A stretch of 64,000 nt of DNA from Rhodothermus marinus (GTDB lineage: Bacteria; Bacteroidota; Rhodothermia; Rhodothermales; Rhodothermaceae). The notes under the pieces were generated by a model. It saw only the letters and a list, made by a program, of their open reading frames with translations, did no database searches and was not told the origin of the DNA. The DNA lies in assembly GCF_009936275.1 (NCBI RefSeq), contig NZ_AP019797.1, positions 2,091,890 through 2,155,889 on the forward strand. The letters are read 5' to 3'. Below, piece by piece: positions 1 through 64,000 of this stretch. Position 1 is the stretch's first letter. The number at the start of each line of letters is the position of its first letter. Position numbers and translations under genes: made by a program.

Positions 1-76
1 CGGCTCCATTCTGCTCCAGCGTAACCGTGGTCTTCCCGGACTGTGTCTGTCCCGTCTTACAGATCACGCATTTCAT
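1..76 (-). CDS. YgiT-type zinc-finger protein, N-terminal fragment (cut by window edge)
   Basis: Reading the minus strand from an ATG at 76 gives 25 codons that begin MKCVICKTG and continue with a TTVTLEQNG stretch. This is the usual start of YgiT/MqsA-type zinc-finger proteins: a CxxC zinc ligand pair followed by a short beta strand. The ATG overlaps the TGA of the DUF4258 gene upstream (ATGA), so the two are translationally coupled. Proteins of this type are commonly the antitoxin or regulator partner of DUF4258 or RelE-like toxins. The second CxxC and any DNA-binding helix would lie beyond the window, so the full domain layout cannot be seen. Confidence 0.75.
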   Translation of the reverse strand, partial: MKCVICKTGQTQSGKTTVTLEQNGA

Positions 77-357
77 GATCTTCTCCGTTTGAAATCATCT
101 TCCCAGAGGGTCGGATCAGGCTCGTAGACGGTAATCACGATCTGCACGTTGTCTTCGTCATTATCTGCTACAACCATATGCAACGGCCGCGTTCCGATCC
201 AGCCCAGAACCAACCGGCTCGGATAAGGTCGGTCTTCCGGGTAAGAGGCGATCGTCTCGCCGGTTTTCAGGACGCGCTTCACGTCCTCCACGGTAATCTT
301 CCGCTCGGCCATGCGTTGCAGTGCATGGTGTCGAAAAAACAGCCGCGGTTCGTCCAT
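73..357 (-). CDS. DUF4258 domain protein (RelE/ParE-fold toxin-like)
   Basis: The 94-residue product has the DUF4258 pattern. It starts with an FFRHHALQRMAERKI segment (H and R-M-ER, the usual helix), has a VLKTGE turn, and then strands around RLVLGW and LHMVVAD, ending in ITVYEPDP. The family has a RelE/ParE-like fold and is usually encoded next to a YgiT-type zinc-finger protein, as here. It begins only 7 bases after the cas5 stop codon and is on the same strand, so it is probably carried on the cas transcript. Whether it is an active ribonuclease toxin is inference; no catalytic set is defined for this family that I can check. Confidence 0.8.
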   Translation of the reverse strand: MDEPRLFFRHHALQRMAERKITVEDVKRVLKTGETIASYPEDRPYPSRLVLGWIGTRPLHMVVADNDEDNVQIVITVYEPDPTLWEDDFKRRRS

Positions 358-364
358 TAAGCCA

Positions 365-1093
365 TTACCCTGTCATTCCATTCGCCCATACAAAACTGCG
401 CCCCTGCCATTGCAAAGCCTGCAGACCGGGTACTTCGATTTCGATGCCCACCGGTAAGAAACTCAGCGGGGTCATGCGCTCGGGATTACGCACGCCTTTG
501 CGGTCCACTGAGAAGGCCAGCGGTAGCGTCTCCACAAGCGGCGGTTCAAAGTGAAGGCCGGGCGACACCTGTGGGCGCAGTCCTTCTATCTGACGAACAT
601 CGCCGGGGAGCAACGTCCCCTGAAAGCACGGTGGGCCCGACTGCACTTCGTCCATGTCAAGCGATTCAATCACAAGCAGTTCATCATCTCGCCCCAGCGA
701 TAGCGGATAGGCGGGCTCGTCGAAGGCTGCTGCCAGCGTTTCGAGCACCGACTTTTCTCCGCCGTAAAGCAGCGTGTAGCGCACGCCGAACAACAGTTCG
801 CGGAAATAGGGCGAACGCTCGGCAATCCGGCCACCTTTGATTTTGAGCACGGTCCACATGTCACGGGCACGTCCGGGCATGTGGTCGTCGTCCATCAACA
901 CGGAAACCTTCAGCTTGCGAAGCGGGCTGTTCGGTGCCCATAGGGCACGATCCGACAACCCCAGCGCCGCTCCGGCAATGCCCAGCAACGTGGTGGGCGG
1001 TGGCATCGGAAGCGTACGCTGGTAGTTGTGGTCCAGGGGACGACGGAACGACGCTACCGGTGCCCGTACCGTTACGCCGAGGACCCATTCCAT
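365..1093 (-). CDS. cas5: CRISPR-associated protein Cas5 (type I-B)
   Basis: The 242-residue protein opens with a RAMP ferredoxin-like strand (WVLGVTVRAPVASFRRP) followed by the Cas5 hallmark PMPPPTTLLGIAGAALGL, where the loop that grips the crRNA 5' handle sits. The C-terminal half has a FLPVGIEIEV strand. The size fits Cas5t/Cas5h of type I-B Cascade. Cas5 caps the 5' end of crRNA in the effector complex. The gene overlaps the end of cas7 by 22 bases and belongs to one minus-strand operon with cas6, cas8 and cas7. The catalytic role seen in Cas5d (I-C) is not expected because a dedicated Cas6 is present. Confidence 0.9.
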   Translation of the reverse strand: MEWVLGVTVRAPVASFRRPLDHNYQRTLPMPPPTTLLGIAGAALGLSDRALWAPNSPLRKLKVSVLMDDDHMPGRARDMWTVLKIKGGRIAERSPYFRELLFGVRYTLLYGGEKSVLETLAAAFDEPAYPLSLGRDDELLVIESLDMDEVQSGPPCFQGTLLPGDVRQIEGLRPQVSPGLHFEPPLVETLPLAFSVDRKGVRNPERMTPLSFLPVGIEIEVPGLQALQWQGRSFVWANGMTG

Positions 1094-2001
1094 AGTGCGC
1101 TCACGTCTGCTTTGGCCCGATTCAGGGCCTCGTGTACGGTCAGTACCTCCCCATAGCCAGCCAGCGCGGCACGGATTTCTTCCTCATTTCCAAAAATCCC
1201 CGGCTCCACTCCGAAAAGCGTCTGCTGGCGATACCGGCCAAAGCGATCCAGTGCATTGGTAAGTGGCGCCAGGTCCAGCACATAGTGCCCGTCCTCGTAG
1301 TGCGCCGCCAGTGCTTCCAGAAAAACCGGATGCTTGGCCTCGAGTCGCGCGTAGGCAATGAATCTGGGCGAAAGGTCCGAGAGCAGGCGGGCCGTGCGCC
1401 CTCCACCCCAGAGCAAATTGAGCGCTTCCAGAAGATCCTGCAGCCGCCGACGCCGTTCGGACGGATCAAGGCTTCGCCCCTGCTCCTCCCCAAGTTCCAG
1501 CGGCGTAAAAATTCCCACACGATCCAGTTCAATCAGAAGTGCTCCCTTGAAAAGATTCGCATACAGTTCCGTCTCAAACATGTTACCGCCCGCTTCCATC
1601 GCTTGTCCGAAGCGCTCGAACGAGCGGGTGCCCAGGTCGCGATCGCCCTGGAACGGAAACAATCCCACGGCTGCAGACACGCGGACGGGCGAAGTGCGGC
1701 GCCGCCCTCCAGAAGGATCCAGATAGCCAAACAGGTCTTCGTCCACAAACTCCCACGGACGCACAGGAGGCGTCACTTCCTGCCCGCTTACGGTCGCACA
1801 AGGGTCTGAAAGCGCATAGCCCAGGTCGGCTAGGCGGTCGCGTAGCATGCGGCGGATGGCCTGTCCGGAGACATACGGTATCATGCTGCCATCCGGCAAC
1901 GTGACTTTCTTGGTCACCACCACGTTGCCTTCGGTGTGGGAAGCGTTGACGTTCCCGGCGGATACTCTGGCCAGATAGCCAATCGCAATAGCCCGGCTCA
2001 T
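1072..2001 (-). CDS. cas7: Cas7 backbone protein, Cst2/DevR family (type I-B)
   Basis: The 309-residue product starts with AIGYLARVSAGNVNASHTEG, the conserved N-terminal strand of Cst2/DevR-type Cas7. This is followed by a TLPDGSMIPYVSGQAIRRMLR segment in which the RRM-like palm contacts crRNA. Cas7 copies form the helical backbone of Cascade along the spacer RNA. The family is normally 290-340 residues, so this is full length. The ATG at 2001 lies 2 bases after the cas8 stop codon, indicating coupled translation. The call rests on these motifs and on the cas6-cas8-cas7-cas5 order. Confidence 0.92.
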   Translation of the reverse strand: MSRAIAIGYLARVSAGNVNASHTEGNVVVTKKVTLPDGSMIPYVSGQAIRRMLRDRLADLGYALSDPCATVSGQEVTPPVRPWEFVDEDLFGYLDPSGGRRRTSPVRVSAAVGLFPFQGDRDLGTRSFERFGQAMEAGGNMFETELYANLFKGALLIELDRVGIFTPLELGEEQGRSLDPSERRRRLQDLLEALNLLWGGGRTARLLSDLSPRFIAYARLEAKHPVFLEALAAHYEDGHYVLDLAPLTNALDRFGRYRQQTLFGVEPGIFGNEEEIRAALAGYGEVLTVHEALNRAKADVSALWNGSSA

Positions 2002-2003
2002 GG

Positions 2004-3497
2004 CTACTCCTCCTGTTCGGTTGGTTGCGACGTTTCCGTCTGTGGTGCGCTTCTGCGCAGGTAGGCGTTCATGGCATAGATGGCGAGCAGCGTCTTCACC
2101 CGCCCCCAGGGCACCCCGGCAATACGCTCGCCGCGTTCCAGTTGAAGCAAAGCCTCCGGCACGGTGATTTCCAGCCGGAACTGCGCATCGTTAAGGACCC
2201 GATAGAAGTCTTCCGGATTTCTGGCATTGCGCAGGCTATAGAGCAGGCCCATTTCGTTGTGCTCATGGGCTGCAGCCCCCAGCGTGTGTCCGAAGCCTGC
2301 CAGCGTGCGCCTGAATTGTTCTTCCATACCAAGCACCTCCTGTATGTAATGGTTCAACACATCCAGCGTCCCGGGAGTGAGCGGTCGGGGATGCTCCTCA
2401 CGCGCCCGCGCCTCAAAGAGAAACTGCTCGACAAACGGCAAAGGGTCGTCAAATTCCAGAATTGCACGGGCAATCCTGTCCCGCCAGAGCGTTTCAGTAT
2501 CGCCATCTCGCCTTTGTTGAAATTGCCTGAACACATCAACGAGCCGCTGATGTGGATTCGGAGCTATCTCCTGAAGCCGTTGACGCCACTGTTCGTAAAG
2601 TCGATACAGCGGTTGCAGCCGGGAAAATTCCCGAAGTGCCTGCATGTTGAAAGCCTGGCCTGGCTTCCCGGTAACCGCATAGAGGGTCACTGCAGACGGA
2701 GGCGCCTCGGCACTTGCTCCCAGCAGCGTAGCCAGCAGCCGACGTGCTGTCTCAGAAAGCCGATCCGATTCCGGTACGTGCGCAAAGAGTGCCAGCAGTA
2801 ATCCCAAGGTCGTTTCATGCAGATATGGACCGAAAAAAGCTACCGGCGCCGTACCGCCTCCTGAACCCTTCGTCTGTAAAGGACGCAACACTTCTTCATG
2901 CAGACGCTTCATTTCGCGCAGATCTGCATGAAAGATGAAGAAATGCAGCGCATTTCTTCCCTGTGCTTTCCACAGCCAGCCCAGATACCCGGCCAGTCCG
3001 GCCAGGGCACAACGAGCGCAGAGCTTGAGTCCTCGCTTTGTGCCCGGGTAGAACGTACCAAATTTCCCTGGCTCTACCACAAAAGGATACATCCACATTT
3101 TAGCATCAGTAAGCGGAACCACGTCACCACATATGTCACATGGATTTTTGCTCTTGCGTAGCTTCAAGCTCAGATCGAAAACAGGCGGCTGCGTAAAAAA
3201 TTTCTCCTTTTTACCATTAATTTGGATTTCTATTTTTGGTGCAACTCCGGAGACTTTAATAAAAAGATTGGTTGGATAAACCCAGTTTACCTTTTCGTAC
3301 TCACGAAACTGGCCGGTGGCCTGATCAAAGTATACCCCGGATTTTCCGGTCTTCTGTACGAGTCGGTCCACAAGCTTACGCAACACTTCTTCTGCCTCAT
3401 GCTCCCCTTCGCCAAACTGTTGAATCAGCACCACCAGCCCTGTATCGATCCAGAAATTCCCGGTAGGCCGGTCCAGAGAAAGTGTAATGCGCGCCAT
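2004..3497 (-). CDS. Cas8-type large subunit, CXXC-CXXC (Cst1) family
   Basis: A 497-residue protein carries two zinc-ligand pairs, C120-x2-C123 (NPCDICGD) and C160-x2-C163 (KLCARCAL), the defining feature of the CXXC-CXXC/Cst1 family of type I CRISPR systems. The N-terminus (NFWIDTGLVVLIQQFG) is also typical of this family. The large subunit recognises the PAM and recruits Cas3. The C-terminal third is helical and contains no nuclease motif that I can see. The gene starts 9 bases after the cas6 stop codon. Cas8b/Cst1 nomenclature differs between schemes; the Tneap subtype of I-B fits best. Confidence 0.88.
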   Translation of the reverse strand: MARITLSLDRPTGNFWIDTGLVVLIQQFGEGEHEAEEVLRKLVDRLVQKTGKSGVYFDQATGQFREYEKVNWVYPTNLFIKVSGVAPKIEIQINGKKEKFFTQPPVFDLSLKLRKSKNPCDICGDVVPLTDAKMWMYPFVVEPGKFGTFYPGTKRGLKLCARCALAGLAGYLGWLWKAQGRNALHFFIFHADLREMKRLHEEVLRPLQTKGSGGGTAPVAFFGPYLHETTLGLLLALFAHVPESDRLSETARRLLATLLGASAEAPPSAVTLYAVTGKPGQAFNMQALREFSRLQPLYRLYEQWRQRLQEIAPNPHQRLVDVFRQFQQRRDGDTETLWRDRIARAILEFDDPLPFVEQFLFEARAREEHPRPLTPGTLDVLNHYIQEVLGMEEQFRRTLAGFGHTLGAAAHEHNEMGLLYSLRNARNPEDFYRVLNDAQFRLEITVPEALLQLERGERIAGVPWGRVKTLLAIYAMNAYLRRSAPQTETSQPTEQEE

Positions 3498-3506
3498 GGC
3501 TCACTG

Positions 3507-4229
3507 TCAGGTTGTTTCAAGACGCCGCCTGCCAGCCGGGCGAGTATGTACCCAATCCACCGGCTCGCCCAGGGCGCCGAAGCCGCAGCCGGTCAGTTCG
3601 CCCGCGCCCACCAGCCAGGCAAACTGCACGACCTCGGGCGGGCCCTCGACGATCACCGGACACAGGCTGCCCCGGTGGTCGATCCCCTTGATGCGCACGA
3701 GCTTGGTCTTGGCCCCCCGGTAGCGTCGATCGAAACGCATGGTGGCCTGCGGCGCCAGATGACCCAGCCCGGCCGCCGCCAGCTTGCGACGCAGCACGCG
3801 CGTGAGCACCTCGTCGGCCGCCTCGTCCTCCCAGGTCAGGTAGTCCCGGCCGCCGTCGGCGCGCACGCGCCGCGCCACGACCGGGCTCTCCACACGAAAC
3901 ACGGCCCGCTGGCCGAACGACGGCACCGGTAGCGTCTGCACGCTGGCCACGGCCATCCCGGCGATCACGGACGGATCACGAAAGATACCCCGCACCAGCC
4001 GCTCCACCGGTTCGCCCTCGTAGAAGCTGAGCGTCCAGAACGCCCCCTTCGGGAAGTGCAGCCCCCCCTTCCCCAGGCGTCCCCCCTGCAGCCAGCCGAA
4101 GGAGTAGAGACTCAGGTTATCGTGCCAGTCGTTCTGTCCCAGCCAGCGGTGCAGCACGCCCGCCAGCCGGTAAGGATAGGTGAACGGCACCGGCTCACAG
4201 GACGGCGTCAACAGCAGTCGTAAACGCAT
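3507..4229 (-). CDS. cas6: Cas6 CRISPR RNA endoribonuclease
   Basis: The 240-residue product starts MRLRLLLTPS, then PFTYPYRLAGVLHRWLG with a histidine in the expected N-terminal catalytic region. It ends with the glycine-rich loop GAGELTGCGFGALG diagnostic of Cas6. Cas6 cuts the repeat of the precursor crRNA. I chose the ATG at 4229 because a GGAGG lies 5 bases upstream; the in-frame GTG at 4235 would sit on top of that Shine-Dalgarno. The gene follows the WYL regulator by 12 bases and is the first cas gene of the operon. Confidence 0.93.
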   Translation of the reverse strand: MRLRLLLTPSCEPVPFTYPYRLAGVLHRWLGQNDWHDNLSLYSFGWLQGGRLGKGGLHFPKGAFWTLSFYEGEPVERLVRGIFRDPSVIAGMAVASVQTLPVPSFGQRAVFRVESPVVARRVRADGGRDYLTWEDEAADEVLTRVLRRKLAAAGLGHLAPQATMRFDRRYRGAKTKLVRIKGIDHRGSLCPVIVEGPPEVVQFAWLVGAGELTGCGFGALGEPVDWVHTRPAGRRRLETT

Positions 4230-4241
4230 GGGCACCTCCGT

Positions 4242-5285
4242 TCAGTGGTTCTTCGCGTCGCGTAAAGCTGAAGGTTGATCGTACACCCCGACGCCATAGC
4301 GTTCGGCCATGCGCCGGGCTTCGCTGGCGATGCGATGGCGCAGCACGGGCGGGCCGATCACCTCGCACTCGGCCCCGTAGCTGAGCACCCAGCGCGCCAC
4401 GTCGGCCAGGCCCGTCACCTGCAGGTGCACGTCCAGCGAGCCGTCCGGACGCTCTACGAGCACCTGGCTTGGATGCCACTGCTCCTCCCGGATCCAGCGG
4501 GCCTGATAGGGCGAAAAGCGCAGATGCACGGCATAGGTGCGCTCGTCCCGGTGCATACCGAAGGCCGGCCCCAGGTAAGCCTCCAGGTCGAAGTCCGGCC
4601 GCCGCGCGAAGGTCTCCTCACGCAGTTCCAGGTGCCGGATGCGGTCGATGCGAAAGTCACGCATGGCCTGCCGCAGCCGACAGTAGGCCACCAGGTACCA
4701 GCGGCTCTGATGGGCCACGATGGCATAGGGCTCCACGTCGCGCTCGGTGAGCGCGTCCGCGTAGTTGGCGTAGTAGTGCAGGTGCACCACACGCTGCTCG
4801 GCCGCCGCCCGACGCAGCACGTCCAGATAACGCAGCGGGGTGCGCGGACGCGGTCCCATCTCGAAGCGCAGCGTGCGCGTGAGCGTGTCGGGATCGACGT
4901 GAATGGGCTCGGGCAGATGCGCCGCCAGCCGTTCGACAGCCGCCTCCAGCAGAGCGGCGTCCGGCGTGTCGCCAAAGGCCTCCAGCGCCAGTCGGGCCAC
5001 CAGAAAGGCCGCCAGCTCGGCCCGATCCAGCGCAATCAGCGGCAGGTTTTCGGTGAAAGGCTCCTCCAGGTAATACGTCTGGCGACGGGGATCATAGGCC
5101 ACCGGCACGCCCAGTCGACGCAGGTACTCGATGTCGCTGGCGATCGTGCGCCGGGAAACCTCGAAGTGCCGGGCCGCCAGTGTGGTGGTCAATGGACGGC
5201 CGCTGCGCAGCCATTCCAGCAGCCGCTGCAACCGCAGGATCTGCGGCCCGCGCAGTGCATGACCGCCTGTCGCGCGCACCGGCAT
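4242..5285 (-). CDS. WYL-domain transcriptional regulator of the cas operon
   Basis: The 347-residue protein has an N-terminal winged helix (residues about 10-70; LQRLLEWLRSGRPLTTTLAARHFEVSRRTIASDIEYLRRLG). A WYL domain follows, with RWYLVAYC in place of the canonical W-Y-L core and a DFRIDRIRHLEL segment. The C-terminal WCX extension ends in WVLSYGAECEVIGPP, also typical of the family. WYL proteins bind nucleic-acid ligands and often control CRISPR and other defence genes. It is the first gene of the minus-strand run into cas6, so it is most simply an autoregulator of this operon. Confidence 0.88.
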   Translation of the reverse strand: MPVRATGGHALRGPQILRLQRLLEWLRSGRPLTTTLAARHFEVSRRTIASDIEYLRRLGVPVAYDPRRQTYYLEEPFTENLPLIALDRAELAAFLVARLALEAFGDTPDAALLEAAVERLAAHLPEPIHVDPDTLTRTLRFEMGPRPRTPLRYLDVLRRAAAEQRVVHLHYYANYADALTERDVEPYAIVAHQSRWYLVAYCRLRQAMRDFRIDRIRHLELREETFARRPDFDLEAYLGPAFGMHRDERTYAVHLRFSPYQARWIREEQWHPSQVLVERPDGSLDVHLQVTGLADVARWVLSYGAECEVIGPPVLRHRIASEARRMAERYGVGVYDQPSALRDAKNH

Positions 5286-5404
5286 TCGGTGAAGAAAAGC
5301 TGGTCAAAACATGCCCTGCTCCTACGATAAGAAAGACACCGTGCAGGGTAGCTTCATAACCTCTGTGGAAAAATTTTTTTATGAACCGGCCGATACGCCC
5401 TGCC
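5286..5404. promoter_or_regulatory. Upstream region of the WYL-cas operon with CCCTGC repeats
   Basis: This short region upstream of the WYL gene holds CCCTGC at 5314-5319, its inverted copy GCAGGG at 5343-5348, and another direct copy at 5398-5403. It also contains an A/T-rich run near 5371-5381. The inverted pair is spaced 23 bases apart and could be an operator for the adjacent regulator. I could not place a convincing -35/-10 pair here. Confidence 0.3.
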
Positions 5405-5902
5405 TCATTCATCATCCTGTGCCGCGTTTGCCAGCGCTTCCAGAAACTCAGCAAAAGCCAGCAATTCTTCACGTAGCGTACTCCAGAGTTTCGGTAGAAC
5501 GGCCATCAGGCTTTCTATTTTCTCCGGTGTAAGGTTCATGGTATACACATTGCGCACCAGATGGCGAAAACGGCGGAATTCATCCAGGGTATGTGCGGTG
5601 GTCTGGCCAATAACGGCGGGTCGCATTTCTGGAACGTCTTCAGCCATCCAGCGCAACAGGTCGCGGTGCCATGTCTGTCCTGTGGGAACCCGCTCATCTA
5701 CGTTCCGGGCAATCAGGACAAACAGACGTTCGACGCCGGAATAAAAGCCATGCAGATTCAAGGCCACAGCATCAAGATAAGCCCATTCCTCGGGGGTCTG
5801 AAGCAATCGCACCCACGCCTGACGGGCCCGACCCAGCACCTGCTCCAACTCGGGGATTTCACCCCGAATCCGTTCTGCCAGTGCTATGTAACGCGCCTTC
5901 AC
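5405..5902 (-). CDS. HepT-like (HEPN) protein of a MntA/HepT-type pair
   Basis: The 165-residue all-helical protein has the HepT-like layout: GFYSGVERLFVLIA, then TWHRDLLRWM, then DEFRRFRHLVRNVYTMNL. In active HEPN ribonucleases this last segment supplies an R-x4-6-H pair; here the position often occupied by the second His appears to be Asn (RHLVRNVY), so activity is uncertain. The start is a GTG whose bases overlap the TGA of the upstream nucleotidyltransferase (GTGA), a coupling common in MNT/HEPN pairs. The partner usually AMPylates and silences HepT. The pair lies beside the CRISPR operon on the same strand. Confidence 0.8.
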   Translation of the reverse strand: MKARYIALAERIRGEIPELEQVLGRARQAWVRLLQTPEEWAYLDAVALNLHGFYSGVERLFVLIARNVDERVPTGQTWHRDLLRWMAEDVPEMRPAVIGQTTAHTLDEFRRFRHLVRNVYTMNLTPEKIESLMAVLPKLWSTLREELLAFAEFLEALANAAQDDE

Positions 5903-6285
5903 AACTCGATGCCATAGCGTTCAATAGCCTGGCGTAGGGCGCTACCGACCCGTTCCAGTTCGATCAGATCCACCGGTCTGTCAGCAATCATCTCCTCAGC
6001 CAACCGCCAGGCTTCCCAGTAATCTGCAGCATGCAACCCTTCCACCGCCAGGTCCACATCAGAATCCGGTGCAAACCAGGCACCATGGGCCAGCGAGCCT
6101 AAAAGTACTACACGCCGGACGCCAAAGCGCGCCTTCAACGCCTGCGCCACCGACCGAGCCCGATCAATCAGCGCATCCCGCTCTTCGCACCCGGCCAGTA
6201 TTTCATGCTGTTCGGCTACACGACGCTTTGCAGCGCTCAGGTAGGGTCTCCAGCCACCCCCTCGCAATTCCAGTGCTGTAGGCAT
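5899..6285 (-). CDS. MntA-like minimal nucleotidyltransferase (antitoxin-type)
   Basis: The 128-residue product contains the Pol-beta nucleotidyltransferase signature GSLAHGAWFAPDSDVDL, with GS and the DxD metal-binding carboxylates. A later acidic residue follows in RPVDLIEL, matching the third catalytic Asp. An N-terminal helix of about 40 residues precedes the fold. MNT proteins paired with HEPN partners act as antitoxins by modifying the HEPN protein. The gene overlaps the HepT-like gene by 4 bases. Confidence 0.85.
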   Translation of the reverse strand: MPTALELRGGGWRPYLSAAKRRVAEQHEILAGCEERDALIDRARSVAQALKARFGVRRVVLLGSLAHGAWFAPDSDVDLAVEGLHAADYWEAWRLAEEMIADRPVDLIELERVGSALRQAIERYGIEL

Positions 6286-6467
6286 AGCGTCCCGTTTGTC
6301 TGCTCAGCTCGCTGCTGTGTTTACCTGCGCCGGGTTGGAAAGGCTCCCTCTACTCAAAGGCCGGATCACATTGAAATAGCTGCCCGCGCATTACCCTGAA
6401 AACGTTCGTTCCGTTTTTCAGCGCAAAGATACGCCCTTCGCCGCGCATTGCTGCCAGCTTTTGCGTT

Positions 6468-8354
6468 TTACTCCTCTACCGGCTCGGGTGCAGCCGGGAC
6501 CTTTTTGCCCACCAGACGCAGTCCGATCAGCAAGACGGCGGCGGCCACCGGCATGGCTATCCACCAGGGCAGACCGAAGCCGGTCGGTAGCGTACCCAGC
6601 AGCACCGCCACGATCCCCACGAAAAGCGCATAGGGGAGCTGCGTGCGCACGTGTTCGATGTGGTCACAGCCGGAAGCCATCGACGAAAGGATCGTCGTGT
6701 CGGAGATCGGCGAGCAGTGGTCACCCCAGACGGCACCGGCCAGTACGGCCGAGACCGTCGAATAGATGATATGGTGATACTCGGCCTCCGTATGCAGCCC
6801 GCTGGCCGCCAGTACGTGCCAGGCCAGCGGCACCACCAGCGGAAGCAGAATGCCCATCGTGCCCCAGCTCGTGCCCGTGGCGAAAGCGGTGGCCGCCGCC
6901 AGCACGAACACGAGCGCCGGCACCAGTCCCGGCGCCAGCCGCTCGCTGAGCACCGACGACAGGTACTGCGCCGTGCGCAACTCCTCGGTGATCGACGAAA
7001 GCGCCCAGGCCAGCAGCAGAATGATCATGGCAAAAAACATGGAGCGCAGGCCGGCATACCAGGCCTCCATCGTCTCGTCGAGCGTCAGGATCCGCTGGCC
7101 GATCGAGAGCGCCGCGGCCGACAGCACGCCCAGCAGCGAGCCCCACATGAGCGCCCTATAGGAGTCGGCGCTGCCGATGATCTCTCGAAGCGTCTCGCCC
7201 TCGCCCGTCGCGTACAGCCCGCCCAGCACCGAGACGAATAGCACCAGAATCGGAATGAGCGCATTGCGGGCGCGGTGCGGTTTGTCGTCCGGTGGGCGAA
7301 ACTCCCGGCCCTCGGCGGCCGCCTCATCGATGCGGGCATCGGGTCCCAGCACCTGCCCCGTCGTACGGGCCCGCACCTCGGCCCGGTACATCGGCCCGAA
7401 GTCGCGCTGCGTCCAGGCCACGGCAAACACGAACAGAATGGCCAGCCAGGGATAGAAGCTGTAGGGAATGGAGTTCAGAAAGATCGAATAGGCGCTTTCG
7501 TCGTAGCCGGGGATCTGCGCCACGGCCGTCCCGACCAGTCCCACCTCGTAGCCGATCCAGGTGGTCACAAAAGCCAGCGCGGCCACCGGGGCTGCCGTCG
7601 AATCGACAATGTAGGCCAGCTTTTCGCGGGAGATGCGCAGGCGATCCGTGACGGGCCGCATCGTATTGCCGACGACCAGCGTGTTGGCGTAATCATCGAA
7701 GAAAATGAGCAGTCCCAGCACGGCCGCGGCCAGCTGTCCGCGACGGGGATCACCGGCCCAGCGGATGATGCGGTTGACCACCCCCTGCATACCGCCGTTT
7801 TTCGAGATAATCCCCACCATGCCGCCGATCATCAGCGAAAACAGTACGATGGCGGCGTGGTCCGGGTCGGCCAGCGCGTTGCGGACGTACACGTCGAACG
7901 CATCGAGCAACCCCTGCCAGAGGCCTCGAAGCGACACGTCGGTAGCCAGCCAGGCGCCCAGCCAGATGCCCAGAAACAGCGCGGGCACCACGCGCCGGAA
8001 AAGCAGCGCAATCAGAATGGCCAGCAGCGGCGGCAGCACCGACGTCCAGCCCGGCAGCGCCCGCGCCTCGGCCCGGGCCACCACCTGTCCGCCCCGCTCC
8101 AGCACGATCGGCACGCGGCCGCTGCGCATGACCCGCACGCTGTCGGCCCGCAGCACGCCGTTATCCGGCGCCAGCGTGTACGTCCGGTCTTCCACACGCA
8201 GCACATAGCCGCTGTCGGGCGTCAGGCCCTCGACGGTCACAGCGAAAGGCAACCCTTTCAGCACAGGGTCGGGCACCTGCAATTGCTGCGCCTCCGCACC
8301 CGGCACAGGCCCGAGGTGCAACAACACCACACAGGCTATGATCAGCGCACGCAT
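6468..8354 (-). CDS. NhaC-family Na+/H+ antiporter with N-terminal periplasmic domain
   Basis: The 628-residue protein begins with a signal peptide (MRALIIACVVLLHLGPVPGAEA) and about 90 residues of beta-rich, probably extracytoplasmic sequence. It then has the NhaC/YqkI-type permease with about 11-12 membrane segments. Conserved family pieces are IFFDDYANTLVVGNTMRP and, near the C-terminus, GAVWGDHCSPISDTTILSS. The family exchanges Na+ (or malate/lactate in MleN) for protons, and usual NhaC proteins are 450-530 residues, so the N-terminal domain is extra. It is the last gene of the AGCS-upp-nhaC run and starts 8 bases after upp. Confidence 0.87.
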   Translation of the reverse strand: MRALIIACVVLLHLGPVPGAEAQQLQVPDPVLKGLPFAVTVEGLTPDSGYVLRVEDRTYTLAPDNGVLRADSVRVMRSGRVPIVLERGGQVVARAEARALPGWTSVLPPLLAILIALLFRRVVPALFLGIWLGAWLATDVSLRGLWQGLLDAFDVYVRNALADPDHAAIVLFSLMIGGMVGIISKNGGMQGVVNRIIRWAGDPRRGQLAAAVLGLLIFFDDYANTLVVGNTMRPVTDRLRISREKLAYIVDSTAAPVAALAFVTTWIGYEVGLVGTAVAQIPGYDESAYSIFLNSIPYSFYPWLAILFVFAVAWTQRDFGPMYRAEVRARTTGQVLGPDARIDEAAAEGREFRPPDDKPHRARNALIPILVLFVSVLGGLYATGEGETLREIIGSADSYRALMWGSLLGVLSAAALSIGQRILTLDETMEAWYAGLRSMFFAMIILLLAWALSSITEELRTAQYLSSVLSERLAPGLVPALVFVLAAATAFATGTSWGTMGILLPLVVPLAWHVLAASGLHTEAEYHHIIYSTVSAVLAGAVWGDHCSPISDTTILSSMASGCDHIEHVRTQLPYALFVGIVAVLLGTLPTGFGLPWWIAMPVAAAVLLIGLRLVGKKVPAAPEPVEE

Positions 8355-8362
8355 GGCTGGCT

Positions 8363-8992
8363 TTATCCTCCGGTTCCGAAGATGCGGTCGCCGGCGTCGC
8401 CCAGTCCGGGCCGGATGAAGGCATTCTCATCGAGCCCCCGGTCCACGGCGGCCGTAACGATGCGCACGTCCGGGTGCACTTCCTGCAGCGCACGAATGCC
8501 TTCCGGCGCGGCGATCAGGCAGACGAACGTGAAGCGTCGGGCGCCGTGCGCCTTCAGATGATGGATGGCCTGCACGGCGCTGCCGCCCGTGGCCAGCATG
8601 GGATCGACCACGAACACACGGGCGGATTCGATCCCGCCGGGAATGTTGCTGTAGTAATCGACGGGCTGCTTGGTGCGTTCGTCGCGCTGCATGCCCAGAT
8701 GTCCGATGCGGGCCTCCGGCACAAAACGCACGAAGCCGTCCACCATGCCCAGGCCGGCCCGTAGGATGGGCACCACCACGATTTCCTCGGCCAACCGGTA
8801 GCCGGTGGTGGGCTCCAGGGGCGTTTCGATGGGAATCGGTTCGACGGCCAGATCGTGCAACGCCTCGTAGGCCAGAATGGCCGCCGCCTCGGCCACGATC
8901 TGCCGGAACTGCCCGTGCGTGGTCTCCCGCCGCCGGAGCAGCGTCAGGTCGCGCTTGAGCAGCGGATGATCGACGACGGTGAGCGTGCTCAT
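8363..8992 (-). CDS. upp: Uracil phosphoribosyltransferase
   Basis: The 209-residue protein shows the PRPP-binding loop VVDPMLATGGSAVQAI and the Upp segments VVPILRAGLGMVDG and IGHLGMQRDE. It ends in GLGDAGDRIFGT, the uracil-binding C-terminus. It makes UMP from uracil and PRPP in pyrimidine salvage. The length equals that of E. coli Upp. The ATG at 8992 overlaps the stop of the upstream symporter gene, so uracil salvage is co-expressed with two Na+-coupled transporters, a grouping without an obvious pathway link. Confidence 0.96.
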   Translation of the reverse strand: MSTLTVVDHPLLKRDLTLLRRRETTHGQFRQIVAEAAAILAYEALHDLAVEPIPIETPLEPTTGYRLAEEIVVVPILRAGLGMVDGFVRFVPEARIGHLGMQRDERTKQPVDYYSNIPGGIESARVFVVDPMLATGGSAVQAIHHLKAHGARRFTFVCLIAAPEGIRALQEVHPDVRIVTAAVDRGLDENAFIRPGLGDAGDRIFGTGG

Positions 8993-10716
8993 GGCTTCTG
9001 TTGCTGCGCTTCCAGCTTCTTCCGACGGCGTTCCTCCACCCAGCGCCGGTGCGCCTCGTAATCTTCTCTCCAGGGTTGCCGCTCGAAGTAGCTGTCGGTG
9101 AGCTTCTTGAGCGTGCCGGAAAGCAGCACGAGCGAGATCACGTTCGGGAGCGTCACCAGCGACAGCGCCACGTCGCCCACGTCCCAGATCGTCGTGACGG
9201 CCACCACGGCCCCCAGAAAGTGCATGATCAGGAAGACCACCTTGTAGGGCAGAATGCCTTTCGTGCCAAAGAGATAGTAGGCGCAGCGGTCGCCGTAGTA
9301 GCTCCAGGAGATGGCCGTCGAGATGGCAAACAGCAGCACGCTCAGCAGCACGATGTAGCGGCCCAGTCCTTCGAGTCCCAGCTTTGAAAGCCCGCGCTCA
9401 AAGCCCAGTGTGGTCAACGGTGCACTGCTGCGCACTGCATCACCGTAAAGCCGCGTGTAGACCTGGCCGTCGTCGCTTCGGGCCTGTGCCTGCAGTGGGT
9501 AGATCGTGCCCGTGAAAGGCTGCGTCTGCGCCTCATCGACGAACAGCCGGGGCACACCCACTTCGAAGTAGGCCAGTTGCGGCTGCCCTTCGACCGGACG
9601 CCCGTCCACGTACCGCACCGAGTCGGGCGTGGCCACCCGCGTATAGCCGAGTTCGTCGTTGCCCGTTACGTAGGTGATGTTCACGTCGTTCAGGGGCAGC
9701 GTGGTGGGCACGCGGTCGTTCCAGACGTCCGTGATCACGATCACCAGCCCGGTCATCGTACAGATGACCAGCGTGTCGATGAACGGCTCCAGCAAGGCCA
9801 CCACGCCTTCGGAGACCGGCTCGTCGGTCTTGGCGGCCGAGTGCGCGATCGGGGCCGAACCCTGACCTGCTTCGTTCGAGAACAGCCCGCGCTGCACGCC
9901 ATAGGTGAGCGTGGTCAGCAGCACACCCATGCCGGTGCCGGCCACCCCGGCCGTCGGGTTGAAAGCCTCGCGGAAGATCGTCCCGAAGGCGGGCAGCACA
10001 TGCTCCAGGTTGGCGAAGATGATCAAGAGCGCACCGGTCACATACAGCCCGGCCATCAGGGGAGCCAGCACGCCCGTCACGGCCCCGATGCGCCGGATAC
10101 CGCCGATGATGACCAGTCCGACCAGTGTGGCCGTAATCAGACCCGTGATCCAGGTCTCGATCCCAAAAGTATCACGCACCTGTGTGGCGATCGTGTTGGC
10201 CTGCACCGCATTGCCCGTCATGAACGACGTGATCATCAGCATGAAGGCGAAAAAGACGGCCACCGGCTTCCATCCGAGTCCCTTTTCGATGTAGTACATG
10301 GGGCCGCCGGCCACCGAACCGGCCCAGACCTTGCCGTCCGACTCGACGGGCACGCGGTAGTGCAGCGCGAGCGTCACCTCGCTGTACTTGGTGGCCATGC
10401 CCAGGAAAGCCGTCACCCACATCCAGAACAGCGCGCCCGGGCCACCCACGTGGATGGCGATGGCCACGCCCGCGATGTTACCGATCCCCACCGTGGCCGA
10501 AAGCGCCGTGGTCAGCGCCTGAAAGTGCGAGACGTCTCCGGGTTCATCCGGGTTATCATACTTCCCGGAAGCCACGGCAAACCCGTGCGCCAGCTTACGA
10601 ATCTGGATAAAGCGCAACCGCAACGTCAGAAACAGCCCGGCGCCCAGCAGTCCGATCACCAGAATCGGCGCCAGAAAGCTGTTAATCTGTCCGATTACAT
10701 GGCTGAAAAGCTCCAT
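8989..10716 (-). CDS. Alanine/glycine:cation symporter (AGCS family) with a large insertion
   Basis: This is an AGCS transporter with conserved TTALSATVGIGNIAGVAIA and GGPMYYIEKGLGWK segments and FSNEAGQGSAPIAHSAAKT in the middle. It imports alanine or glycine with Na+. I chose the ATG at 10716 (MELFSHVIGQ); an upstream in-frame start would add 15 polar residues. At 575 residues it is about 100 longer than usual. The extra length is a hydrophilic stretch of about 110 residues (from TTLPLNDVNITYV to DAVRSSAPLT) between two membrane segments, probably an extracytoplasmic domain. Confidence 0.9.
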   Translation of the reverse strand: MELFSHVIGQINSFLAPILVIGLLGAGLFLTLRLRFIQIRKLAHGFAVASGKYDNPDEPGDVSHFQALTTALSATVGIGNIAGVAIAIHVGGPGALFWMWVTAFLGMATKYSEVTLALHYRVPVESDGKVWAGSVAGGPMYYIEKGLGWKPVAVFFAFMLMITSFMTGNAVQANTIATQVRDTFGIETWITGLITATLVGLVIIGGIRRIGAVTGVLAPLMAGLYVTGALLIIFANLEHVLPAFGTIFREAFNPTAGVAGTGMGVLLTTLTYGVQRGLFSNEAGQGSAPIAHSAAKTDEPVSEGVVALLEPFIDTLVICTMTGLVIVITDVWNDRVPTTLPLNDVNITYVTGNDELGYTRVATPDSVRYVDGRPVEGQPQLAYFEVGVPRLFVDEAQTQPFTGTIYPLQAQARSDDGQVYTRLYGDAVRSSAPLTTLGFERGLSKLGLEGLGRYIVLLSVLLFAISTAISWSYYGDRCAYYLFGTKGILPYKVVFLIMHFLGAVVAVTTIWDVGDVALSLVTLPNVISLVLLSGTLKKLTDSYFERQPWREDYEAHRRWVEERRRKKLEAQQQKP

Positions 10717-10824
10717 GGGGCTTCTTTTCTGGTTTCCGGATCGCACCTCCCGGCCGGTCACGTTGCCCGGCCAAACAACAAAACTCGGCCTAATATAGCA
10801 ACCCGCCCGAAAAGAATCGTCCCC

Positions 10825-11508
10825 TCAGAGCGTGCGCGGATCGACTTCGACGAGCTGTCCGTTCAGAATGGCCAGCGTGCGCGCCGGGTATTTTTTCACC
10901 AGCCGGTAGTCGTGCGTAGCCATGAGCAGCGTCATGCCCTGCCGGTGCAGGTTCAGGAGCAGCTCCATGATCTCGTCGGCCACGCGCGGGTCCAGGTTGC
11001 CCGTGGGCTCGTCGGCCAGCAGGATCCAGGGATCGTTGACGATGGCCCGGGCGATCACCACGCGCTGCTGCTCGCCGCCGGAAAGCTCATGCGGATAGCG
11101 CCGCCGCTTGTGGCTCAGGCCCACCAGCGTCAGCGCCTGCAGCACGCGGGTTTTCACCTCGGCCCCTCGCTTCCCCGTCACGTACAGGGCAAAGGCCACG
11201 TTCTCGTACACGTTGCGATCGGGCAGCAGCTGAAAATCCTGAAACACCACGCCCAGCGTGCGGCGCAGATAGGGGATCTCGGCCGGCTTGATCCGATCGG
11301 AGCGATAGTCCCCCACCTGGCAGTAGCCCGACTCCGGCAGCAGATCCATGTAGATGAGCCGCATGAGCGTGGTCTTACCGCTCCCGGTCGGGCCGATCAG
11401 ATAGACGTGCTCCCCCCGTTGAATTTCAAACGAAAGATGCTCGAACACCGGACGCCGCTGGCCGTCCGGCAACGGATACGAAATGCTGACGTTTCGAAAG
11501 ACGATCAC
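10825..11508 (-). CDS. ftsE: FtsE-type ABC transporter ATPase
   Basis: The 227-residue ATPase has Walker A GPTGSGKTTL, signature LSGGEQQRVVIARAI, Walker B WILLADEPTG and the H-loop ATHD. Its length and sequence fit FtsE, which with FtsX controls cell-wall hydrolases at the divisome. The GTG start overlaps the stop of the upstream methyltransferase (GTGA). No ftsX follows; downstream is the divergently regulated end of the symporter gene. LolD-like transporters share the same core, so the FtsE assignment is likely but not exclusive. Confidence 0.85.
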   Translation of the reverse strand: MIVFRNVSISYPLPDGQRRPVFEHLSFEIQRGEHVYLIGPTGSGKTTLMRLIYMDLLPESGYCQVGDYRSDRIKPAEIPYLRRTLGVVFQDFQLLPDRNVYENVAFALYVTGKRGAEVKTRVLQALTLVGLSHKRRRYPHELSGGEQQRVVIARAIVNDPWILLADEPTGNLDPRVADEIMELLLNLHRQGMTLLMATHDYRLVKKYPARTLAILNGQLVEVDPRTL

Positions 11509-12287
11509 GGCCGTGCTTCTGCCTGGTCAGGACGACGAACCACCCAGTGAATACGCTCCGAGCGCGCCGTAGCCGGACGGAGCGAAAAATTATCGTATGC
11601 CGCCTCGATATGAAAGCCCTCGGCCTGCAGCAGCGCCTGGATTTCGTCCAGCGTGTAGGCCCGTTCCAGATGACGTTCCCGGTACACCTTCCCGTCCACT
11701 TCCAGCTCGAAGATCGTGGTGTGCAGCCGCCGTTCCGGGTCGTAGTGACTCCGGCGCACGTAGCGGAAGGTGTCGGTTTCGCCTGCGTCGTCGAAGTCGG
11801 CTTCGTGCTCCAGGGAATTCATCGGCGTGCTCTGGTCGAAGATAAACACGCCGCCGGGCCGCAGCGCCTGCCACGTGCACCGAAACAGTGCCCGGATGCC
11901 TTCGGGCTCCAGCAGGTAGTTGAGTCCATCGAAAAGGAGCAGCGCCACGTCCACCGGCTCCGCAACGCGGTAGTCGGTAAAGTCGGCCTGCTCGAACACC
12001 ACGGGGCTGCCTGCACGGGCGGCCTTCTCGCGGGCCACCGCCAGCATGGCCGCCGAGCGGTCGCTGGCCCGGTAACGGTAAGGTCCCATCGGCTGGAGCG
12101 CCAGCGCCAGCGAGCCGGTCCCGCATCCGAGTTCGAGCACCGACTGCGCATCTGGCCGAAACCGCCGGATCAGGCGGTGTACGTAACGGGCCCAGGCTTC
12201 GTAATCGACGTAGTCCATCACCTGGTCGTACCCGCGGGCCAGCAGGCTGTAGGGCACGACCTCCTGCACGCGAATACCCGTACTCAT
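11505..12287 (-). CDS. Class I SAM-dependent methyltransferase
   Basis: The 260-residue protein has the SAM-binding motif I VLELGCGTGSLALAL, followed by YRASDRSAAMLAVAREKA and DVALLLFDGLNYLL, a Rossmann methyltransferase layout. The N-terminus (LLARGYDQVMDYVDYEAWARYV) is typical of the cluster annotated as class I methyltransferases near cell-division or NAD genes. The substrate is unknown. Its ATG overlaps the stop of pdxA and its TGA overlaps the GTG of ftsE, so it sits mid-operon. Confidence 0.85.
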   Translation of the reverse strand: MSTGIRVQEVVPYSLLARGYDQVMDYVDYEAWARYVHRLIRRFRPDAQSVLELGCGTGSLALALQPMGPYRYRASDRSAAMLAVAREKAARAGSPVVFEQADFTDYRVAEPVDVALLLFDGLNYLLEPEGIRALFRCTWQALRPGGVFIFDQSTPMNSLEHEADFDDAGETDTFRYVRRSHYDPERRLHTTIFELEVDGKVYRERHLERAYTLDEIQALLQAEGFHIEAAYDNFSLRPATARSERIHWVVRRPDQAEARP

Positions 12288-13363
12288 GACGCCGCTGCCG
12301 AAGAAGAAGTCGCGGCCTCCGCCTGTCGGCGCTCCTTGCGGCGACGGGCGATGTCGATGGCCAGATAGATCGCGCTCCGCATACTGCCCGGCGACGCCTT
12401 GCCCTGCCCGGCAATGTTGTAGGCCGTGCCGTGGTCGGGCGAGGTGCGCACGATGGGCAGCCCGGCCGTGTAGTTGACGCCGCTCTCGAAGGCCAGCGTC
12501 TTGAACGGGATCAGGCCCTGATCGTGGTACATGGCCACCACGGCGTCATAGAGCCGGTAGGCACCGATCCCGAAGAAGCTGTCGGCCGGAAACGGCCCGA
12601 AGACCAGATAGCCCCGCTGACGGGCCTCTTCGAGCGCGGGAATGATCGTCTCGTTCTCCTCGCGGCCCAGTACGCCCCCGTCGCCGGCATGCGGGTTCAA
12701 CCCGAGCACTGCAATCTTGGGCCGGTCGATCCCGAAATCCTGAATCAGGCTGTCGTGAATGATCTCGATCGTCTCCAGAATGGCCTGGCGGGTCACCCGT
12801 TTCGGCACGTCCCAGATCGGGATGTGGCCGGTTACCAGTCCGATGCGCAGGTCGTCCGACACCATCATCATCGTGTAGCGCCGGGTGCCCGTCAGGCGGG
12901 CGATGAACTCGGTATGCCCGGGATCTTTATAACCGGCCAGCGAGATCGCTTCTTTCGAGATGGGTGCCGTCACCATGGCGTCGGCCCTGCCGTCCAGACA
13001 GAGCTGCACGGCCCGGCGCACCGATTCCATCGCCAGCTTCCCGCCTTCTGCCGTGATTTTGCCGAATTCCACCTCAGGCGCCTTCCCCCCGGTCACGTCC
13101 ACCACGACCAGCCGCTCCGACGGAATCCGCTCGGGCACATCCTCGACCACCTGCAACTCGGGAAGCGGCAGCTCCAGCACTTCGGCGTGTTTGCGGAGCA
13201 CTTCGGCCGATCCGACGATGATCGGATCGAAGAATTTCATCAGGCGCGAATCGGACAGGCACTTCAGCACGATCTCGGGGCCAACGCCGTTCGGATCGCC
13301 CAGCGTGATGGCGATCCGCGGGCGCGGCCGCACCGGCTTTCTGCTTTCCTGATCTATCGACAT
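12284..13363 (-). CDS. pdxA: 4-hydroxythreonine-4-phosphate dehydrogenase
   Basis: The 359-residue protein contains ITLGDPNGVGPEI near the start, then GHTEFIARLTG, the metal/substrate segment LNPHAGDGGVLG, and FGPFPADSFF followed by AMYHDQGLIPFK. These are PdxA signatures. PdxA oxidises 4-hydroxythreonine phosphate in the DXP-dependent pyridoxal phosphate route. Full length. It leads the pdxA-methyltransferase-ftsE operon and is divergent from the sirtuin gene with 76 bases between them. Confidence 0.95.
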   Translation of the reverse strand: MSIDQESRKPVRPRPRIAITLGDPNGVGPEIVLKCLSDSRLMKFFDPIIVGSAEVLRKHAEVLELPLPELQVVEDVPERIPSERLVVVDVTGGKAPEVEFGKITAEGGKLAMESVRRAVQLCLDGRADAMVTAPISKEAISLAGYKDPGHTEFIARLTGTRRYTMMMVSDDLRIGLVTGHIPIWDVPKRVTRQAILETIEIIHDSLIQDFGIDRPKIAVLGLNPHAGDGGVLGREENETIIPALEEARQRGYLVFGPFPADSFFGIGAYRLYDAVVAMYHDQGLIPFKTLAFESGVNYTAGLPIVRTSPDHGTAYNIAGQGKASPGSMRSAIYLAIDIARRRKERRQAEAATSSSAAAS

Positions 13364-13439
13364 GGGCCTTTCCTCCGGTCCACGTGCTTATATTGCTCCG
13401 AGACGGAACGGCCGGACGCTCGCCGGAGATCCCTTTGCC

Positions 13440-14315
13440 ATGTACACGAACGCCCTGGACCAGCTCGTGGCCCTGTTGCGCAACCGGCGAATTGCCGTAC
13501 TCACCGGGGCCGGTTGCAGTACGGAGTCGGGCATTCCCGACTACCGGGGCGAGGGCACGCGTCGCCGCGCCCGCAATCCGATCCAGTACCGGGCGTTCGT
13601 GACCGACGCGGCCGTCCGCGCCCGCTACTGGGCCCGGAGCACGCTGGGCTGGCCGCGCTTTGCGAAGGCCCGCCCCAACCCCGGCCACTATGCGCTGGCC
13701 CGGCTCGAGCAGGCCGGATTGCTGGTGGGACTCATCACACAGAACGTGGACCGATTGCACCACCGGGCTGGCAGCCGTCGCGTGCTCGAACTGCACGGCA
13801 GCCTGGCCACCGTGCGTTGTCTGACGTGCGGATATGCCATCGACCGGGACGCCTTCCAGCAGTGGTTGCTGGAACTGAACCCCGGCTGGACCGCCCACGC
13901 CGCCGAACTTGCCCCCGACGGCGACGCCGATTTGCCCGACGAACTCACCACCCGCTTCCGGGTGCCCGACTGTCCCCGCTGCGGCGGCATCCTGAAGCCC
14001 GACGTGGTGTTCTTCGGCGAGAACGTGCCGCGCGAGCGGGTCGAAGCCGCCCGCCGGATCGTGGCAGTGGCCGACGTGCTGCTGGTGGCCGGCTCGTCGC
14101 TGGCCGTCTACTCGGGCTACCGGTTCGTGCTCGAAGCCGCCCGTCAGGATAAGCCCATCGTCCTCGTCAATCTGGGCCCCACGCGGGGCGACGCCCTCGC
14201 CACGCTCCGTCTCGAAGGCCGCACGGGCGAGGTACTGCCCCGCCTGGCCTCGGCGCTTACCGGCCGGGCCTTTCCCGAAGTCGACCTCACGGAAGACTTA
14301 CGACGCGCCGGGTAG
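13440..14315 (+). CDS. Sir2-family NAD-dependent protein deacylase (class II-like)
   Basis: The 291-residue protein carries the NAD-binding motif GAGCSTESGIPDYRG, TQNVDRLHHRAGS, the catalytic HGS and two zinc pairs (CLTC and CPRC). The GCSTESGIPDYR variant and NVDRLHHRAG are characteristic of class II (SIRT4-like) sirtuins. It removes acyl groups from lysine with NAD consumption. I start at the ATG at 13440 (MYTNALDQ) because upstream in-frame sequence is arginine- and proline-rich and non-conserved. Its 3' end overlaps the convergent secreted-protein gene by 29 bases. Confidence 0.9.
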   Translation: MYTNALDQLVALLRNRRIAVLTGAGCSTESGIPDYRGEGTRRRARNPIQYRAFVTDAAVRARYWARSTLGWPRFAKARPNPGHYALARLEQAGLLVGLITQNVDRLHHRAGSRRVLELHGSLATVRCLTCGYAIDRDAFQQWLLELNPGWTAHAAELAPDGDADLPDELTTRFRVPDCPRCGGILKPDVVFFGENVPRERVEAARRIVAVADVLLVAGSSLAVYSGYRFVLEAARQDKPIVLVNLGPTRGDALATLRLEGRTGEVLPRLASALTGRAFPEVDLTEDLRRAG

Positions 14316-15399
14316 CCTGCAACCGACCGGCCGACAGACGCACCACGTACACGCCACGGGCCAGTCCGCCGGTATCCAGCACCACCACCTGCTCTCCCGC
14401 GCCCCGCACGCCGTAATCCGCACGACGCACCTCGCGGCCGAGTACGTCGAAAAGCTGCACGCGCACCGCGGCCGGTTCGGACAAAAAGAACCGCACCTGC
14501 ACCCGATTGCGCGCCGGATTCGGAAAGAACTGGATCGTGATTTCCGATACGTCCTTCGAAGGCACTACCGCCGTGGCACTTTCCCGAACGGCCTGCGCGA
14601 TCTCGGCCATCACATCCTGCACTTCCGGCTGCCCGAAGTAGGCCGCATCCCATCTCCAGAGCAGCAGCGCTGCCTTGTACGGCTCGCGGGCCAGCGTCAA
14701 TCCGTATTGCCGCAGTTCCTCCACCGTCATGGCCCCCTGGCTGCCACCGGTCAGTACGTTCATGCTGAGCAATAGCTGCAACCCGGCCTGCCGGGCAGTC
14801 TGCACCTCGCTGCTGAGCCAGGCCGAAATGTCGCCACGTTTGACCGCATACTGGGCAAAAGCGAAATCCAGAAAGGCAAAAGGGGCTCCCTGCGCCAGAT
14901 ACGAAGGGGGCGACCCGACGGCCGTCGCCATCGACGGAAACAGCCGCTCGCTGGCGGCCGCCGCCGAGTCGACCATGGACGGCGGTACCGTTTCGCCATT
15001 CCAGTTGTTGGGATCGTGCGGCTCATCGAACAGCATGTGGGCAAGAATCACCCCGTCCGCGACGTACGGCGCAAAGTCGAACCCCGCAAATCGCTCCAGC
15101 CGCTGTCGGAAACGCTCCAGGCTGAAGGCCCCGTCTTCGTCCTGAAAGTTCGCGCGGCTTCCGGCCAGGTTGACCACCAGACGCATGTCATGTGCCCGGG
15201 CGGCCTCCAGCACCTGCCAGGCATGAACGGTATCCCGGAGTTGCACCAGCGCGCCGCTGAACGGCGCACCGAACTGACTTTCAGGCAGATGAAACGGACC
15301 GAAAGGCACCACATTTTCCGGATCCGAACCGGACGACTGCGCCTGCGCAATCCATCCCGAAAGACAAAACAGACAGAAACTTAGCGCAAACAATTTCAT
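14287..15399 (-). CDS. Secreted protein with type IX-like C-terminal sorting domain
   Basis: The 370-residue product has a signal peptide (MKLFALSFCLFCLSGWIAQAQ) and a central region that resembles a small TIM-barrel glycosidase (LEAARAHDMRLVVNLAGSR, ILAHMLFDEPHDPNNW). The last 80 residues match the Bacteroidota sorting domain: FFPNPARNRVQVRF, VQLFDVLGREVRR, GLARGVYVVRL. The ATG at 15399 is preferred over an in-frame TTG at 15408. The substrate is unknown; the D-E-P-H-D motif could be catalytic, but this is inference. Confidence 0.78.
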   Translation of the reverse strand: MKLFALSFCLFCLSGWIAQAQSSGSDPENVVPFGPFHLPESQFGAPFSGALVQLRDTVHAWQVLEAARAHDMRLVVNLAGSRANFQDEDGAFSLERFRQRLERFAGFDFAPYVADGVILAHMLFDEPHDPNNWNGETVPPSMVDSAAAASERLFPSMATAVGSPPSYLAQGAPFAFLDFAFAQYAVKRGDISAWLSSEVQTARQAGLQLLLSMNVLTGGSQGAMTVEELRQYGLTLAREPYKAALLLWRWDAAYFGQPEVQDVMAEIAQAVRESATAVVPSKDVSEITIQFFPNPARNRVQVRFFLSEPAAVRVQLFDVLGREVRRADYGVRGAGEQVVVLDTGGLARGVYVVRLSAGRLQATRRVVSLP

Positions 15400-15484
15400 G
15401 ATGTTCAATCGACTGTTTTACAGATAAGCCTTTCAGAAAGGCGCTGCAATTCCAACGGAATACACCCCCATTGGTTCACTCACT

Positions 15485-15513
15485 TTGAATTGAAAAAACA
15501 TCCTTCCTCTTTA
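15485..15513 (+). promoter_or_regulatory. Candidate promoter of the chemotaxis receptor gene
   Basis: TTGAAT at 15485-15490 and TCTTTA at 15508-15513 are separated by exactly 17 bases. Transcription would begin near 15520, which excludes an ATG at 15516 and supports the start at 15582. Confidence 0.4.
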
Positions 15514-15581
15514 GTATGCCCCCAAAATGCCGATTAGAAGAAAGACACGATCCCGGTAAACCCAAATGCTCGCAACGCCCC

Positions 15582-17845
15582 ATGCGTAACCTGATTACCT
15601 GGTTCCAGCAGAAGTCGATCCGCAAACAAATCGTATGGTTTGCGCTGCTGATCACCGTCCCGCCCATGTTGCTCTTCACCGGCGTTGTGTTGTGGAACGT
15701 GCATCGTAGCACGAAAAAACAAGTCGAGCAAACCTTTAAACTGCTGGCCGAAACAAAAGACCATGCCATCGAGCAGTTCTATCAGCACGCGCTACAAGAC
15801 GCACAGGCCATCGCGACCCATCCGGACGTGATCGCCTGGTTCGAATCAGGCGGCCCCTCGCGGCGGACCGGTGTTGTCTACCAGGTGGTACGTCAGCTTC
15901 AGGAGGCCAAATGGGGTCGGTATCACCACGTTTTTCTGATTGACCATGAAGGAACGGTCATCCTGAGCCCACCCCATGGTCAGGCCACAACGGCGCACGA
16001 AGGGCACTCCATCCGCACTTCTCCCTACTTCAGCCAGGCGCTGCAACAGCCTACACTCACCGACTTTTTCGGCTTTGAAGAAAAAGATCACTATCACCAG
16101 TTAGTGCTCTACCCGATTCGTTCAGCGAGTGGTCAGCCACTCGGCCTTGTCGGCATCGAGATCGTCATCCAGCATCTCATCGACTGGATGAATCAGGAGG
16201 CCGACCATCTACCGGCCGGCACACGCTTTTTCCTGACCACACTCGAGGGACGCGAAATTGTCCATACCAAACAAGAAACCATACCGTCTTATCCGTACAT
16301 TGCAGAAAAGCTGGCGTCAAACGGTGAGTTTTTTGGAAGTGTCGGTACCGAAGATGGCGGCCGGGTTATCGCCCACTACCAGAAAGCTGCCAGTGGTCCC
16401 TTCGTACTTGCTTTCGAAATCCCGGTCAATACGGCCTATGCCGCCCTTTATAAGCTACTTCTGAGGCTGGCCTTACTGAATTTGCTGGGCCTGGCCTTCG
16501 TATTGATCTTTGTGTGGCGTGGTAGCCAGTTGATAAGTCGGCGTATTGAAAACATCGCACATGTTGCCCGCAAACTCCGCGCAGGCGACTGGACGGCGCG
16601 CACGCAGGAGCAGGAAAGCGAAAACGAAATCAGCCAGGTAGGCATCGCTCTTGATACGCTGGCCGACGCCGTGGAACAGACCATCTCGCTGCTCGAATCT
16701 GAAAAGGCCCAGCAGGCACAGCGGATTCAGGAAGCCGTGGCTCATATCGAAGCACAAAAGCAGGCGCTTGAAACCCACATCGCCTACATGCTGGATCAGA
16801 TGCAGCATTTTGCCGAAGGCGATCTGACGGTGCGCCTGGTCACCAATGCAGCAGAGGCAGCAACTGCCAATGAAGCACAGGCATTGTTCCGGCAACTGTT
16901 TTTGAAGGATTCAATACGGCCGCGCATCACCTGGAGGCCATGCTGGCCGGTGTACGCGAAATCATGAGCGAACTGCTCGAAAACACCTACGACATCCTGC
17001 AGGCTACCGAGACGCTGGTGGTTCAGACCAGCCAGCAATCTCAGCAATCCGGCGAAGTAGCCGCGGCTGTCGAAGAAATGGCTCGAACGGCGGAAGCCAA
17101 TGCCCAGAGCGCCGGTCAGGCCGCCCGTGTGGCTCAGCACAGTCAGGTTACCGCGCAGGAAAGCGAAACCGCCATCGAACAGACGATCGAAAGCATTCAC
17201 CGCCTGGCCCAGACGCTACGCCAGTCGGTCGAAAGCGTCCGGCAACTGGGCCAGTCAGGCGAGCAAATCGGCCAGATTGTAGCCGTCATCGAGGAAATCG
17301 CCAACCAGACCAACCTGCTGGCCCTGAATGCCGCCATCGAGGCGGCCCGCGCTGGCGAGTCGGGACGAGGCTTTGCCGTGGTGGCCGATGAAGTACGCCG
17401 CCTGGCCGAACGCACGGCCGAGGCTACGCGTGAAATCACGGACATGATCTCGCGGGTACAACAGGAAACCGAAACGGCCGTGCAGACTATGGAACGCGGC
17501 TATGCCGAACTGGAAACCAGCCTCAATCAGGCAGAGGCCATGCGCCAGAAATTCGGCGAGCTGCTGGCCAACGCTCGGGAAACAATGAATCTGGTTACTC
17601 AGATCGCCGCAGCCAGCCAGCAACAGGCCAGCACCAGCGATGAAATGGCGCGTAGCGTGGTCCTGATCACGGAAGCCATCGGCGAAATCTCGCGCAGCAC
17701 GCACAACATCCGGGCACGCTTTGAAAGTCTGAGCCGGCGTCTGGAAGATCTGTCGAAGATCCTCGCCCACTTCCGCTATCATCAATCCGAAGAAGTCCTT
17801 GAAACCGGCGGCGATGGCTCCTCCCATGCCGTAACCCGCCTGTAG
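15582..17845 (+). pseudogene. Methyl-accepting chemotaxis protein, interrupted by one frameshift
   Basis: Two adjacent reading frames together make one receptor. The first (15582-16967) encodes a transmembrane segment near IVWFALLITVPPMLLFTG, an extracellular Cache-type sensor, a second membrane segment (LLNLLGLAFVLIFVW) and HAMP/linker helices. The second (in frame from about 16904 to 17845) encodes the signalling hairpin with the invariant tip [22 protein letters not shown]. The break lies at a run of five T (16899-16903). Reading one base back gives [19 protein letters not shown], which joins the domains correctly. The cause could be a real mutation, a sequencing error in the homopolymer, or slippage. 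If the frame is restored the receptor is about 750 residues long. Confidence 0.85.
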
Positions 17846-17873
17846 CTGCCCTCGAAACATCGCTGCAAGGACC

Positions 17874-17904
17874 AGAGAGCCGCTTCTCAGCGGCTCTCTT
17901 TTTT
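17874..17904 (+). terminator. Intrinsic terminator of the chemotaxis receptor
   Basis: A perfect 10-base stem, AGAGAGCCGC/GCGGCTCTCT, with a 6-base loop is followed by a T-rich tail (17899-17904). It lies between the receptor and the convergent DUF99 gene. Confidence 0.9.
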
Positions 17905-17905
17905 C

Positions 17906-18469
17906 TCACACCCTTCCCCGCGACTGGCCGCGGACGAGCGCGGCGCCGATCAGATGAGCAATGCGGAGCGGCTCGGGCAGACGCGACTTGTTCAGCGTGG
18001 CCTGCACGAGCTGGCGCGCCTCGAAGGCGTCGGCGCCGGCCCAGGCCACGTACAACCCCCGCCCCATGGGTTCGGCCGGCGGCGTGCGCTCCAGAATCGC
18101 CAGCCGGTCTTCCAGACCGGCCGCGCGGAGCGCGTCTGCCAGTTCGCTGTCGGCCGTGTCGTGGCGCGTGACGGCCAGCACGGGCAACGCCAGCCGCTCC
18201 GAGAGTGCCACCAGGTCCACCACGGCCAGCCCCGCCATCGTGATCCCGCCCAGTACGACGGCCTGCAACGACGGCCGCCAGCGCAGCGACTGAATCCACT
18301 CGGCCAGAAAGTCCGTCGCCCCTTCGCCGTCGATCGGAAAGCGCGTGATCGCCACGCCCTCGACGAGCGTCGCGCCCTCCATCATCACCCCCACAATCGG
18401 CACGTCGGTGTCCTTTCCCCGCTCGAAGGGGGCATCGTCAATGCCCAGCACGTGGGGTCTGCGCGTCAT
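17906..18469 (-). CDS. DUF99 family protein (endonuclease V-like fold)
   Basis: The 187-residue protein has the DUF99 pattern: LGIDDAPF near the start, VPIVGVMM, then VVLGGITMAGLAVVDL and a C-terminal PEPLRIAHLIGAALVRG. The family is related in fold to endonuclease V and is found mainly in archaea and thermophilic bacteria; its function is not settled. The ATG overlaps the stop of the ACT-domain gene upstream, forming a two-gene minus-strand unit divergent from the lysine genes. Confidence 0.85.
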   Translation of the reverse strand: MTRRPHVLGIDDAPFERGKDTDVPIVGVMMEGATLVEGVAITRFPIDGEGATDFLAEWIQSLRWRPSLQAVVLGGITMAGLAVVDLVALSERLALPVLAVTRHDTADSELADALRAAGLEDRLAILERTPPAEPMGRGLYVAWAGADAFEARQLVQATLNKSRLPEPLRIAHLIGAALVRGQSRGRV

Positions 18470-19122
18470 CGGGCTTCGCGGATGAACCGGTTGTAGAGCG
18501 ACTCGAAGGCCAGCTGCACGTCGCGATCGTCCAGGTAGATGTTGAACTCCGTCGTCGTCGAGGCCACCTCGACCACGTTGATGTTCTGCAGCGCCAGTTG
18601 TTGCAGGAGCTGGTAGAGCAGGCCCGGGGTCTCCAGATACGCCTCCTGGAACTTCACGCCCAGTCCGGCCAGGTTGCGGTACACGCGGCGCGGCGCCACG
18701 CTGAGCACCTCGGGCACCAGCTTCAGATGCCGCTGCTCCAGAATGACCGTCACCTCACTGACGCCCTCGGTCAGCGTCAGATACCCCCCTTCCTGCTGCA
18801 CGCGGCCGAACAGCTCGGCCAGCTCCCGCAGTGTGGTTACCTGTTTGGGCAGCGTCAGCGCACAGAGCCCGCCCTGCACGTTGATTCGGTCGATCCGAAA
18901 CCGCCGCTGCGGGGCCGGCTGCTGCGCCTCCCAGCGCCGCTGCAGCCGCGACAGACTCATCAGCACGGCTGACGGACGCACCGGCTTGCGCACGCGCGCT
19001 TCCACCAGCGGACAGATGAAACGCGCCACCTGGCTTAAATTCAACAACCGATGGTGCAAGCCGAACTGCAGCGCCGGATTGGCCTCGACGATCGCCTGCA
19101 CCGCCTCGGATACCTTACGCAT
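18466..19122 (-). CDS. ACT-domain protein with N-terminal helical (HTH-like) region, putative regulator of the lysine genes
   Basis: From the ATG at 19122 the product is 218 residues. Residues 1-70 (SEAVQAIVEANPALQFGLHH, LNLSQVARFICPLVEAR, VRPSAVLMSLSRL) look like a winged-helix or HTH domain. The rest contains tandem ACT-like folds, including VSEVTVILEQRHL and LALQNINVVEVASTTTEFNIYL, which resemble the regulatory ACT repeats of aspartate kinases. Longer starts would add cysteine-rich sequence from the divergent promoter and are rejected. It is transcribed divergently from lysC-lysA, so it may sense lysine or threonine and control that promoter. This role is inferred. Confidence 0.75.
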   Translation of the reverse strand: MRKVSEAVQAIVEANPALQFGLHHRLLNLSQVARFICPLVEARVRKPVRPSAVLMSLSRLQRRWEAQQPAPQRRFRIDRINVQGGLCALTLPKQVTTLRELAELFGRVQQEGGYLTLTEGVSEVTVILEQRHLKLVPEVLSVAPRRVYRNLAGLGVKFQEAYLETPGLLYQLLQQLALQNINVVEVASTTTEFNIYLDDRDVQLAFESLYNRFIREAR

Positions 19123-19141
19123 ACGGCAACACGGATTCCTT

Positions 19142-19174
19142 TTTGTTACAAATATAACAAATTCTGTTGCAACA
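19142..19174. promoter_or_regulatory. Two palindromes between the ACT regulator and lysC-lysA
   Basis: In this AT-rich divergent region there is an inverted repeat TTTGTTA-N6-TAACAAA (19142-19161) and, just after it, a perfect 10-base palindrome TGTTGCAACA (19165-19174). Both contain TGTT/AACA half-sites. They are good operator candidates for the ACT-domain protein, and the shared half-site argues for one dimeric binder. Confidence 0.5.
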
Positions 19175-19268
19175 TGATATTTTTCTCGAAAAACTTTCGC
19201 AGACCGCCCACTCGTGCCTATCCTACAGCCTACCGACCAGAAGCACCATCGAAAAGCCTCCGACGCAC

Positions 19269-21905
19269 ATGGCATCGCCACGCTGGGTTGTGTTGAAATT
19301 CGGCGGCACGAGCGTTTCGACGCTGCCGCGCTGGGAAACGATCGCCCGGATCGTACGCGACCGGCTGGCCGAAGGGCTGCGGCCGGTGGTGGTCTGCTCG
19401 GCGCTGTCGGGCATCTCGAACGCGCTGGACCGGCTGCTTGCCGAGGCGATGGCCGGTCGCGGCGAAGCGGCTCTGGAAGGCATTCGCAAGCCGCATCTGG
19501 AACTGGGTCGGGCCATGGGGCTGGACGCCGAGGCGCTGCTGCGCCCTTACTTTGAAGAGCTGGAGCGCGTCACGCTGGGCGCAGCGCTGCTGCGCGAGGT
19601 GACGCCCCGCCTGCAGGCCCGGGTGATGGCCATGGGTGAGCTGATGGCCACCACGCTGGGCGCGGCCTACCTGAACCGGATCGGCCTCGCCACGCAGTGG
19701 TGGGACGCCCGCGAGCTGCTGGAAGCCGTCGACGAAGCGCACGGCAACGAAGCCCGGCGCTACCTGTCGGTTACCTGCGACTACCGGCCCGATCCGGCCC
19801 TTCAGGAGCGACTGGCCGCCGCCCCGGCCGAGGTCATTCTGACGCAGGGATTCATTGCCCGCAACAGCCGGGGCGAGACCGTCCTGCTCGGCCGCGGCGG
19901 CTCGGACACGTCGGCCGCCTACCTGGCCGCCAAACTGCAGGCCGAACGGCTGGAGATCTGGACCGACGTGCCGGGCATGTTCACGGCCAACCCGCGCCAG
20001 ATTCCCTCGGCCCGCCTGCTCCGCCATCTCGACTACGACGAGGCGCAGGAGCTGGCCACCACGGGCGCCAAGGTGCTGCATCCCCGGTGTCTGGAGCCCG
20101 TGCGCGCCTACGGAATCCCCCTGCACGTCAAATGCACGGACCATCCCGAGCTGGAAGGAACGATCGTATCGGCCGATGCACCGGACGTCGGCCCGCGCGT
20201 GAAGGCCATCTCCTGCAAGACCGGCATCACGCTCGTGTCGATGGACACCGTCGGGATGTGGCAGCAGGTGGGCTTCCTGGCCGACGTGTTCGGGGTCTTC
20301 AAACGGCACGGACTCTCGATCGACCTGATCGCCACCAGCGAGACGAACGTCACGGTCTCGCTCGATCCGCAGGCCAACGCGCTGCAGCCGGCCCAGCTCG
20401 AGGCGCTGGTCGAAGACCTCAGCGCGTACTGCCAGGCCCGCGTGATTGCCCCCTGCGCTGTGGTGAGCCTGGTCGGGCGCCACATCCGCGCCCTGCTCGA
20501 CGAGCTGACGCCCGCCTTCGAGGTCTTTGCCGAACACCACGTGTACCTGATCTCGCAGGCGGCCAGCGACCTGAACTTCAGCTTCGTGGTCGATGAAGAC
20601 CAGGCCGACCGCCTCGTGCGGCGGCTGCATGCGGAGCTGTTCGGGCGCGTCGAGGCCGATACGCTCTTTGGTCCCACCTGGCGCGAGCTGTTTGCGCCCC
20701 GGGCCGAAGCAGAGGTGGCGCGTCCGTGGTGGCACCACCGCCGGCCCGAACTGCTGGCGCTGGCCGAGGCGCAGGCGCCCTGCTACGTGTACGACGAAGG
20801 CACGCTGCGCGGTCAGCTCGAAGCGCTGCGCCGCCTGTCTTCGGTCGATCGCATCTTCTACGCGCTCAAGGCAAACGACCATCCGGACGTGCTTCGCGTC
20901 TTCTACGAGGCCGGCCTCGGTTTCGAGTGCGTCTCGGCGGGTGAGCTGGAGCACGTGCGCGCGCTCTTTCCCGATCTTGCGCCCGAGCGCCTGCTCTTTA
21001 CGCCCAACTTCGCCCCGGCCGACGAGTACCGCCGGGGCTTCGAGCTGGGCGCCTTTGTGACGCTCGACAACCTGCATCCGCTGGAAACCTGGCCCGAGCT
21101 GTTCCGGGACCGCGCCGTGCTGGTGCGGTTCGATCCGGGCCGGGGCGACGGGCATCACCGCTACGTGCGCACGGCCGGCGCTCAGTCCAAGTTCGGCATT
21201 GCGCCCGCGCAGGCCAAACGCCTGCGGGAGCTGGCCGACCGGCTGGGTCTGCGCATCATCGGGCTGCATGCGCACGTGGGGAGCGGCATCCTGCTGCCGG
21301 AGACCTGGGCCGAGACGGCGCTCTTCCTGGCCGAACTGGCCGAAACGTACTTCCCCGACGTGCGCTACCTGGACGTGGGCGGTGGCCTGGGCGTCCCTGA
21401 ACGCACGGGCGCGCCGGGCCTGGACCTGGAGGCCGTCGAAGCCCACCTGCGCCGCTTCAAAGCTGCCCATCCCCGGTTCGAACTCTGGCTGGAGCCGGGT
21501 CGCTTCCTGGTGGCCGAAGCCGGCGTGCTGCTGGCCCGCGTCACACAGGTCAAGGAAAAAGGCAGCATGCGCTACGTGGGCGTTGAAACCGGGATGAATT
21601 CTCTGATTCGTCCGGCGCTTTACGGGGCCTACCACGAAATTGTCAACCTGACGCGGCTCGACGCACCGGCCACGCAGACGGTCGATGTGGTCGGCCCGAT
21701 CTGTGAAACGGGCGACGTGCTGGGGCATGGCCGTCGTCTGCCCGACACGCGCGAAGGCGACGTGCTGCTGATCGCGCAGGCAGGTGCTTACGGCGCCGTC
21801 ATGAGTTCGCACTACAACCGGCGGCCGCCGGCCCGCGAAGTCTTTCTGCCAGCCGGTGCGTCCGTTGGCGTCTCCCCCACCACCGAAAACGCAGCCTCCG
21901 TATGA
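19269..21905 (+). CDS. Bifunctional aspartate kinase / diaminopimelate decarboxylase
   Basis: An 878-residue fusion. The first half is aspartate kinase: KFGGTSVS at residues 10-17, GRGGSDTSAAYLAA, WTDVPGMFTANPR and two ACT regions (ITLVSMDTVGMW; VYLISQAASDLNFSFVV). The second half, from about residue 490, is a PLP-dependent DAP decarboxylase: the PLP lysine is K534 (FYALKANDHP), followed by HAHVGSGI and the active-site C812 (GPICETGD). The protein catalyses the first and last steps of lysine synthesis, which suggests co-regulation by lysine through the ACT repeats. The ATG at 19269 starts right at the kinase fold. Similar fusions are known, for example in Xanthomonadales. dapB follows with an ATGA overlap. 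Confidence 0.95.
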   Translation: MASPRWVVLKFGGTSVSTLPRWETIARIVRDRLAEGLRPVVVCSALSGISNALDRLLAEAMAGRGEAALEGIRKPHLELGRAMGLDAEALLRPYFEELERVTLGAALLREVTPRLQARVMAMGELMATTLGAAYLNRIGLATQWWDARELLEAVDEAHGNEARRYLSVTCDYRPDPALQERLAAAPAEVILTQGFIARNSRGETVLLGRGGSDTSAAYLAAKLQAERLEIWTDVPGMFTANPRQIPSARLLRHLDYDEAQELATTGAKVLHPRCLEPVRAYGIPLHVKCTDHPELEGTIVSADAPDVGPRVKAISCKTGITLVSMDTVGMWQQVGFLADVFGVFKRHGLSIDLIATSETNVTVSLDPQANALQPAQLEALVEDLSAYCQARVIAPCAVVSLVGRHIRALLDELTPAFEVFAEHHVYLISQAASDLNFSFVVDEDQADRLVRRLHAELFGRVEADTLFGPTWRELFAPRAEAEVARPWWHHRRPELLALAEAQAPCYVYDEGTLRGQLEALRRLSSVDRIFYALKANDHPDVLRVFYEAGLGFECVSAGELEHVRALFPDLAPERLLFTPNFAPADEYRRGFELGAFVTLDNLHPLETWPELFRDRAVLVRFDPGRGDGHHRYVRTAGAQSKFGIAPAQAKRLRELADRLGLRIIGLHAHVGSGILLPETWAETALFLAELAETYFPDVRYLDVGGGLGVPERTGAPGLDLEAVEAHLRRFKAAHPRFELWLEPGRFLVAEAGVLLARVTQVKEKGSMRYVGVETGMNSLIRPALYGAYHEIVNLTRLDAPATQTVDVVGPICETGDVLGHGRRLPDTREGDVLLIAQAGAYGAVMSSHYNRRPPAREVFLPAGASVGVSPTTENAASV

Positions 21906-22660
21906 AGCTGGCGCTGGTCGGAACCGGCAACATGGGCCAGGCCATCGAACGCCTGGCCCTGCAGCAGGGCGATGAGATCGTCGCCCGCTTCAACGAGGAG
22001 CATCCGCTCCCGGTCAATGGCGACGTGTCGGTCCTGAACGGGGCCGACGTGGTGATGGACTTCACGCTGCCGCACGTCGTGCGGGCGCACATCGACGCCT
22101 ACTGCCGCTGGCGCGTCCCGGCCGTCATCGGCACCACGGGCTGGTACGATCAGCTCGACGAGGTGCGGCAGCAGGTCGAAGCCAGCGGCGCCACGCTGCT
22201 CTATGCCCCGAATTTCTCACTGGGCGTGGCGCTCCTCAAACACGTGCTGCAACAACTGCTGCCGCTGCTGGAGCGCCTGCCCGACTACGACGTGTATATT
22301 CATGAAGTCCATCACACCCGCAAAGCCGACAGCCCCAGCGGCACGGCCCTCATGCTGGCCCGCCTGATCGTGGACGGACTCTCGCGCAAGACGCGCATCG
22401 AAACCGAAACGCAGCACGGACGCATCGCGCCCGAAGCGCTGCACGTGACCTCGACACGGGCCGGCCAGGTCTTCGGCCGTCACACGATCGGCATCTGCGG
22501 TCCCTTTGACGAACTGACCCTCGAACACAACGCCTACAGCCGCGACGGCTTTGCCGCGGGCGCCCTGCAGGCCGCCCGCTGGCTCGTCGGCCGCCGCGGA
22601 TTCTTTTCGCTCGACGACATGCTGAGCGAATGGCTGCATGCGACAACCAACCGGAGCTGA
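21902..22660 (+). CDS. dapB: 4-hydroxy-tetrahydrodipicolinate reductase
   Basis: The 252-residue enzyme has a nucleotide-binding GTGNMGQAIERLA at the N-terminus, GTTGWYDQL, and the catalytic segment HEVHHTRKADSPSGTA, where the conserved H-H and K are visible. It reduces the DapA product in lysine/DAP synthesis. The start codon overlaps the stop of lysC-lysA. The NMGQ variant of the usual GxxGxxG motif is compatible with NADH or NADPH use. Confidence 0.95.
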   Translation: MKLALVGTGNMGQAIERLALQQGDEIVARFNEEHPLPVNGDVSVLNGADVVMDFTLPHVVRAHIDAYCRWRVPAVIGTTGWYDQLDEVRQQVEASGATLLYAPNFSLGVALLKHVLQQLLPLLERLPDYDVYIHEVHHTRKADSPSGTALMLARLIVDGLSRKTRIETETQHGRIAPEALHVTSTRAGQVFGRHTIGICGPFDELTLEHNAYSRDGFAAGALQAARWLVGRRGFFSLDDMLSEWLHATTNRS

Positions 22661-22664
22661 CGCC

Positions 22665-23561
22665 ATGGCTGCGCAACCTGTATTCCGAGGAACGGCGCCC
22701 GCCCTCGTGACGCCCTTCACGCGCGACGGCAAGGTGGACGAACCGGCGCTGCGCCGGCTGATCGACCGCCAGATCGAGGGCGGCGTCGATGCGCTCGTGG
22801 TACTGGGCACCACCGGCGAAAACGCCACGATCTGGCCCGACGAGCGCCGCCGCATCGTGGAGTTGACGCTGGAGCATGTGAACGGCCGCGTGCCCGTCAT
22901 CGTGGGCACCGGCAACAACTCGACGAGCGAGAGCCTGGTCTTTTCGCGCGAGGCGGCGCAGGCCGGCGCCGACGGCCTGCTGATCGTGGGCCCCTACTAC
23001 AACAAGCCCCCGCAGGAAGGCTTCCGCGCCCACGTGGCGGCCATCGCCGAGGCGGTCGATACGCCGATCATCCTCTACAACGTGCCCGGCCGCACCGGCT
23101 TCAACATCACGGCCGAGACCACGCTGCGCCTGGCCGAGGAGATTCCGACGGTCGTGGGCATCAAGGAGGCTTCCGGCAACCTGGCCCAGATCACCGACAT
23201 CCTGGCGCACCGGCCGCCCAAACTGGCCGTCTATGCCGGCGACGACGAAATCACGCTGCCGCTGCTGGCGCTGGGCGCCGACGGCGTGATCTCGGTCGTC
23301 TGCAACGCGCTGCCCGAACGCTTCACGGCCCTGGTGCGGGCGGGACTGGCCGGCGACTTCGAGCAGGCACGCAAGCTGCACTTCGAGCTGCTGCCGGCCA
23401 TGCGGGCGTGCTTCTATGCGACGAACCCGATCCCGATCAAGGCCGTGCTGCACGCCATGGGCCTGATCGAGGACGTGGTGCGGCTGCCGCTCGTGCCGCT
23501 CGACGAGGCCACACGCCGCCGCGTGCTCGAAGCGTTCGAGGCGTTCCTGGCGACGGCCTGA
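22665..23561 (+). CDS. dapA: 4-hydroxy-tetrahydrodipicolinate synthase
   Basis: The 298-residue enzyme contains the class I aldolase layout: GTTGEN near residue 45, the YNVPGRTGFN motif with the catalytic tyrosine, and the Schiff-base lysine in VVGIKEASGN. It condenses pyruvate with aspartate semialdehyde. I start at the ATG at 22665 (MAAQPVFRG), 4 bases after the dapB stop; the upstream in-frame ATG at 22638 lies inside dapB. Its stop codon abuts that of the convergent DUF2721 gene, and the two share a TGATCA palindrome. Confidence 0.96.
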   Translation: MAAQPVFRGTAPALVTPFTRDGKVDEPALRRLIDRQIEGGVDALVVLGTTGENATIWPDERRRIVELTLEHVNGRVPVIVGTGNNSTSESLVFSREAAQAGADGLLIVGPYYNKPPQEGFRAHVAAIAEAVDTPIILYNVPGRTGFNITAETTLRLAEEIPTVVGIKEASGNLAQITDILAHRPPKLAVYAGDDEITLPLLALGADGVISVVCNALPERFTALVRAGLAGDFEQARKLHFELLPAMRACFYATNPIPIKAVLHAMGLIEDVVRLPLVPLDEATRRRVLEAFEAFLATA

Positions 23562-23999
23562 TCAGCCGGCCTCTTCCAGCTCGAACTGGAGCGCCCGGAG
23601 CGAATAGCGAACCTCGAACACGAACAGCACGACGGCCACGCCGACCAGCGCCACGGCCACAAACAGCAGCAGGCTCTTGACGGGTTCGAAGTGCAACGCC
23701 CACAGTCCTTCGATCACCGTCAGGAGCACGATCAGACTGCTGGCCAGAATGCTGGTCAGGATCGAGAGAATCGCGTTTTTCATCACATGACAGCGCCGGT
23801 AGATGATCTGAATGGAGTGGCTCAGGCGATCCCGTTCGTGCGGGTCTTCCGTCCGGGACCGCTCGGCCATGAGCTGGCGCACGCGGTTGAGGGCGTGGTG
23901 GTAGCGATTGATCATGCTGAGCAGGAGCAGCCCGACCCCCGAAATCAACGCAACCGGCGTCAGCGCCGCGCGCAGCACGCCTTCGAATTCTGCCGACAT
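23562..23999 (-). CDS. DUF2721 membrane protein
   Basis: The 145-residue protein has the DUF2721 pattern: an N-terminal membrane segment TPVALISGVGLLLLSMINRYHHALNR (in two parts), a basic cytoplasmic stretch, a motif around IIYRRCHVMKNAIL, and two more membrane segments. Function is unknown. It is on the opposite strand, inserted between dapA and dapD, and so interrupts the lysine operon. Confidence 0.8.
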   Translation of the reverse strand: MSAEFEGVLRAALTPVALISGVGLLLLSMINRYHHALNRVRQLMAERSRTEDPHERDRLSHSIQIIYRRCHVMKNAILSILTSILASSLIVLLTVIEGLWALHFEPVKSLLLFVAVALVGVAVVLFVFEVRYSLRALQFELEEAG

Positions 24000-24106
24000 G
24001 GCTCGTTCTGGAAAAGGCCGTGGTTGATGGACACCGGCCTTCCTTCTACGAGACGAATCGCCATGTTCCGTCAGTTTCCGAAAATTCCTGCAGTTTACAC
24101 CGAGCC

Positions 24107-24961
24107 ATGATGTTGACCGACGTCCACGAAAAGCTTCGCCAGCGGATCGAAGTGCTGGCCGCGCAGCCGACCGAGACGCTGGACCTGCGCGCCGCCCGCG
24201 AGGCGTTCGAAGAACTGCTCGACGGCCTGAACCGGGGCACGATCCGGGCGGCCACGCCCACCGAAGACGGCCGCTGGATCACCCATGCCTGGGTCAAGCA
24301 GGGCATCCTGCTGGGCTTTCGGATCGGGCAACTGGTCGATTACTCGACGGAGCGGTTTCCCTTCTTCGACAAGGACACCTACCCGCTCAAGCCACTTACG
24401 CTGGCCGATCGGGTGCGCATCGTACCCGGCGGCTCGTCGATCCGCACGGGCGCCTACCTGGCGCCGGGCGTGGTCTGCATGCCGCCCATGTACGTGAACG
24501 TCGGCGCCTATGTGGACGAAGGGACGATGATCGACTCGCACGCGCTGGTCGGAAGCTGTGCACAGATCGGCAAGCGCGTGCACCTGTCGGCCGCCGCGCA
24601 GATCGGCGGGGTGCTCGAACCGGTGGGCGCCCGGCCCGTGATCATCGAAGACGACGTGTTCGTGGGCGGTGGCTGCGGCATCTACGAAGGCTGCCTGGTC
24701 CGGAAAGGGGCCGTGCTGGCGCCTGGCGTGATCCTGACCGGCTCGACGAAGCTCTACGACCTGGTGCACGAGCGCATCCTGGCCCCGGCACCCGGCGAGC
24801 CGCTGGAGGTGCCGCCCTACGCCGTGGTCGTACCCGGCGCCCGCGCCGTCCGCTCGGCCTTTGGCGAGGCGCACGGCCTCTCGCTCTACACCCCGGTCAT
24901 CGTCAAATACCGCGACGCCCGTACCAACGCTGCCACCGCCCTGGAAGAGAGTCTGCGATGA
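24107..24961 (+). CDS. dapD: Tetrahydrodipicolinate N-succinyltransferase
   Basis: From the ATG at 24107 the product is 284 residues, close to the 274 of E. coli DapD. The N-terminal helical domain is followed by a left-handed beta helix of hexapeptide repeats (GAYLAPGVVCMPPMYVNVGA, GTMIDSHALVGSCAQIGKRV) and a VFVGGGCGIYEGCLV loop. It succinylates tetrahydrodipicolinate, placing this organism on the succinylase branch; dapC and dapE are not in the window. Its stop overlaps the ATG of ppc. Confidence 0.95.
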   Translation: MMLTDVHEKLRQRIEVLAAQPTETLDLRAAREAFEELLDGLNRGTIRAATPTEDGRWITHAWVKQGILLGFRIGQLVDYSTERFPFFDKDTYPLKPLTLADRVRIVPGGSSIRTGAYLAPGVVCMPPMYVNVGAYVDEGTMIDSHALVGSCAQIGKRVHLSAAAQIGGVLEPVGARPVIIEDDVFVGGGCGIYEGCLVRKGAVLAPGVILTGSTKLYDLVHERILAPAPGEPLEVPPYAVVVPGARAVRSAFGEAHGLSLYTPVIVKYRDARTNAATALEESLR

Positions 24962-27774
24962 GCGTGCTTCCTCCTTTGCAGATCGAAATCGAAGGCACCG
25001 GCATTTCCCGGCCGCTCAGCGAGCACGTGAACCTGCTCGGCGGCCTGCTGGGACAGGTCATTCAGGAAATGGCCGGTCCCGAAATGCTGGAGCTGGTCGA
25101 GACGCTGCGACGCCTGTGCAAGCAGGCGGCCCTGGACAGCCGCCCGGAACTCCGGGAGCAGGCCTACATGCGTATCCACAGCGCCACCTACGACGAACTG
25201 CTGTGGCTGCTGCGCGCCTATACGGCCTTTTTCCACCTGGTCAACCAGGCCGAGCAGCAGGAAATCATCCGGATCAACCGGGAACGAGCGCAGCAGAGCA
25301 CGCCCGAACATCCGCGTCCGGAGTCGATCGATGAGGCCATCCTGGCGCTCAAGCAGCAGGGCCGGACGCTCGACGAAGTGCTGGCGTTGCTGGAGCGGCT
25401 GGACATTCAGCCCACGCTGACCGCCCATCCCACCGAAGCACGCCGCCGCAGCATCCTCTACAAGCAGCAGCACATCGCCCGGCTGCTTTCGCAGCAACGC
25501 CGCTGCCGGCTCACGCCCGAGGAGCAGGAAGCCCTGCTGGTGGACCTGCACAACCAGATCACGCTGCTGCTGGGCACGGCCGAGGTGCGCGAGGAACGCC
25601 CCACCGTCCGGGACGAAGTCGAACAGGGTCTGTACTTCATTCAGAGCACGATCTGGGAGGCAGTGCCCCGCATTCATGAAGACGTGCGCCGGGCGCTGCG
25701 CCGCTACTACGGCACCGACGCGGACTTCCGGCCGTTTCTGCGCTACCGCTCCTGGATCGGGAGCGACCGCGACGGCAACCCTTACGTCACGCCGGAAATC
25801 ACGCGCTGGACGGCCCTGACGCAGCGACGGCTGGTGCTCCAGCGCTACATGGAGGAGCTGCGCCAGCTCCGACGCCGGCTGAGTCTTTCGGATCGCTACG
25901 TGCCGCCCCCGGAGGAGCTACGCCGCTCGCTGGCCCGCGACGCCCGGGAAGTATTGCTCCCGCCCCATGTGCTTCGCCAGTTCCGGCACGAGTCGTTCCG
26001 ACTGAAGATCTCCTACATCATGGGGCGGCTGCACGGGCTGCTCCAGGCGCTGGACGATCCGTCGCAACCTGCGCCCGACTACGACGCCGACGCCTTCGTC
26101 GAAGACCTGCGGCTGTTGCAGCGCTGCCTGGAAGCCTGCGGTCTGGAGCGCATTGCGCGGCACGATCAGCTCACGCGTCTGCTGGTGCTGGCCCAGACGT
26201 TCGGCTTTCATCTGGTCACGCTCGACGTGCGCCAGCACAGCAGCGTGCACGAAGCCGCCGTGGCCGAGCTGCTCAGGCTGGCCGGGGTCGAGAACGACTA
26301 CCGGGCCCTGCCCGAGTCGCGCCGCCAGGAGCTGCTGGCCGACGAACTGAGCAATCCGCGGCCGCTGCTGCCGCCGGGGGCCCGGGTGTCGGAAGCCACG
26401 CGGCAGGTGCTGGAGACCTTCGCGGTCATCCGCGAGCTGGTGCAGCTCGACCCTCGCCTCGTGGGCAGCTACATCGTGAGCATGACGCACACCGTCAGCG
26501 ATCTGCTCGAGCCCATGCTGCTGGCCAAAGAAGTCGGGCTCTGGCACTACGAACGCGACCCGCGCACCGGCAGGCCGGGCAACGTGCGCTGCCCCATCGA
26601 TTTCGTGCCGCTTTTCGAGACGATCGAAGACCTGGAGGCGGCGGCCAGCCGCATGGAAGCCATCCTGAGCCACCCCGTCTACCGGATGCAGGTGGCTGCC
26701 CGCGGCGGCTTTCAGGAGATCATGCTGGGCTACTCCGACAGCACGAAAGACGGGGGCTACTGGATGGCCAACTGGGCGCTGCATCGGGCGCAGGAGCAAC
26801 TGGCCGAAGTGTGCCGCCGCCACGGCGTGGACTTCCGGCTGTTTCACGGACGCGGTGGCACCGTCGGTCGCGGCGGCGGCCGTGCCAACCAGGCTATCCT
26901 GGCCATGCCGCCGATCGTCCACAACGGCCGCATTCGCTTCACCGAGCAGGGCGAGGTGATCTCGTTTCGCTATGCGCTGCCCGAGATCGCCCATCGCCAC
27001 CTGGAGCAGATCGTCAATGCCATGCTCCGCGTGGTCGGCCTCCCGGCCGCTTCCGGAAGCGACGGCACCGATCCAGCCACGCGCAACCGCCTGATGGACG
27101 AGCTGGCCGCGCGCTCCATGCGGGCCTACCGGCGCCTGATCGACGCGCCCGACTTCTGGTCGTGGTACACGCGCATCACTCCGATCGAGCAGATCAGCCG
27201 CCTGCCCATCGCCTCGCGGCCGGTCTCGCGCAGCAGCGCCCGCGAAGTCGATTTCGAAAGCCTGCGGGCCATCCCCTGGGTCTTCGCCTGGACCCAGGTC
27301 CGCTACCTGATTCCGGGCTGGTTCGGGATCGGCCAGGCCCTCGACGAATTGCTCCAGGCCTCGCCCGAGCACCTGGAGACGCTCCGCACCTGGTATCAGT
27401 CCTGGCCATTTTTCCGCACCGTACTGCAGAACGCCCAGCGCGAGATGGTCCGCGCCCGCCTGGAAATTGCCGCCTACTACGACCGGCTGCTGGGCGACGG
27501 CCCGACGGCATTCCACCAGATGATCGAAGAAGATTTTCAGCGGGCCCGTACGGCCATCCTGCGCATCACCGATCAGGAAGAGCTGCTCGATCACGATCCG
27601 ATCATCCGCAAATCCGTGCAGCTCCGCAATCCGTACACCGATGTGCTGAACCTGGTGCAGCTCGAACTGATGCGACGCTATCGCCAGGCGCCCGAGGCCG
27701 ATCGGGAGCCGCTCCGGCGCGCCCTGTTCCTGAGCATCAACGGCATCGCCGCCGCCATGCAGAGCACCGGATAG
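24958..27774 (+). CDS. ppc: Phosphoenolpyruvate carboxylase
   Basis: The 938-residue enzyme has H157 in PTLTAHPTEARRRS, the GYSDSTKDGGYW segment near residue 590 and FHGRGGTVGRGGG near 625, all essential PEPC motifs. It adds bicarbonate to PEP to make oxaloacetate, the precursor of aspartate. Its translational coupling to dapD (ATGA) links carbon supply directly to lysine synthesis. The C-terminus (QLRNPYTDVLNLVQLELMRR to NGIAAAMQSTG) is complete. Confidence 0.97.
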   Translation: MSVLPPLQIEIEGTGISRPLSEHVNLLGGLLGQVIQEMAGPEMLELVETLRRLCKQAALDSRPELREQAYMRIHSATYDELLWLLRAYTAFFHLVNQAEQQEIIRINRERAQQSTPEHPRPESIDEAILALKQQGRTLDEVLALLERLDIQPTLTAHPTEARRRSILYKQQHIARLLSQQRRCRLTPEEQEALLVDLHNQITLLLGTAEVREERPTVRDEVEQGLYFIQSTIWEAVPRIHEDVRRALRRYYGTDADFRPFLRYRSWIGSDRDGNPYVTPEITRWTALTQRRLVLQRYMEELRQLRRRLSLSDRYVPPPEELRRSLARDAREVLLPPHVLRQFRHESFRLKISYIMGRLHGLLQALDDPSQPAPDYDADAFVEDLRLLQRCLEACGLERIARHDQLTRLLVLAQTFGFHLVTLDVRQHSSVHEAAVAELLRLAGVENDYRALPESRRQELLADELSNPRPLLPPGARVSEATRQVLETFAVIRELVQLDPRLVGSYIVSMTHTVSDLLEPMLLAKEVGLWHYERDPRTGRPGNVRCPIDFVPLFETIEDLEAAASRMEAILSHPVYRMQVAARGGFQEIMLGYSDSTKDGGYWMANWALHRAQEQLAEVCRRHGVDFRLFHGRGGTVGRGGGRANQAILAMPPIVHNGRIRFTEQGEVISFRYALPEIAHRHLEQIVNAMLRVVGLPAASGSDGTDPATRNRLMDELAARSMRAYRRLIDAPDFWSWYTRITPIEQISRLPIASRPVSRSSAREVDFESLRAIPWVFAWTQVRYLIPGWFGIGQALDELLQASPEHLETLRTWYQSWPFFRTVLQNAQREMVRARLEIAAYYDRLLGDGPTAFHQMIEEDFQRARTAILRITDQEELLDHDPIIRKSVQLRNPYTDVLNLVQLELMRRYRQAPEADREPLRRALFLSINGIAAAMQSTG

Positions 27775-27777
27775 CAC

Positions 27778-27805
27778 AAAAAAGGGCCGGCGTCGAACCG
27801 ACCCT
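27778..27805 (-). terminator. Intrinsic terminator of thx
   Basis: On the minus strand AGGGTCGG-(7-base loop)-CCGGCCCT is followed by six T (27783-27778). The 8-base stem has one mismatch. It sits directly beyond the thx stop and just after the convergent ppc stop. Confidence 0.75.
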
Positions 27806-27833
27806 GAAAAACAATTCACCGAAAGCCGCAGCA

Positions 27834-27950
27834 TTACTTGGCGGCTGCGGCGGCCTCCTGCTGCTGTTTCTTCTTTTTCTTCGGGCGATATTTGCCGTAG
27901 GTGCCGCGCCAGATCTTCCCGCGTCGCGTGCGACGATCTCCTTTGCCCAT
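27834..27950 (-). CDS. thx: 30S ribosomal protein Thx
   Basis: The 38-codon gene encodes [19 protein letters not shown], a lysine run, and an alanine-rich tail. The first 25 residues are the conserved core of Thx, the small basic peptide that fills a cavity in the head of the 30S subunit in Thermus and in many Bacteroidota. It is transcribed on its own: a clear promoter lies 56-84 bases upstream and a terminator 29 bases downstream. The poly-Lys/Gln/Ala tail is longer than in Thermus Thx (26 residues). Confidence 0.93.
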
Positions 27951-28005
27951 GAGTCCGTTTCGTTTTCGTTGCGCTACGGTTTCTCACTCAAGCAAAAAGC
28001 GCTGG

Positions 28006-28034
28006 AATATAACACGTGGCGTCCTTTTCGGCAA
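28006..28034 (-). promoter_or_regulatory. Promoter of thx
   Basis: On the minus strand TTGCCG (28034-28029) and TATATT (28011-28006) are separated by 17 bases, a good sigma-70-like promoter placed upstream of thx. Confidence 0.65.
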
Positions 28035-28041
28035 GTCGCGC

Positions 28042-29724
28042 TCAGACCTGCAGGACGCCGGGGTTAAACGGCGGAAGGTCGGGGTTATGATCCGCCATCT
28101 CGATGCCGAGGCTGATCCAGCGGCGCGTTTCGGCCGGATCGATGATGGCATCGACCCAGAGCCGGGCGGCCGCATAGTAGGCGGAGGTCTGCGCTTCGTA
28201 GCGCGACTCGATCTCTTCCAGCAGGCGCTGCTTTTCTTCTTCCGAGAGCGTTTTGCCTTCCCGTTCGTACTTGCCGAGCTGCACCTGCAGCAGCGTCTGC
28301 GCCGCCTGCTTGCCGCCCATGACGGCAATGCGGGCCGTCGGCCAGGCCAGCATCAGGCGCGGCTCGTAGGCGCGGCCGCACATCGCGTAGTTGCCGGCGC
28401 CGAACGAGTGGCCCACCACCACGGTGAACTTGGGCACGACCGAGTTGGCCACCACGTTGACCAGCTTGGCGCCGTCCTTGATGATGCCGCCGTGCTCGGC
28501 CCGCTTGCCCACCATGAAACCCGTCACATCCTGCAGAAACACAATGGGAATGCGTTTCTGGTTGCAGTTCATGACGAAGCGGGCCGCCTTGTCGGCCGAG
28601 TCGGAGTAGATAACGCCGCCCACCTGCATTTCGCCCTGGCGGCTGCGGACGACCAGCCGCTGATTGGCCACGATGCCCACGCTCCAGCCGTCGATCCGGG
28701 CGTAGCCCGTGATGATGGTCTGACCGTAGCCGGCCTTGTACTCCGTCCAGGAGTCCGCGTCGATGATCCGGGCGATCACTTCGCGCATATCGTAGGGTTG
28801 CTGCAGATCGGGCGGCACCAGGCCGTAGAGGTCTTCGGGCGGGAAGGCCGGCGGCCGTGGCGTGCTGCGCGGGAAGCCCGCCCGCGGGCGCGGTCCCAGG
28901 TGCGACATCAGGCGTCGGATCGTCTCCAGGCACGCCTCATCGTCGGGCATTTTGTAGTCGGTCACGCCCGAGATTTCCGTGTGCGTGGTGGCCCCGCCCA
29001 GCGTTTCGGCATCGACGATCTCGCCGATGGCCGCCCGCACCAGGTAGGGTCCGGCCAGAAACACCGAGCCGGTACCCTGCACGATGAGCGCTTCGTCGCT
29101 CATGATGGGCAGGTAGGCCCCGCCGGCCACACAGCTTCCCATGATGGCGGCAATCTGCGGCACCCCGAGGCTCGACAGCCGCGCGTTGTTGAAGAAAATG
29201 CGGCCGAAGTGGTCCCGGTCCGGGAAGATCTCGTCCTGCATGGGCAGGTAGACGCCCGCCGAATCGACCAGATAGATGATCGGGATGCGGTTCTGCAGGG
29301 CGATCTCCTGCGCCCGGAGGTTTTTCTTGACGGTAATGGGAAACCAGGCACCGGCCTTGACGGTGGCGTCGTTGGCTACGATGATGCACAGGTGGCCGCT
29401 CACGCGCCCCAGTCCCATGACGGTCCCGCCGGCCGGACAGCCGCCTTCCTCTTCGTACATGCCGTAGCCCGCCCAGAGCCCCAGCTCCCAGAACTCGTCG
29501 GGATCGTCCAGCAGACGGGCGATGCGCTCGCGTGCGGTCAGCTTGCCCCGCTGATGTTCGCGTTCCATGCGCTTCGGGCCACCGCCCTGCCGGATCTGCT
29601 CGGCCTGGCGCTGCAATGCTTCGATTAGAGCCCGGTGCTGGGCAATCCAGTGCTGCACGGTGGGTTTATCGGCGGCCAGCAGCGAGCCCAGCCCGGCCGC
29701 CACCTGCGTACTGCTTTTTTCCAT
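28042..29724 (-). CDS. Acyl-CoA carboxylase, carboxyltransferase (beta) subunit
   Basis: The 560-residue protein has the two crotonase-like halves of a biotin-dependent carboxyltransferase. Visible pieces are RGKLTARERIARLLD, VKKNLRAQEIALQNRIPIIY, VAGGAYLPIMSDEALIV, and the C-terminal ILQDVTGFMVG-type segment (IVFLQDVTGFMVGKRAEHGG). The closest known group is the methylcrotonyl/propionyl/geranyl-CoA carboxylase beta chain. It transfers CO2 from carboxybiotin to an acyl-CoA. No biotin carboxylase (alpha) gene is next to it, so its partner and substrate are unknown. Confidence 0.9.
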   Translation of the reverse strand: MEKSSTQVAAGLGSLLAADKPTVQHWIAQHRALIEALQRQAEQIRQGGGPKRMEREHQRGKLTARERIARLLDDPDEFWELGLWAGYGMYEEEGGCPAGGTVMGLGRVSGHLCIIVANDATVKAGAWFPITVKKNLRAQEIALQNRIPIIYLVDSAGVYLPMQDEIFPDRDHFGRIFFNNARLSSLGVPQIAAIMGSCVAGGAYLPIMSDEALIVQGTGSVFLAGPYLVRAAIGEIVDAETLGGATTHTEISGVTDYKMPDDEACLETIRRLMSHLGPRPRAGFPRSTPRPPAFPPEDLYGLVPPDLQQPYDMREVIARIIDADSWTEYKAGYGQTIITGYARIDGWSVGIVANQRLVVRSRQGEMQVGGVIYSDSADKAARFVMNCNQKRIPIVFLQDVTGFMVGKRAEHGGIIKDGAKLVNVVANSVVPKFTVVVGHSFGAGNYAMCGRAYEPRLMLAWPTARIAVMGGKQAAQTLLQVQLGKYEREGKTLSEEEKQRLLEEIESRYEAQTSAYYAAARLWVDAIIDPAETRRWISLGIEMADHNPDLPPFNPGVLQV

Positions 29725-29830
29725 GTCCAGCGATCAAAAAAGCGCTTCCAAATTGATCTAACTACAGGGTTGCAAGATAAGAACGGTTCCTTCCACCGCA
29801 AACGTCGCCTCAGCCACGCCAGGGCGTTCC

Positions 29831-30022
29831 TTAAAGAATAGCTTCCATCTTCTGGAGGATCTCCTCGCGCGATTCGCCTGTCTTCTCGTGAATGAGCGCG
29901 ACCATCGTGTGCAGGTCGCCCCGTGCTTTCTGCAGCTCCTGATCGCTGAGAATGTCGCCCCAGATGATCCGAATCTGCTCTTTGGTCCGTTCCCAGCTTT
30001 CCTCCATCTGCCTGGTTGCCAT
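29831..30022 (-). CDS. CsbD-like small protein
   Basis: The 63-residue protein WERTKEQIRIIWGDILSDQE followed by ARGDLHTMVALIHEKTGES matches the CsbD-like pattern (W-K-K-WG-L-D-L and a second helix G-L-I-KTG). Such proteins are stress-induced in many bacteria with unknown molecular role. A downstream ATG (30007, MEESW) is also possible. It stands alone between the carboxylase and a membrane-protein gene. Confidence 0.75.
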   Translation of the reverse strand: MATRQMEESWERTKEQIRIIWGDILSDQELQKARGDLHTMVALIHEKTGESREEILQKMEAIL

Positions 30023-30094
30023 AGTACCCTGTTCGTTTTATGATTCTGTTTTTCTTCAAAGAAAACGGGAGGGCGAACAGGGCGGTTCCGAAGT

Positions 30095-30568
30095 CTATTG
30101 CAGCGTGGCCACCAGCGTGTTCCAGTACATGAGCACGAGAATGACCACCCAGAGGAAATGCCCCACGCCCACGGCCATGGCAACGCGCTTGCGCAGGCGT
30201 TCGGCCTGCTGGGCATTGGATGCATCGCCGCCAAGTGCCTGCTGCAGCCCGCGCCAGGCCGGCCGCAACAGCCCCCACTGGAGGCCGATCAGCACCAGGA
30301 GCAACAGCAGGCTTGTGTGGTAGGGCGGGCCGTACACGGCAAACCCGCCTCCGGTAAACAGAGCGCCCAGGCCAAAAACCAGGGTGGCTACCAGAAACAT
30401 GCCCATCTGGCGCACCGTGGTTGCTCCTTCTTCGAGCAGCGCCTGCGCCGCCGGTGGCGAAAGGGTCAGCGCACGGCGCGCCTGCGCCGCCAGCCGGAGT
30501 CCCAGACCGAACCAGGCGGCCGCCGTCAGAATGTGCAGCAGTACGAAGATGCTTTTCAGAAACAGCAT
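30095..30568 (-). CDS. Four-helix membrane protein of unknown function
   Basis: The 157-residue protein has four clear membrane segments: IFVLLHILTAAAWFGLGL, MGMFLVATLVFGLGALFTGG, HTSLLLLLVLIGLQWGLL and AVGVGHFLWVVILVLMYW. A histidine in the first helix (LLHILTAAAWFG) and the repeated H-W pattern recall heme- or copper-associated CopD/DUF2269-type proteins, but the match is not firm. It is divergent from the protoporphyrinogen oxidase gene, which is consistent with a heme link but proves nothing. Confidence 0.6.
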   Translation of the reverse strand: MLFLKSIFVLLHILTAAAWFGLGLRLAAQARRALTLSPPAAQALLEEGATTVRQMGMFLVATLVFGLGALFTGGGFAVYGPPYHTSLLLLLVLIGLQWGLLRPAWRGLQQALGGDASNAQQAERLRKRVAMAVGVGHFLWVVILVLMYWNTLVATLQ

Positions 30569-30681
30569 GGCTGATCGTATTTTTCTTCAGAATTTTTGCG
30601 ACTTTCCCGAAGGGTTCTTCGTTAGCGCTTCGGGCTTTCCTGAAGAAAAGCGTGCCCCGGCAAAAAGGCAAGCCTGCATTT

Positions 30682-32091
30682 ATGGCTTCTGTGGGAATCA
30701 TCGGAGCCGGCATTGCCGGTCTGACGGCCGCCTATGAGCTGCACCGTCGTGGCCTGGAAGTAACAGTCTTCGAAGCCACCGACCGCATCGGCGGCTTCAT
30801 CCAGTCGGAGCGGATCGACGGCTTTCTGGTGGAGCTCGGCCCTCAGACGCTCCAGCGCACCTCGGGCGACTTCGAAGAGTTGCTGCGACAGGTGGATCTG
30901 GAGGACGCGTGCATTCCGGCCCGACCGGTCGCGGCGAATCGCTTCATCGTGCGGGGTGGCCGGCCGATACCCCTGCCACGCTCGCCGCGCGAACTGCTGC
31001 GCACGCCGCTGCTTTCCCCGCGCGCACGTCTGCGCCTGCTGGCCGAGCCGTTCATTCCCCGGGCCCACCGGAGCACCGAGAAAAGCGTGGCCAAGTTTGC
31101 GCGGCGTCGGCTGGGACCGGAGGTGCTGGACTACCTGGTGGAGCCCTTTGTGGCCGGCATCTTTGCCGGAGATCCCGAGCAGCTTTCGGTGCGCTACGCC
31201 TTTCCCAAGCTGTTCGAACTGGAGCAGCAATACGGCTCGCTTTTCTGGGGCCTGATCCGCGATCGGATGAAGCAGCGGTATCACCCGGCCCCACGCCGCT
31301 CGATGTTCTCGTTTGTCGAGGGCCTGCACATGCTGCCCCGGGCACTGGCCGAGCGGCTGCCACCACATGCGATCATTCGCAACGCCGAAGTGCTGGCCAT
31401 TCGCTGGGATGAGAAAAATCCCTGGACGCTGGCGTTCCGTCAGGGCAGCCATGCCTCGACGCGGTTCTTCGACATTATCATCTGTGCCATACCGCTGCAT
31501 CGGCTGGCACAGCTCCGGATGCATCCGCCGCTGGAGCGCCGCCCGCTCGGCACCGTTCCACACCCTCCGATCGCACTGGTGGCGCTGGGCTTCCGGCGCG
31601 AGCAGGTAGCCCACCCGCTGGACGGCTTCGGGATGCTGGTGCCGGCCGCGGAGCGGGACTTTCAGATTCTGGGCACGCTGTTTTCCTCGTCGCTCTTTCC
31701 GGATCGGGCACCCGAAGGCCACGTGCTGCTGACCACGTTCGTCGGCGGCATGCGGCATCCCGAACAGGCATTGTTGCCCGAGGACCGTCTGGAGGCGCTG
31801 GTGCTGCAGGATCTGCGCCGGCTGCTGGGCATTTCGGGCGCGCCGGTCTTCCGGCACGTCTGGCGCTGGGAGCGCTCGATTCCCCAGTATCGGCTGGGCT
31901 ACGATGCGGTTCATGCCTGTGTGCTGGACGTGGAAATGAGCCGATCCGGCCTGTTTCTGGCCGGCAATTATCTGGAGGGCATTTCCGTGATCGACGCGCT
32001 GCACTCCGGTCTGAAGGCGGCCCGCGCCGTCATTCAGCACCTGCGCGAAGAAGCGGCCGGTGGCCTGGCCAAGCTGCTCCTGGGAGATTGA
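30682..32091 (+). CDS. hemY: Protoporphyrinogen/coproporphyrinogen oxidase (HemY type)
   Basis: The 469-residue FAD enzyme begins with a dinucleotide-binding motif GIIGAGIAGLTAAYELHRRG and has the PPO segments GGFIQSERIDGFLVELGPQT and VEPFVAGIFAGDPEQLSVRYAFP. The C-terminus GLFLAGNYLEGISVIDALHSG is the second FAD contact. It oxidises protoporphyrinogen IX (or coproporphyrinogen III in the coproporphyrin branch) in heme synthesis. I chose the ATG at 30682, which sits directly before the FAD motif; upstream in-frame sequence overlaps the divergent gene. Confidence 0.93.
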   Translation: MASVGIIGAGIAGLTAAYELHRRGLEVTVFEATDRIGGFIQSERIDGFLVELGPQTLQRTSGDFEELLRQVDLEDACIPARPVAANRFIVRGGRPIPLPRSPRELLRTPLLSPRARLRLLAEPFIPRAHRSTEKSVAKFARRRLGPEVLDYLVEPFVAGIFAGDPEQLSVRYAFPKLFELEQQYGSLFWGLIRDRMKQRYHPAPRRSMFSFVEGLHMLPRALAERLPPHAIIRNAEVLAIRWDEKNPWTLAFRQGSHASTRFFDIIICAIPLHRLAQLRMHPPLERRPLGTVPHPPIALVALGFRREQVAHPLDGFGMLVPAAERDFQILGTLFSSSLFPDRAPEGHVLLTTFVGGMRHPEQALLPEDRLEALVLQDLRRLLGISGAPVFRHVWRWERSIPQYRLGYDAVHACVLDVEMSRSGLFLAGNYLEGISVIDALHSGLKAARAVIQHLREEAAGGLAKLLLGD

Positions 32092-32117
32092 GATTGGATC
32101 AAGAAATTCCGGCTGGC

Positions 32118-32147
32118 TTGCCTTCCCTGGCCTGATGCCCGTATCTT
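32118..32147 (+). promoter_or_regulatory. Promoter of the SAM-riboswitch transcript
   Basis: TTGCCT (32118-32123) and TATCTT (32142-32147) are 18 bases apart. Transcription would start near 32154, directly before the riboswitch aptamer. Confidence 0.55.
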
Positions 32148-32156
32148 TGCGTCAAT

Positions 32157-32277
32157 CTCATCAAGAACGGCTGAGGGAACAGGCCCGATGACGCCGTAGC
32201 AACCGGGCATCTCCTGCCGGCAGGGAGGTGCCGTCCGGTGCTAAATCCTGCCCGGAAGGCAGACCGGGAACGATGAG
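32157..32277 (+). ncRNA. SAM-I (S-box) riboswitch aptamer
   Basis: The segment shows the S-box consensus in order: CTCATCAAGAACGG at the 5' side of P1/P2, GAGGGA, GGCCCGATGA, GCAACC, then GGTGCTAAATCCTGCCCG and the closing GATGAG at 32272-32277, which pairs with CTCATC at 32157. The aptamer binds S-adenosylmethionine and normally represses methionine and cysteine genes. It lies 163 bases upstream of a cystathionine gamma-synthase-type gene. That agrees with a methionine-pathway role. Confidence 0.95.
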
Positions 32278-32377
32278 GGACGCCCTGCGTGCCGCGCCGC
32301 AGTTCCTCCCGTTTTCGGTCGATACGCTTCCGGGGAAGATGAGAGCAGCTTCTGGCGTTTGCCGGGGTTCTGTACGC

Positions 32378-32436
32378 TCGGTTCTTGATGAGAGCTATTG
32401 CAGGAAGTCGTTTTCATCATCAAGAACCGATCAAGG
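32378..32436 (+). promoter_or_regulatory. Expression platform: hairpin ending beside the ribosome binding site
   Basis: TCGGTTCTTGATGA (32378-32391) and TCATCAAGAACCGA (32417-32430) form a perfect 14-base stem with a 25-base loop. The right arm ends 2 bases before AAGG (32433-32436), the ribosome binding site of the gene starting at 32440. The left arm can instead pair with the 5' strand of the aptamer: 32381-32393 is complementary to 32156-32168 over 13 bases. The aptamer 5' strand and the hairpin right arm are in effect direct repeats (TCATCAAGAAC). There is no U-run, so translational control is more likely than termination. Confidence 0.7.
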
Positions 32437-32439
32437 CCT

Positions 32440-33600
32440 ATGCAGCCACAGACGCGTCTGACGCTGGCCGGTCAGCAGACCGACTCCAGCTACAACAGCA
32501 TCGTTCTTCCCATTTACCAGTGCGCCACGTTCCGCTTCGAGGATGTCGGGTTGACGAAAGGATACGACTATTCGCGCAGCGGCAACCCGACACGGCGTGC
32601 GCTGGAAGAGGTGCTGGCCGACCTGGAGGGCGGCGCCGGCGCCGTAGCCACCACCAGCGGCATGGCGGCCGTTTCGACCGTGCTGGCCATGTTCGACCAT
32701 GGCATCCATGTGATCTGCGCCCACGATTGCTACGGCGGCACCGAGCGGCTGCTGAGCCTGCTCGCACGACAGAGCAAGCTGGAGGTGTCGTTCGTCGATC
32801 TGCGCGACCTGCAGGCCGTCGAGGCGGCCATCCGACCGAACACCCGGATCATCTGGGTGGAAACGCCCTCCAACCCGCTGCTGCGCATTGTCGATCTGGA
32901 TGCGCTCTGTCGCTTCGCGAAAGCCCACGACCTGCTGGTGGTGGTGGATAACACCTTCCTGTCGCCGCTCCAGCAGCGACCCATGGATTTCGGCGCCGAC
33001 ATCGTCGTTTACTCGACCACGAAGTACCTGAACGGCCACTCCGACGTCATCGGCGGGGCGGTCATCGTCCGCACCGAGGAATTGAACGAGCAGCTGCAGT
33101 TCGTGGCGAACGCCCACGGCACCATCGCCGGACCCTTCGATTGCTGGCTCGTGCTGCGCGGGCTGAAGACGCTTCCGGTGCGCATTCGTCAGCACGAGCA
33201 CAACGCGATGGCCGTGGCGCGCTTCCTGGCGCAGCATCCCAACGTCGAGCAGGTTTTTTATCCGGGCCTGCCTTCGCATGAAGGGCACGAGATCGCGGCG
33301 CGCCAGCAGAAGGGGTTCGGCGGCATGGTTTCGTTCACGGTCAAAGGGGGCCTGGAGGCCGTCCACCATATCCTGCGGTCCACGCGGGTGTTCACGCTGG
33401 CCGAATCGCTGGGCGGCGTCGAGTCGCTCATCGAGCATCCGGCCACGATGAGCCATGCGTCGATGCGCCCGGAACAACGCGAGGCCGCCGGCATTACGGA
33501 CAACCTGATCCGCCTGTCGGTCGGCATCGAGGCCACCGACGACCTGATTGCCGACCTGGAACAGGCGCTGGCCTACGAACCGGCCACCGTTGCCGCCTGA
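32440..33600 (+). CDS. metB: Cystathionine gamma-synthase / trans-sulfuration PLP enzyme
   Basis: The 386-residue protein has the Cys/Met-metabolism PLP fold: YDYSRSGNPTRRALE, ATTSGMAAVSTVLAMF, the lysine K195 in YSTTKYLNGHSDV, and ESLIEHPATMSHASM near the end. It makes cystathionine from an acylated homoserine and cysteine, or acts as a cystathionine lyase or O-acetylhomoserine sulfhydrylase; the family cannot be split by eye. The SAM riboswitch upstream favours a methionine-synthesis role. The ATG at 32440 has AAGG 4 bases upstream. Confidence 0.9.
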   Translation: MQPQTRLTLAGQQTDSSYNSIVLPIYQCATFRFEDVGLTKGYDYSRSGNPTRRALEEVLADLEGGAGAVATTSGMAAVSTVLAMFDHGIHVICAHDCYGGTERLLSLLARQSKLEVSFVDLRDLQAVEAAIRPNTRIIWVETPSNPLLRIVDLDALCRFAKAHDLLVVVDNTFLSPLQQRPMDFGADIVVYSTTKYLNGHSDVIGGAVIVRTEELNEQLQFVANAHGTIAGPFDCWLVLRGLKTLPVRIRQHEHNAMAVARFLAQHPNVEQVFYPGLPSHEGHEIAARQQKGFGGMVSFTVKGGLEAVHHILRSTRVFTLAESLGGVESLIEHPATMSHASMRPEQREAAGITDNLIRLSVGIEATDDLIADLEQALAYEPATVAA

Positions 33601-33602
33601 AG

Positions 33603-33650
33603 TTGCGTTCGGCGGATTTCGGTTGTAAATTCCGGCAACCTGTTTTACAA
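33603..33650 (+). promoter_or_regulatory. Promoter of the Cys leader 1 transcript with an overlapping inverted repeat
   Basis: TTGCGT (33603-33608) and TAAATT (33626-33631) are 17 bases apart, giving a start site near 33638. An inverted repeat TTGTAAA (33624-33630) / TTTACAA (33644-33650), spacer 13, covers the -10 box and the start site. That is the position of a repressor operator. The binder is unknown. Confidence 0.5.
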
Positions 33651-33666
33651 AACGCCCGTGATTCCC

Positions 33667-33759
33667 ATGCAGGTACCCGGCCTTTTCCCCTGTTGCGGTT
33701 GTCCGTGTTGTTGCCCGCACACGGGAGGGGCCTGCTGTACCTGTAGCCTCTGTGGTTGA
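33667..33759 (+). CDS. Cysteine-rich leader peptide 1 (30 residues, 10 Cys)
   Basis: An ATG at 33667 opens 30 codons ending in TGA at 33757-33759. The peptide starts MQVPGLFP and then reads CCGCPCCC; the C-terminal part has CC, C and C again, for a total of 10 Cys in 30 residues. No known protein family fits. Its position just before an intrinsic terminator and just upstream of a siroheme/sulfur operon is that of a ribosome-stalling leader peptide, in which scarce Cys-tRNA slows the ribosome. There is no clear Shine-Dalgarno. The Cys codons start at 33691. Confidence 0.8.
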   Translation: MQVPGLFPCCGCPCCCPHTGGACCTCSLCG

Positions 33760-33815
33760 ACTGCAGCCGATCGTTCGATACAGCGCCCCTCCCGCCCTGC
33801 GGTGAGGGGCTTTTT
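33679..33815 (+). promoter_or_regulatory. Cysteine-responsive transcription attenuator 1
   Basis: Four segments can pair in two exclusive ways. Segment 1, GGCCTTTTCC (33679-33688), can pair with segment 2, GGAGGGGCC (within 33723-33732). Segment 2, CGGGAGGGGC (33722-33731), is perfectly complementary over 10 bases to segment 3, GCCCCTCCCG (33785-33794). Segment 3 is the left half of the terminator, whose right half is segment 4, GAGGGGC (33804-33810). A ribosome stalled on the first Cys codons (33691) covers segment 1 and frees segment 2 to form the antiterminator. This is a hand fold. Confidence 0.75.
33785..33815 (+). terminator. Intrinsic terminator of attenuator 1
   Basis: The stem GCCCCTC (33785-33791) / GAGGGGC (33804-33810) is extended inside by CCGC/GCGG with a 3-base loop and is followed by five T (33811-33815). 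It lies between the leader peptide and cobA, and so would stop transcription before the operon. Confidence 0.9.
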
Positions 33816-33859
33816 CGTTGCGCATCCTGAACGTTTTCCTTTTTCCTGCAACTGCAACC

Positions 33860-34675
33860 ATGCTGCATTCCCATAACCGTCCCGTTGAGCGCGGCAAGGT
33901 TTACCTGGTCGGCGCCGGTCCGGGCGACCCGGAGCTGATCACCGTGCGGGGGCTGACGCTGCTGCGTCAGGCCGAGGTGGTCGTCTACGACCGGCTGGTG
34001 CACCCGGCCCTGCTGGACGAGGTGCCTGCAACGGCCGAGCGCATCTACGTGGGCAAGACGCCCGGCCGCCACGTGCTGCCCCAGGAGGCGATCCAGGAGC
34101 TGCTGATCGACCGGGCCCGGCGCAATCTGATCGTCGTGCGCCTGAAGGGCGGCGATCCGTTCGTTTTCGGTCGGGGCGGCGAAGAAGCCCGTGCACTGGC
34201 ACAGGCCGGCATCCCCTTCGAGGTTGTGCCGGGCGTCACCAGTGCCATCGCCGTGCCTGCCTACGCCGGCATTCCGGTCACCCAGCGCGGCGTGGCCGGC
34301 TCGTTTGCCGTCGTGACGGGCCACCGCTGCGACCTGGAGGCGCTCGCGCTGGACTGGTCGGCGCTGGCCCGCGTCGATACGCTCGTGCTGCTGATGGGGC
34401 TGCGCCGCCTGCCCGAACTGGTCCGCACGCTCCAGGCGCACGGCCGCGCGCCCGATACGCCCGTGGCCGTCATCAGCAACGGCACCACCGCCGCCCAGCA
34501 GTGCGTGCTCGGCACGCTGGCCGACATCGCCGAGCGGGCGGCGCATCTGAGCACACCCGCCACCGTCGTGGTCGGCGAGGTGGCCCGCCTGGCCGACGAG
34601 CTGGCCTGGTTCCATCCGGAGCCGACCCCCTCGCCTTTCAGCCTGCATCCCGAAACCCAGCCCTCTGAGCCCTGA
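33860..34675 (+). CDS. cobA: Uroporphyrinogen-III C-methyltransferase
   Basis: The 271-residue enzyme has the SUMT signatures VYLVGAGPGDPELITVRG, VYDRLVHPALL, VRLKGGDPFVFGRGGEE and VVPGVTSAIAVPAYAGIPVTQRG. It methylates uroporphyrinogen III twice with SAM to give precorrin-2, the first step toward siroheme. The ATG at 33860 is preferred; a TTG at 33818 would begin within the terminator tail. It is the first gene behind Cys attenuator 1, consistent with siroheme supply for sulfite reductase under cysteine demand. Confidence 0.95.
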   Translation: MLHSHNRPVERGKVYLVGAGPGDPELITVRGLTLLRQAEVVVYDRLVHPALLDEVPATAERIYVGKTPGRHVLPQEAIQELLIDRARRNLIVVRLKGGDPFVFGRGGEEARALAQAGIPFEVVPGVTSAIAVPAYAGIPVTQRGVAGSFAVVTGHRCDLEALALDWSALARVDTLVLLMGLRRLPELVRTLQAHGRAPDTPVAVISNGTTAAQQCVLGTLADIAERAAHLSTPATVVVGEVARLADELAWFHPEPTPSPFSLHPETQPSEP

Positions 34676-34678
34676 GCC

Positions 34679-35422
34679 ATGCGTGTCTATCCGATCTTTC
34701 TGAACAACCTGGAAGGACGTCGTTGCGTGGTCTTCGGCGGCACGCACGAGGCCGAGCGCAAGGTGGCCGATCTGCTGGCCTGCGGCGCCGACGTCGTCCT
34801 CGTCAGCGAAACGATCACGCCCCGACTGCGGGCATGGGCCGAGGAAGGACGCCTCACCTGGCACGCCCGCTGGTACCGCCCGGGCGACCTGCAGGGTGCC
34901 TTCCTGACCATCGTGGCCGTCACCAATCCCGAGGCGACCGAACCCATCTGGCAGGAGGCACAGCGCGAGCGCGTGCTGATCAACGCAATGGACGACGTGC
35001 CGCACTGCACTTTCGTGGCCGGCTCGGTCGTGCGTCGCGGCGCGCTGGTAATTGCCATCTCGACCAGCGGGCACGCCCCGGCCCTCTCGGTACGTCTCCG
35101 TGAAGAGCTGGAGCAGCGCCTGGGCCCCGAATACGCGCTCTTTCTGGACCTCATGGGCGCACTGCGCCTGCCCATGGCGACGCACTATCCGAACTTTGCC
35201 GAGCGCAAAGCCCGCTGGTACGCGCTGGTCGACAGCGACGTGCTCGATCTGCTCCGCGCGCAACGCTTTGCCGAAGCGCGCGCCCGCATTGCCGAGCTGG
35301 TCGGCGAAGCGGTGGCCGCCGAGCTGCCGGATCCCGACACCATGGCGCGGCTCTTCGCCCGCTACCAGGAAGAACTCACCCAACCCACCCACCAACCCCA
35401 GGATGCCTATGCAGCCCACTGA
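34679..35422 (+). CDS. Precorrin-2 dehydrogenase / sirohydrochlorin ferrochelatase (SirC/Met8 type)
   Basis: The 247-residue protein begins YPIFLNNLEGRRCVVFGGTHEAERKVADLL, the NAD-binding start of the CysG N-terminal/Met8 family, and has INAMDDVPHCTFVAGSVVRRGALVIAISTSGHAPALS. It oxidises precorrin-2 and may also insert iron, finishing siroheme. It starts 3 bases after the cobA stop; in enterobacteria the two are fused as CysG, here they are separate. Confidence 0.93.
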   Translation: MRVYPIFLNNLEGRRCVVFGGTHEAERKVADLLACGADVVLVSETITPRLRAWAEEGRLTWHARWYRPGDLQGAFLTIVAVTNPEATEPIWQEAQRERVLINAMDDVPHCTFVAGSVVRRGALVIAISTSGHAPALSVRLREELEQRLGPEYALFLDLMGALRLPMATHYPNFAERKARWYALVDSDVLDLLRAQRFAEARARIAELVGEAVAAELPDPDTMARLFARYQEELTQPTHQPQDAYAAH

Positions 35423-35879
35423 AGACCTGGTATTTCGCGTCAGCGGCGTGGCCGAAAGTCCGGCCCGCTTTCGGGCCCAGACCCGCCGCTTCACGGTGTT
35501 GGTCGACGAGCCCGAAGAGCTGGGCGGCACCGACGAGGCGCCCAATCCCGTGGAGTACGTGCTGATCGGCTTTGGCGGGTGTCTGAACGTGATGGCCCAC
35601 CTGATCGCCCAGGAGCTGGGCTTTACGATTCGCCGGCTGGAAATCGAACTGAAGGGCACACTGAACCCGGACCGGCTCTTCGGCCGCTCCGACGCCGAAC
35701 GTGCCGGCTACAAACAGATCGAAGTCCAGCTCCGAGTCGATGCGGATGCCGACGAAGCCACGCTGCAGGAATGGCTGGCCCGCATCAACGACCGCTGCCC
35801 GGTCAACGACAACCTGAGCAACCCTACTCCGGTCACGATTTCCGTGACTTCCCTGCAGGAACAGCAACCCGTAACCTGA
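35409..35879 (+). CDS. OsmC/YhfA-like protein
   Basis: The 156-residue product has the OsmC fold with its two cysteines: the first in GFGGCLNVMAHLIAQELG and the second in INDRCPVNDNLSNPTPV. This is the YhfA-like subgroup often linked to sulfur metabolism, rather than Ohr. OsmC proteins reduce hydroperoxides or handle thiol-bound sulfur. I chose the ATG at 35409 because AGGA lies 5 bases upstream; it overlaps the end of the siroheme gene by 14 bases. An ATG at 35403 is also in frame. Confidence 0.85.
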   Translation: MQPTEDLVFRVSGVAESPARFRAQTRRFTVLVDEPEELGGTDEAPNPVEYVLIGFGGCLNVMAHLIAQELGFTIRRLEIELKGTLNPDRLFGRSDAERAGYKQIEVQLRVDADADEATLQEWLARINDRCPVNDNLSNPTPVTISVTSLQEQQPVT

Positions 35880-35901
35880 AAACCAAACACGAGCAACAGC
35901 C

Positions 35902-36744
35902 ATGGCACAGACATCCACACGACCCGCCGTTCTGGTGGACACCGAATGGGCCGAGGCGCACCTGAACGATCCCAACGTGCGCTTCGTCGAGGTAGACGTC
36001 GACACGTCGGCCTACGAAACGGGCCACCTGCCCGGCGCCGTGGGCTGGAACTGGAAAACGCAGCTTCAGGATCAGCTCACCCGCGACATCATCAAGCAGG
36101 CCGACTACGAGGAGCTGTTGAGCCGCTCGGGCATCCGTCCCGAAACGACCGTTGTCCTCTACGGCGACAACAACAACTGGTTTGCCGCCTGGGCCTACTG
36201 GCTCATGAAGTACTACGGCCACGAAGACGTGCGCCTGATGGACGGCGGCCGCAAAAAGTGGGTGGCCGAAAACCGTCCGCTGACCACCGAGGTGCCCACC
36301 TACGAGCCGACCGGTTACAAAGTCACGCGCATCAACGCGCACCTGCGTGCCTTCCGCGACGACGTGGCCGAACTGATTCGTCAGGAGCGCTTCGCGCTGG
36401 TCGATGTGCGTTCGCCTGAGGAATTCCGTGGCGAGATCCTGGCGCCTCCGGGCCTGTCGGAAACGGCCCAGCGCGGTGGCCACATTCCGGGCGCGACGAA
36501 CATCCCCTGGTCGCAGGCGGTGCGCGAAGACGGCACTTTCAAATCGATCGAAGAATTGCAGGCGCTCTATGCCAGCAAAGGGGTGACGCCCGACAAGCCC
36601 GTCATCACCTACTGCCGCATCGGCGAGCGCTCGTCGCACTCCTGGTTCGTGCTGCACGAGCTGCTCGGCTACGAGAACGTCCGGAACTACGACGGCTCCT
36701 GGACCGAGTGGGGCAACCTGGTGGGTGCCCCCATCGAGCGCTGA
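35902..36744 (+). CDS. Thiosulfate/3-mercaptopyruvate sulfurtransferase (tandem rhodanese)
   Basis: The 280-residue enzyme has two rhodanese domains. The first is inactive (VVLYGDNNNWFAAWAYW with Asp in place of Cys); the second has the active-site loop TYCRIGERSSHSW. Both contain the GHLPGAVGWNW / GHIPGATNIPW motif. The CRIGERS loop is typical of CysA-type thiosulfate sulfurtransferases. It moves sulfane sulfur to cyanide or thiol acceptors. It is the last gene of the attenuator-1 operon. Confidence 0.92.
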   Translation: MAQTSTRPAVLVDTEWAEAHLNDPNVRFVEVDVDTSAYETGHLPGAVGWNWKTQLQDQLTRDIIKQADYEELLSRSGIRPETTVVLYGDNNNWFAAWAYWLMKYYGHEDVRLMDGGRKKWVAENRPLTTEVPTYEPTGYKVTRINAHLRAFRDDVAELIRQERFALVDVRSPEEFRGEILAPPGLSETAQRGGHIPGATNIPWSQAVREDGTFKSIEELQALYASKGVTPDKPVITYCRIGERSSHSWFVLHELLGYENVRNYDGSWTEWGNLVGAPIER

Positions 36745-36769
36745 GCCTGCTCCGAGTGGCTGCGCGACA

Positions 36770-36826
36770 CCGGGTGGTGTCCGGTCCGGCGCTCCGGCGC
36801 CGCCGGACGCCGCCCGGTTTTCTTTT
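36770..36826 (+). terminator. Intrinsic terminator of the cobA operon
   Basis: A long GC-rich hairpin pairs CCGGGTGGTGTCCGG (from 36770) with CCGGACGCCGCCCGG (to 36817) using two G-T pairs, and is followed by TTTTCTTTT. It closes the cobA-sirC-osmC-sulfurtransferase unit. Confidence 0.85.
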
Positions 36827-37581
36827 CAGGCGCGGCCAACCTGCGTGAACAGGTACCGCATGAGCTTGCGCTTGGCCACCGGCAGCACGGTCTGCGCAAA
36901 CGGAAAGTCCAGATCCGTGGCAAAGAAATAGGTGGCCGGGTTGGGCAACTCACGCCGCTCGGCAATCAGGTCCAGCTTGATGCGTTGCGGCGCCGGATAG
37001 ACCCCCCGGATCGGAATCTGCTTCAGGTGTACGGTGCGAAGCGTCCGATAGCGCTCCGAGCCACCACTGACCACCGAGAGCTGATACTGCAGCACGTGCA
37101 GCAGCCCGCCCCGCTGATCCGGCACGATCAGGTATCCTTCTTCCTGATAGGAAGGCACGATGCCGACGGGCTCCATGTGCAGGTGCTCCTCGACGAACTC
37201 GAAAATCGTTCGCCCCTCTTCGATGGCTTCCTGGATGTGGGGCAGTGCCCAGCGGATCAGCTCCTCTACGGCGGCGATCCGGTCGGCATCGAAGGCCGGA
37301 CGCTCGTAGATGATCCGACAGGCCTCCCAGTCCACCTGGCGCACCTCACCGGGCGCGGCATTTCGAATACCCTCCAGGCCTCGCAGAATGTGTTGCAACT
37401 GCTCGAACAACTGAATCAGATCGCTCAGGTAGGGATAGATGACGTTCCGTGAAAACTCCCGGTGTGTCTCCTGCAGGGCGGCCAGGATCTCGTACTGGGC
37501 GCGCTCAACGTCCGCTGCACCGCTCAGGAAGTGTTCGAGCCGAAGCCCCTTGCCCGCACCCCGCGCAAACGACCGATCCAT
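36826..37581 (-). CDS. Conserved hypothetical protein
   Basis: From the ATG at 37581 the product is 251 residues. I do not recognise a family. Residues 25-130 are strongly helical (VERAQYEILAALQETHREF, LIQLFEQLQHILRGLEGI, ELIRWALPHIQEAIEEGR). Then come strands in a beta-rich C-terminal half (GIVPSYQEEGYLIVPD, LLHVLQYQLSVVSG, TVHLKQIPIRGVYPAP). No signal peptide or membrane segment is visible, so it is probably cytoplasmic. It stands alone, convergent with the sulfurtransferase. Confidence 0.7.
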   Translation of the reverse strand: MDRSFARGAGKGLRLEHFLSGAADVERAQYEILAALQETHREFSRNVIYPYLSDLIQLFEQLQHILRGLEGIRNAAPGEVRQVDWEACRIIYERPAFDADRIAAVEELIRWALPHIQEAIEEGRTIFEFVEEHLHMEPVGIVPSYQEEGYLIVPDQRGGLLHVLQYQLSVVSGGSERYRTLRTVHLKQIPIRGVYPAPQRIKLDLIAERRELPNPATYFFATDLDFPFAQTVLPVAKRKLMRYLFTQVGRA

Positions 37582-37768
37582 AGCACGACAGCGGTTGGTA
37601 AAACTTCGCTTTACGGGCAATATCGTCGCATATCGTTGTTTGTAAAGCGACGGTGAAGGGACAGAACAATAACGGCGGGAAAAATGCAAGGTTCTATCGG
37701 CTCACCGGTCCAAAAGCCACGATGAACGGTCGCAGCACGCCGTCCAGTTGAAAAAGACTTGAAGTCCT

Positions 37769-38347
37769 TCAGGGCGTTTCCAGCCGGCGCACGGTCTGCT
37801 CGTCCTCCTGCACGTATCGGCGGCCGCACTCCCGACAGGTGGCCTCCCGCCCCTCGAAACAGAGCGGGATCCCGCACTCGCACACCCATCCCACCAGGCG
37901 CGCCGGCACCCCCGCCACCAGCCCGTAGTCCGGCACATCCTTCGTCACCACCGCACCGGCCGCCACCAGCGCCCACCGCCCGATCGTCACCCCGCACACA
38001 ATCGTCGCATTCGCCCCGATCGACGCCCCGTAGCGCACCAGCGTCCGCACATACGACCCCTTCCGCGGAAACGCCGCCCGCGGCGTCCGCACGTTCGTAA
38101 ACACCATGCTCGGCCCGCAGAACACGTAGTCCTCCAGCTCCACCCCCTCGTAGAGCGACACATTATTCTGAATCTTGCAATGGTCCCCCACCTTCACCCC
38201 CCGCGCCACGAACACGTTCTGCCCCAGCGTGCAGTGCGCCCCGATCTCCGCACCGCCCATCACGTGGCTGAAATGCCAGATCCTGGTGCCCTCCCCGATC
38301 CGGGCACCTTCATCCACCACGGCCGTCTCGTGCTTCCACCAGCTCAT
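37769..38347 (-). CDS. wbpD: WbpD/WlbB-like hexapeptide acyltransferase with C-terminal zinc-ribbon-like tail
   Basis: The 192-residue protein starts WWKHETAVVDEGARIGEGTR and continues in hexapeptide repeats of a left-handed beta helix (IGAHCTLGQNVFVARG, IGANATIVCGVTIGRWALV). This is the pattern of WbpD/WlbB, which acetylates the 3-amino group of UDP-GlcNAc(3N)A. After GVPARLVGWV, a tail with CEC, a single C, and CREC (four to five Cys) looks like a small zinc ribbon. The start overlaps the stop of the wbpB-like gene (ATGA). Confidence 0.87.
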   Translation of the reverse strand: MSWWKHETAVVDEGARIGEGTRIWHFSHVMGGAEIGAHCTLGQNVFVARGVKVGDHCKIQNNVSLYEGVELEDYVFCGPSMVFTNVRTPRAAFPRKGSYVRTLVRYGASIGANATIVCGVTIGRWALVAAGAVVTKDVPDYGLVAGVPARLVGWVCECGIPLCFEGREATCRECGRRYVQEDEQTVRRLETP

Positions 38348-39279
38348 GCCGCCACCAGGCTGTGTCGCTGACCGTTGTGTGCCCGCACCACCTCCAGCCG
38401 ACGCAACCGATCCACCGTCTCGATCGCCGCCCGCGCCTCCGCAAGCCCGAATCCCGCGCCCCCAAGCGTCCGACGATACACCTCCGTGTGCAACTCCGTA
38501 AACCCGCCCGAAAACTCCACCTCCTCCCCGTCGATCCGGATCGACCGGTACGTCCGCTGCCCCTGCGCCCGCAACGCCTCCGGCACATAGCGCGCATCGA
38601 TCGACAGAAACCACCGCACCCGCGCCCGCTCCAGCTCCAGATACCCCGCCATCGTCGTCGCCGTCCGCACGTGCAACTCCGCCCGCTCCAGACCCCCGAA
38701 CAACCAGTGCAACAGATCAAAAAAGTGCACCCCGATGTTCATCGCCACCCCACCGCTGAGCTCCTCACGCGCCTTCCAGCTCCTGAGATACCACGGACCC
38801 CGACCCGTGATGTAGGTCAGCTCCACGTCCCTGACCGCGCCCTCGCCCAGCAGCCGCTCCCGAAGTGCCGCCAGCGCCGGATGCACCCGAAGCTGCAGCA
38901 CCGTCCACACCCTGCGCCCCGACCTCGCCTCCAGCTCCGCCAGCCGATCCAGCTCCGACGGCTCCAGAACCAGCGGCTTCTCGCACAAAGCATCGGCCCC
39001 CACCCGAAACGCCAGCCGAATGTGCGCCCCGTGCAAAAAGTTCGGCACGCAGATCGACACGTAATCGACCCCCTCGCCCCGATCCCGCAGATCCTCCAAG
39101 TGCGCCTCAAAAAGCTCCGGGTGCAGGAAAAACGCCGCCTCCGGAAAGTACCGGTCCAGCACCCCCACCGCGTCCACCACGTCCAGTGCCGCCACCAGAT
39201 CGCCCCCCACCTCACGGATCGCCTTCAGATGACGCGGCGCAATGTAGCCCGCTGCGCCCGTGAGCGCAAATCGCTTCAT
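38344..39279 (-). CDS. wbpB: WbpB/WlbA-like UDP-GlcNAcA 3-dehydrogenase
   Basis: The 311-residue Gfo/Idh/MocA oxidoreductase begins MKRFALTGAAGYIAPRHLKA, almost a consensus for WlbA/WbpB, and has the family motif CEKPLVLEP with the catalytic lysine. It oxidises UDP-N-acetylglucosaminuronate at C3 before amination. It lies between wbpA- and wbpD-like genes with ATGA overlaps on both sides. The coding strand is unusually rich in G at third positions compared with neighbours. Confidence 0.9.
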   Translation of the reverse strand: MKRFALTGAAGYIAPRHLKAIREVGGDLVAALDVVDAVGVLDRYFPEAAFFLHPELFEAHLEDLRDRGEGVDYVSICVPNFLHGAHIRLAFRVGADALCEKPLVLEPSELDRLAELEARSGRRVWTVLQLRVHPALAALRERLLGEGAVRDVELTYITGRGPWYLRSWKAREELSGGVAMNIGVHFFDLLHWLFGGLERAELHVRTATTMAGYLELERARVRWFLSIDARYVPEALRAQGQRTYRSIRIDGEEVEFSGGFTELHTEVYRRTLGGAGFGLAEARAAIETVDRLRRLEVVRAHNGQRHSLVAA

Positions 39280-40598
39280 AGCAGCACAATCTTTTCGCTT
39301 TCAATGCCACGCGTCGCGTAGCGCGTGTCCAGCACCGCACGCGCCTGCTCGACCACCCACCGGTAGTCGATCATGCTGTGGTCCGTCGTGATGATCACCA
39401 GATCCGCCGCCGCCACCTCCTCGCGCGTCAGCGGCACGCTCCGGTAGCTCCGCCCCCCGAGCGTCACCTCCGGCACGTACGGATCATGGTAACGCACCGT
39501 CACCCCGTCGGCTTCCAGCAGCCGCAGCACCTCCAGCGCCGGACTCTCGCGCCAGTCCTCCAGGTCCCGCTTGTAGGCCACCCCCAGCAGCAGCACCCGC
39601 GCCCGCGAAGGTGCCACCCCCAGCCGGTTCAACACCCGGTAGGCCTTCTCCCGCACGAACTCCGGCATCTTCCGGTTGATCTCCCCCGCCAGCGCAATGA
39701 AATGCGTGTTGAAGTTCAGCTCCTTCGCCTTCCACTCCAGATAGTGCGGATCGACCGGAATGCAGTGGCCGCCCACGCCCGGTCCCGGCCAGAACGGCAT
39801 GATTCCGAACGGCTTCGTAAAGGCCGCCTCCAGCACCTCCCACACGTTCAACCCCATCCGGTCGCACAGCAGCGCCAGCTCGTTGACCAGCGCAATGTTC
39901 ACCGCCCGAAACGTGTTCTCGAAAACCTTCACCAGCTCGGCCGCCTTCGCGCTCGAGACCGGCACCACGTGCTCGATCGTCTGGCTGTAAAAGGCCACGG
40001 CCACTTCCAGGCTCTCCGGCCCCACGCCGCCCACCACCTTCGAGGTGTTCTTCGTCGTGTAGCGCTGGTTGCCCGGATCGACCCGCTCGGGCGAGTGCGC
40101 CAGGAAAAAGTCCCGCTCGACCTTCAACCCGCTCTCGCCCTCCAGAATCGGAAGCATCACCTCCTCGGTCGTGCCTGGATAGGTCGTCGACTCCAGACTG
40201 ATGAGCTGGCCCGGGCGCAACCGCCGCCCGATCTCGTGCGTGACGCGCTCGACGTACTGCAGGTCCGGCGTCAGGTTCTTCGTCAGCGGCGTGGGCACGC
40301 AGATGACCACCACGTCCATCTCCGGCACGCGCCCGAAGTCGGTCTCGGCCACGATCCGACCTTCGGCCACCAGACGCCGCAGCTCCTCGTCGCGCACGTC
40401 CCGGATGTAGTTCTCTCCGCGGCTAATCTTCTCGGCCCGGCGGGGATTCTGCTCAATGCCGATGACGCGGTAGCCCACCTTGGCCTTCTCCACGGCAAAG
40501 GGCAAGCCCACGTAGCCCAGCCCCACCACGCCCACCACCGCCTCCTTCGTCCGAATCCGCTCCAGCAGCGTGGCTTTATCGACCACCAGCGATTCCAT
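39276..40598 (-). CDS. wbpA: UDP-N-acetylglucosamine 6-dehydrogenase
   Basis: The 440-residue nucleotide-sugar dehydrogenase has the NAD motif VVGLGYVGLPFAVEKAK, SPERVDPGNQRYTTKNTSKVVGG, the catalytic cysteine in GPGVGGHCIPVDPHYLEWKA and the C-terminal LLGVAYKRDLEDWRESPA. These match the WbpA/WbpO group acting on N-acetylated sugars. It makes UDP-GlcNAc uronate, the substrate of the wbpB-like enzyme. It is the first gene of the cluster. Confidence 0.92.
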   Translation of the reverse strand: MESLVVDKATLLERIRTKEAVVGVVGLGYVGLPFAVEKAKVGYRVIGIEQNPRRAEKISRGENYIRDVRDEELRRLVAEGRIVAETDFGRVPEMDVVVICVPTPLTKNLTPDLQYVERVTHEIGRRLRPGQLISLESTTYPGTTEEVMLPILEGESGLKVERDFFLAHSPERVDPGNQRYTTKNTSKVVGGVGPESLEVAVAFYSQTIEHVVPVSSAKAAELVKVFENTFRAVNIALVNELALLCDRMGLNVWEVLEAAFTKPFGIMPFWPGPGVGGHCIPVDPHYLEWKAKELNFNTHFIALAGEINRKMPEFVREKAYRVLNRLGVAPSRARVLLLGVAYKRDLEDWRESPALEVLRLLEADGVTVRYHDPYVPEVTLGGRSYRSVPLTREEVAAADLVIITTDHSMIDYRWVVEQARAVLDTRYATRGIESEKIVLL

Positions 40599-40697
40599 AG
40601 GATCTCAGCTCTGTTTGCAAAACACCGCCCCGGACACTTATCAGAACCTGTGCCGAAGCGGTGTTGTGAAGATACAATCTGAGGTAGCAGTGGAACC

Positions 40698-40849
40698 ATA
40701 AAAAAGAGGCCCGGTGCCCACCCCAAAAGCACCGGGCCTGCGCGCCTCATCCACCGAGGGAACCTGCGTTCAGGGACGGCTGCTGGCGCCGACGTCCCCC
40801 GTGAACCACCACCCCACAAGCCGTGGATGACCCCGTCTATGCGGGGTAT
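40698..40849 (-). ncRNA. Candidate structured small RNA of about 150 bases
   Basis: The minus strand holds a promoter (40884-40856), about 110 bases of strongly paired sequence and an intrinsic terminator, but no plausible open frame. By hand, a 5' hairpin ACCCCG-CATAGA-CGGGGT is followed by a long interrupted stem. Its lower part is TCATCCAC/GTGGATGA (plus-strand 40823-40830 with 40747-40754). An asymmetric bubble follows, then GTTCA/TGAAC and GGGACG/CGTCCC. The long stem with a central bubble recalls 6S RNA, but I cannot confirm the family. It could also be a leader of wbpA, with its terminator 100 bases before that gene. Confidence 0.6.
40700..40739 (-). terminator. Terminator of the candidate small RNA
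   Basis: On the minus strand a perfect 11-base stem AGGCCCGGTGC/GCACCGGGCCT (plus-strand 40707-40717 and 40729-40739) is followed by C and six T (40705-40700). Confidence 0.92.
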
Positions 40850-40855
40850 CGGCAC

Positions 40856-40884
40856 TACGTAGAAAAACTTAAGGGACTTTTCAA
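40856..40884 (-). promoter_or_regulatory. Promoter of the candidate small RNA
   Basis: On the minus strand TTGAAA (40884-40879) and TACGTA (40861-40856) are exactly 17 bases apart. This is the best sigma-70-like pair in the region, and it points away from the cysM leader toward the terminator at 40739-40700. Confidence 0.7.
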
Positions 40885-40885
40885 C

Positions 40886-41002
40886 TCACACAAAAAGAAA
40901 GACTTCTTCCGCGGGAGCCGACCTGCGGACGCCTCCCTTCTGGTGCCGGAACCACCATCCCGTCAGCAGCAGCGCACCGCCGAGCAGCAGTAAACGAGCC
41001 AT
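40886..41002 (-). CDS. 38-residue single-span membrane micro-protein
   Basis: An ATG at 41002 preceded by GGAGG at 6 bases opens 38 codons. The peptide starts MARLLLLGGALLLTGWWF, a short hydrophobic span ending in an aromatic belt, and continues with a basic region (RHQKGGVRRS) and a hydrophobic end. No family is recognised. The stop codon is directly upstream of the small-RNA promoter. The strong ribosome binding site and clean membrane span are the only evidence. Confidence 0.5.
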   Translation of the reverse strand: MARLLLLGGALLLTGWWFRHQKGGVRRSAPAEEVFLFV

Positions 41003-41018
41003 CGGCTACCTCCATCGG

Positions 41019-41047
41019 TTGGATCATCGTTCTGCTTTTTGTATTTT
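41019..41047 (+). promoter_or_regulatory. Promoter of the Cys leader 2 - cysM transcript
   Basis: TTGGAT (41019-41024) and TATTTT (41042-41047) are 17 bases apart, so transcription would start near 41054. The untranslated leader that follows contains hairpins AAAGCCG/CGGCTTT (near 41054-41073) and ACCGGGA/TCCCGGT (41104-41110 with 41118-41124) ahead of the leader peptide. Confidence 0.55.
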
Positions 41048-41162
41048 CTTCAAAAGCCGTACCACCGGCTTTCTCTCGGGATTTTTGCAAAAGCCTGGGA
41101 CGCACCGGGAGAACTTTTCCCGGTCCCTTTCGTTTGGTGAGCAGAATTTGCCGTGTAAGGCC

Positions 41163-41261
41163 ATGATGCTTTCGCCTGTGCACCGGTGTTGCTGTTGTTG
41201 TTGTGCCCGCCCGATCGGGGGGGGCAACAGGTGCGTGTGCACCGGCGAAAGCAGCACGTAA
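41163..41261 (+). CDS. Cysteine-rich leader peptide 2 (32 residues, six consecutive Cys)
   Basis: An ATG at 41163, preceded by AAGG, opens 32 codons and ends with TAA at 41259-41261. The peptide reads MMLSPVHR then six Cys in a row (codons 41187-41204), followed by ARPIGGGNRCVC and a short tail: eight Cys in total. It has no resemblance to a folded protein. The next gene is a cysteine synthase, and an intrinsic terminator lies in between, so it is best read as a leader peptide whose translation stalls when Cys-tRNA is low. The other frames of this stretch lack a start, a ribosome site or a stop before the terminator. Confidence 0.88.
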   Translation: MMLSPVHRCCCCCCARPIGGGNRCVCTGESST

Positions 41262-41327
41262 GACATAGCAGCGCCAACACGCCACGCACAGGTTGCCCCT
41301 CCGGAAGCTTCCGCGAGGGGTTTTTTA
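41199..41327 (+). promoter_or_regulatory. Cysteine-responsive transcription attenuator 2
   Basis: Segment 1, the end of the Cys codon run TGTTGTGCCCGCCC (41199-41212), pairs with segment 2, GGGGGGGGCAACA (41217-41229). Segment 2 can instead pair with segment 3: GGGGCAAC (41221-41228) is fully complementary to GTTGCCCC (41293-41300), extendable to 11 pairs with one G-T. Segment 3 contains the left arm of the terminator, whose right arm is segment 4, GAGGGG (41316-41321). A ribosome paused in the Cys run masks segment 1, so 2:3 forms and transcription continues into cysM. This is the classical trp/his-type design, folded by hand. Confidence 0.8.
41297..41327 (+). terminator. Intrinsic terminator of attenuator 2
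   Basis: CCCCTC (41297-41302) pairs with GAGGGG (41316-41321), extended inside by CGGAA/TTCCG, and is followed by six T (41322-41327). cysM starts 23 bases further on. Confidence 0.93.
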
Positions 41328-41349
41328 TTTCCCGAACCTGCGTCTGCTT

Positions 41350-42303
41350 ATGTTTGCCGAAACGCTACAGACTGCCACGAACACGCGCCCGCTCTCCGGC
41401 ACCGAGCTGATTCGCGCCATCGGCCATACGCCGCTGATTCGCCTCCGGCGGGTTGCGCGCCACCTGCCCGAGACGGTGGCCGTCTACGTCAAGGCCGAGC
41501 ACCTGAATCCCGGCGGCTCGGTAAAGGATCGGCCGGCGCTGCGCATGGTGCTCGAAGGCCTGCGGAGCGGGGCGCTACGCGAGGGGCGCGTGCTCATCGA
41601 CGCCACCAGCGGCAACACGGGCATTGCCTACGCCATGCTGGGGGCCGCGCTCGGTTTTCCGGTGACGCTGGCCATGCCGGCCAACGCCTCGCCCGAGCGC
41701 AAACGCATCCTGAAGGCCTACGGCGCGGAGTTGATCCTGACGGACCCCATGGAGGGCACCGACGGGGCCCAGCGCTACGCGCGCGAACTGGTGCAGCAGG
41801 AACCCGACCGCTACTTCTACCCCGACCAGTACAACAACGACGCCAACTGGCGCGCCCACTATGAAGGCACCGGCGTCGAGATTCTGGAGCAGACGGGCGG
41901 GCGTGTCACGCACTTCGTGGCCGGACTGGGCACAACGGGCACGTTCGTCGGCGTCAGCCGGCGGCTCAAAGCCCACAACCCGGCGATCCGCTGCTATGCC
42001 CTCCAGCCCGACTCCCCGCTGCACGGACTGGAAGGGCTCAAGCACCTGGAAACGGCCATCGTGCCGGGCATTTACGATCCCTCGCTGGTGGACGAGCACC
42101 TGACCTGCTCCACCGAAGAGGCCTTCGAGATGACGCGTCGGTTGGCCCGCGAAGAGGGACTGTTCGTCGGGCCGTCGTCCGGTGCCAACGTCGCGGCGGC
42201 GCTGCGCATCGCCGAACAACTGGACCGGGGCGTCGTGGTCACCGTCCTGTGCGACACCGGCGCCCGCTATCTGAGCGAACCGTTCTGGGAAGAAACGCCA
42301 TGA
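41350..42303 (+). CDS. cysM: Cysteine synthase (CysM-like, probable CysO-dependent)
   Basis: The 317-residue PLP enzyme has K59 in NPGGSVKDRPALRM, ATSGNTGIAYAMLGAALG, GLGTTGTFVGVSRRLK and VGPSSGANVAAAL. It makes cysteine from an O-activated serine and a sulfur donor. Its neighbours (a JAMM protease, a CysO-like carrier and a MoeZ-like activator) are those of the mycobacterial CysM route, in which the donor is a protein thiocarboxylate and the substrate is O-phosphoserine. I therefore suggest that route; sulfide and O-acetylserine remain possible. The ATG at 41350 follows the terminator; an upstream start would overlap it. Confidence 0.93.
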   Translation: MFAETLQTATNTRPLSGTELIRAIGHTPLIRLRRVARHLPETVAVYVKAEHLNPGGSVKDRPALRMVLEGLRSGALREGRVLIDATSGNTGIAYAMLGAALGFPVTLAMPANASPERKRILKAYGAELILTDPMEGTDGAQRYARELVQQEPDRYFYPDQYNNDANWRAHYEGTGVEILEQTGGRVTHFVAGLGTTGTFVGVSRRLKAHNPAIRCYALQPDSPLHGLEGLKHLETAIVPGIYDPSLVDEHLTCSTEEAFEMTRRLAREEGLFVGPSSGANVAAALRIAEQLDRGVVVTVLCDTGARYLSEPFWEETP

Positions 42304-42746
42304 AAATCAAAGCATCGCTGCTCGATCAGATCCGGAAACACGGCGAAGCCACCTATCCGGAAGAGTGCTGCGGGTTGCTGCTGGGCAAAAGCGGCCCGGA
42401 CGGCAACCACGTGCTGGCGCTTTATCCCGTGGAAAACCGCCATGCCGAGCAGCGCGAGCGACGCTACACGATCGCCCCGTCCGACTATCTGGCCGCCGAG
42501 CGGGCCGCCCGCCAGCAGGGGTTGGACGTGGTGGGTTTCTACCATTCCCACCCGGACCATCCCGCCCGCCCTTCGGCCACCGATCTGGCCGAAGCCACTT
42601 TCCCGGGTTATACCTACGTGATCGTCGCCGTGCATCAGGGCCGGGCCGGCGAGCTGACCGCCTGGCATCTGTCGCCCGACCGCACCCGCTTTGAATCCGA
42701 AGCTATCGAAATAGAACCCGAAACAACCTCCGTCGATCAAACCTGA
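42300..42746 (+). CDS. mec: JAMM/MPN-type metalloprotease (Mec-like)
   Basis: The 148-residue M67-family protein has the zinc motif H82-S-H84-x7-S92-x2-D95 (GFYHSHPDHPARPSATD) and the upstream catalytic glutamate in YPEECCGLLLG. In Mycobacterium the homologue Mec cleaves cysteine from the CysO-cysteine adduct; in other systems JAMM proteins trim extra residues from sulfur carriers. Both uses fit here, since the next gene encodes a carrier with two residues after its Gly-Gly. The ATG overlaps the cysM stop. Confidence 0.9.
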   Translation: MKIKASLLDQIRKHGEATYPEECCGLLLGKSGPDGNHVLALYPVENRHAEQRERRYTIAPSDYLAAERAARQQGLDVVGFYHSHPDHPARPSATDLAEATFPGYTYVIVAVHQGRAGELTAWHLSPDRTRFESEAIEIEPETTSVDQT

Positions 42747-42755
42747 GTAAGCAGC

Positions 42756-43052
42756 ATGAGCACGACGACCGCAACCGTGACGATCCGGATCCCCACGCCG
42801 CTCCGAGGTTTTACCAACAATCAGGAAACCGTCGAGGTGAGCGGCGCCACGGTAGGCGAAGCGTTGCAGCAACTGGTGGAACAGTTTCCCCGGCTGAAGC
42901 CGCATCTGTTCAACGAAGAAGGGCGTCTGCGCTCGTTCGTGAACATCTACCTGGGCGACGAAGACATTCGCTACCTGCAGCGCGAGGCAACGCCCCTGAA
43001 GCCGGGCGCCGAGCTTTCCATCGTGCCATCGGTTGCCGGTGGACGTCTTTAA
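42756..43052 (+). CDS. cysO: CysO/MoaD/ThiS-type sulfur carrier protein with C-terminal extension
   Basis: The 98-residue ubiquitin-like protein begins with TVTIRIPTPLRGFTNNQETV, contains SFVNIYLGDEDIRYL and ends VPSVAGGRL. The region resembles mycobacterial CysO, which ends in Ala-Gly-Gly; here Arg-Leu follows the Gly-Gly. The carboxylate of the final Gly must be free to be adenylated and thiolated, so the last two residues are expected to be removed first, most likely by the adjacent JAMM protease. It starts 9 bases after that gene. Confidence 0.93.
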   Translation: MSTTTATVTIRIPTPLRGFTNNQETVEVSGATVGEALQQLVEQFPRLKPHLFNEEGRLRSFVNIYLGDEDIRYLQREATPLKPGAELSIVPSVAGGRL

Positions 43053-43071
43053 ACCATCAGCGAAACCAGCC

Positions 43072-44259
43072 ATGCCTGTAACCACAGCCGACATTACGCT
43101 GACACCGGAAGAACTCCGGCGCTACAACCGCCACCTGATCCTGCCCGAAGTCGGCCTGGAAGGTCAGAAGAAGCTGAAGGCGGCCTCGGTGCTGCTGGTC
43201 GGTGCCGGCGGCCTGGGCTCGCCGCTGGCGCTCTACCTGGCGGCTGCCGGTGTGGGCCGCCTGGGCCTTGTCGACTTCGACGTGGTCGACGAGACGAACC
43301 TGCAGCGCCAGGTGCTGCACGGCACGAAAGACGTCGGCCGCCCCAAGCTGGAGTCGGCGCGTGATCGCATCCTCGACATCAATCCCCACGTGCAGGTAGA
43401 CCTCTACGAAACGCGCCTGACCAGCGAGAACGCGCTCGACATCATCAAAGAATACGATCTGGTGGCCGACGGGACCGACAACTTCCCGACGCGCTACCTG
43501 GTCAACGATGCCTGCGTCCTGGCCGGCAAGCCCAACGTCTACGCTTCGATCTTCCGGTTCGAGGGTCAGGTGTCGGTCTTCGGCACGCCCGACGGGCCGT
43601 GCTACCGGTGCCTCTACCCGGAGCCACCGCCGCCCGGACTGGTTCCCTCCTGCGCCGAAGGTGGCGTGCTGGGCGTGCTGCCGGGTCTGGTGGGCACCAT
43701 CCAGGCCACCGAGGTCATCAAGATGATTCTCGGGATCGGGACGCCGCTCATCGGCCGGCTGCTGCTGGTCGACGCGCTGCACATGCAGTTCCGCACGCTC
43801 AAGGTGCGGAAGAACCCCGAGTGCCCGATCTGCGGCGAGCATCGCACGATCCATGAACTGATCGACTACGAACAGTTCTGCGGCCTGCCCTCACGCAACG
43901 GCGAGGCGGCCGCGCAGCAGACGGCCGAAAGCGAGGTGCCCGAAATCACGGTGCATGAGCTGAAGGCCCGCCTGGAGCGCGGCGACCGGCCGGTCATCCT
44001 GGACGTGCGCAAGCCGCACGAGGTGCAGATTGCCAGCATCGAGCATGACCTGCTGATTCCGGTCGACGAGCTGCCCGAGCGGCTTTCGGAACTGGAGCCC
44101 TACCGCGACCGCGAAATCGTCGTGTACTGCCGCTCGGGGGCGCGCTCGGCACGGGCCACGAAGCTGCTACGCGAGGCGGGCTTCCGCGACGTCAAAAACC
44201 TGAAGGGCGGCATCCTGGCCTGGAGTCAGGAGATCGATCCCAGCATCCCCCAGTACTGA
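43072..44259 (+). CDS. moeZ: MoeZ-like adenylyltransferase-rhodanese fusion (sulfur carrier activation)
   Basis: The 395-residue fusion has an E1-like domain: ATP-binding GAGGLGSPLALYLAAAG near residue 45, DGTDNFPTRYLVND, zinc pairs C177/C180 and C251/C254, and C194 in VPSCAEGG. It also has a C-terminal rhodanese domain with active-site C353 in VYCRSGARSARA. It adenylates the C-terminal glycine of a carrier protein and then moves sulfur onto it as a thiocarboxylate. It ends the cysM-mec-cysO-moeZ operon; it may also serve molybdopterin or thiamine carriers. Confidence 0.94.
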   Translation: MPVTTADITLTPEELRRYNRHLILPEVGLEGQKKLKAASVLLVGAGGLGSPLALYLAAAGVGRLGLVDFDVVDETNLQRQVLHGTKDVGRPKLESARDRILDINPHVQVDLYETRLTSENALDIIKEYDLVADGTDNFPTRYLVNDACVLAGKPNVYASIFRFEGQVSVFGTPDGPCYRCLYPEPPPPGLVPSCAEGGVLGVLPGLVGTIQATEVIKMILGIGTPLIGRLLLVDALHMQFRTLKVRKNPECPICGEHRTIHELIDYEQFCGLPSRNGEAAAQQTAESEVPEITVHELKARLERGDRPVILDVRKPHEVQIASIEHDLLIPVDELPERLSELEPYRDREIVVYCRSGARSARATKLLREAGFRDVKNLKGGILAWSQEIDPSIPQY

Positions 44260-44278
44260 GCGCAATCCCTCCGACAGG

Positions 44279-44308
44279 AAGCCCGGTCGCTCAGGCGGCC
44301 GGGCTTTT
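44279..44308 (+). terminator. Intrinsic terminator of the cysM operon
   Basis: AAGCCCGG (44279-44286) pairs with CCGGGCTT (44299-44306), followed by TTTT. It overlaps the 3' end of the convergent DCC-family gene. Confidence 0.85.
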
Positions 44309-44764
44309 CTGTTCAGCTTCCGATGACACGTTCAGCGGCGATTCCAGAAAGCGGGCCAGCAGGTCCGGCGTGGGCACGCGGCACTGCTCCCGGCGCCCGA
44401 ACCAGCGGTAGCGATGCCGGGCAATCCAGCGATACACTGCGTCGCGCAACGGTCGGGGCACCACGATCAGCCCATAGAGCAACGGCCAGAGGCCCTGCAA
44501 CCGCCGCAAAATGCGAAGCGCCGCCGTCGAATCCCGATAGAGCCGGCCGTTTTCGATGAGCACGATGCTGTCCATATAGTCCGGCCGGAGACCGAAGCGT
44601 TCCAGGTAGGGCCGCGCCGCCTCGGACTGAAGCGCCCCGAACTTGAAGTAACCGGCCGGGTCCCGGTCGATCACGAAGTTGACGAACCCGTTGCAGAGGT
44701 TGCACACCCCGTCGAACAGCACGATGCCGTGCTGTGCTTCGAGGTCGGATCGCTGCGTCGTCAT
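44291..44764 (-). CDS. DCC-family thiol-disulfide oxidoreductase-like protein (DUF393)
   Basis: The 157-residue protein has the DUF393 hallmark GIVLFDGVCNLCNGFVNFVIDRD, with the D and the CxxC redox pair, then KFGALQSEAARPYLERFGL and DSIVLIENGRLYRDSTAALRIL. The C-terminus has a YRWIARHRYRWFGRREQC segment. It probably reduces or oxidises thiols in the cytoplasm; no specific partner is known. Its ATG overlaps the stop of the patatin gene. Confidence 0.9.
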   Translation of the reverse strand: MTTQRSDLEAQHGIVLFDGVCNLCNGFVNFVIDRDPAGYFKFGALQSEAARPYLERFGLRPDYMDSIVLIENGRLYRDSTAALRILRRLQGLWPLLYGLIVVPRPLRDAVYRWIARHRYRWFGRREQCRVPTPDLLARFLESPLNVSSEAEQKSPAA

Positions 44765-45714
44765 GACGTTTCCGTCGTCGCGGTTGCTTTCGTCAACCTG
44801 CGGGCCATGGCTTTGAGCGCGTCGGCCTGTGCCTCGGCGGCTGCCACGCCCCGCTGGAAGATTTCTTCTTTCTCTTCCCAGAGGCTCAGCATGCCCACGT
44901 GCGACACGTCCGGCGTGATCAGCACATCCGGCCGACAGGCCTGCAGCCGGTAGCCCTCCAGCTGCGTGACGACAATTTCCATGGCGCGACCGAGCACGTC
45001 GAAGCCGTTGGGCTGCCGCTCGCTGCCGTTGCGCCGGAACGTGCGCGAAAGGCGCTCGCTCCACATGCCCAGGCTGATCCGTCGCCCTTCGGCGTCGTCT
45101 TCTCCGTTGCGGCGGCGCTTGACCGGCGAGGGCTCCAGCGCCGTGCTCTCCCGATGCAGCCGGACGGCAATCGTGTAACGGGCGCCATGGTGCACGAGGG
45201 GGCTGACCGGCACATTGTTGCAGAGACCGCCGTCGACCAGCAGCCGCCCGTTGATCTCCACCGGCGCAAAGATCCCCGGAATGGCCGAAGAGGCCAGGAT
45301 CGCATCCACCACCGGTCCCCGACTGAAGATCACCTCCTTGCCACTTTCCAGGTCGGTCGCCACCACGTAGAAAGGCACCGGAAGGTCTTCGAAACGACAG
45401 TCCTGCAGGTGATAGCGGAGGTATTCCCGGAGTGGTTCGTTGGAAATCAGGCCCTGTCCATCGAATCGAATCGAAAAAAGTGCCCGTGTGCGCTGCTCCC
45501 GCATGAGCTGCTTCATCTGCTCCACCGAATAACCGAAAGCGTAGAAAGCGCCGATCAGCGCACCTGCGCTGCATCCGGCCACCACGCCCGGCCGCAATCC
45601 GTACCGCTCCAGCACGGAGAGCACGCCGATATGGGCCCAGCCCCGCATGCCGCCACCGCCTAGGGCCAGTCCCAGCTCCGGCTGTACCGCTCGTACTCGT
45701 TCTACTGCCTTCAT
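44761..45714 (-). CDS. Patatin-like phospholipase
   Basis: From the ATG at 45714 the product is 317 residues. It has the patatin oxyanion motif LALGGGGMRGWAHIGVLSVL, the nucleophile elbow GCSAGALIGAF (serine in GxSxG) and the catalytic Asp in LLVDGGLCNNVPVSPL. These make the Ser-Asp dyad of an acyl hydrolase. It resembles bacterial RssA/YlbK-type cytoplasmic proteins. There is no signal peptide. The gene is divergent from the alpha-glucosidase gene, with about 130 bases between start codons. Confidence 0.92.
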   Translation of the reverse strand: MKAVERVRAVQPELGLALGGGGMRGWAHIGVLSVLERYGLRPGVVAGCSAGALIGAFYAFGYSVEQMKQLMREQRTRALFSIRFDGQGLISNEPLREYLRYHLQDCRFEDLPVPFYVVATDLESGKEVIFSRGPVVDAILASSAIPGIFAPVEINGRLLVDGGLCNNVPVSPLVHHGARYTIAVRLHRESTALEPSPVKRRRNGEDDAEGRRISLGMWSERLSRTFRRNGSERQPNGFDVLGRAMEIVVTQLEGYRLQACRPDVLITPDVSHVGMLSLWEEKEEIFQRGVAAAEAQADALKAMARRLTKATATTETS

Positions 45715-45847
45715 CTTGGCCAACCGACTCGTGTTTGTCTGCGGACGTGTACCGCCAGGGACGGACAAAGATTCATGGCTCCTTGCCAGCAACTTTCGTA
45801 TCTTGGGAGCCGGCATTCTTCAGAACCTGCTGCTCACTGCTTTGCCC

Positions 45848-48187
45848 ATGGAGTCGCTCGGAGCGCTTACAGCCAGTCAGCCCATCGCCGGTGGCCTGGA
45901 ACTGCAGGCCGGCCCGGCTCGCCTGCGCATCCAGGCGCTCGCGGACGGCATCTTCCGGGTGTGGGTGCATCCGGACGGACGACCTTTCCCGATGCATCCG
46001 TTTTCCTATGCGGTGCGGCCGGAGTGCTTTGCAGCCGCCCCGCCTTCGGTGACGCTTCACCGCGGGGAAGACCGCCTGGTGCTGAGCCAGGGCGCCTGGC
46101 GGGTGGTCGTGCAGCGTGATCCGGTGCGGCTCCACTTCGAAGGTTCATCGGGCACGCCGCTGGTGGCCGACAGCTTCGGACCGGTGTGGGAAGCCGACCG
46201 CATTGCCGTCTGGAAACGTCGCGCCGAAGGCGAACGCTTCTTCGGACTGGGCGAAAAGACCGGACGGCTCGAACGCACCGGCCGCGCCTACGAAAACTGG
46301 AACACGGACGACTCGGGCTACGATACGCGGGACGATCCCCTCTACAAAACGATTCCTTGCTATCTGGCACTGTGCCCGGGGGGCGATCAGCGCTTTGAAG
46401 CATACGGGATTTTCTTCGACAACACGTTTCGCTCCTGGTTCGACTTCGGCGGGCGGGCTCCGGAGCACGTGAGCTTCGGCGCCGACGGCGGCGAGCTGGT
46501 TTACTACTTCCTGGCCGGCCCCACCCCGGCCGACGTGCTGGCCCGTTACACGTGGCTGACCGGTCGCTTCGCGCTGCCGCCCCGCTGGGCACTGGGCTAT
46601 CACCAGAGCCGCTGGAGCTACTACCCGGAGGCCGTCGTGCGGGCACTGGTGGCCGAGTTCCGGGCGCGCCGTCTGCCGCTCGACGTGGTCCACCTCGACA
46701 TTCACTACATGGACGGCTACCGGATCTTCACCTGGGATCCGGAACGCTTCCCCGACCCGAAGCGACTGGCGGAAGACCTGCGACGGGAAGGCGTGCGGCT
46801 GGTGACGATCGTCGATCCCGGTGTCAAGGTGGATCCAGGCTACCGGCTGCACGACGAGGGGCTGGCCGAGGACGTGTTCGTGCGCTACCCGGACGGCCGG
46901 CTGTACGCCGGGGAGGTCTGGCCGGGACGCTGTTACTTTCCGGACTTCACCGATCCGAAGGCGCGGGACTGGTTCGGGCGCTACGTAGGCGAATTCCTTC
47001 AGACGGGCGTGGCCGGCTTCTGGTGCGATATGAACGAGCCCTCCGTGTTCGGCGGCGGCACCATGCCCGATCTGGTCGTGCACCGGCTTGAAGGCCGGGG
47101 CGGCACGCACCGGGAAGCCCACAACGTCTACGGTCTGCTCATGGCCCGCGCGGTCTGGGAGGCCTGCCGGCGGCACGCGCCAGACCGGCGCCCCTTCGTG
47201 ATCACCCGGGCGGCCTATGCCGGCGTGCAGCGTTACGCCTGCGTCTGGACCGGCGACAACGTGGCAGACTGGTCGCACCTGCGCCAGGCGCTCACCATGA
47301 TGCTCTCGCTGGGGCTCAGCGGCGAACCCTTCTCCGGAAGCGACATCGGCGGCTTCATCGGCACACCTACGCCCGAGCTGTATGCCCGCTGGATCCAGCT
47401 CGGCGCCTGCTCACCGCTGTTTCGTACGCACACGGCCCACGGCACCCCGGCTCAGGAGCCCTGGAGTTTCGGCGAAGAGGTCGAAGCCATCGCCCACAGG
47501 TACCTGACGTGGCGCTACCGTCTCCTCCCCTACCTCTATACCTGCTTTGACGAACATCGGCACACCGGCCTTCCCGTGCTGCGCCCGCTCTGGCTGCACT
47601 ACTTCGACGATCCGCGCACGCACGACATCGAAGACACCTTCCTGCTGGGACCGCACCTGCTGGTGGCGCCCGTGCTGGAGCAGGGCGCCCGGAGCCGGCG
47701 CCTCTACCTGCCGGCCGGACGCTGGTACGACTTCTGGAGCGATCGCTGCTACGAAGGCCCCGCCGACGTGCTGGTAGAAGCACCGCTGGACGTACTGCCC
47801 GTCTTTGTTCGGGCCGGTGCCGTCCTGCCCCTGGGTCCTGCGCTGCAGCACACCGACGAGCCCTGCGACACGCTGGAACTCCACGTCTACCCCGGCACGG
47901 GCGGCGGCACCCTCTACGAAGACGACGGGCATTCGTGGGCGTACGAATCCGGCGCGTTTCGGCGCACCACGTTCACACTCGCGGCCAGCACCACGACGCT
48001 TTCCCTGAAAGCCGACGCGGAAGGCGCCTACCGTTCCCCCTTGAAACACCTGACGCTCTACTGGCACGACTGCGACGGACCGGAAAAACTGGAAGTGGAC
48101 GGCCGCGTCGTGGACGTCCGTTATGAGACCGCCCGGCGCCTGCTACAGGCCGAACTCCCCGTACATTTTGCGCACGTGCGCACCTGA
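45848..48187 (+). CDS. Glycoside hydrolase family 31 alpha-glucosidase
   Basis: The 779-residue enzyme has an N-terminal beta-sandwich, a TIM barrel with nucleophile D394 in FWCDMNEPSVFGG, acid/base D470 in CVWTGDNVADW, and C-terminal beta domains. Other GH31 hallmarks are GYHQSRWSYY and SGSDIGGF (FSGSDIGGFIG). No signal peptide is seen, so it is likely cytoplasmic and acts on maltose-type oligosaccharides or alpha-xylosides. The ATG at 45848 is chosen since upstream in-frame sequence overlaps the divergent gene's promoter. Confidence 0.93.
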   Translation: MESLGALTASQPIAGGLELQAGPARLRIQALADGIFRVWVHPDGRPFPMHPFSYAVRPECFAAAPPSVTLHRGEDRLVLSQGAWRVVVQRDPVRLHFEGSSGTPLVADSFGPVWEADRIAVWKRRAEGERFFGLGEKTGRLERTGRAYENWNTDDSGYDTRDDPLYKTIPCYLALCPGGDQRFEAYGIFFDNTFRSWFDFGGRAPEHVSFGADGGELVYYFLAGPTPADVLARYTWLTGRFALPPRWALGYHQSRWSYYPEAVVRALVAEFRARRLPLDVVHLDIHYMDGYRIFTWDPERFPDPKRLAEDLRREGVRLVTIVDPGVKVDPGYRLHDEGLAEDVFVRYPDGRLYAGEVWPGRCYFPDFTDPKARDWFGRYVGEFLQTGVAGFWCDMNEPSVFGGGTMPDLVVHRLEGRGGTHREAHNVYGLLMARAVWEACRRHAPDRRPFVITRAAYAGVQRYACVWTGDNVADWSHLRQALTMMLSLGLSGEPFSGSDIGGFIGTPTPELYARWIQLGACSPLFRTHTAHGTPAQEPWSFGEEVEAIAHRYLTWRYRLLPYLYTCFDEHRHTGLPVLRPLWLHYFDDPRTHDIEDTFLLGPHLLVAPVLEQGARSRRLYLPAGRWYDFWSDRCYEGPADVLVEAPLDVLPVFVRAGAVLPLGPALQHTDEPCDTLELHVYPGTGGGTLYEDDGHSWAYESGAFRRTTFTLAASTTTLSLKADAEGAYRSPLKHLTLYWHDCDGPEKLEVDGRVVDVRYETARRLLQAELPVHFAHVRT

Positions 48188-48292
48188 ACGGCCGACCTTG
48201 CTGCCGTTTTTGTGCCCGCCCCGTTTTGCGCGCGCCGCTTTGCTCAGCCGCACCGAAGCCTCCCGTAAATTCCAATCGTTTAAACATCTATC

Positions 48293-48350
48293 TTGAATAT
48301 CCGTTATGATTTTCGTAAATTGTAACCGTCCGGTATTCATGTGATACCGG
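48293..48350 (+). promoter_or_regulatory. Promoter and 5' hairpin upstream of the glycogen-synthase-like gene
   Basis: TTGAAT (48293-48298) and TAAATT (48316-48321) are 17 bases apart. The start site would be near 48328, and a perfect hairpin CCGGTAT-TCATGTG-ATACCGG (48330-48350) would sit at the very 5' end of the mRNA, where it could stabilise the transcript. Confidence 0.6.
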
Positions 48351-48389
48351 AGCGGACATTTTCCTCATCAATCCTACCGGGAAGCGGAC

Positions 48390-49166
48390 ATGGCTCAGCC
48401 AATGCGCATTCTGTTCGTCTCAAGCGAAATCGTCCCCTATGCTCAGGTTACGGCGGTAGCCGAGCTGGCCCGCCTGCTGCCGGAGCGGTTGCAGGAGGCC
48501 GGGCTCGTGGAGCCGCGGATCATGATGCCTCGCTACGGCATCGTCAGTGAGCGCCGGAACCGCTTGCACGAAGTCATTCGGCTGTCGGGCACGCACGTGC
48601 CCATTGGCAAAGACCGGGAGACGCTGAAGGTCAAGGTGGCCTCGATTCCCGGCATCCGGCTGCAGGTCTACTTCATGGACAACACGCGCTTTTTCAAGCG
48701 CAAAGGCGTCTACGCCGACAAGGAAGGGACGGAGTTTCCGGACAACGTGTCCCGGGCGTTGTTCTTTGGCCGGGCCGTGCTGGAGACCGTCCGGAAGCTG
48801 GGCTGGGCGCCGGACATCGTGCACGCCTTTGGAAGCCTGGCGGGACTGGTGCCCCTGCTGCTGAGCACCGAGTACGCGGAAGATCCGCTGTTCGAACGGG
48901 CACGCCGCATCTACACGCCGGACGGCCTCACGCTGAAGGCGCGCCTGACCGAAGCCGTGCTGGCAAAGCTGAAGTTGCCCCAAGACGAGCGCCTGCTCGA
49001 TCGTTCGCTGGACGAGGCAGGCCGCGCGCTGGCCGAGGTGGTCGCCTATCCGGCCGCGCTCCAGCCCGCCGAGAGCGACGCGGTGCAGTTTGCGGCCGAG
49101 CCCGACGCCGTGGTCGAGCAGGCGACCGCGCTTTATGAACAGTTGCTCAGCAGCGTGCCGGCCTGA
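48390..49166 (+). CDS. Glycogen/starch synthase N-terminal domain-like protein (short form)
   Basis: The 258-residue protein starts MRILFVSSEIVPYAQVTAVAELARLLPERLQ, as in the N-terminal Rossmann half of GT5 glycogen synthases, and has WAPDIVHAFGSLAGLVPLLL. It lacks the whole C-terminal half that binds ADP-glucose, which needs about 470 residues. A short version of this type is found across Bacteroidota directly before a DUF4270 lipoprotein gene, as here. It is therefore unlikely to be a working synthase on its own; function is unknown. Confidence 0.8.
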   Translation: MAQPMRILFVSSEIVPYAQVTAVAELARLLPERLQEAGLVEPRIMMPRYGIVSERRNRLHEVIRLSGTHVPIGKDRETLKVKVASIPGIRLQVYFMDNTRFFKRKGVYADKEGTEFPDNVSRALFFGRAVLETVRKLGWAPDIVHAFGSLAGLVPLLLSTEYAEDPLFERARRIYTPDGLTLKARLTEAVLAKLKLPQDERLLDRSLDEAGRALAEVVAYPAALQPAESDAVQFAAEPDAVVEQATALYEQLLSSVPA

Positions 49167-49219
49167 GGGAAAACCTGCCCGTAGCTCCTGCGTTAACCGC
49201 ACGGTTTCAGACCGTGGGC

Positions 49220-49249
49220 AAGCCCCTCGACCCTGTCGGGTGGGCTTTT
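49220..49249 (+). terminator. Intrinsic terminator after the glycogen-synthase-like gene
   Basis: AAGCCC (49220-49225) pairs with GGGCTT (49242-49247), with an inner CGAC/GTCG stem, followed by TTTT. Another small hairpin (CACGG/CCGTG) lies just upstream. Expression of the downstream lipoprotein gene thus requires read-through or its own promoter. Confidence 0.75.
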
Positions 49250-49322
49250 GCCTTTCTCGAACACGAAACGACGGCCGGGCATCGTTCTTAAGCCGATGCC
49301 CATGGCTCAGGTGAAAGTTTCC

Positions 49323-50474
49323 ATGCGACGTTCCTCTGTCTGGAGTTGCTGCGCCCTGCTGTTGCTGCTGGCGACGGGTTGCGATGATCCGTCGGCGGTA
49401 GGTATCGGTCTGATCGATGAAGAAGGCCTGCCCGTTACCGTGCGCCTGCCGGCCGACTCGGTGCTGGTAGCCTCCCAGAAAGACCGGACGGGTAACACCG
49501 CGCGGGTGCTGGCCGGCCGCGTGGCCGATCCACTGGTCGGGACGCTTTCGGCCACCGGCTACGTGGATTTCGTGATGAGCGGCACTGCTCTCGTCGATAC
49601 CACGATCGTCGGCGTCCGCCTGGAGCTGCCCCGGGACTACGTCTACGGCGACACGCTCGGCTCGGTAACGCTGGCACTGCACGACATGACGGAAGACTGG
49701 CCCTACGCCGGCGTCGGGACCGATACGACGCTGAGCGCCGGTCCGCCGGTGCGCACCTTCTCGTTCGCGCCCACCGACACACTCGTCCAAGTCGATCTGC
49801 CCCCTGAATGGATTGCCGCCCACGACACCACTTTCCGGAGCAGCACCTTTTCGACGAGCTTTCATGGCTTCCAACTGGCCCCGGGCGAGGGCAATGCGGT
49901 CGTGGGGTTTCGCTTTTCTGACATCCGGCTGCTGGTGTTCACGGCGACCGACACGGTCACGCTCACCGCGTCGAAGGTGCTGACCACTGTAGCCCGCGAA
50001 AGCCTTCCCTCGCTTCCGGAAGATCGGGTTTTGCTGCAGGACGGTCTCGGTCAGGTGGTGCGGTTGCGTTTTGACTTTTCGGCCGACAGCGTGCAGGAGG
50101 CCGGCCTGCATGCGGCCGTGCTGGAGGTGCCGATCGACTCGATGCAGCTGAAACAGGCGCCGGCGAGCTTTGTGCGACCGCTTCCGGCAACGGTACGCCT
50201 GATCGGCGTCAATGCCGAGGGCAACGTGCCGGTCACCTCGCTGGGCGAGCCGATCGTCCTAGCGACGACCACGCCGGAAGGCGGACGGCTTCGGTTCCGG
50301 CTGGGCAGCACCTCGCTGCAGACGCTCCAGCGGCTCATGCTCGGCGAGACGCCCGTCCGGTATCTCCAGCTGGAATTTCCCACCGACGACAATACACTCG
50401 GCCCCCTGCTGCTCTACGCCGGGCCGACGTTGCGCCCCACCCTGATTCTGATGGTTACGCCGCCTTCACCATGA
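49323..50474 (+). CDS. DUF4270-family lipoprotein
   Basis: From the ATG at 49323 the product is 383 residues, with a lipoprotein signal RRSSVWSCCALLLLLATGC whose last Cys is the lipidation site. The sequence after it (GIGLIDEEGLP, TGNTARVLAGRVADPLVGTLSATGYVDF) matches the DUF4270 pattern of Bacteroidota surface lipoproteins. AGGTGA lies 9 bases upstream of this ATG; earlier in-frame ATGs exist at 49296 and 49302. The stop overlaps the next ATG. Confidence 0.85.
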   Translation: MRRSSVWSCCALLLLLATGCDDPSAVGIGLIDEEGLPVTVRLPADSVLVASQKDRTGNTARVLAGRVADPLVGTLSATGYVDFVMSGTALVDTTIVGVRLELPRDYVYGDTLGSVTLALHDMTEDWPYAGVGTDTTLSAGPPVRTFSFAPTDTLVQVDLPPEWIAAHDTTFRSSTFSTSFHGFQLAPGEGNAVVGFRFSDIRLLVFTATDTVTLTASKVLTTVARESLPSLPEDRVLLQDGLGQVVRLRFDFSADSVQEAGLHAAVLEVPIDSMQLKQAPASFVRPLPATVRLIGVNAEGNVPVTSLGEPIVLATTTPEGGRLRFRLGSTSLQTLQRLMLGETPVRYLQLEFPTDDNTLGPLLLYAGPTLRPTLILMVTPPSP

Positions 50475-51799
50475 ACATGCCTGCGTTCCACCGACTGATC
50501 GGCCTGCTCCTGGTGCTGGGAGTGGCCATGCCGGTCGCCGCCCAGCACACCGGGGAAGGATCCGTGTATTCGCGCTTCGGTCTGGGAAGCCGGCTCGATT
50601 ATGCGTCGTCCCAGCTCCAGGCAATGGGCGGGGGCGGTGCCGGTCTGTTCAACCTGAACTACCTGAACCTGAGCAATCCGGCCGCCTGGTCCGATCAGGT
50701 GCTTACCCGGGCCAGCGGAACCGTGGTCTTTCAGCGGCTGCGGGCCACCGACGCTTCGGGCAACACCGCCTCGCTGGGCTCCGGCGCGCTGCACGCCGTA
50801 CAGTTCAGCTTTCCCCTCCGGGCACGCCGGATCGGTGTAGGCCTGGCCTTCCGCCCCTACACCCGCGCCAACTACCTGGTACGTACCGGTACCCGCCAGA
50901 TCATCCCGGAACTGGGCGACACAGTCCAGACCCGCATCGACTATGCAGGCGAAGGCGGCCTGCAGCAACTCAATGCCGGGCTGGGTCTCTACCTGCATCC
51001 TCGACTCAGCGTGGGAGTAAGTGCCGATCTGATCTTTGGCATCATCGAACACACGCAACGCACCCGGTTCTTCGATCCGGAACTGCCCGGGGTCATTCCT
51101 TCGGGATACCTGCCCACGTTGTTTGCCACCTCCACGCGGATGGCCGGCGTGCGGGCCACGGCGGGCCTGCTGCTTCGCCTGCCGACCGGTACCCGGGGCT
51201 CCGACGGGGTGGCCGTGGGACTGACGGTCTCGACCCCCACCGTGCTACGCGCCACGCGCGTCTACACGCTGGGCGAAAGCCTCGACCGCGACACGCTGGG
51301 CACCACCCAGCGCGGCGACGTTCATCTGCCGCTTTCGGTGGCGCTGGGTGTGTCCTACCAGCAGGACAATCGCTGGACGCTGGTAGTGGACGGGCATTAC
51401 GAACCCTGGTCGCGCTTCCGGAGCGATCTGGATTTTGCCGGCTACGATCCGAACGGCGAAAATCTCTTCAAAGATCGCCTGCGCCTGTCGGCCGGACTTG
51501 AATACCTGCCGGCCGGAACCGATTATTCTGCTCCGTATTTTCACCAGGTAGCCTACCGTCTGGGCGTCTTCTGGGAGCAGGCATACGTGGCACCGAGACC
51601 GGGTGTCTCGCTGCGCACGCTGGCCCTGACGGGCGGGCTGAGTTTTCCGACGCTGTTTCCCGGCACGCGCCTTGACATCAATCTGGAAGTAGGAACGCGC
51701 GGCACGACGGCGCACAACCTGGTGCGGGACACGTACTATCGCATCGGGTTGAGCGTGAACGTAGGCGAACGATGGTTCCTGCAACGACGCTTTAACTGA
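50471..51799 (+). CDS. Outer-membrane beta-barrel protein (FadL/PorV-like)
   Basis: The 442-residue protein has a signal peptide (LIGLLLVLGVAMPVAAQ) and then GSVYSRFGLGSRLDYASSQLQAMGGGGAGL, the start of the family of outer-membrane porin-like barrels. It continues in alternating strands and ends in a C-terminal aromatic strand (WFLQRRFN). It follows the lipoprotein gene with an ATGA overlap, the same order as in other Bacteroidota genomes. Substrate is unknown. Confidence 0.82.
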   Translation: MNMPAFHRLIGLLLVLGVAMPVAAQHTGEGSVYSRFGLGSRLDYASSQLQAMGGGGAGLFNLNYLNLSNPAAWSDQVLTRASGTVVFQRLRATDASGNTASLGSGALHAVQFSFPLRARRIGVGLAFRPYTRANYLVRTGTRQIIPELGDTVQTRIDYAGEGGLQQLNAGLGLYLHPRLSVGVSADLIFGIIEHTQRTRFFDPELPGVIPSGYLPTLFATSTRMAGVRATAGLLLRLPTGTRGSDGVAVGLTVSTPTVLRATRVYTLGESLDRDTLGTTQRGDVHLPLSVALGVSYQQDNRWTLVVDGHYEPWSRFRSDLDFAGYDPNGENLFKDRLRLSAGLEYLPAGTDYSAPYFHQVAYRLGVFWEQAYVAPRPGVSLRTLALTGGLSFPTLFPGTRLDINLEVGTRGTTAHNLVRDTYYRIGLSVNVGERWFLQRRFN

Positions 51800-51826
51800 C
51801 ATCTGCCAACCAGCCGGTGAACAACG

Positions 51827-53212
51827 ATGATGATCCGGGCAACAGGGACGCTCACCGGGCAAGTCCACAGAAAAAGCCTCTGGGGCGGTCTGCTTGGCCT
51901 GTTTCTGATGGCCTTCAGTGCCCAGGCCCAGCCAGTGGCCGCCCAGCAGTCCCAGCAGGAGACGGTCGATGAGCAGACCAAGGCCGTCAATTACAGCCTG
52001 TACTACGAGTACTTCAAAAACGGCGACTACGAGGCCGCCCTGCCCTACCTGCGCTGGATGATCCAGCATGCACCCGAGTATGCCGGACCGGGTCGCAAAG
52101 ACGACCGTAACTTCGAGCGCATTATCAAGGCGCATGAAGAACTGGCCAAGGCCAGCGACGATCCGGAATTCGCCCGGGCACACCTCGACTCGGCCCTGGC
52201 CTATTTTGACATGGCACTGGAAGTGCTCCCGGCCCGCGGCGTCGAGCTCGACACGGTCACCTGGTATATCCGCCGGGGCCGTCTCATTCAGCGCTATCCG
52301 GAATTGCTGGCCGACCGCCAGGCGGAAGCCGCCGAGTACTACCGCAAGGCGTTTGAGCTGGCTCCCGAGCGCGTCGACGATTACTCCATTCAGGTGGTCA
52401 TTGCCGAGCTGGTCAAGGAAGGCAAGAAGGAAGAAGCCGTCGACTTCATGGACCAGGTCGAGGCGGCGCTGGGCGACGATCCGGAACGGGCTTCGCTGAT
52501 GGAATACATCACGACGGTCCGCGACAATCTCTTCCAATCGCCCGAAGAACGCATGGCCTTCCTGGAAGACCGGCTGGCCAAAGACTCGACGAATCTGGAG
52601 ATCATCTCCGAGTTGTTCAACATCTACCGCCAGCTCGGCGAGCGTGAGAAGATGTACCGGCTGGCCGATCGCCTGCTGGCGCTCAAGAAGGACGCGCGCA
52701 CCTATCACATGGTCGGCAAGCTCTACCTGGACGATGGCGAGCCGGCCAAAGCGCTCGAGTACTTTCGCCAGGCCATGCAGGCGCCGGGTGTTGACGAAAT
52801 TGCTCGCGAGCTGTACTACAACGCCGGCGTGGCCGAGCAGCAGCTCGGACGCCTGGCCAACGCGCGCACCTATTTCCGCCGGGCGTTGCAGGTCGATCCC
52901 AACTTTGGCAAAGCCTACATCGCCATCGGCGACCTGTACGCCCAGGCCGTCACGGAATGCGGTAGTCAGCTCGAACGCGAGGACCGCGCCGTCTACTGGT
53001 TGGCCGTCGATTACTACGAGCGGGCCAAGCGCGTAGACCCCTCGGTGGCCAACGAGGCCAACCGCAAGATCAGCACCTATAGTAAGTACTTCCCGGATCA
53101 GGAAGCCCTCTTCTTCAAAGGCTGGAAGGTGGGCCAGCCCTACAAGATCGACTACGGCTGCTACGCCTGGATCAACGAGGAGACCACCGTCAAGCCACCG
53201 CCTTCTTCCTGA
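51827..53212 (+). CDS. Secreted TPR-repeat protein
   Basis: The 461-residue product has a signal segment (GGLLGLFLMAFSAQAQ) and a series of tetratricopeptide repeats, e.g. YYEYFKNGDYEAALPYLRWM, FNIYRQLGEREKMYRLADRL, KLYLDDGEPAKALEYFRQAM and YNAGVAEQQLGRLANARTYFR. It is probably periplasmic and acts as an adaptor for an envelope complex. It follows the barrel protein gene by 27 bases and is closed by a strong terminator. Confidence 0.85.
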   Translation: MMIRATGTLTGQVHRKSLWGGLLGLFLMAFSAQAQPVAAQQSQQETVDEQTKAVNYSLYYEYFKNGDYEAALPYLRWMIQHAPEYAGPGRKDDRNFERIIKAHEELAKASDDPEFARAHLDSALAYFDMALEVLPARGVELDTVTWYIRRGRLIQRYPELLADRQAEAAEYYRKAFELAPERVDDYSIQVVIAELVKEGKKEEAVDFMDQVEAALGDDPERASLMEYITTVRDNLFQSPEERMAFLEDRLAKDSTNLEIISELFNIYRQLGEREKMYRLADRLLALKKDARTYHMVGKLYLDDGEPAKALEYFRQAMQAPGVDEIARELYYNAGVAEQQLGRLANARTYFRRALQVDPNFGKAYIAIGDLYAQAVTECGSQLEREDRAVYWLAVDYYERAKRVDPSVANEANRKISTYSKYFPDQEALFFKGWKVGQPYKIDYGCYAWINEETTVKPPPSS

Positions 53213-53233
53213 TCGGATACGCTGAGCGACTTC

Positions 53234-54659
<1,426 letters not shown>

Positions 54660-54686
54660 CCCGTGTCCGTACCCCGCTACACCGAC

Positions 54687-54977
54687 ATGCACGCCACGAG
54701 CAGGCGGCGCCGGCGACGCCGCCTGCTCGTCGGGCTGGGGCTGTTGCTGCTTTTCATCTGGCTTGCCTTCCTCGACAGCCACAGCCTCTATCGGCGCATT
54801 CGGTGGAGCTACGAAGCGGCGCGCCTGCGTGCCCAGAACGAAGCGCTGCGCGCGCAAATCGACTCGCTTCAGCAACAACTGGAGCACGGCGTGTCCGACG
54901 AAATGGTCGAGCGCATCGCCCGTGAGCAGTACGGCATGCGCCACCCGGGCGAAACGATCTACCGCGTCGAAGAATAG
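54687..54977 (+). CDS. ftsB: Septum formation initiator (FtsB/DivIC family)
   Basis: The 96-residue single-span protein has an arginine-rich cytoplasmic start (RRRRRRRLL), a membrane segment LLVGLGLLLLFIWLAFL, a coiled coil (ARLRAQNEALRAQIDSLQQQLEHG) and the FtsB end EMVERIAREQYGMRHPGETIY. It bridges FtsL and FtsQ in the divisome. A GTG at 54663 would add eight residues; neither start has a clear ribosome site. The eno-ftsB order supports the call. Confidence 0.9.
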   Translation: MHATSRRRRRRRLLVGLGLLLLFIWLAFLDSHSLYRRIRWSYEAARLRAQNEALRAQIDSLQQQLEHGVSDEMVERIAREQYGMRHPGETIYRVEE

Positions 54978-54989
54978 CTGCAAAGGCCT

Positions 54990-55988
54990 ATGGCTTCCAT
55001 TCCGTCTTTTGCCGTTGGCGTCGATCTGGGGGGTACCACCATCAAGGCCGCCCTGGTGGAGCGCGGCGTGGGCATCCAGCACGAACTGAGCCGCCCCACC
55101 GAGGCCGAAGAAGGACCGGCGCACGTCATTCGCCGGATCGCCGAGATGGTGCAGGCACTCATCGAACGTGCCCCCAACCGGGAGATCGCGGGCGTCGGCA
55201 TCGGCGCGCCGGGAACCGTCAACTGGGAACGCACCGCCGTCATCTATCCCCCCAACCTGCCCGGCTGGGGCATCGTCGATCTGCGGAAGGAACTGCAGGA
55301 AGCCCTGGGCCTCGCGCTGCCGATCTTCGTCGAGAACGACGCGAACCTGGCCGGACTGGGCTCGGCGCATTACGGGGCCGGCCGACCATTCGACTCGTTC
55401 ATCATGGTCACGCTGGGCACCGGCGTGGGCGGGGCCATCATCTATCGAAACCGTATTTTTCGAGGCGCTACGGGCGGTGCCGGCGAAATCGGCCACATGA
55501 GCATCGACTACGAAGGGCCGCTCGATCGCTACGGCATCGCCGGCTCCATCGAGGCCTACATCGGCCAGCGTTTTCTCTCACACTACGCCCGCTATCGGCT
55601 GCTCACGCAACGGAACAGCCTCGTGCATCAGATGGCCGGCGAGGACCTGCGCGACATCAATCCGCGCATCCTCTTCGAGGCCGCACAGGCCGGCGACGAA
55701 CCGGCCCGCGAAGTGCTGGCCTGGGCCGGACACAAGCTGGGTTGCGTGCTGGCGGCGGCCGTCAACCTGCTCGACATCCACAAGATCGTAGTGGGCGGTG
55801 GCGTGTCGGCCGCGGGCGACTTCATCCTGGAGCCGGCCCGCCAGACGCTTCGCCGCTACGTGATCCCCGCCCTGCGTGACCGCGTGGAAATCGTCCGCGA
55901 AACGCTGGGTAACGAGGCCGGTATGCTGGGCGCCGCGCAACTGGTCTTTCAACTTCTGGAACATCCCCGCGAAGACCTGGAAGCCTGA
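54990..55988 (+). CDS. ROK-family sugar kinase, probable glucokinase
   Basis: The 332-residue kinase has the phosphate-binding GVDLGGTTIKAALV, GIGAPGTVNW, the catalytic Asp in FVENDANLAGLGSAHYG and GTGVGGAIIYRNRIFRGATGGAGEIGH. The usual ROK zinc motif CxCGxxGCxE after this point is replaced by DRYGIAGSIEAY, so the zinc site seems absent. It probably phosphorylates glucose. AAAGG stands upstream of the ATG. Confidence 0.9.
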   Translation: MASIPSFAVGVDLGGTTIKAALVERGVGIQHELSRPTEAEEGPAHVIRRIAEMVQALIERAPNREIAGVGIGAPGTVNWERTAVIYPPNLPGWGIVDLRKELQEALGLALPIFVENDANLAGLGSAHYGAGRPFDSFIMVTLGTGVGGAIIYRNRIFRGATGGAGEIGHMSIDYEGPLDRYGIAGSIEAYIGQRFLSHYARYRLLTQRNSLVHQMAGEDLRDINPRILFEAAQAGDEPAREVLAWAGHKLGCVLAAAVNLLDIHKIVVGGGVSAAGDFILEPARQTLRRYVIPALRDRVEIVRETLGNEAGMLGAAQLVFQLLEHPREDLEA

Positions 55989-56053
55989 GCCGGGAACTCG
56001 CCGTCCACTGCCCGGTGCATTCCCACCGTCGTCCACGCAAAGGCATAGCTCTG

Positions 56054-58666
56054 ATGCGCTGCGGGTGGGGATGGCTGTTGCTCATGCTGCTCCCGGTCGT
56101 TTCGGCCCGGGCGCAACCCGCCGGTGTTGCGACGCGTCCGGCGGCCGACGACGGCGTGCACTTCAGCGCCCGCGATTCGCTCGTGCTGCTGCTCGACACG
56201 CCTGAAGGCGATCAGGGCCACCTCGTTGGCGACGCCCGCGTGCAATACCGGGATCTGGAACTGACCGCCTATCGAATCGACCTGCTGTTCGATCAGGAAG
56301 AATTGCGGGCGACCGGCCTGCCTGTCGATACCGGCATTGTCGGCCGTCCGCAGTTCCGCCAGGGAGGCGACACATTCACCGGTCAGGAACTTCGCTACAA
56401 CCTGCGCACCGAGCGCGGGCGCGTGGTGGGCGCACAGACCCGCATCGAAGACGGATACCTGCAGGCCCGCGTGGTCAAAGTCACCGAAGACAGCGTGCTC
56501 TACGTGCAGGGCGGCACCTACTCTACCTGTCCCTGCACCGACGGCCGGGCGCCCTCCTACTCGCTGCGCACCAGCAAGATGAAAGTTGAGGGGCGATGGA
56601 TCTACACCGGCCCCATCCAGCTGTACCTGTTCAACATTCCCACTCCGCTCTGGCTGCCTTTCGGGTTTCTACCGGCCATCGAGGGACGGCGCAGCGGACC
56701 GCTGCCGGTGCAGTACGGCGAAGACGAACGGGGCTTTTACCTGCGCGGCTGGGGCTGGTACTGGGCCATCAGCGACTACATGGACCTGCAGATTCGCGGG
56801 GGCATATGGACAAAGGGAAGCTGGCAGATCAGTCCGCTGTTTCGCTACGCGAAGCGCTACGCCTTCAGCGGCCAGCTCATGCTCGACTACCTGCACAACC
56901 GCAGCGGCGAAAAAGGCGATCCGGACTTCAGCGTCACCAACACGGCCTCGTTTCGCTGGACGCACAACCAGACGCTCGGCCCCTCGGCCAACTTCTCCGC
57001 CAACGTCAACCTGACCACCTCCAGCTACTTGCGGGCCATCTCCGAAAGCTACGACGACCGGGTGCGCCAGACCATCTCCTCCAACATTCGCTACAGCAAG
57101 AGCTGGTCGCAGGCCGGTCGCTCGCTCAACCTGTCTCTCTCACATCAGGAAGTGCTGACCACCGGCGCCGTGCAGCTCAGCTTTCCCCAGCTTTCCTTCT
57201 CGCAACGCGCTTTTAAGCCGTTCCGGCGCGGCACCGGAAGCCGCGAGCGTTGGTACGAACGCATCACGGTCAGCTACAGCGGCACCCTGAACAACCAGTT
57301 CAACTTTACCCCGTTGCCCGACGAGACGCTGCTGGCCCGCGGCGACACCAGCGCACTGGACATCTCCTGGTATGACGCACTGTTTTCACCGAGCGCCTAT
57401 CGGCGGGCCACCGGCCAGGACGTGCCGTTTCAGTTTCGCGCCACGCACCGGATTCCCGTATCGGCCAGCTTCTCGATGCGGCGACTGCCCGTGCTCAACC
57501 GCCCGTTTCCGGTCACCTTTTCGACCAGCCTGAACTATCAGGAAGACTGGTTCATTCGCACCGAGCGTCGCAGCGTCGATAGCACAGGCCGCATAGTGAC
57601 CCGCTCCGTGCCCGGCTTTTTTGCGCTGCGCCAGTTTTCGACAGGCCTGTCGGCCTCGACCACCATTTACGGCCTGTTTCCGGTGCGTGTCGGGCCGTTC
57701 GAGGGCCTGCGCCACACCGTGCGACCCAGCCTGAGCTTCTCCTATCGCCCGGATTTTTCCTCAGACTTCTGGGGTTACATGCGGACCTATCGGGACACGA
57801 CCGGCCGCGAAGTGCGCTATTCCATCGTGTCGGGCGTGCCGGTGGGCCGTACGCAGAGCCTGTCCTTCTCGCTGGGCAACGTATTCGAGACGAAGCGCGT
57901 CCGCACCGACACTACCGGCAACGTCCAGCGCCAGACGCTCCAGTTGCTCAATGTGGACCTTTCGACCAGCTACAACTTTGCCGCCGATTCGCTGCGGCTG
58001 TCTTCGATCAACATCAGCGCACGCACCTCGGCACTGGGGCCGCTGAGTTTGAATTCGTCGCTGGTGCTTTCGCCCTATGCGCTGGCGCCCGACGGACGGA
58101 CCGTCAATCGCTATGTATTCGACCTGCGCCGTGGCCGTCTGGCCCGCATTACCAGCTTCCGGCTCAGCGCTTCCCTCAGCCTCCGAAGCCGTACCCGTCT
58201 GTCCGGCGCCGAAGCCGGCACGCCACCCCGTGCCCGCTTCGGCGACCCGTTCAGCCCGGACCCCATCACGAGCCCGATCCCGTCCCTGCTCGATCCGGCT
58301 CTGCACTACGCCGACTTTTCCATTCCCTGGTCGCTCAATCTGAACTTCAGCTACAGCATGAGCCATCCGGCCCAGCGATTGACCCGCAGCGCCATTCTGA
58401 ATGTTTCGTTCGATTTCAATCTGACGCCAAAGTGGAAAGTCCAGGGACGCGGCGGCTACGACTTCGTCCGGGGCGAGCTGTCCACGACGAGCCTGTTCAT
58501 CGTACGCGACCTGGGCTGCTGGCAGATGAGTCTTTCGTGGATTCCCTTCGGCCGCTATCAGTCCTATGCGTTTGAGCTGTATGTCAAAAGCGGACGCCTG
58601 CGCGACCTGCTGCGCCTGCGCCAGCCGCGCTCGGACATCCGCGGCCGCTTCCAGCAGTTGCTGTAA
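56054..58666 (+). CDS. lptD: LptD/OstA-like outer-membrane assembly protein
   Basis: From the ATG at 56054 the product is 870 residues: a signal peptide (GWGWLLLMLLPVVSARAQ), an OstA/beta-jellyroll domain at about residues 40-180 with GDARVQYRDLELTAYRIDLLF, then a large C-terminal barrel. A TCPC-type Cys pair (TYSTCPCTDG) sits near residue 160. LptD inserts lipopolysaccharide in the outer membrane. The WLPFGFLPAIEGRRSG segment after it is typical of Bacteroidota LptD. Its LptF/G-type partner gene lies 2 kb downstream. Confidence 0.88.
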   Translation: MRCGWGWLLLMLLPVVSARAQPAGVATRPAADDGVHFSARDSLVLLLDTPEGDQGHLVGDARVQYRDLELTAYRIDLLFDQEELRATGLPVDTGIVGRPQFRQGGDTFTGQELRYNLRTERGRVVGAQTRIEDGYLQARVVKVTEDSVLYVQGGTYSTCPCTDGRAPSYSLRTSKMKVEGRWIYTGPIQLYLFNIPTPLWLPFGFLPAIEGRRSGPLPVQYGEDERGFYLRGWGWYWAISDYMDLQIRGGIWTKGSWQISPLFRYAKRYAFSGQLMLDYLHNRSGEKGDPDFSVTNTASFRWTHNQTLGPSANFSANVNLTTSSYLRAISESYDDRVRQTISSNIRYSKSWSQAGRSLNLSLSHQEVLTTGAVQLSFPQLSFSQRAFKPFRRGTGSRERWYERITVSYSGTLNNQFNFTPLPDETLLARGDTSALDISWYDALFSPSAYRRATGQDVPFQFRATHRIPVSASFSMRRLPVLNRPFPVTFSTSLNYQEDWFIRTERRSVDSTGRIVTRSVPGFFALRQFSTGLSASTTIYGLFPVRVGPFEGLRHTVRPSLSFSYRPDFSSDFWGYMRTYRDTTGREVRYSIVSGVPVGRTQSLSFSLGNVFETKRVRTDTTGNVQRQTLQLLNVDLSTSYNFAADSLRLSSINISARTSALGPLSLNSSLVLSPYALAPDGRTVNRYVFDLRRGRLARITSFRLSASLSLRSRTRLSGAEAGTPPRARFGDPFSPDPITSPIPSLLDPALHYADFSIPWSLNLNFSYSMSHPAQRLTRSAILNVSFDFNLTPKWKVQGRGGYDFVRGELSTTSLFIVRDLGCWQMSLSWIPFGRYQSYAFELYVKSGRLRDLLRLRQPRSDIRGRFQQLL

Positions 58667-58838
58667 CCCCTGAATTTTTCCACATTTTTTGCACAAATCT
58701 TTCTTTTATCACCGGCCGTTGCTATCGTTAAAAAGCCGTCAAAGAGGAACGCCTGTGGTTCTGGAAATTTAGGAGCCGTTCCTGCAGTCTGTTCTTTTTC
58801 ACCAACGGGGTCGGGCCGAAGGGTCCACCCTGGAGCCT

Positions 58839-59123
58839 ATGGGTAGATTTGCCTTCTGGCATCGCTTTTCCAAAGCCACACGCGCCGACCGCAGACTGGC
58901 GCGCCGCCTGGCCCGGCGCATTGAGGCGGACAGGGCCCTCGCCGAAACCACCAGCGTGCACGTGTACGTCCTGGAAGGACACGTGACGCTGTACGGGTTC
59001 GTGCGGGGCGAAGCGGCCCGTCGCCGCCTGCTGGACGTGGTACAATCGGTGTCGGGCGTGCGCTCGGTCGAGGCCAGCCTGCAGGTGCTGCCCGCGGAGG
59101 AACTGGAGCTGGTGGGCGCCTGA
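58839..59123 (+). CDS. BON-domain protein
   Basis: The 94-residue protein has the BON pattern: RLARRIEADRALAETTSVHVYVLEGHVTLYGFV, ending VVQSVSGVRSVEASLQVLP. BON domains bind phospholipids or act as osmo-stress modules. There is no signal peptide or membrane span, so this copy is cytoplasmic. TGGAG stands upstream of the ATG. It is a single gene, convergent with the GNAT gene. Confidence 0.85.
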   Translation: MGRFAFWHRFSKATRADRRLARRLARRIEADRALAETTSVHVYVLEGHVTLYGFVRGEAARRRLLDVVQSVSGVRSVEASLQVLPAEELELVGA

Positions 59124-59125
59124 GA

Positions 59126-59545
59126 TCAGGCGCGGCGCATCCAGGCGTTGTGAACGCGCTCGAAGCCCAGCCGGGCGTAAAAGCCGGCCGAGATGTCCGA
59201 GTCGCGCAGCACCAGCTCGGTCCCTCTGCAGCGTTCCAGCACGGCCTCGATGAGCCGGCGGCCGATGCCCAGTCCCTGCACATCCGGCTCGACGGCCAGG
59301 TCGCACAGGTAACTGTAGAGCACCCCGTCAGTCAGCACGCGGGCAATGCCCACCAGGCGGCCGTCGTGCCAGGCCGTCAGCACCAGCGAGGAATTTTCGA
59401 ACATCTGCCAGACGCGCCCGGGGTCGTCGACGGGTCGCAGCAGGGGCGCCCGCCGGTAGAGCGTCATGATGCGCCCGGGCGTCAGCCCTTCCAGTCCTTC
59501 CCGAATTTCCAGTGTACCGGTCAGTTGTTGCATACGGGCCGGCAT
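59126..59545 (-). CDS. GNAT-family acetyltransferase
   Basis: The 139-residue protein carries the acetyl-CoA motif VEPDVQGLGIGRRLIEAVLER and the later segment AGFYARLGFERV, standard for GNAT enzymes. The substrate is unknown. Its N-terminal start is after an ATG at 59545 and it lies 11 bases beyond sucC on the same strand, so it may be co-transcribed with it. Confidence 0.87.
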   Translation of the reverse strand: MPARMQQLTGTLEIREGLEGLTPGRIMTLYRRAPLLRPVDDPGRVWQMFENSSLVLTAWHDGRLVGIARVLTDGVLYSYLCDLAVEPDVQGLGIGRRLIEAVLERCRGTELVLRDSDISAGFYARLGFERVHNAWMRRA

Positions 59546-59556
59546 AACGTCTCCCT

Positions 59557-60744
59557 TCAGGCTGCGGCTACGCGCTGCAGCGCCTGGTTCACCTTGTCGG
59601 CCACCTCTTTGAAGAGCGTGGCCGTTTCGATCTCCAGGCCGCTCTGCTCCAGAATGGCACGCGCTTCTTCGGCGTTGGTGCCCTGCAGCCGCACGATCAG
59701 CGGCACGTTGATCTGGACCTTGCGGGCTGCCTCGACGATACCGCGGGCGACGCGGTCGCAGCGCACGATGCCGCCGAAAATGTTCACCAGAATGACCTTG
59801 ACGTTCGGGTCCTTCAGGATGATGCGGAAGCCGGCCTCCACGGTCTCCGGACTGGCCCCGCCGCCCACGTCCAGGAAGTTGGCCGGTTCGCCGCCCGCCA
59901 GTTTGATCAGGTCCATCGTGGCCATGGCCAGCCCGGCACCGTTTACCATGCAGCCCACGTTTCCGGTGAGCCGCACGTAGTTGAGCCGGTACTTGCTGGC
60001 TTCGACCTCCAGCGGGTCTTCTTCGTGGATGTCGCGAAGCTCGGCCAGATCGGGATGCCGGAAAAGCGCGTTGTCGTCCAGGTTGATCTTGGCATCAACG
60101 GCCACCACGTCGCCCTGCTTCGTCAGCACGAGCGGGTTGATCTCGGCCAGCGAGCTGTCGGTCTCTTCGTAAGCCCGATAGAGTGCCTGGATGAACTGGA
60201 CGGCCTGCTTGAAGGCGTTGCCCTCGAAGCCCAGTCCGAAGGCCAGCCGACGCGCCTGGAACGGGCGCAAGCCGATCGTGGGATCCACCCACACTTTCAG
60301 GATCTTTTCGGGACTCCGGGCGGCCACCTCTTCGATTTCCACACCGCCCTCCGTCGAGGCCATGATCACGTTCTGGCTCCGCTGGCGGTCCAGCGTAATG
60401 CCCAGGTAGTATTCCTTCGCAATATCGACGGCGCCGGCCACCAGCACGGCCCGCACCTTCTGCCCTTCGGGGCCCGTCTGGGGCGTGACCAGGTTCATGC
60501 CCAGAATGGCGCCGGCCTTTTCGCGCACCTCCTCAATGCCCTTCGCCAGCTTGACGCCCCCACCTTTACCACGACCGCCGGCATGGATCTGCGCCTTCAC
60601 CACGAACAGCTCGTAGCCGTGCTCCTGCTGCAGACGGCGAGCGGCTTCGACCGCTTCCTCCACGGTGCGGGCCACGTAACCGGGCTGCGTGGCCACGCCA
60701 TAGCGTTGCAGAATATCCTTGGCCTGATACTCGTGCAGTTTCAT
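59557..60744 (-). CDS. sucC: Succinyl-CoA ligase, beta subunit
   Basis: The 395-residue protein has [17 protein letters not shown], the ATP-grasp piece [27 protein letters not shown] ([13 protein letters not shown]) and [19 protein letters not shown]. It couples succinyl-CoA cleavage to nucleotide phosphorylation in the citric acid cycle. Full length. sucD is not adjacent. Confidence 0.97.
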
Positions 60745-60853
60745 GGATCTTTCGGACTGCGTGAACTGAATGGATTGTCTAAAAGTACATGCCCGGGGCT
60801 AAAGAATCCACCCTGCCTGCAGCGAAATTTACTTTTTTGCGGGTTGTTCGCGC

Positions 60854-61939
60854 ATGACGTTGATCGACCGCCATATCGTTCGTCGCCTGCTGCTCGGGTA
60901 TCTGTTTTTCACGGGTGCCCTGATTGTCTTTTTCATCGTGCTTCACTACGTCGAGTACATCGACGACTTCATGGATCGGGGCGCTTCGATGCGCGAGGTT
61001 TTTCTGGTCTACTACCCCAGCTACATCCCCGAGATTGTGCGGCTGACCTCACCGCTGGCGCTGTTTCTGGCATGCCTGTACGTGACAGGGCGCATGGCAC
61101 AGGGGCTGGAGATCGTGGCGCTGCAGATGAGCGGCGTCTCGCTCTACCGGTTGCTGCGCCCGTACGTCGCGCTGGGTCTGGTCCTTACCGGGTTCATGTT
61201 CTGGTTCAACGGCTGGGTGGTGCCGGTAACGAACCGCACCGTCGTGGCTTTCGACGAGAAATACCTGTCGAAGACCCCGCGCCAGTTCGATCTGAGCCAC
61301 CTGCATCGCCAGGCGCGGCCCGGTCAGTTTCTCTCGGTGGGCTACTACGACCGTGAGCGGCGCATCGCCTATCGCGTCTCGCTGCAGCAATTTGCAGAAG
61401 GCCGGCGGCTGGTCTACCGGCTCGATGCCCCCCGCATGGAATGGAACGACTCCCTTCAGGCATGGATGGTACCCGAAGGCATTGCCCGGTATTTTGAGCC
61501 GGACGGACGCGAGGTGCGCCGGCCGGTACGCCACCAGCAACTGGACCTGCCGCTCTACCCGCGCGATCTGGCGCGCACCGAGCGGGAAGTGGAGGCCATG
61601 ACGCTACCCGACGCGGCCGCCCATCTGGCCGCCCTGCGTCGCTCGGGTGCCGGCCACCTGGGACGCCCGCTGGTGGCCTATTACAGCAAGTTCGCCTATC
61701 CCTTCGCCAACCTGATCCTGGTGCTGATCGGCGTGCCGCTGGCCTCCGTACGGCGGCGCGGCGGCCAGGCCATCCAGATCGGCATCGGCTTAGGCGTGGC
61801 CTTCGCCTACCTGGCGCTGCAGAAGCTGATCGAACCCTTCGGATACACCGAGACGCTACCTCCGCTGCTGGTGGCCTGGCTGCCGCACCTGGTGTTTCTG
61901 GCGGGCGCGCTGGTGCTCGTCGCCCGGACGCGCACCTGA
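60854..61939 (+). CDS. LptF/LptG-family permease
   Basis: The 361-residue protein has the YjgP/YjgQ layout: three membrane segments at the N-terminus (GYLFFTGALIVFFIVLHYV; LALFLACLYVTGRMAQ; YVALGLVLTGFMFWF), a periplasmic beta-jellyroll domain, and three segments at the C-terminus (FAYPFANLILVLIGVPLA, IQIGIGLGVAFAYLALQKL, LPHLVFLAGALVLVA). It extracts lipopolysaccharide for export to LptD. Only one copy is in this window; whether it is LptF or LptG cannot be decided by eye. Confidence 0.93.
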   Translation: MTLIDRHIVRRLLLGYLFFTGALIVFFIVLHYVEYIDDFMDRGASMREVFLVYYPSYIPEIVRLTSPLALFLACLYVTGRMAQGLEIVALQMSGVSLYRLLRPYVALGLVLTGFMFWFNGWVVPVTNRTVVAFDEKYLSKTPRQFDLSHLHRQARPGQFLSVGYYDRERRIAYRVSLQQFAEGRRLVYRLDAPRMEWNDSLQAWMVPEGIARYFEPDGREVRRPVRHQQLDLPLYPRDLARTEREVEAMTLPDAAAHLAALRRSGAGHLGRPLVAYYSKFAYPFANLILVLIGVPLASVRRRGGQAIQIGIGLGVAFAYLALQKLIEPFGYTETLPPLLVAWLPHLVFLAGALVLVARTRT

Positions 61940-62263
61940 TCAGGCCTCGCCACCGGGCCCCCCGAAGTGAATCGGCGGACCGGCTTCGGGCACTTCGATT
62001 TCGCCGTAGGTGGCCTCGTAGCGGCCGATATTGTCGGCCAGCGCCCGGAGCAGCCGTTTGGCGTGCGCCGGGGTGATGATGATGCGGCTCTGGACCCGGG
62101 CTTTGGGCAGCCCCGGCATGATGCGGATGAAGTCCAGAATGAACTCCTCGGCCGAATGGGCGATCATCACCAGATTCGCGTAGCGCCCTTCGGCCACCTC
62201 TTCGGGTAGCTCGATGTCGATGCGCTGCGGTTCGTTTCCCGGAAAGTTGAGGTTGCCCGCCAT
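61940..62263 (-). CDS. DUF3467 family protein
   Basis: The 107-residue product has the DUF3467 core: IELPEEVAEGRYANLVMIAHSAEEFILDFIRIMPG followed by VQSRIIITPAHAKRLLRALADNI. This small family is widespread and uncharacterised. The ATG at 62263 is the natural start (MAGNLNFPG). Its stop codon abuts that of the convergent LptF/G-like gene. Confidence 0.88.
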   Translation of the reverse strand: MAGNLNFPGNEPQRIDIELPEEVAEGRYANLVMIAHSAEEFILDFIRIMPGLPKARVQSRIIITPAHAKRLLRALADNIGRYEATYGEIEVPEAGPPIHFGGPGGEA

Positions 62264-62339
62264 AGATCTTTCGTGTTCGGAATGCTTCGAGGTGGACAGG
62301 CTACGCCGAGCCGGTCGTCCAGGTTGCGTACATTTCCCC

Positions 62340-62385
62340 TTGTATTCCGTCCGCCCATGTCCTAATTTGTTGACAATCCGGACAT
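62340..62385 (+). promoter_or_regulatory. Promoter of the hybrid kinase with an inverted repeat
   Basis: TTGTAT (62340-62345) and TAATTT (62363-62368) are 17 bases apart. ATGTCC (62357-62362) and GGACAT (62380-62385) form an inverted repeat around the -10 box and the start site, a possible autoregulatory operator. Confidence 0.45.
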
Positions 62386-62411
62386 AACGCCCCGGAAAGG
62401 GCCATTTCGTC

Positions 62412-63905
62412 ATGTCTTCTTCGCACCCACCCTCTCAGACCATCAGCAGTCATGCGCCCGAGTTCACCTCGGAGCCGACCCTGTTTATTGCCACACTCTC
62501 GCCCGAGGGGATCTGCTACGAGGCGAACCCGGCCTGGGAGGAACTGTTCGGCCGCCTGGCCGCGCCCTGGCAGCGGCTCTCCCGGGAGGATCAGCTTCGC
62601 TTTCGGGAGTTGCTGGCACAGGCCGCCCAGGGCCAGCGCATCCTGCACGAGGTGCTGATGTTGCAACTGCCCGGCCGCGACGAGCCGGTGCCGTCGCTTT
62701 TCAACCTGATCCCGGTACGGCTGCCCACGCACGGCGACGAGCCGGTGGCGCTGGTGGTCACCGTCGAACTCCTGGTCGAGCCCTCCAGCCTGACCTACAG
62801 CCAGAACCAGCGGCATCGCTTAGAGACGCTGGGGCGCATGGCGCTGGGCATTGCCCACGATTTCAACAACCTGCTGATGACGTTCCTGGGCCATCTGGAT
62901 CTGCTACGTCGCTCGCTTCCCCCGGAGGCCCTCTCTGAAGAAGTGACCCATCACCTGAAGGCCCTGGAACAGGCGGCCCGTGACGGGGCAGCCCTGATGC
63001 GCAAGCTGCAGGAGTACGTCCGCCAGGAAAAACCCACGGCGCTTGAGTCTATCGACCTGCCCACGCTTCTGGAAGAATGCCTCATGCTCACCCGTCCCTA
63101 CTGGTACAACGAGCCGCGGCGACAGGGTATCGACATCCGGGTGGAAACGCAACTGGAGCCGGTCCCGCCTGTTCGGGGCGTCGCCTCCGAACTGCGTCAG
63201 GTGTTCACCAACCTGATCCTGAATGCCGTCCAGGCCATGCCGCAGGGCGGTACGCTGCGGATTGCGACTGATTTTGATAAGGAGCGGGGGGTGATCGTGC
63301 GTGTATCCGACACCGGCATCGGCATGCCCGAGTCCGTCCGCCGCCGCATCTTCGAGCCGCTGTTCACCACCAAGCCAGAAGGGTCGGGCATGGGGCTGGC
63401 CATCGTGGCCGGGATCGTACGCGAGCATGAGGGCTCCATCGAGGTGGAAAGCACGCCCGGCGATGGCACGACGTTCACGCTGTACTTCCCGCCGGCCGAA
63501 GCGCCGGCGCACACGCCCACCGTGGTGCAGGAAGAGACGCCCGTACCGCCCGTGCGCGTGCTGCTCGTCGACGACGAACCCGGCGTACGCAACGTGCTCA
63601 CGCGCCTGCTGGCCCTGCACGGCCACACGGTCGTCCAGGCCGCCTCGGCCGCCGAGGCGCTGGCGCATCTGGAGCGGGAAGCGTTCGACATCGTCTTCAC
63701 CGACCAGGGCATGCCCGAAGTCAGCGGCGTGGAGCTGGCCCGCCAGATTCGCGCGCAGTATCCCCAGCTGCCTATCGTGCTGATCACCGGCGATACCGAG
63801 GTGCGCGCCGAGCGCGGATTGATCGACGCCATGTTGCAGAAACCCTTCCGTCTGGAGGCGCTCGCGCAGGTCATCCGCCGGCTCTGCGGACAGCGTGCGT
63901 CATAA
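62412..63905 (+). CDS. Hybrid histidine kinase with C-terminal receiver domain
   Basis: The 497-residue protein has a PAS-like N-terminal region (FIATLSPEGICYEANPAWEELFG), a HisKA helix with H149 (LGIAHDFNNLLMTFLGHLDLLR), an ATPase domain (NLILNAVQAMPQGGT, VSDTGIGMPE, GSGMGLAIVAGI) and a receiver domain with phosphoacceptor D431 (FDIVFTDQGMP) and K near the end (MLQKPF). There is no membrane span, so it senses a cytoplasmic signal. The HDFNNLL form of the H-box is typical of NtrB-like/NarL-unrelated hybrid kinases. No cognate output gene is in the window. Confidence 0.93.
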   Translation: MSSSHPPSQTISSHAPEFTSEPTLFIATLSPEGICYEANPAWEELFGRLAAPWQRLSREDQLRFRELLAQAAQGQRILHEVLMLQLPGRDEPVPSLFNLIPVRLPTHGDEPVALVVTVELLVEPSSLTYSQNQRHRLETLGRMALGIAHDFNNLLMTFLGHLDLLRRSLPPEALSEEVTHHLKALEQAARDGAALMRKLQEYVRQEKPTALESIDLPTLLEECLMLTRPYWYNEPRRQGIDIRVETQLEPVPPVRGVASELRQVFTNLILNAVQAMPQGGTLRIATDFDKERGVIVRVSDTGIGMPESVRRRIFEPLFTTKPEGSGMGLAIVAGIVREHEGSIEVESTPGDGTTFTLYFPPAEAPAHTPTVVQEETPVPPVRVLLVDDEPGVRNVLTRLLALHGHTVVQAASAAEALAHLEREAFDIVFTDQGMPEVSGVELARQIRAQYPQLPIVLITGDTEVRAERGLIDAMLQKPFRLEALAQVIRRLCGQRAS

Positions 63906-64000
63906 TGGCAGCCCCAGCCGGCCGGTCTGGTTTTTGACCCTCCCGGCATAGCCCTCTGGCAGGAAAGGCTTCGCGCAAGTTGTCAGCCTTTCGCCGGGGT

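Follow-up and report, generated by a model that had tools for sequence, protein, structure and literature searches.

Enterobacterial attenuators of the trp/his type combine a short ORF, in which codons for the product amino acid stand in a row, with mutually exclusive terminator and antiterminator structures, and terminate by default when the leader is not translated. For cysteine, the uORFC-8-2 motif, predicted upstream of cysS in Rhodobacterales (PMC8632094), joins a Cys uORF to an intrinsic terminator; in these alphaproteobacteria two tandem Cys codons, UGC-dominated, precede the cysteinyl-tRNA synthetase gene, and read-through on Cys-tRNA shortage is predicted. The polycysteine uORFs of mycobacteria were predicted without conserved terminators (PMC1262725) and have been reported as translation attenuation (PMC13236596; Canestrari 2020, as cited there and in PMC9094748); they are leaderless, with the Cys run close to the stop codon. 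Closer to the organism considered here, leader-peptide attenuators have been suggested in amino-acid operons of Flavobacterium psychrophilum, from a neighbouring group (PMC9723704); the passage on them names no amino acids and describes no Cys case.

We analysed a window of 64,000 nucleotides (the whole stretch of DNA, to which all coordinates refer) within the 3.43-Mb single-contig genome of Rhodothermus marinus. Among its genes are four in cysM-mec-cysO-moeZ order, the counterpart of the mycobacterial set for making cysteine from the CysO thiocarboxylate:

41350-42303, + strand: cysM-like cysteine synthase (NCBIfam cysKM subfamily above cut-off; TIGR01138 cysM 385.4 against a cut-off of 394.2; PALP)
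42300-42746, + strand: mec-like JAB metalloprotease (Prok-JAB), overlapping the stop codon of cysM
42756-43052, + strand: cysO-like sulfur carrier of the ThiS/MoaD family (ThiS family; SAMP1 at its cut-off)
43078-44259, + strand: moeZ-like ThiF-rhodanese activating enzyme (ThiF and Rhodanese domains)

The leader preceding cysM very probably attenuates transcription by a ribosome-mediated mechanism, with charged tRNA-Cys as the signal sensed. Its coding part is a short ORF, open to translation, with many codons for cysteine, the product of the downstream genes:

41157-41160, + strand: Shine-Dalgarno-like AAGG, 2 and 5 nt upstream of a tandem ATG at 41163/41166 (read directly)
41163-41261, + strand: leader peptide ORF of 32 codons, translation MMLSPVHRCCCCCCARPIGGGNRCVCTGESST and stop (read from sequence)
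41187-41204, + strand: six consecutive Cys codons (TGT, TGC, then TGT four times), a conserved cluster and the proposed stall site, or sensor

A preliminary description of the window had pointed out the 32-codon ORF with its ribosome site and the six Cys codons in a row, and rereading the sequence bears out both. It had also counted two more Cys codons further on; these are present here (41232-41234 and 41238-41240) but are absent from relatives, because the reading frame after the Cys run differs. Eighteen codons separate the run from the stop codon, and this distance, with the strong terminator described below, sets the leader apart from the mycobacterial translation attenuators.

Among 99 genomes of Rhodothermales we found 34 CysM orthologues, the closest named relative by CysM being Roseithermus (records very near the window were possibly left out). 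A Cys-cluster short ORF lies at the equivalent place upstream of cysM in 32 of the 34, followed each time by a strong terminator. All 29 orthologues shown to head cysM-mec-cysO-moeZ are included; in the other three (L174-L176) the flank is too short to show operon membership. The two exceptions (L125 and L126, of one family) have no mec or cysO beside cysM, and neither the Cys leader nor the terminator layout. The anatomy of the leader is thus documented across the order by sequence comparison, and it shows the conserved Cys runs with variable flanks that the preliminary description had proposed looking for.

The Cys pattern itself changes from leader to leader (CCCCCC, CCCAMCCC, CRCWCRCC, CCCRCC, CCCCCCPCCC), with up to nine Cys codons, and all other residues drift. 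Within the genus, leaders of strains whose CysM proteins are 98% identical differ by one base in length downstream of the Cys run and so have their tails in different frames; the sequence of the tail peptide is therefore not under selection. Kept Cys codons within a drifting remainder point to codon reading. A very unlikely alternative is that the Cys-rich nascent peptide is itself the sensor, its thiols binding metal or becoming oxidised and the ribosome being arrested or released as a result, while the output would still be the terminator. Metal-responsive Cys-containing uORFs are known in other bacteria, and the ECF-like promoter proposed below would suit redox control, but neither the Cys spacing nor any other residue is conserved, the product of the operon is cysteine, and codon reading fits both the bias towards UGU and the constant spacing between the codons and the antiterminator. 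The bias is marked: 111 UGU against 26 UGC among the Cys codons of the leaders, compared with 29 UGU against 99 UGC in the long GC3-rich ORFs of the window (a mechanically made ORF set from one genome), where UGU is the rarer Cys codon. In theory, the codon bias of leaders is linked to how isoacceptors are charged (PMC1183508), an account that a single tRNA-Cys would not directly fit.

Chance, that is, a TGY repeat that happens to lie close to the terminator of another transcript, has next to no likelihood of explaining these leaders. Strings of five Cys codons do occur at other places in the R. marinus genome, but only this one lies in a short ORF with a strong terminator after it, and among the sites with five successive Cys codons no second Cys attenuator was found. 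The order-wide conservation already contradicts a chance origin, as do the controls. The combination of Cys leader and terminator was seen upstream of 0/20 paralogues from Rhodothermales and in 4/320 dinucleotide shuffles. Of the leaders, 18/29 have at least five Cys codons in ten, a density reached by 0.17% of shuffles of the upstream regions; such clusters numbered zero on the reverse strand, and on the same strand any other amino acid reached at most 7/29. Of the 30 places read in a search for His runs, none made a convincing His attenuator.

The regulatory part of the leader comprises the following elements:

41295-41327, + strand: intrinsic terminator with U tract (hairpin 41295-41321, -18.9 kcal/mol; T-rich tail to 41327)
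41218-41228, + strand: antiterminator strand (GGGGGGGCAAC), pairing with 41292-41302 and beginning 12 nt past the last Cys codon
41292-41302, + strand: switch arm (GTTGCCCCTCC), which can form either the helix with the antiterminator strand or the 5' arm of the terminator, and covaries with both partners
41199-41229, + strand: sequestering hairpin, in which the last two Cys codons and the C-rich stretch after them pair with the antiterminator strand

The terminator had been placed at 41297-41327, and its strength is upheld with the slightly wider limits given here. The alternative pairing is also real, but the 8-mer at 41221-41228 had been matched to 41293-41300, and its partner is actually 41292-41299, one base off. 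The full helix joins 41218-41228 to 41292-41302, with an inner helix in addition, and the competition formerly suggested between antiterminator and a hairpin on the Cys run holds, since 41218-41228 can pair with either the end of the run or the 5' arm of the terminator.

An intrinsic terminator stands between leader ORF and first gene in 32/32 of the orthologues with a leader. This constancy bears on an extremely unlikely reading, by which control is translational or through Rho-dependent termination, as suggested for the mycobacterial Cys leaders, and the hairpin is incidental. Those leaders do lack conserved terminators (PMC1262725) and are reported as translational (PMC13236596), but in these Rhodothermales leaders the terminator is strong, is present in all 32, and pairs in a manner mutually exclusive with the antiterminator.

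The antiterminator pairing of the R. marinus leader is better than that of 200/200 dinucleotide shuffles. Across relatives its energy falls within the best 1% of shuffles in 18/28 leaders and within the best 5% in 21/28, while in 7/28 it is no better than shuffles at 5%. The best antiterminator segment begins 1-13 nt past the last Cys codon in each of the 28 leaders tested, mostly 7-12 nt, close to where the leading edge of a ribosome stalled in the Cys cluster would lie. The terminator motif GCCNCTC has C, T or G by genus at its fourth base (switch-arm position 4), and these changes are matched in the 3' arm of the terminator and, in most cases, in the antiterminator strand too, so that the compensatory changes in both exclusive stems anticipated by the preliminary description are found across Rhodothermales. 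This covariation lends support but is not independent evidence, since choosing the antiterminator strand meant choosing the best available pairing, and the relatives themselves are not independent; the shuffles and the fixed geometry test the idea more strongly.

We infer that the leader is translated, that ribosomes stall in it and that the outcome responds to cysteine, as follows. When cysteine is plentiful, the ribosome would pass the six Cys codons and reach the stop codon; behind it 41218-41228 would fold back onto the end of the Cys run (41199-41229); with 41292-41302 then unoccupied, the terminator would form and transcription would end near 41327. When Cys-tRNA is short, the ribosome would stall in the Cys run, covering the sequestering partner; the freed 41218-41228 would pair with 41292-41302, the terminator would be blocked, and RNA polymerase would read on into cysM-mec-cysO-moeZ, the route to cysteine from protein-bound thiocarboxylate.

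These outcomes were modelled for the R. marinus leader as equilibrium pairing probabilities, with an assumed ribosome footprint reaching 14 nt downstream. A stall at Cys 1-2 is predicted to give the terminator, and a stall at Cys 3-6 the antiterminator (P 0.83-1.0). With the ribosome at the stop codon, the fold of the RNA behind it contains the sequestering hairpin, the antiterminator core being paired, and so hidden, with P 0.87 and the terminator forming with P 0.96; absence of translation gives the terminator with P 0.99. Folding of the relatives has the antiterminator forming before the 3' arm of the terminator is made in 27/28 leaders, and the terminator forming with the ribosome at the stop codon in 28/28. 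At full equilibrium the antiterminator is favoured at some Cys codon in 18/28; the remaining 10/28, in which it is favoured at none, would rely on co-transcriptional folding. Untranslated RNA is predicted not to terminate in 5/28, and the relatives thus differ in how convincing the thermodynamics is. Sequence and folding together point to an antiterminator that excludes the terminator and becomes available when the ribosome stalls on the control codons, weakly so in some relatives.

The trp/his-type design assigned in the preliminary description is accordingly borne out by order-wide Cys runs, exclusive stems and predicted folding: product-amino-acid codons in a short ORF, exclusive terminator and antiterminator, and predicted default termination without translation. 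The Rhodothermus leader differs from the enterobacterial examples in being cysteine-specific and in another phylum, in having the antiterminator strand about 10 nt past the control codons, and in that this strand would be hidden by pairing with the control codons, not by the ribosome at the stop codon. With uORFC-8-2 it shares Cys codons in a uORF and an intrinsic terminator, but in place of two tandem, UGC-dominated codons before cysS it has six Cys codons (up to nine in relatives), UGU-biased, before the cysM-mec-cysO-moeZ operon. The mycobacterial uORFs are likewise poly-Cys short ORFs upstream of cysteine or sulfur genes, but here a 5' UTR is likely and the intrinsic terminator is strong.

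Upstream of the leader ORF we noted a promoter-like element:

41111-41136, + strand: candidate ECF-sigma-like promoter, GAACTTTT-N12-CGTTTG (spacing AAC-N16-CGTT), near-invariant in six genomes of the genus

Its exact match is unique in the R. marinus genome, and a GAACTTT box is also present in L105, L106, L107 and L117, including some other families. Its resemblance to an ECF-sigma promoter makes it a candidate for that role. A palindrome surrounding the GAACTTTT box was set aside, as it is not conserved. Searches upstream of the leaders found no Bacteroidetes-type promoter pattern, and a sigma-70-like pattern in only two relatives.

No Rfam model matched the leader at gathering or permissive thresholds (the best permissive hit, E=5, lies on the other strand), and at gathering level this covers the T-box and the other Rfam riboswitches. 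Elsewhere in the window a SAM riboswitch (RF00162, 74.6 bits, 32155-32279, + strand) is followed by a gene for a PLP-dependent trans-sulfuration-type enzyme (32398-33600), and also precedes a uroporphyrinogen/siroheme methyltransferase-like gene (about 33818-34675), both named by eye. In this genome the methionine side thus has a riboswitch, and the cysteine side apparently a leader peptide.

Outside Rhodothermales, a Cys-cluster ORF with an intrinsic terminator precedes cysM in several Acidobacteriota (L007, L048, L012, L015, L019 and, judged by eye, L014) and in Ignavibacteria-type or other genomes of the same phylum grouping (L062, L131 and L134), while many acidobacterial cysM-mec-cysO operons are without this combination. 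Other arrangements were also seen. (i) Two acidobacterial leaders, L024 (about -28 to -16 from the cysM match) and L027 (-7 to +11), end in ...NCYAT(I)DTRCCC(CC) and a stop; lying just before or overlapping the start of the match, they are possibly a different, translational kind of Cys leader. (ii) Upstream of cysM in L008 (Pyrinomonadaceae), the conserved promoter-like block and a terminator are kept and the Cys codons are absent, an apparent loss of the sensor. (iii) The Ignavibacteria L040 and L043 have upstream of cysM Cys codons right before the stop (CCCCPHPC and CCCCCCC), without a strong intrinsic terminator, a layout resembling the mycobacterial one. Terminator sequences differ among the Rhodothermales, Acidobacteriota and Ignavibacteria-type groups, so the leaders may go back to common descent or to repeated origin. 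It is possible, if doubtful, that Cys-tRNA attenuation of the CysO/Mec pathway arose repeatedly in these three groups and was, in this genus, stacked on an ECF-sigma promoter; if so, the operon would integrate thiol or envelope stress with cysteine supply.

We found no report of such a system for Rhodothermus in the literature, of which our coverage is incomplete; an older comparative attenuation survey might hold an earlier prediction. The novelty claimed in the preliminary description survives to that extent, but a Cys-codon attenuator had already been predicted outside actinobacteria (PMC8632094), and its statement that it knew of no such system in Rhodothermota/Bacteroidota is qualified by the suggestion of leader-peptide attenuation in a flavobacterium (PMC9723704). 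Judged from sequence, a Cys-leader attenuator before this cysteine-synthesis operon in Rhodothermales is apparently both real and undescribed. With it, a cysteine-synthesis operon and an entire bacterial order join the few candidates for Cys-responsive attenuation by a leader, and the comparative evidence is strong enough to justify testing it directly. It provides a natural and compact means of sensing charged tRNA-Cys, and the recurrence before the same operon in distant phyla is a usable case for how attenuators arise. For the organisms themselves, it suggests that Cys-tRNA controls the CysO/Mec route in bacteria other than actinobacteria.
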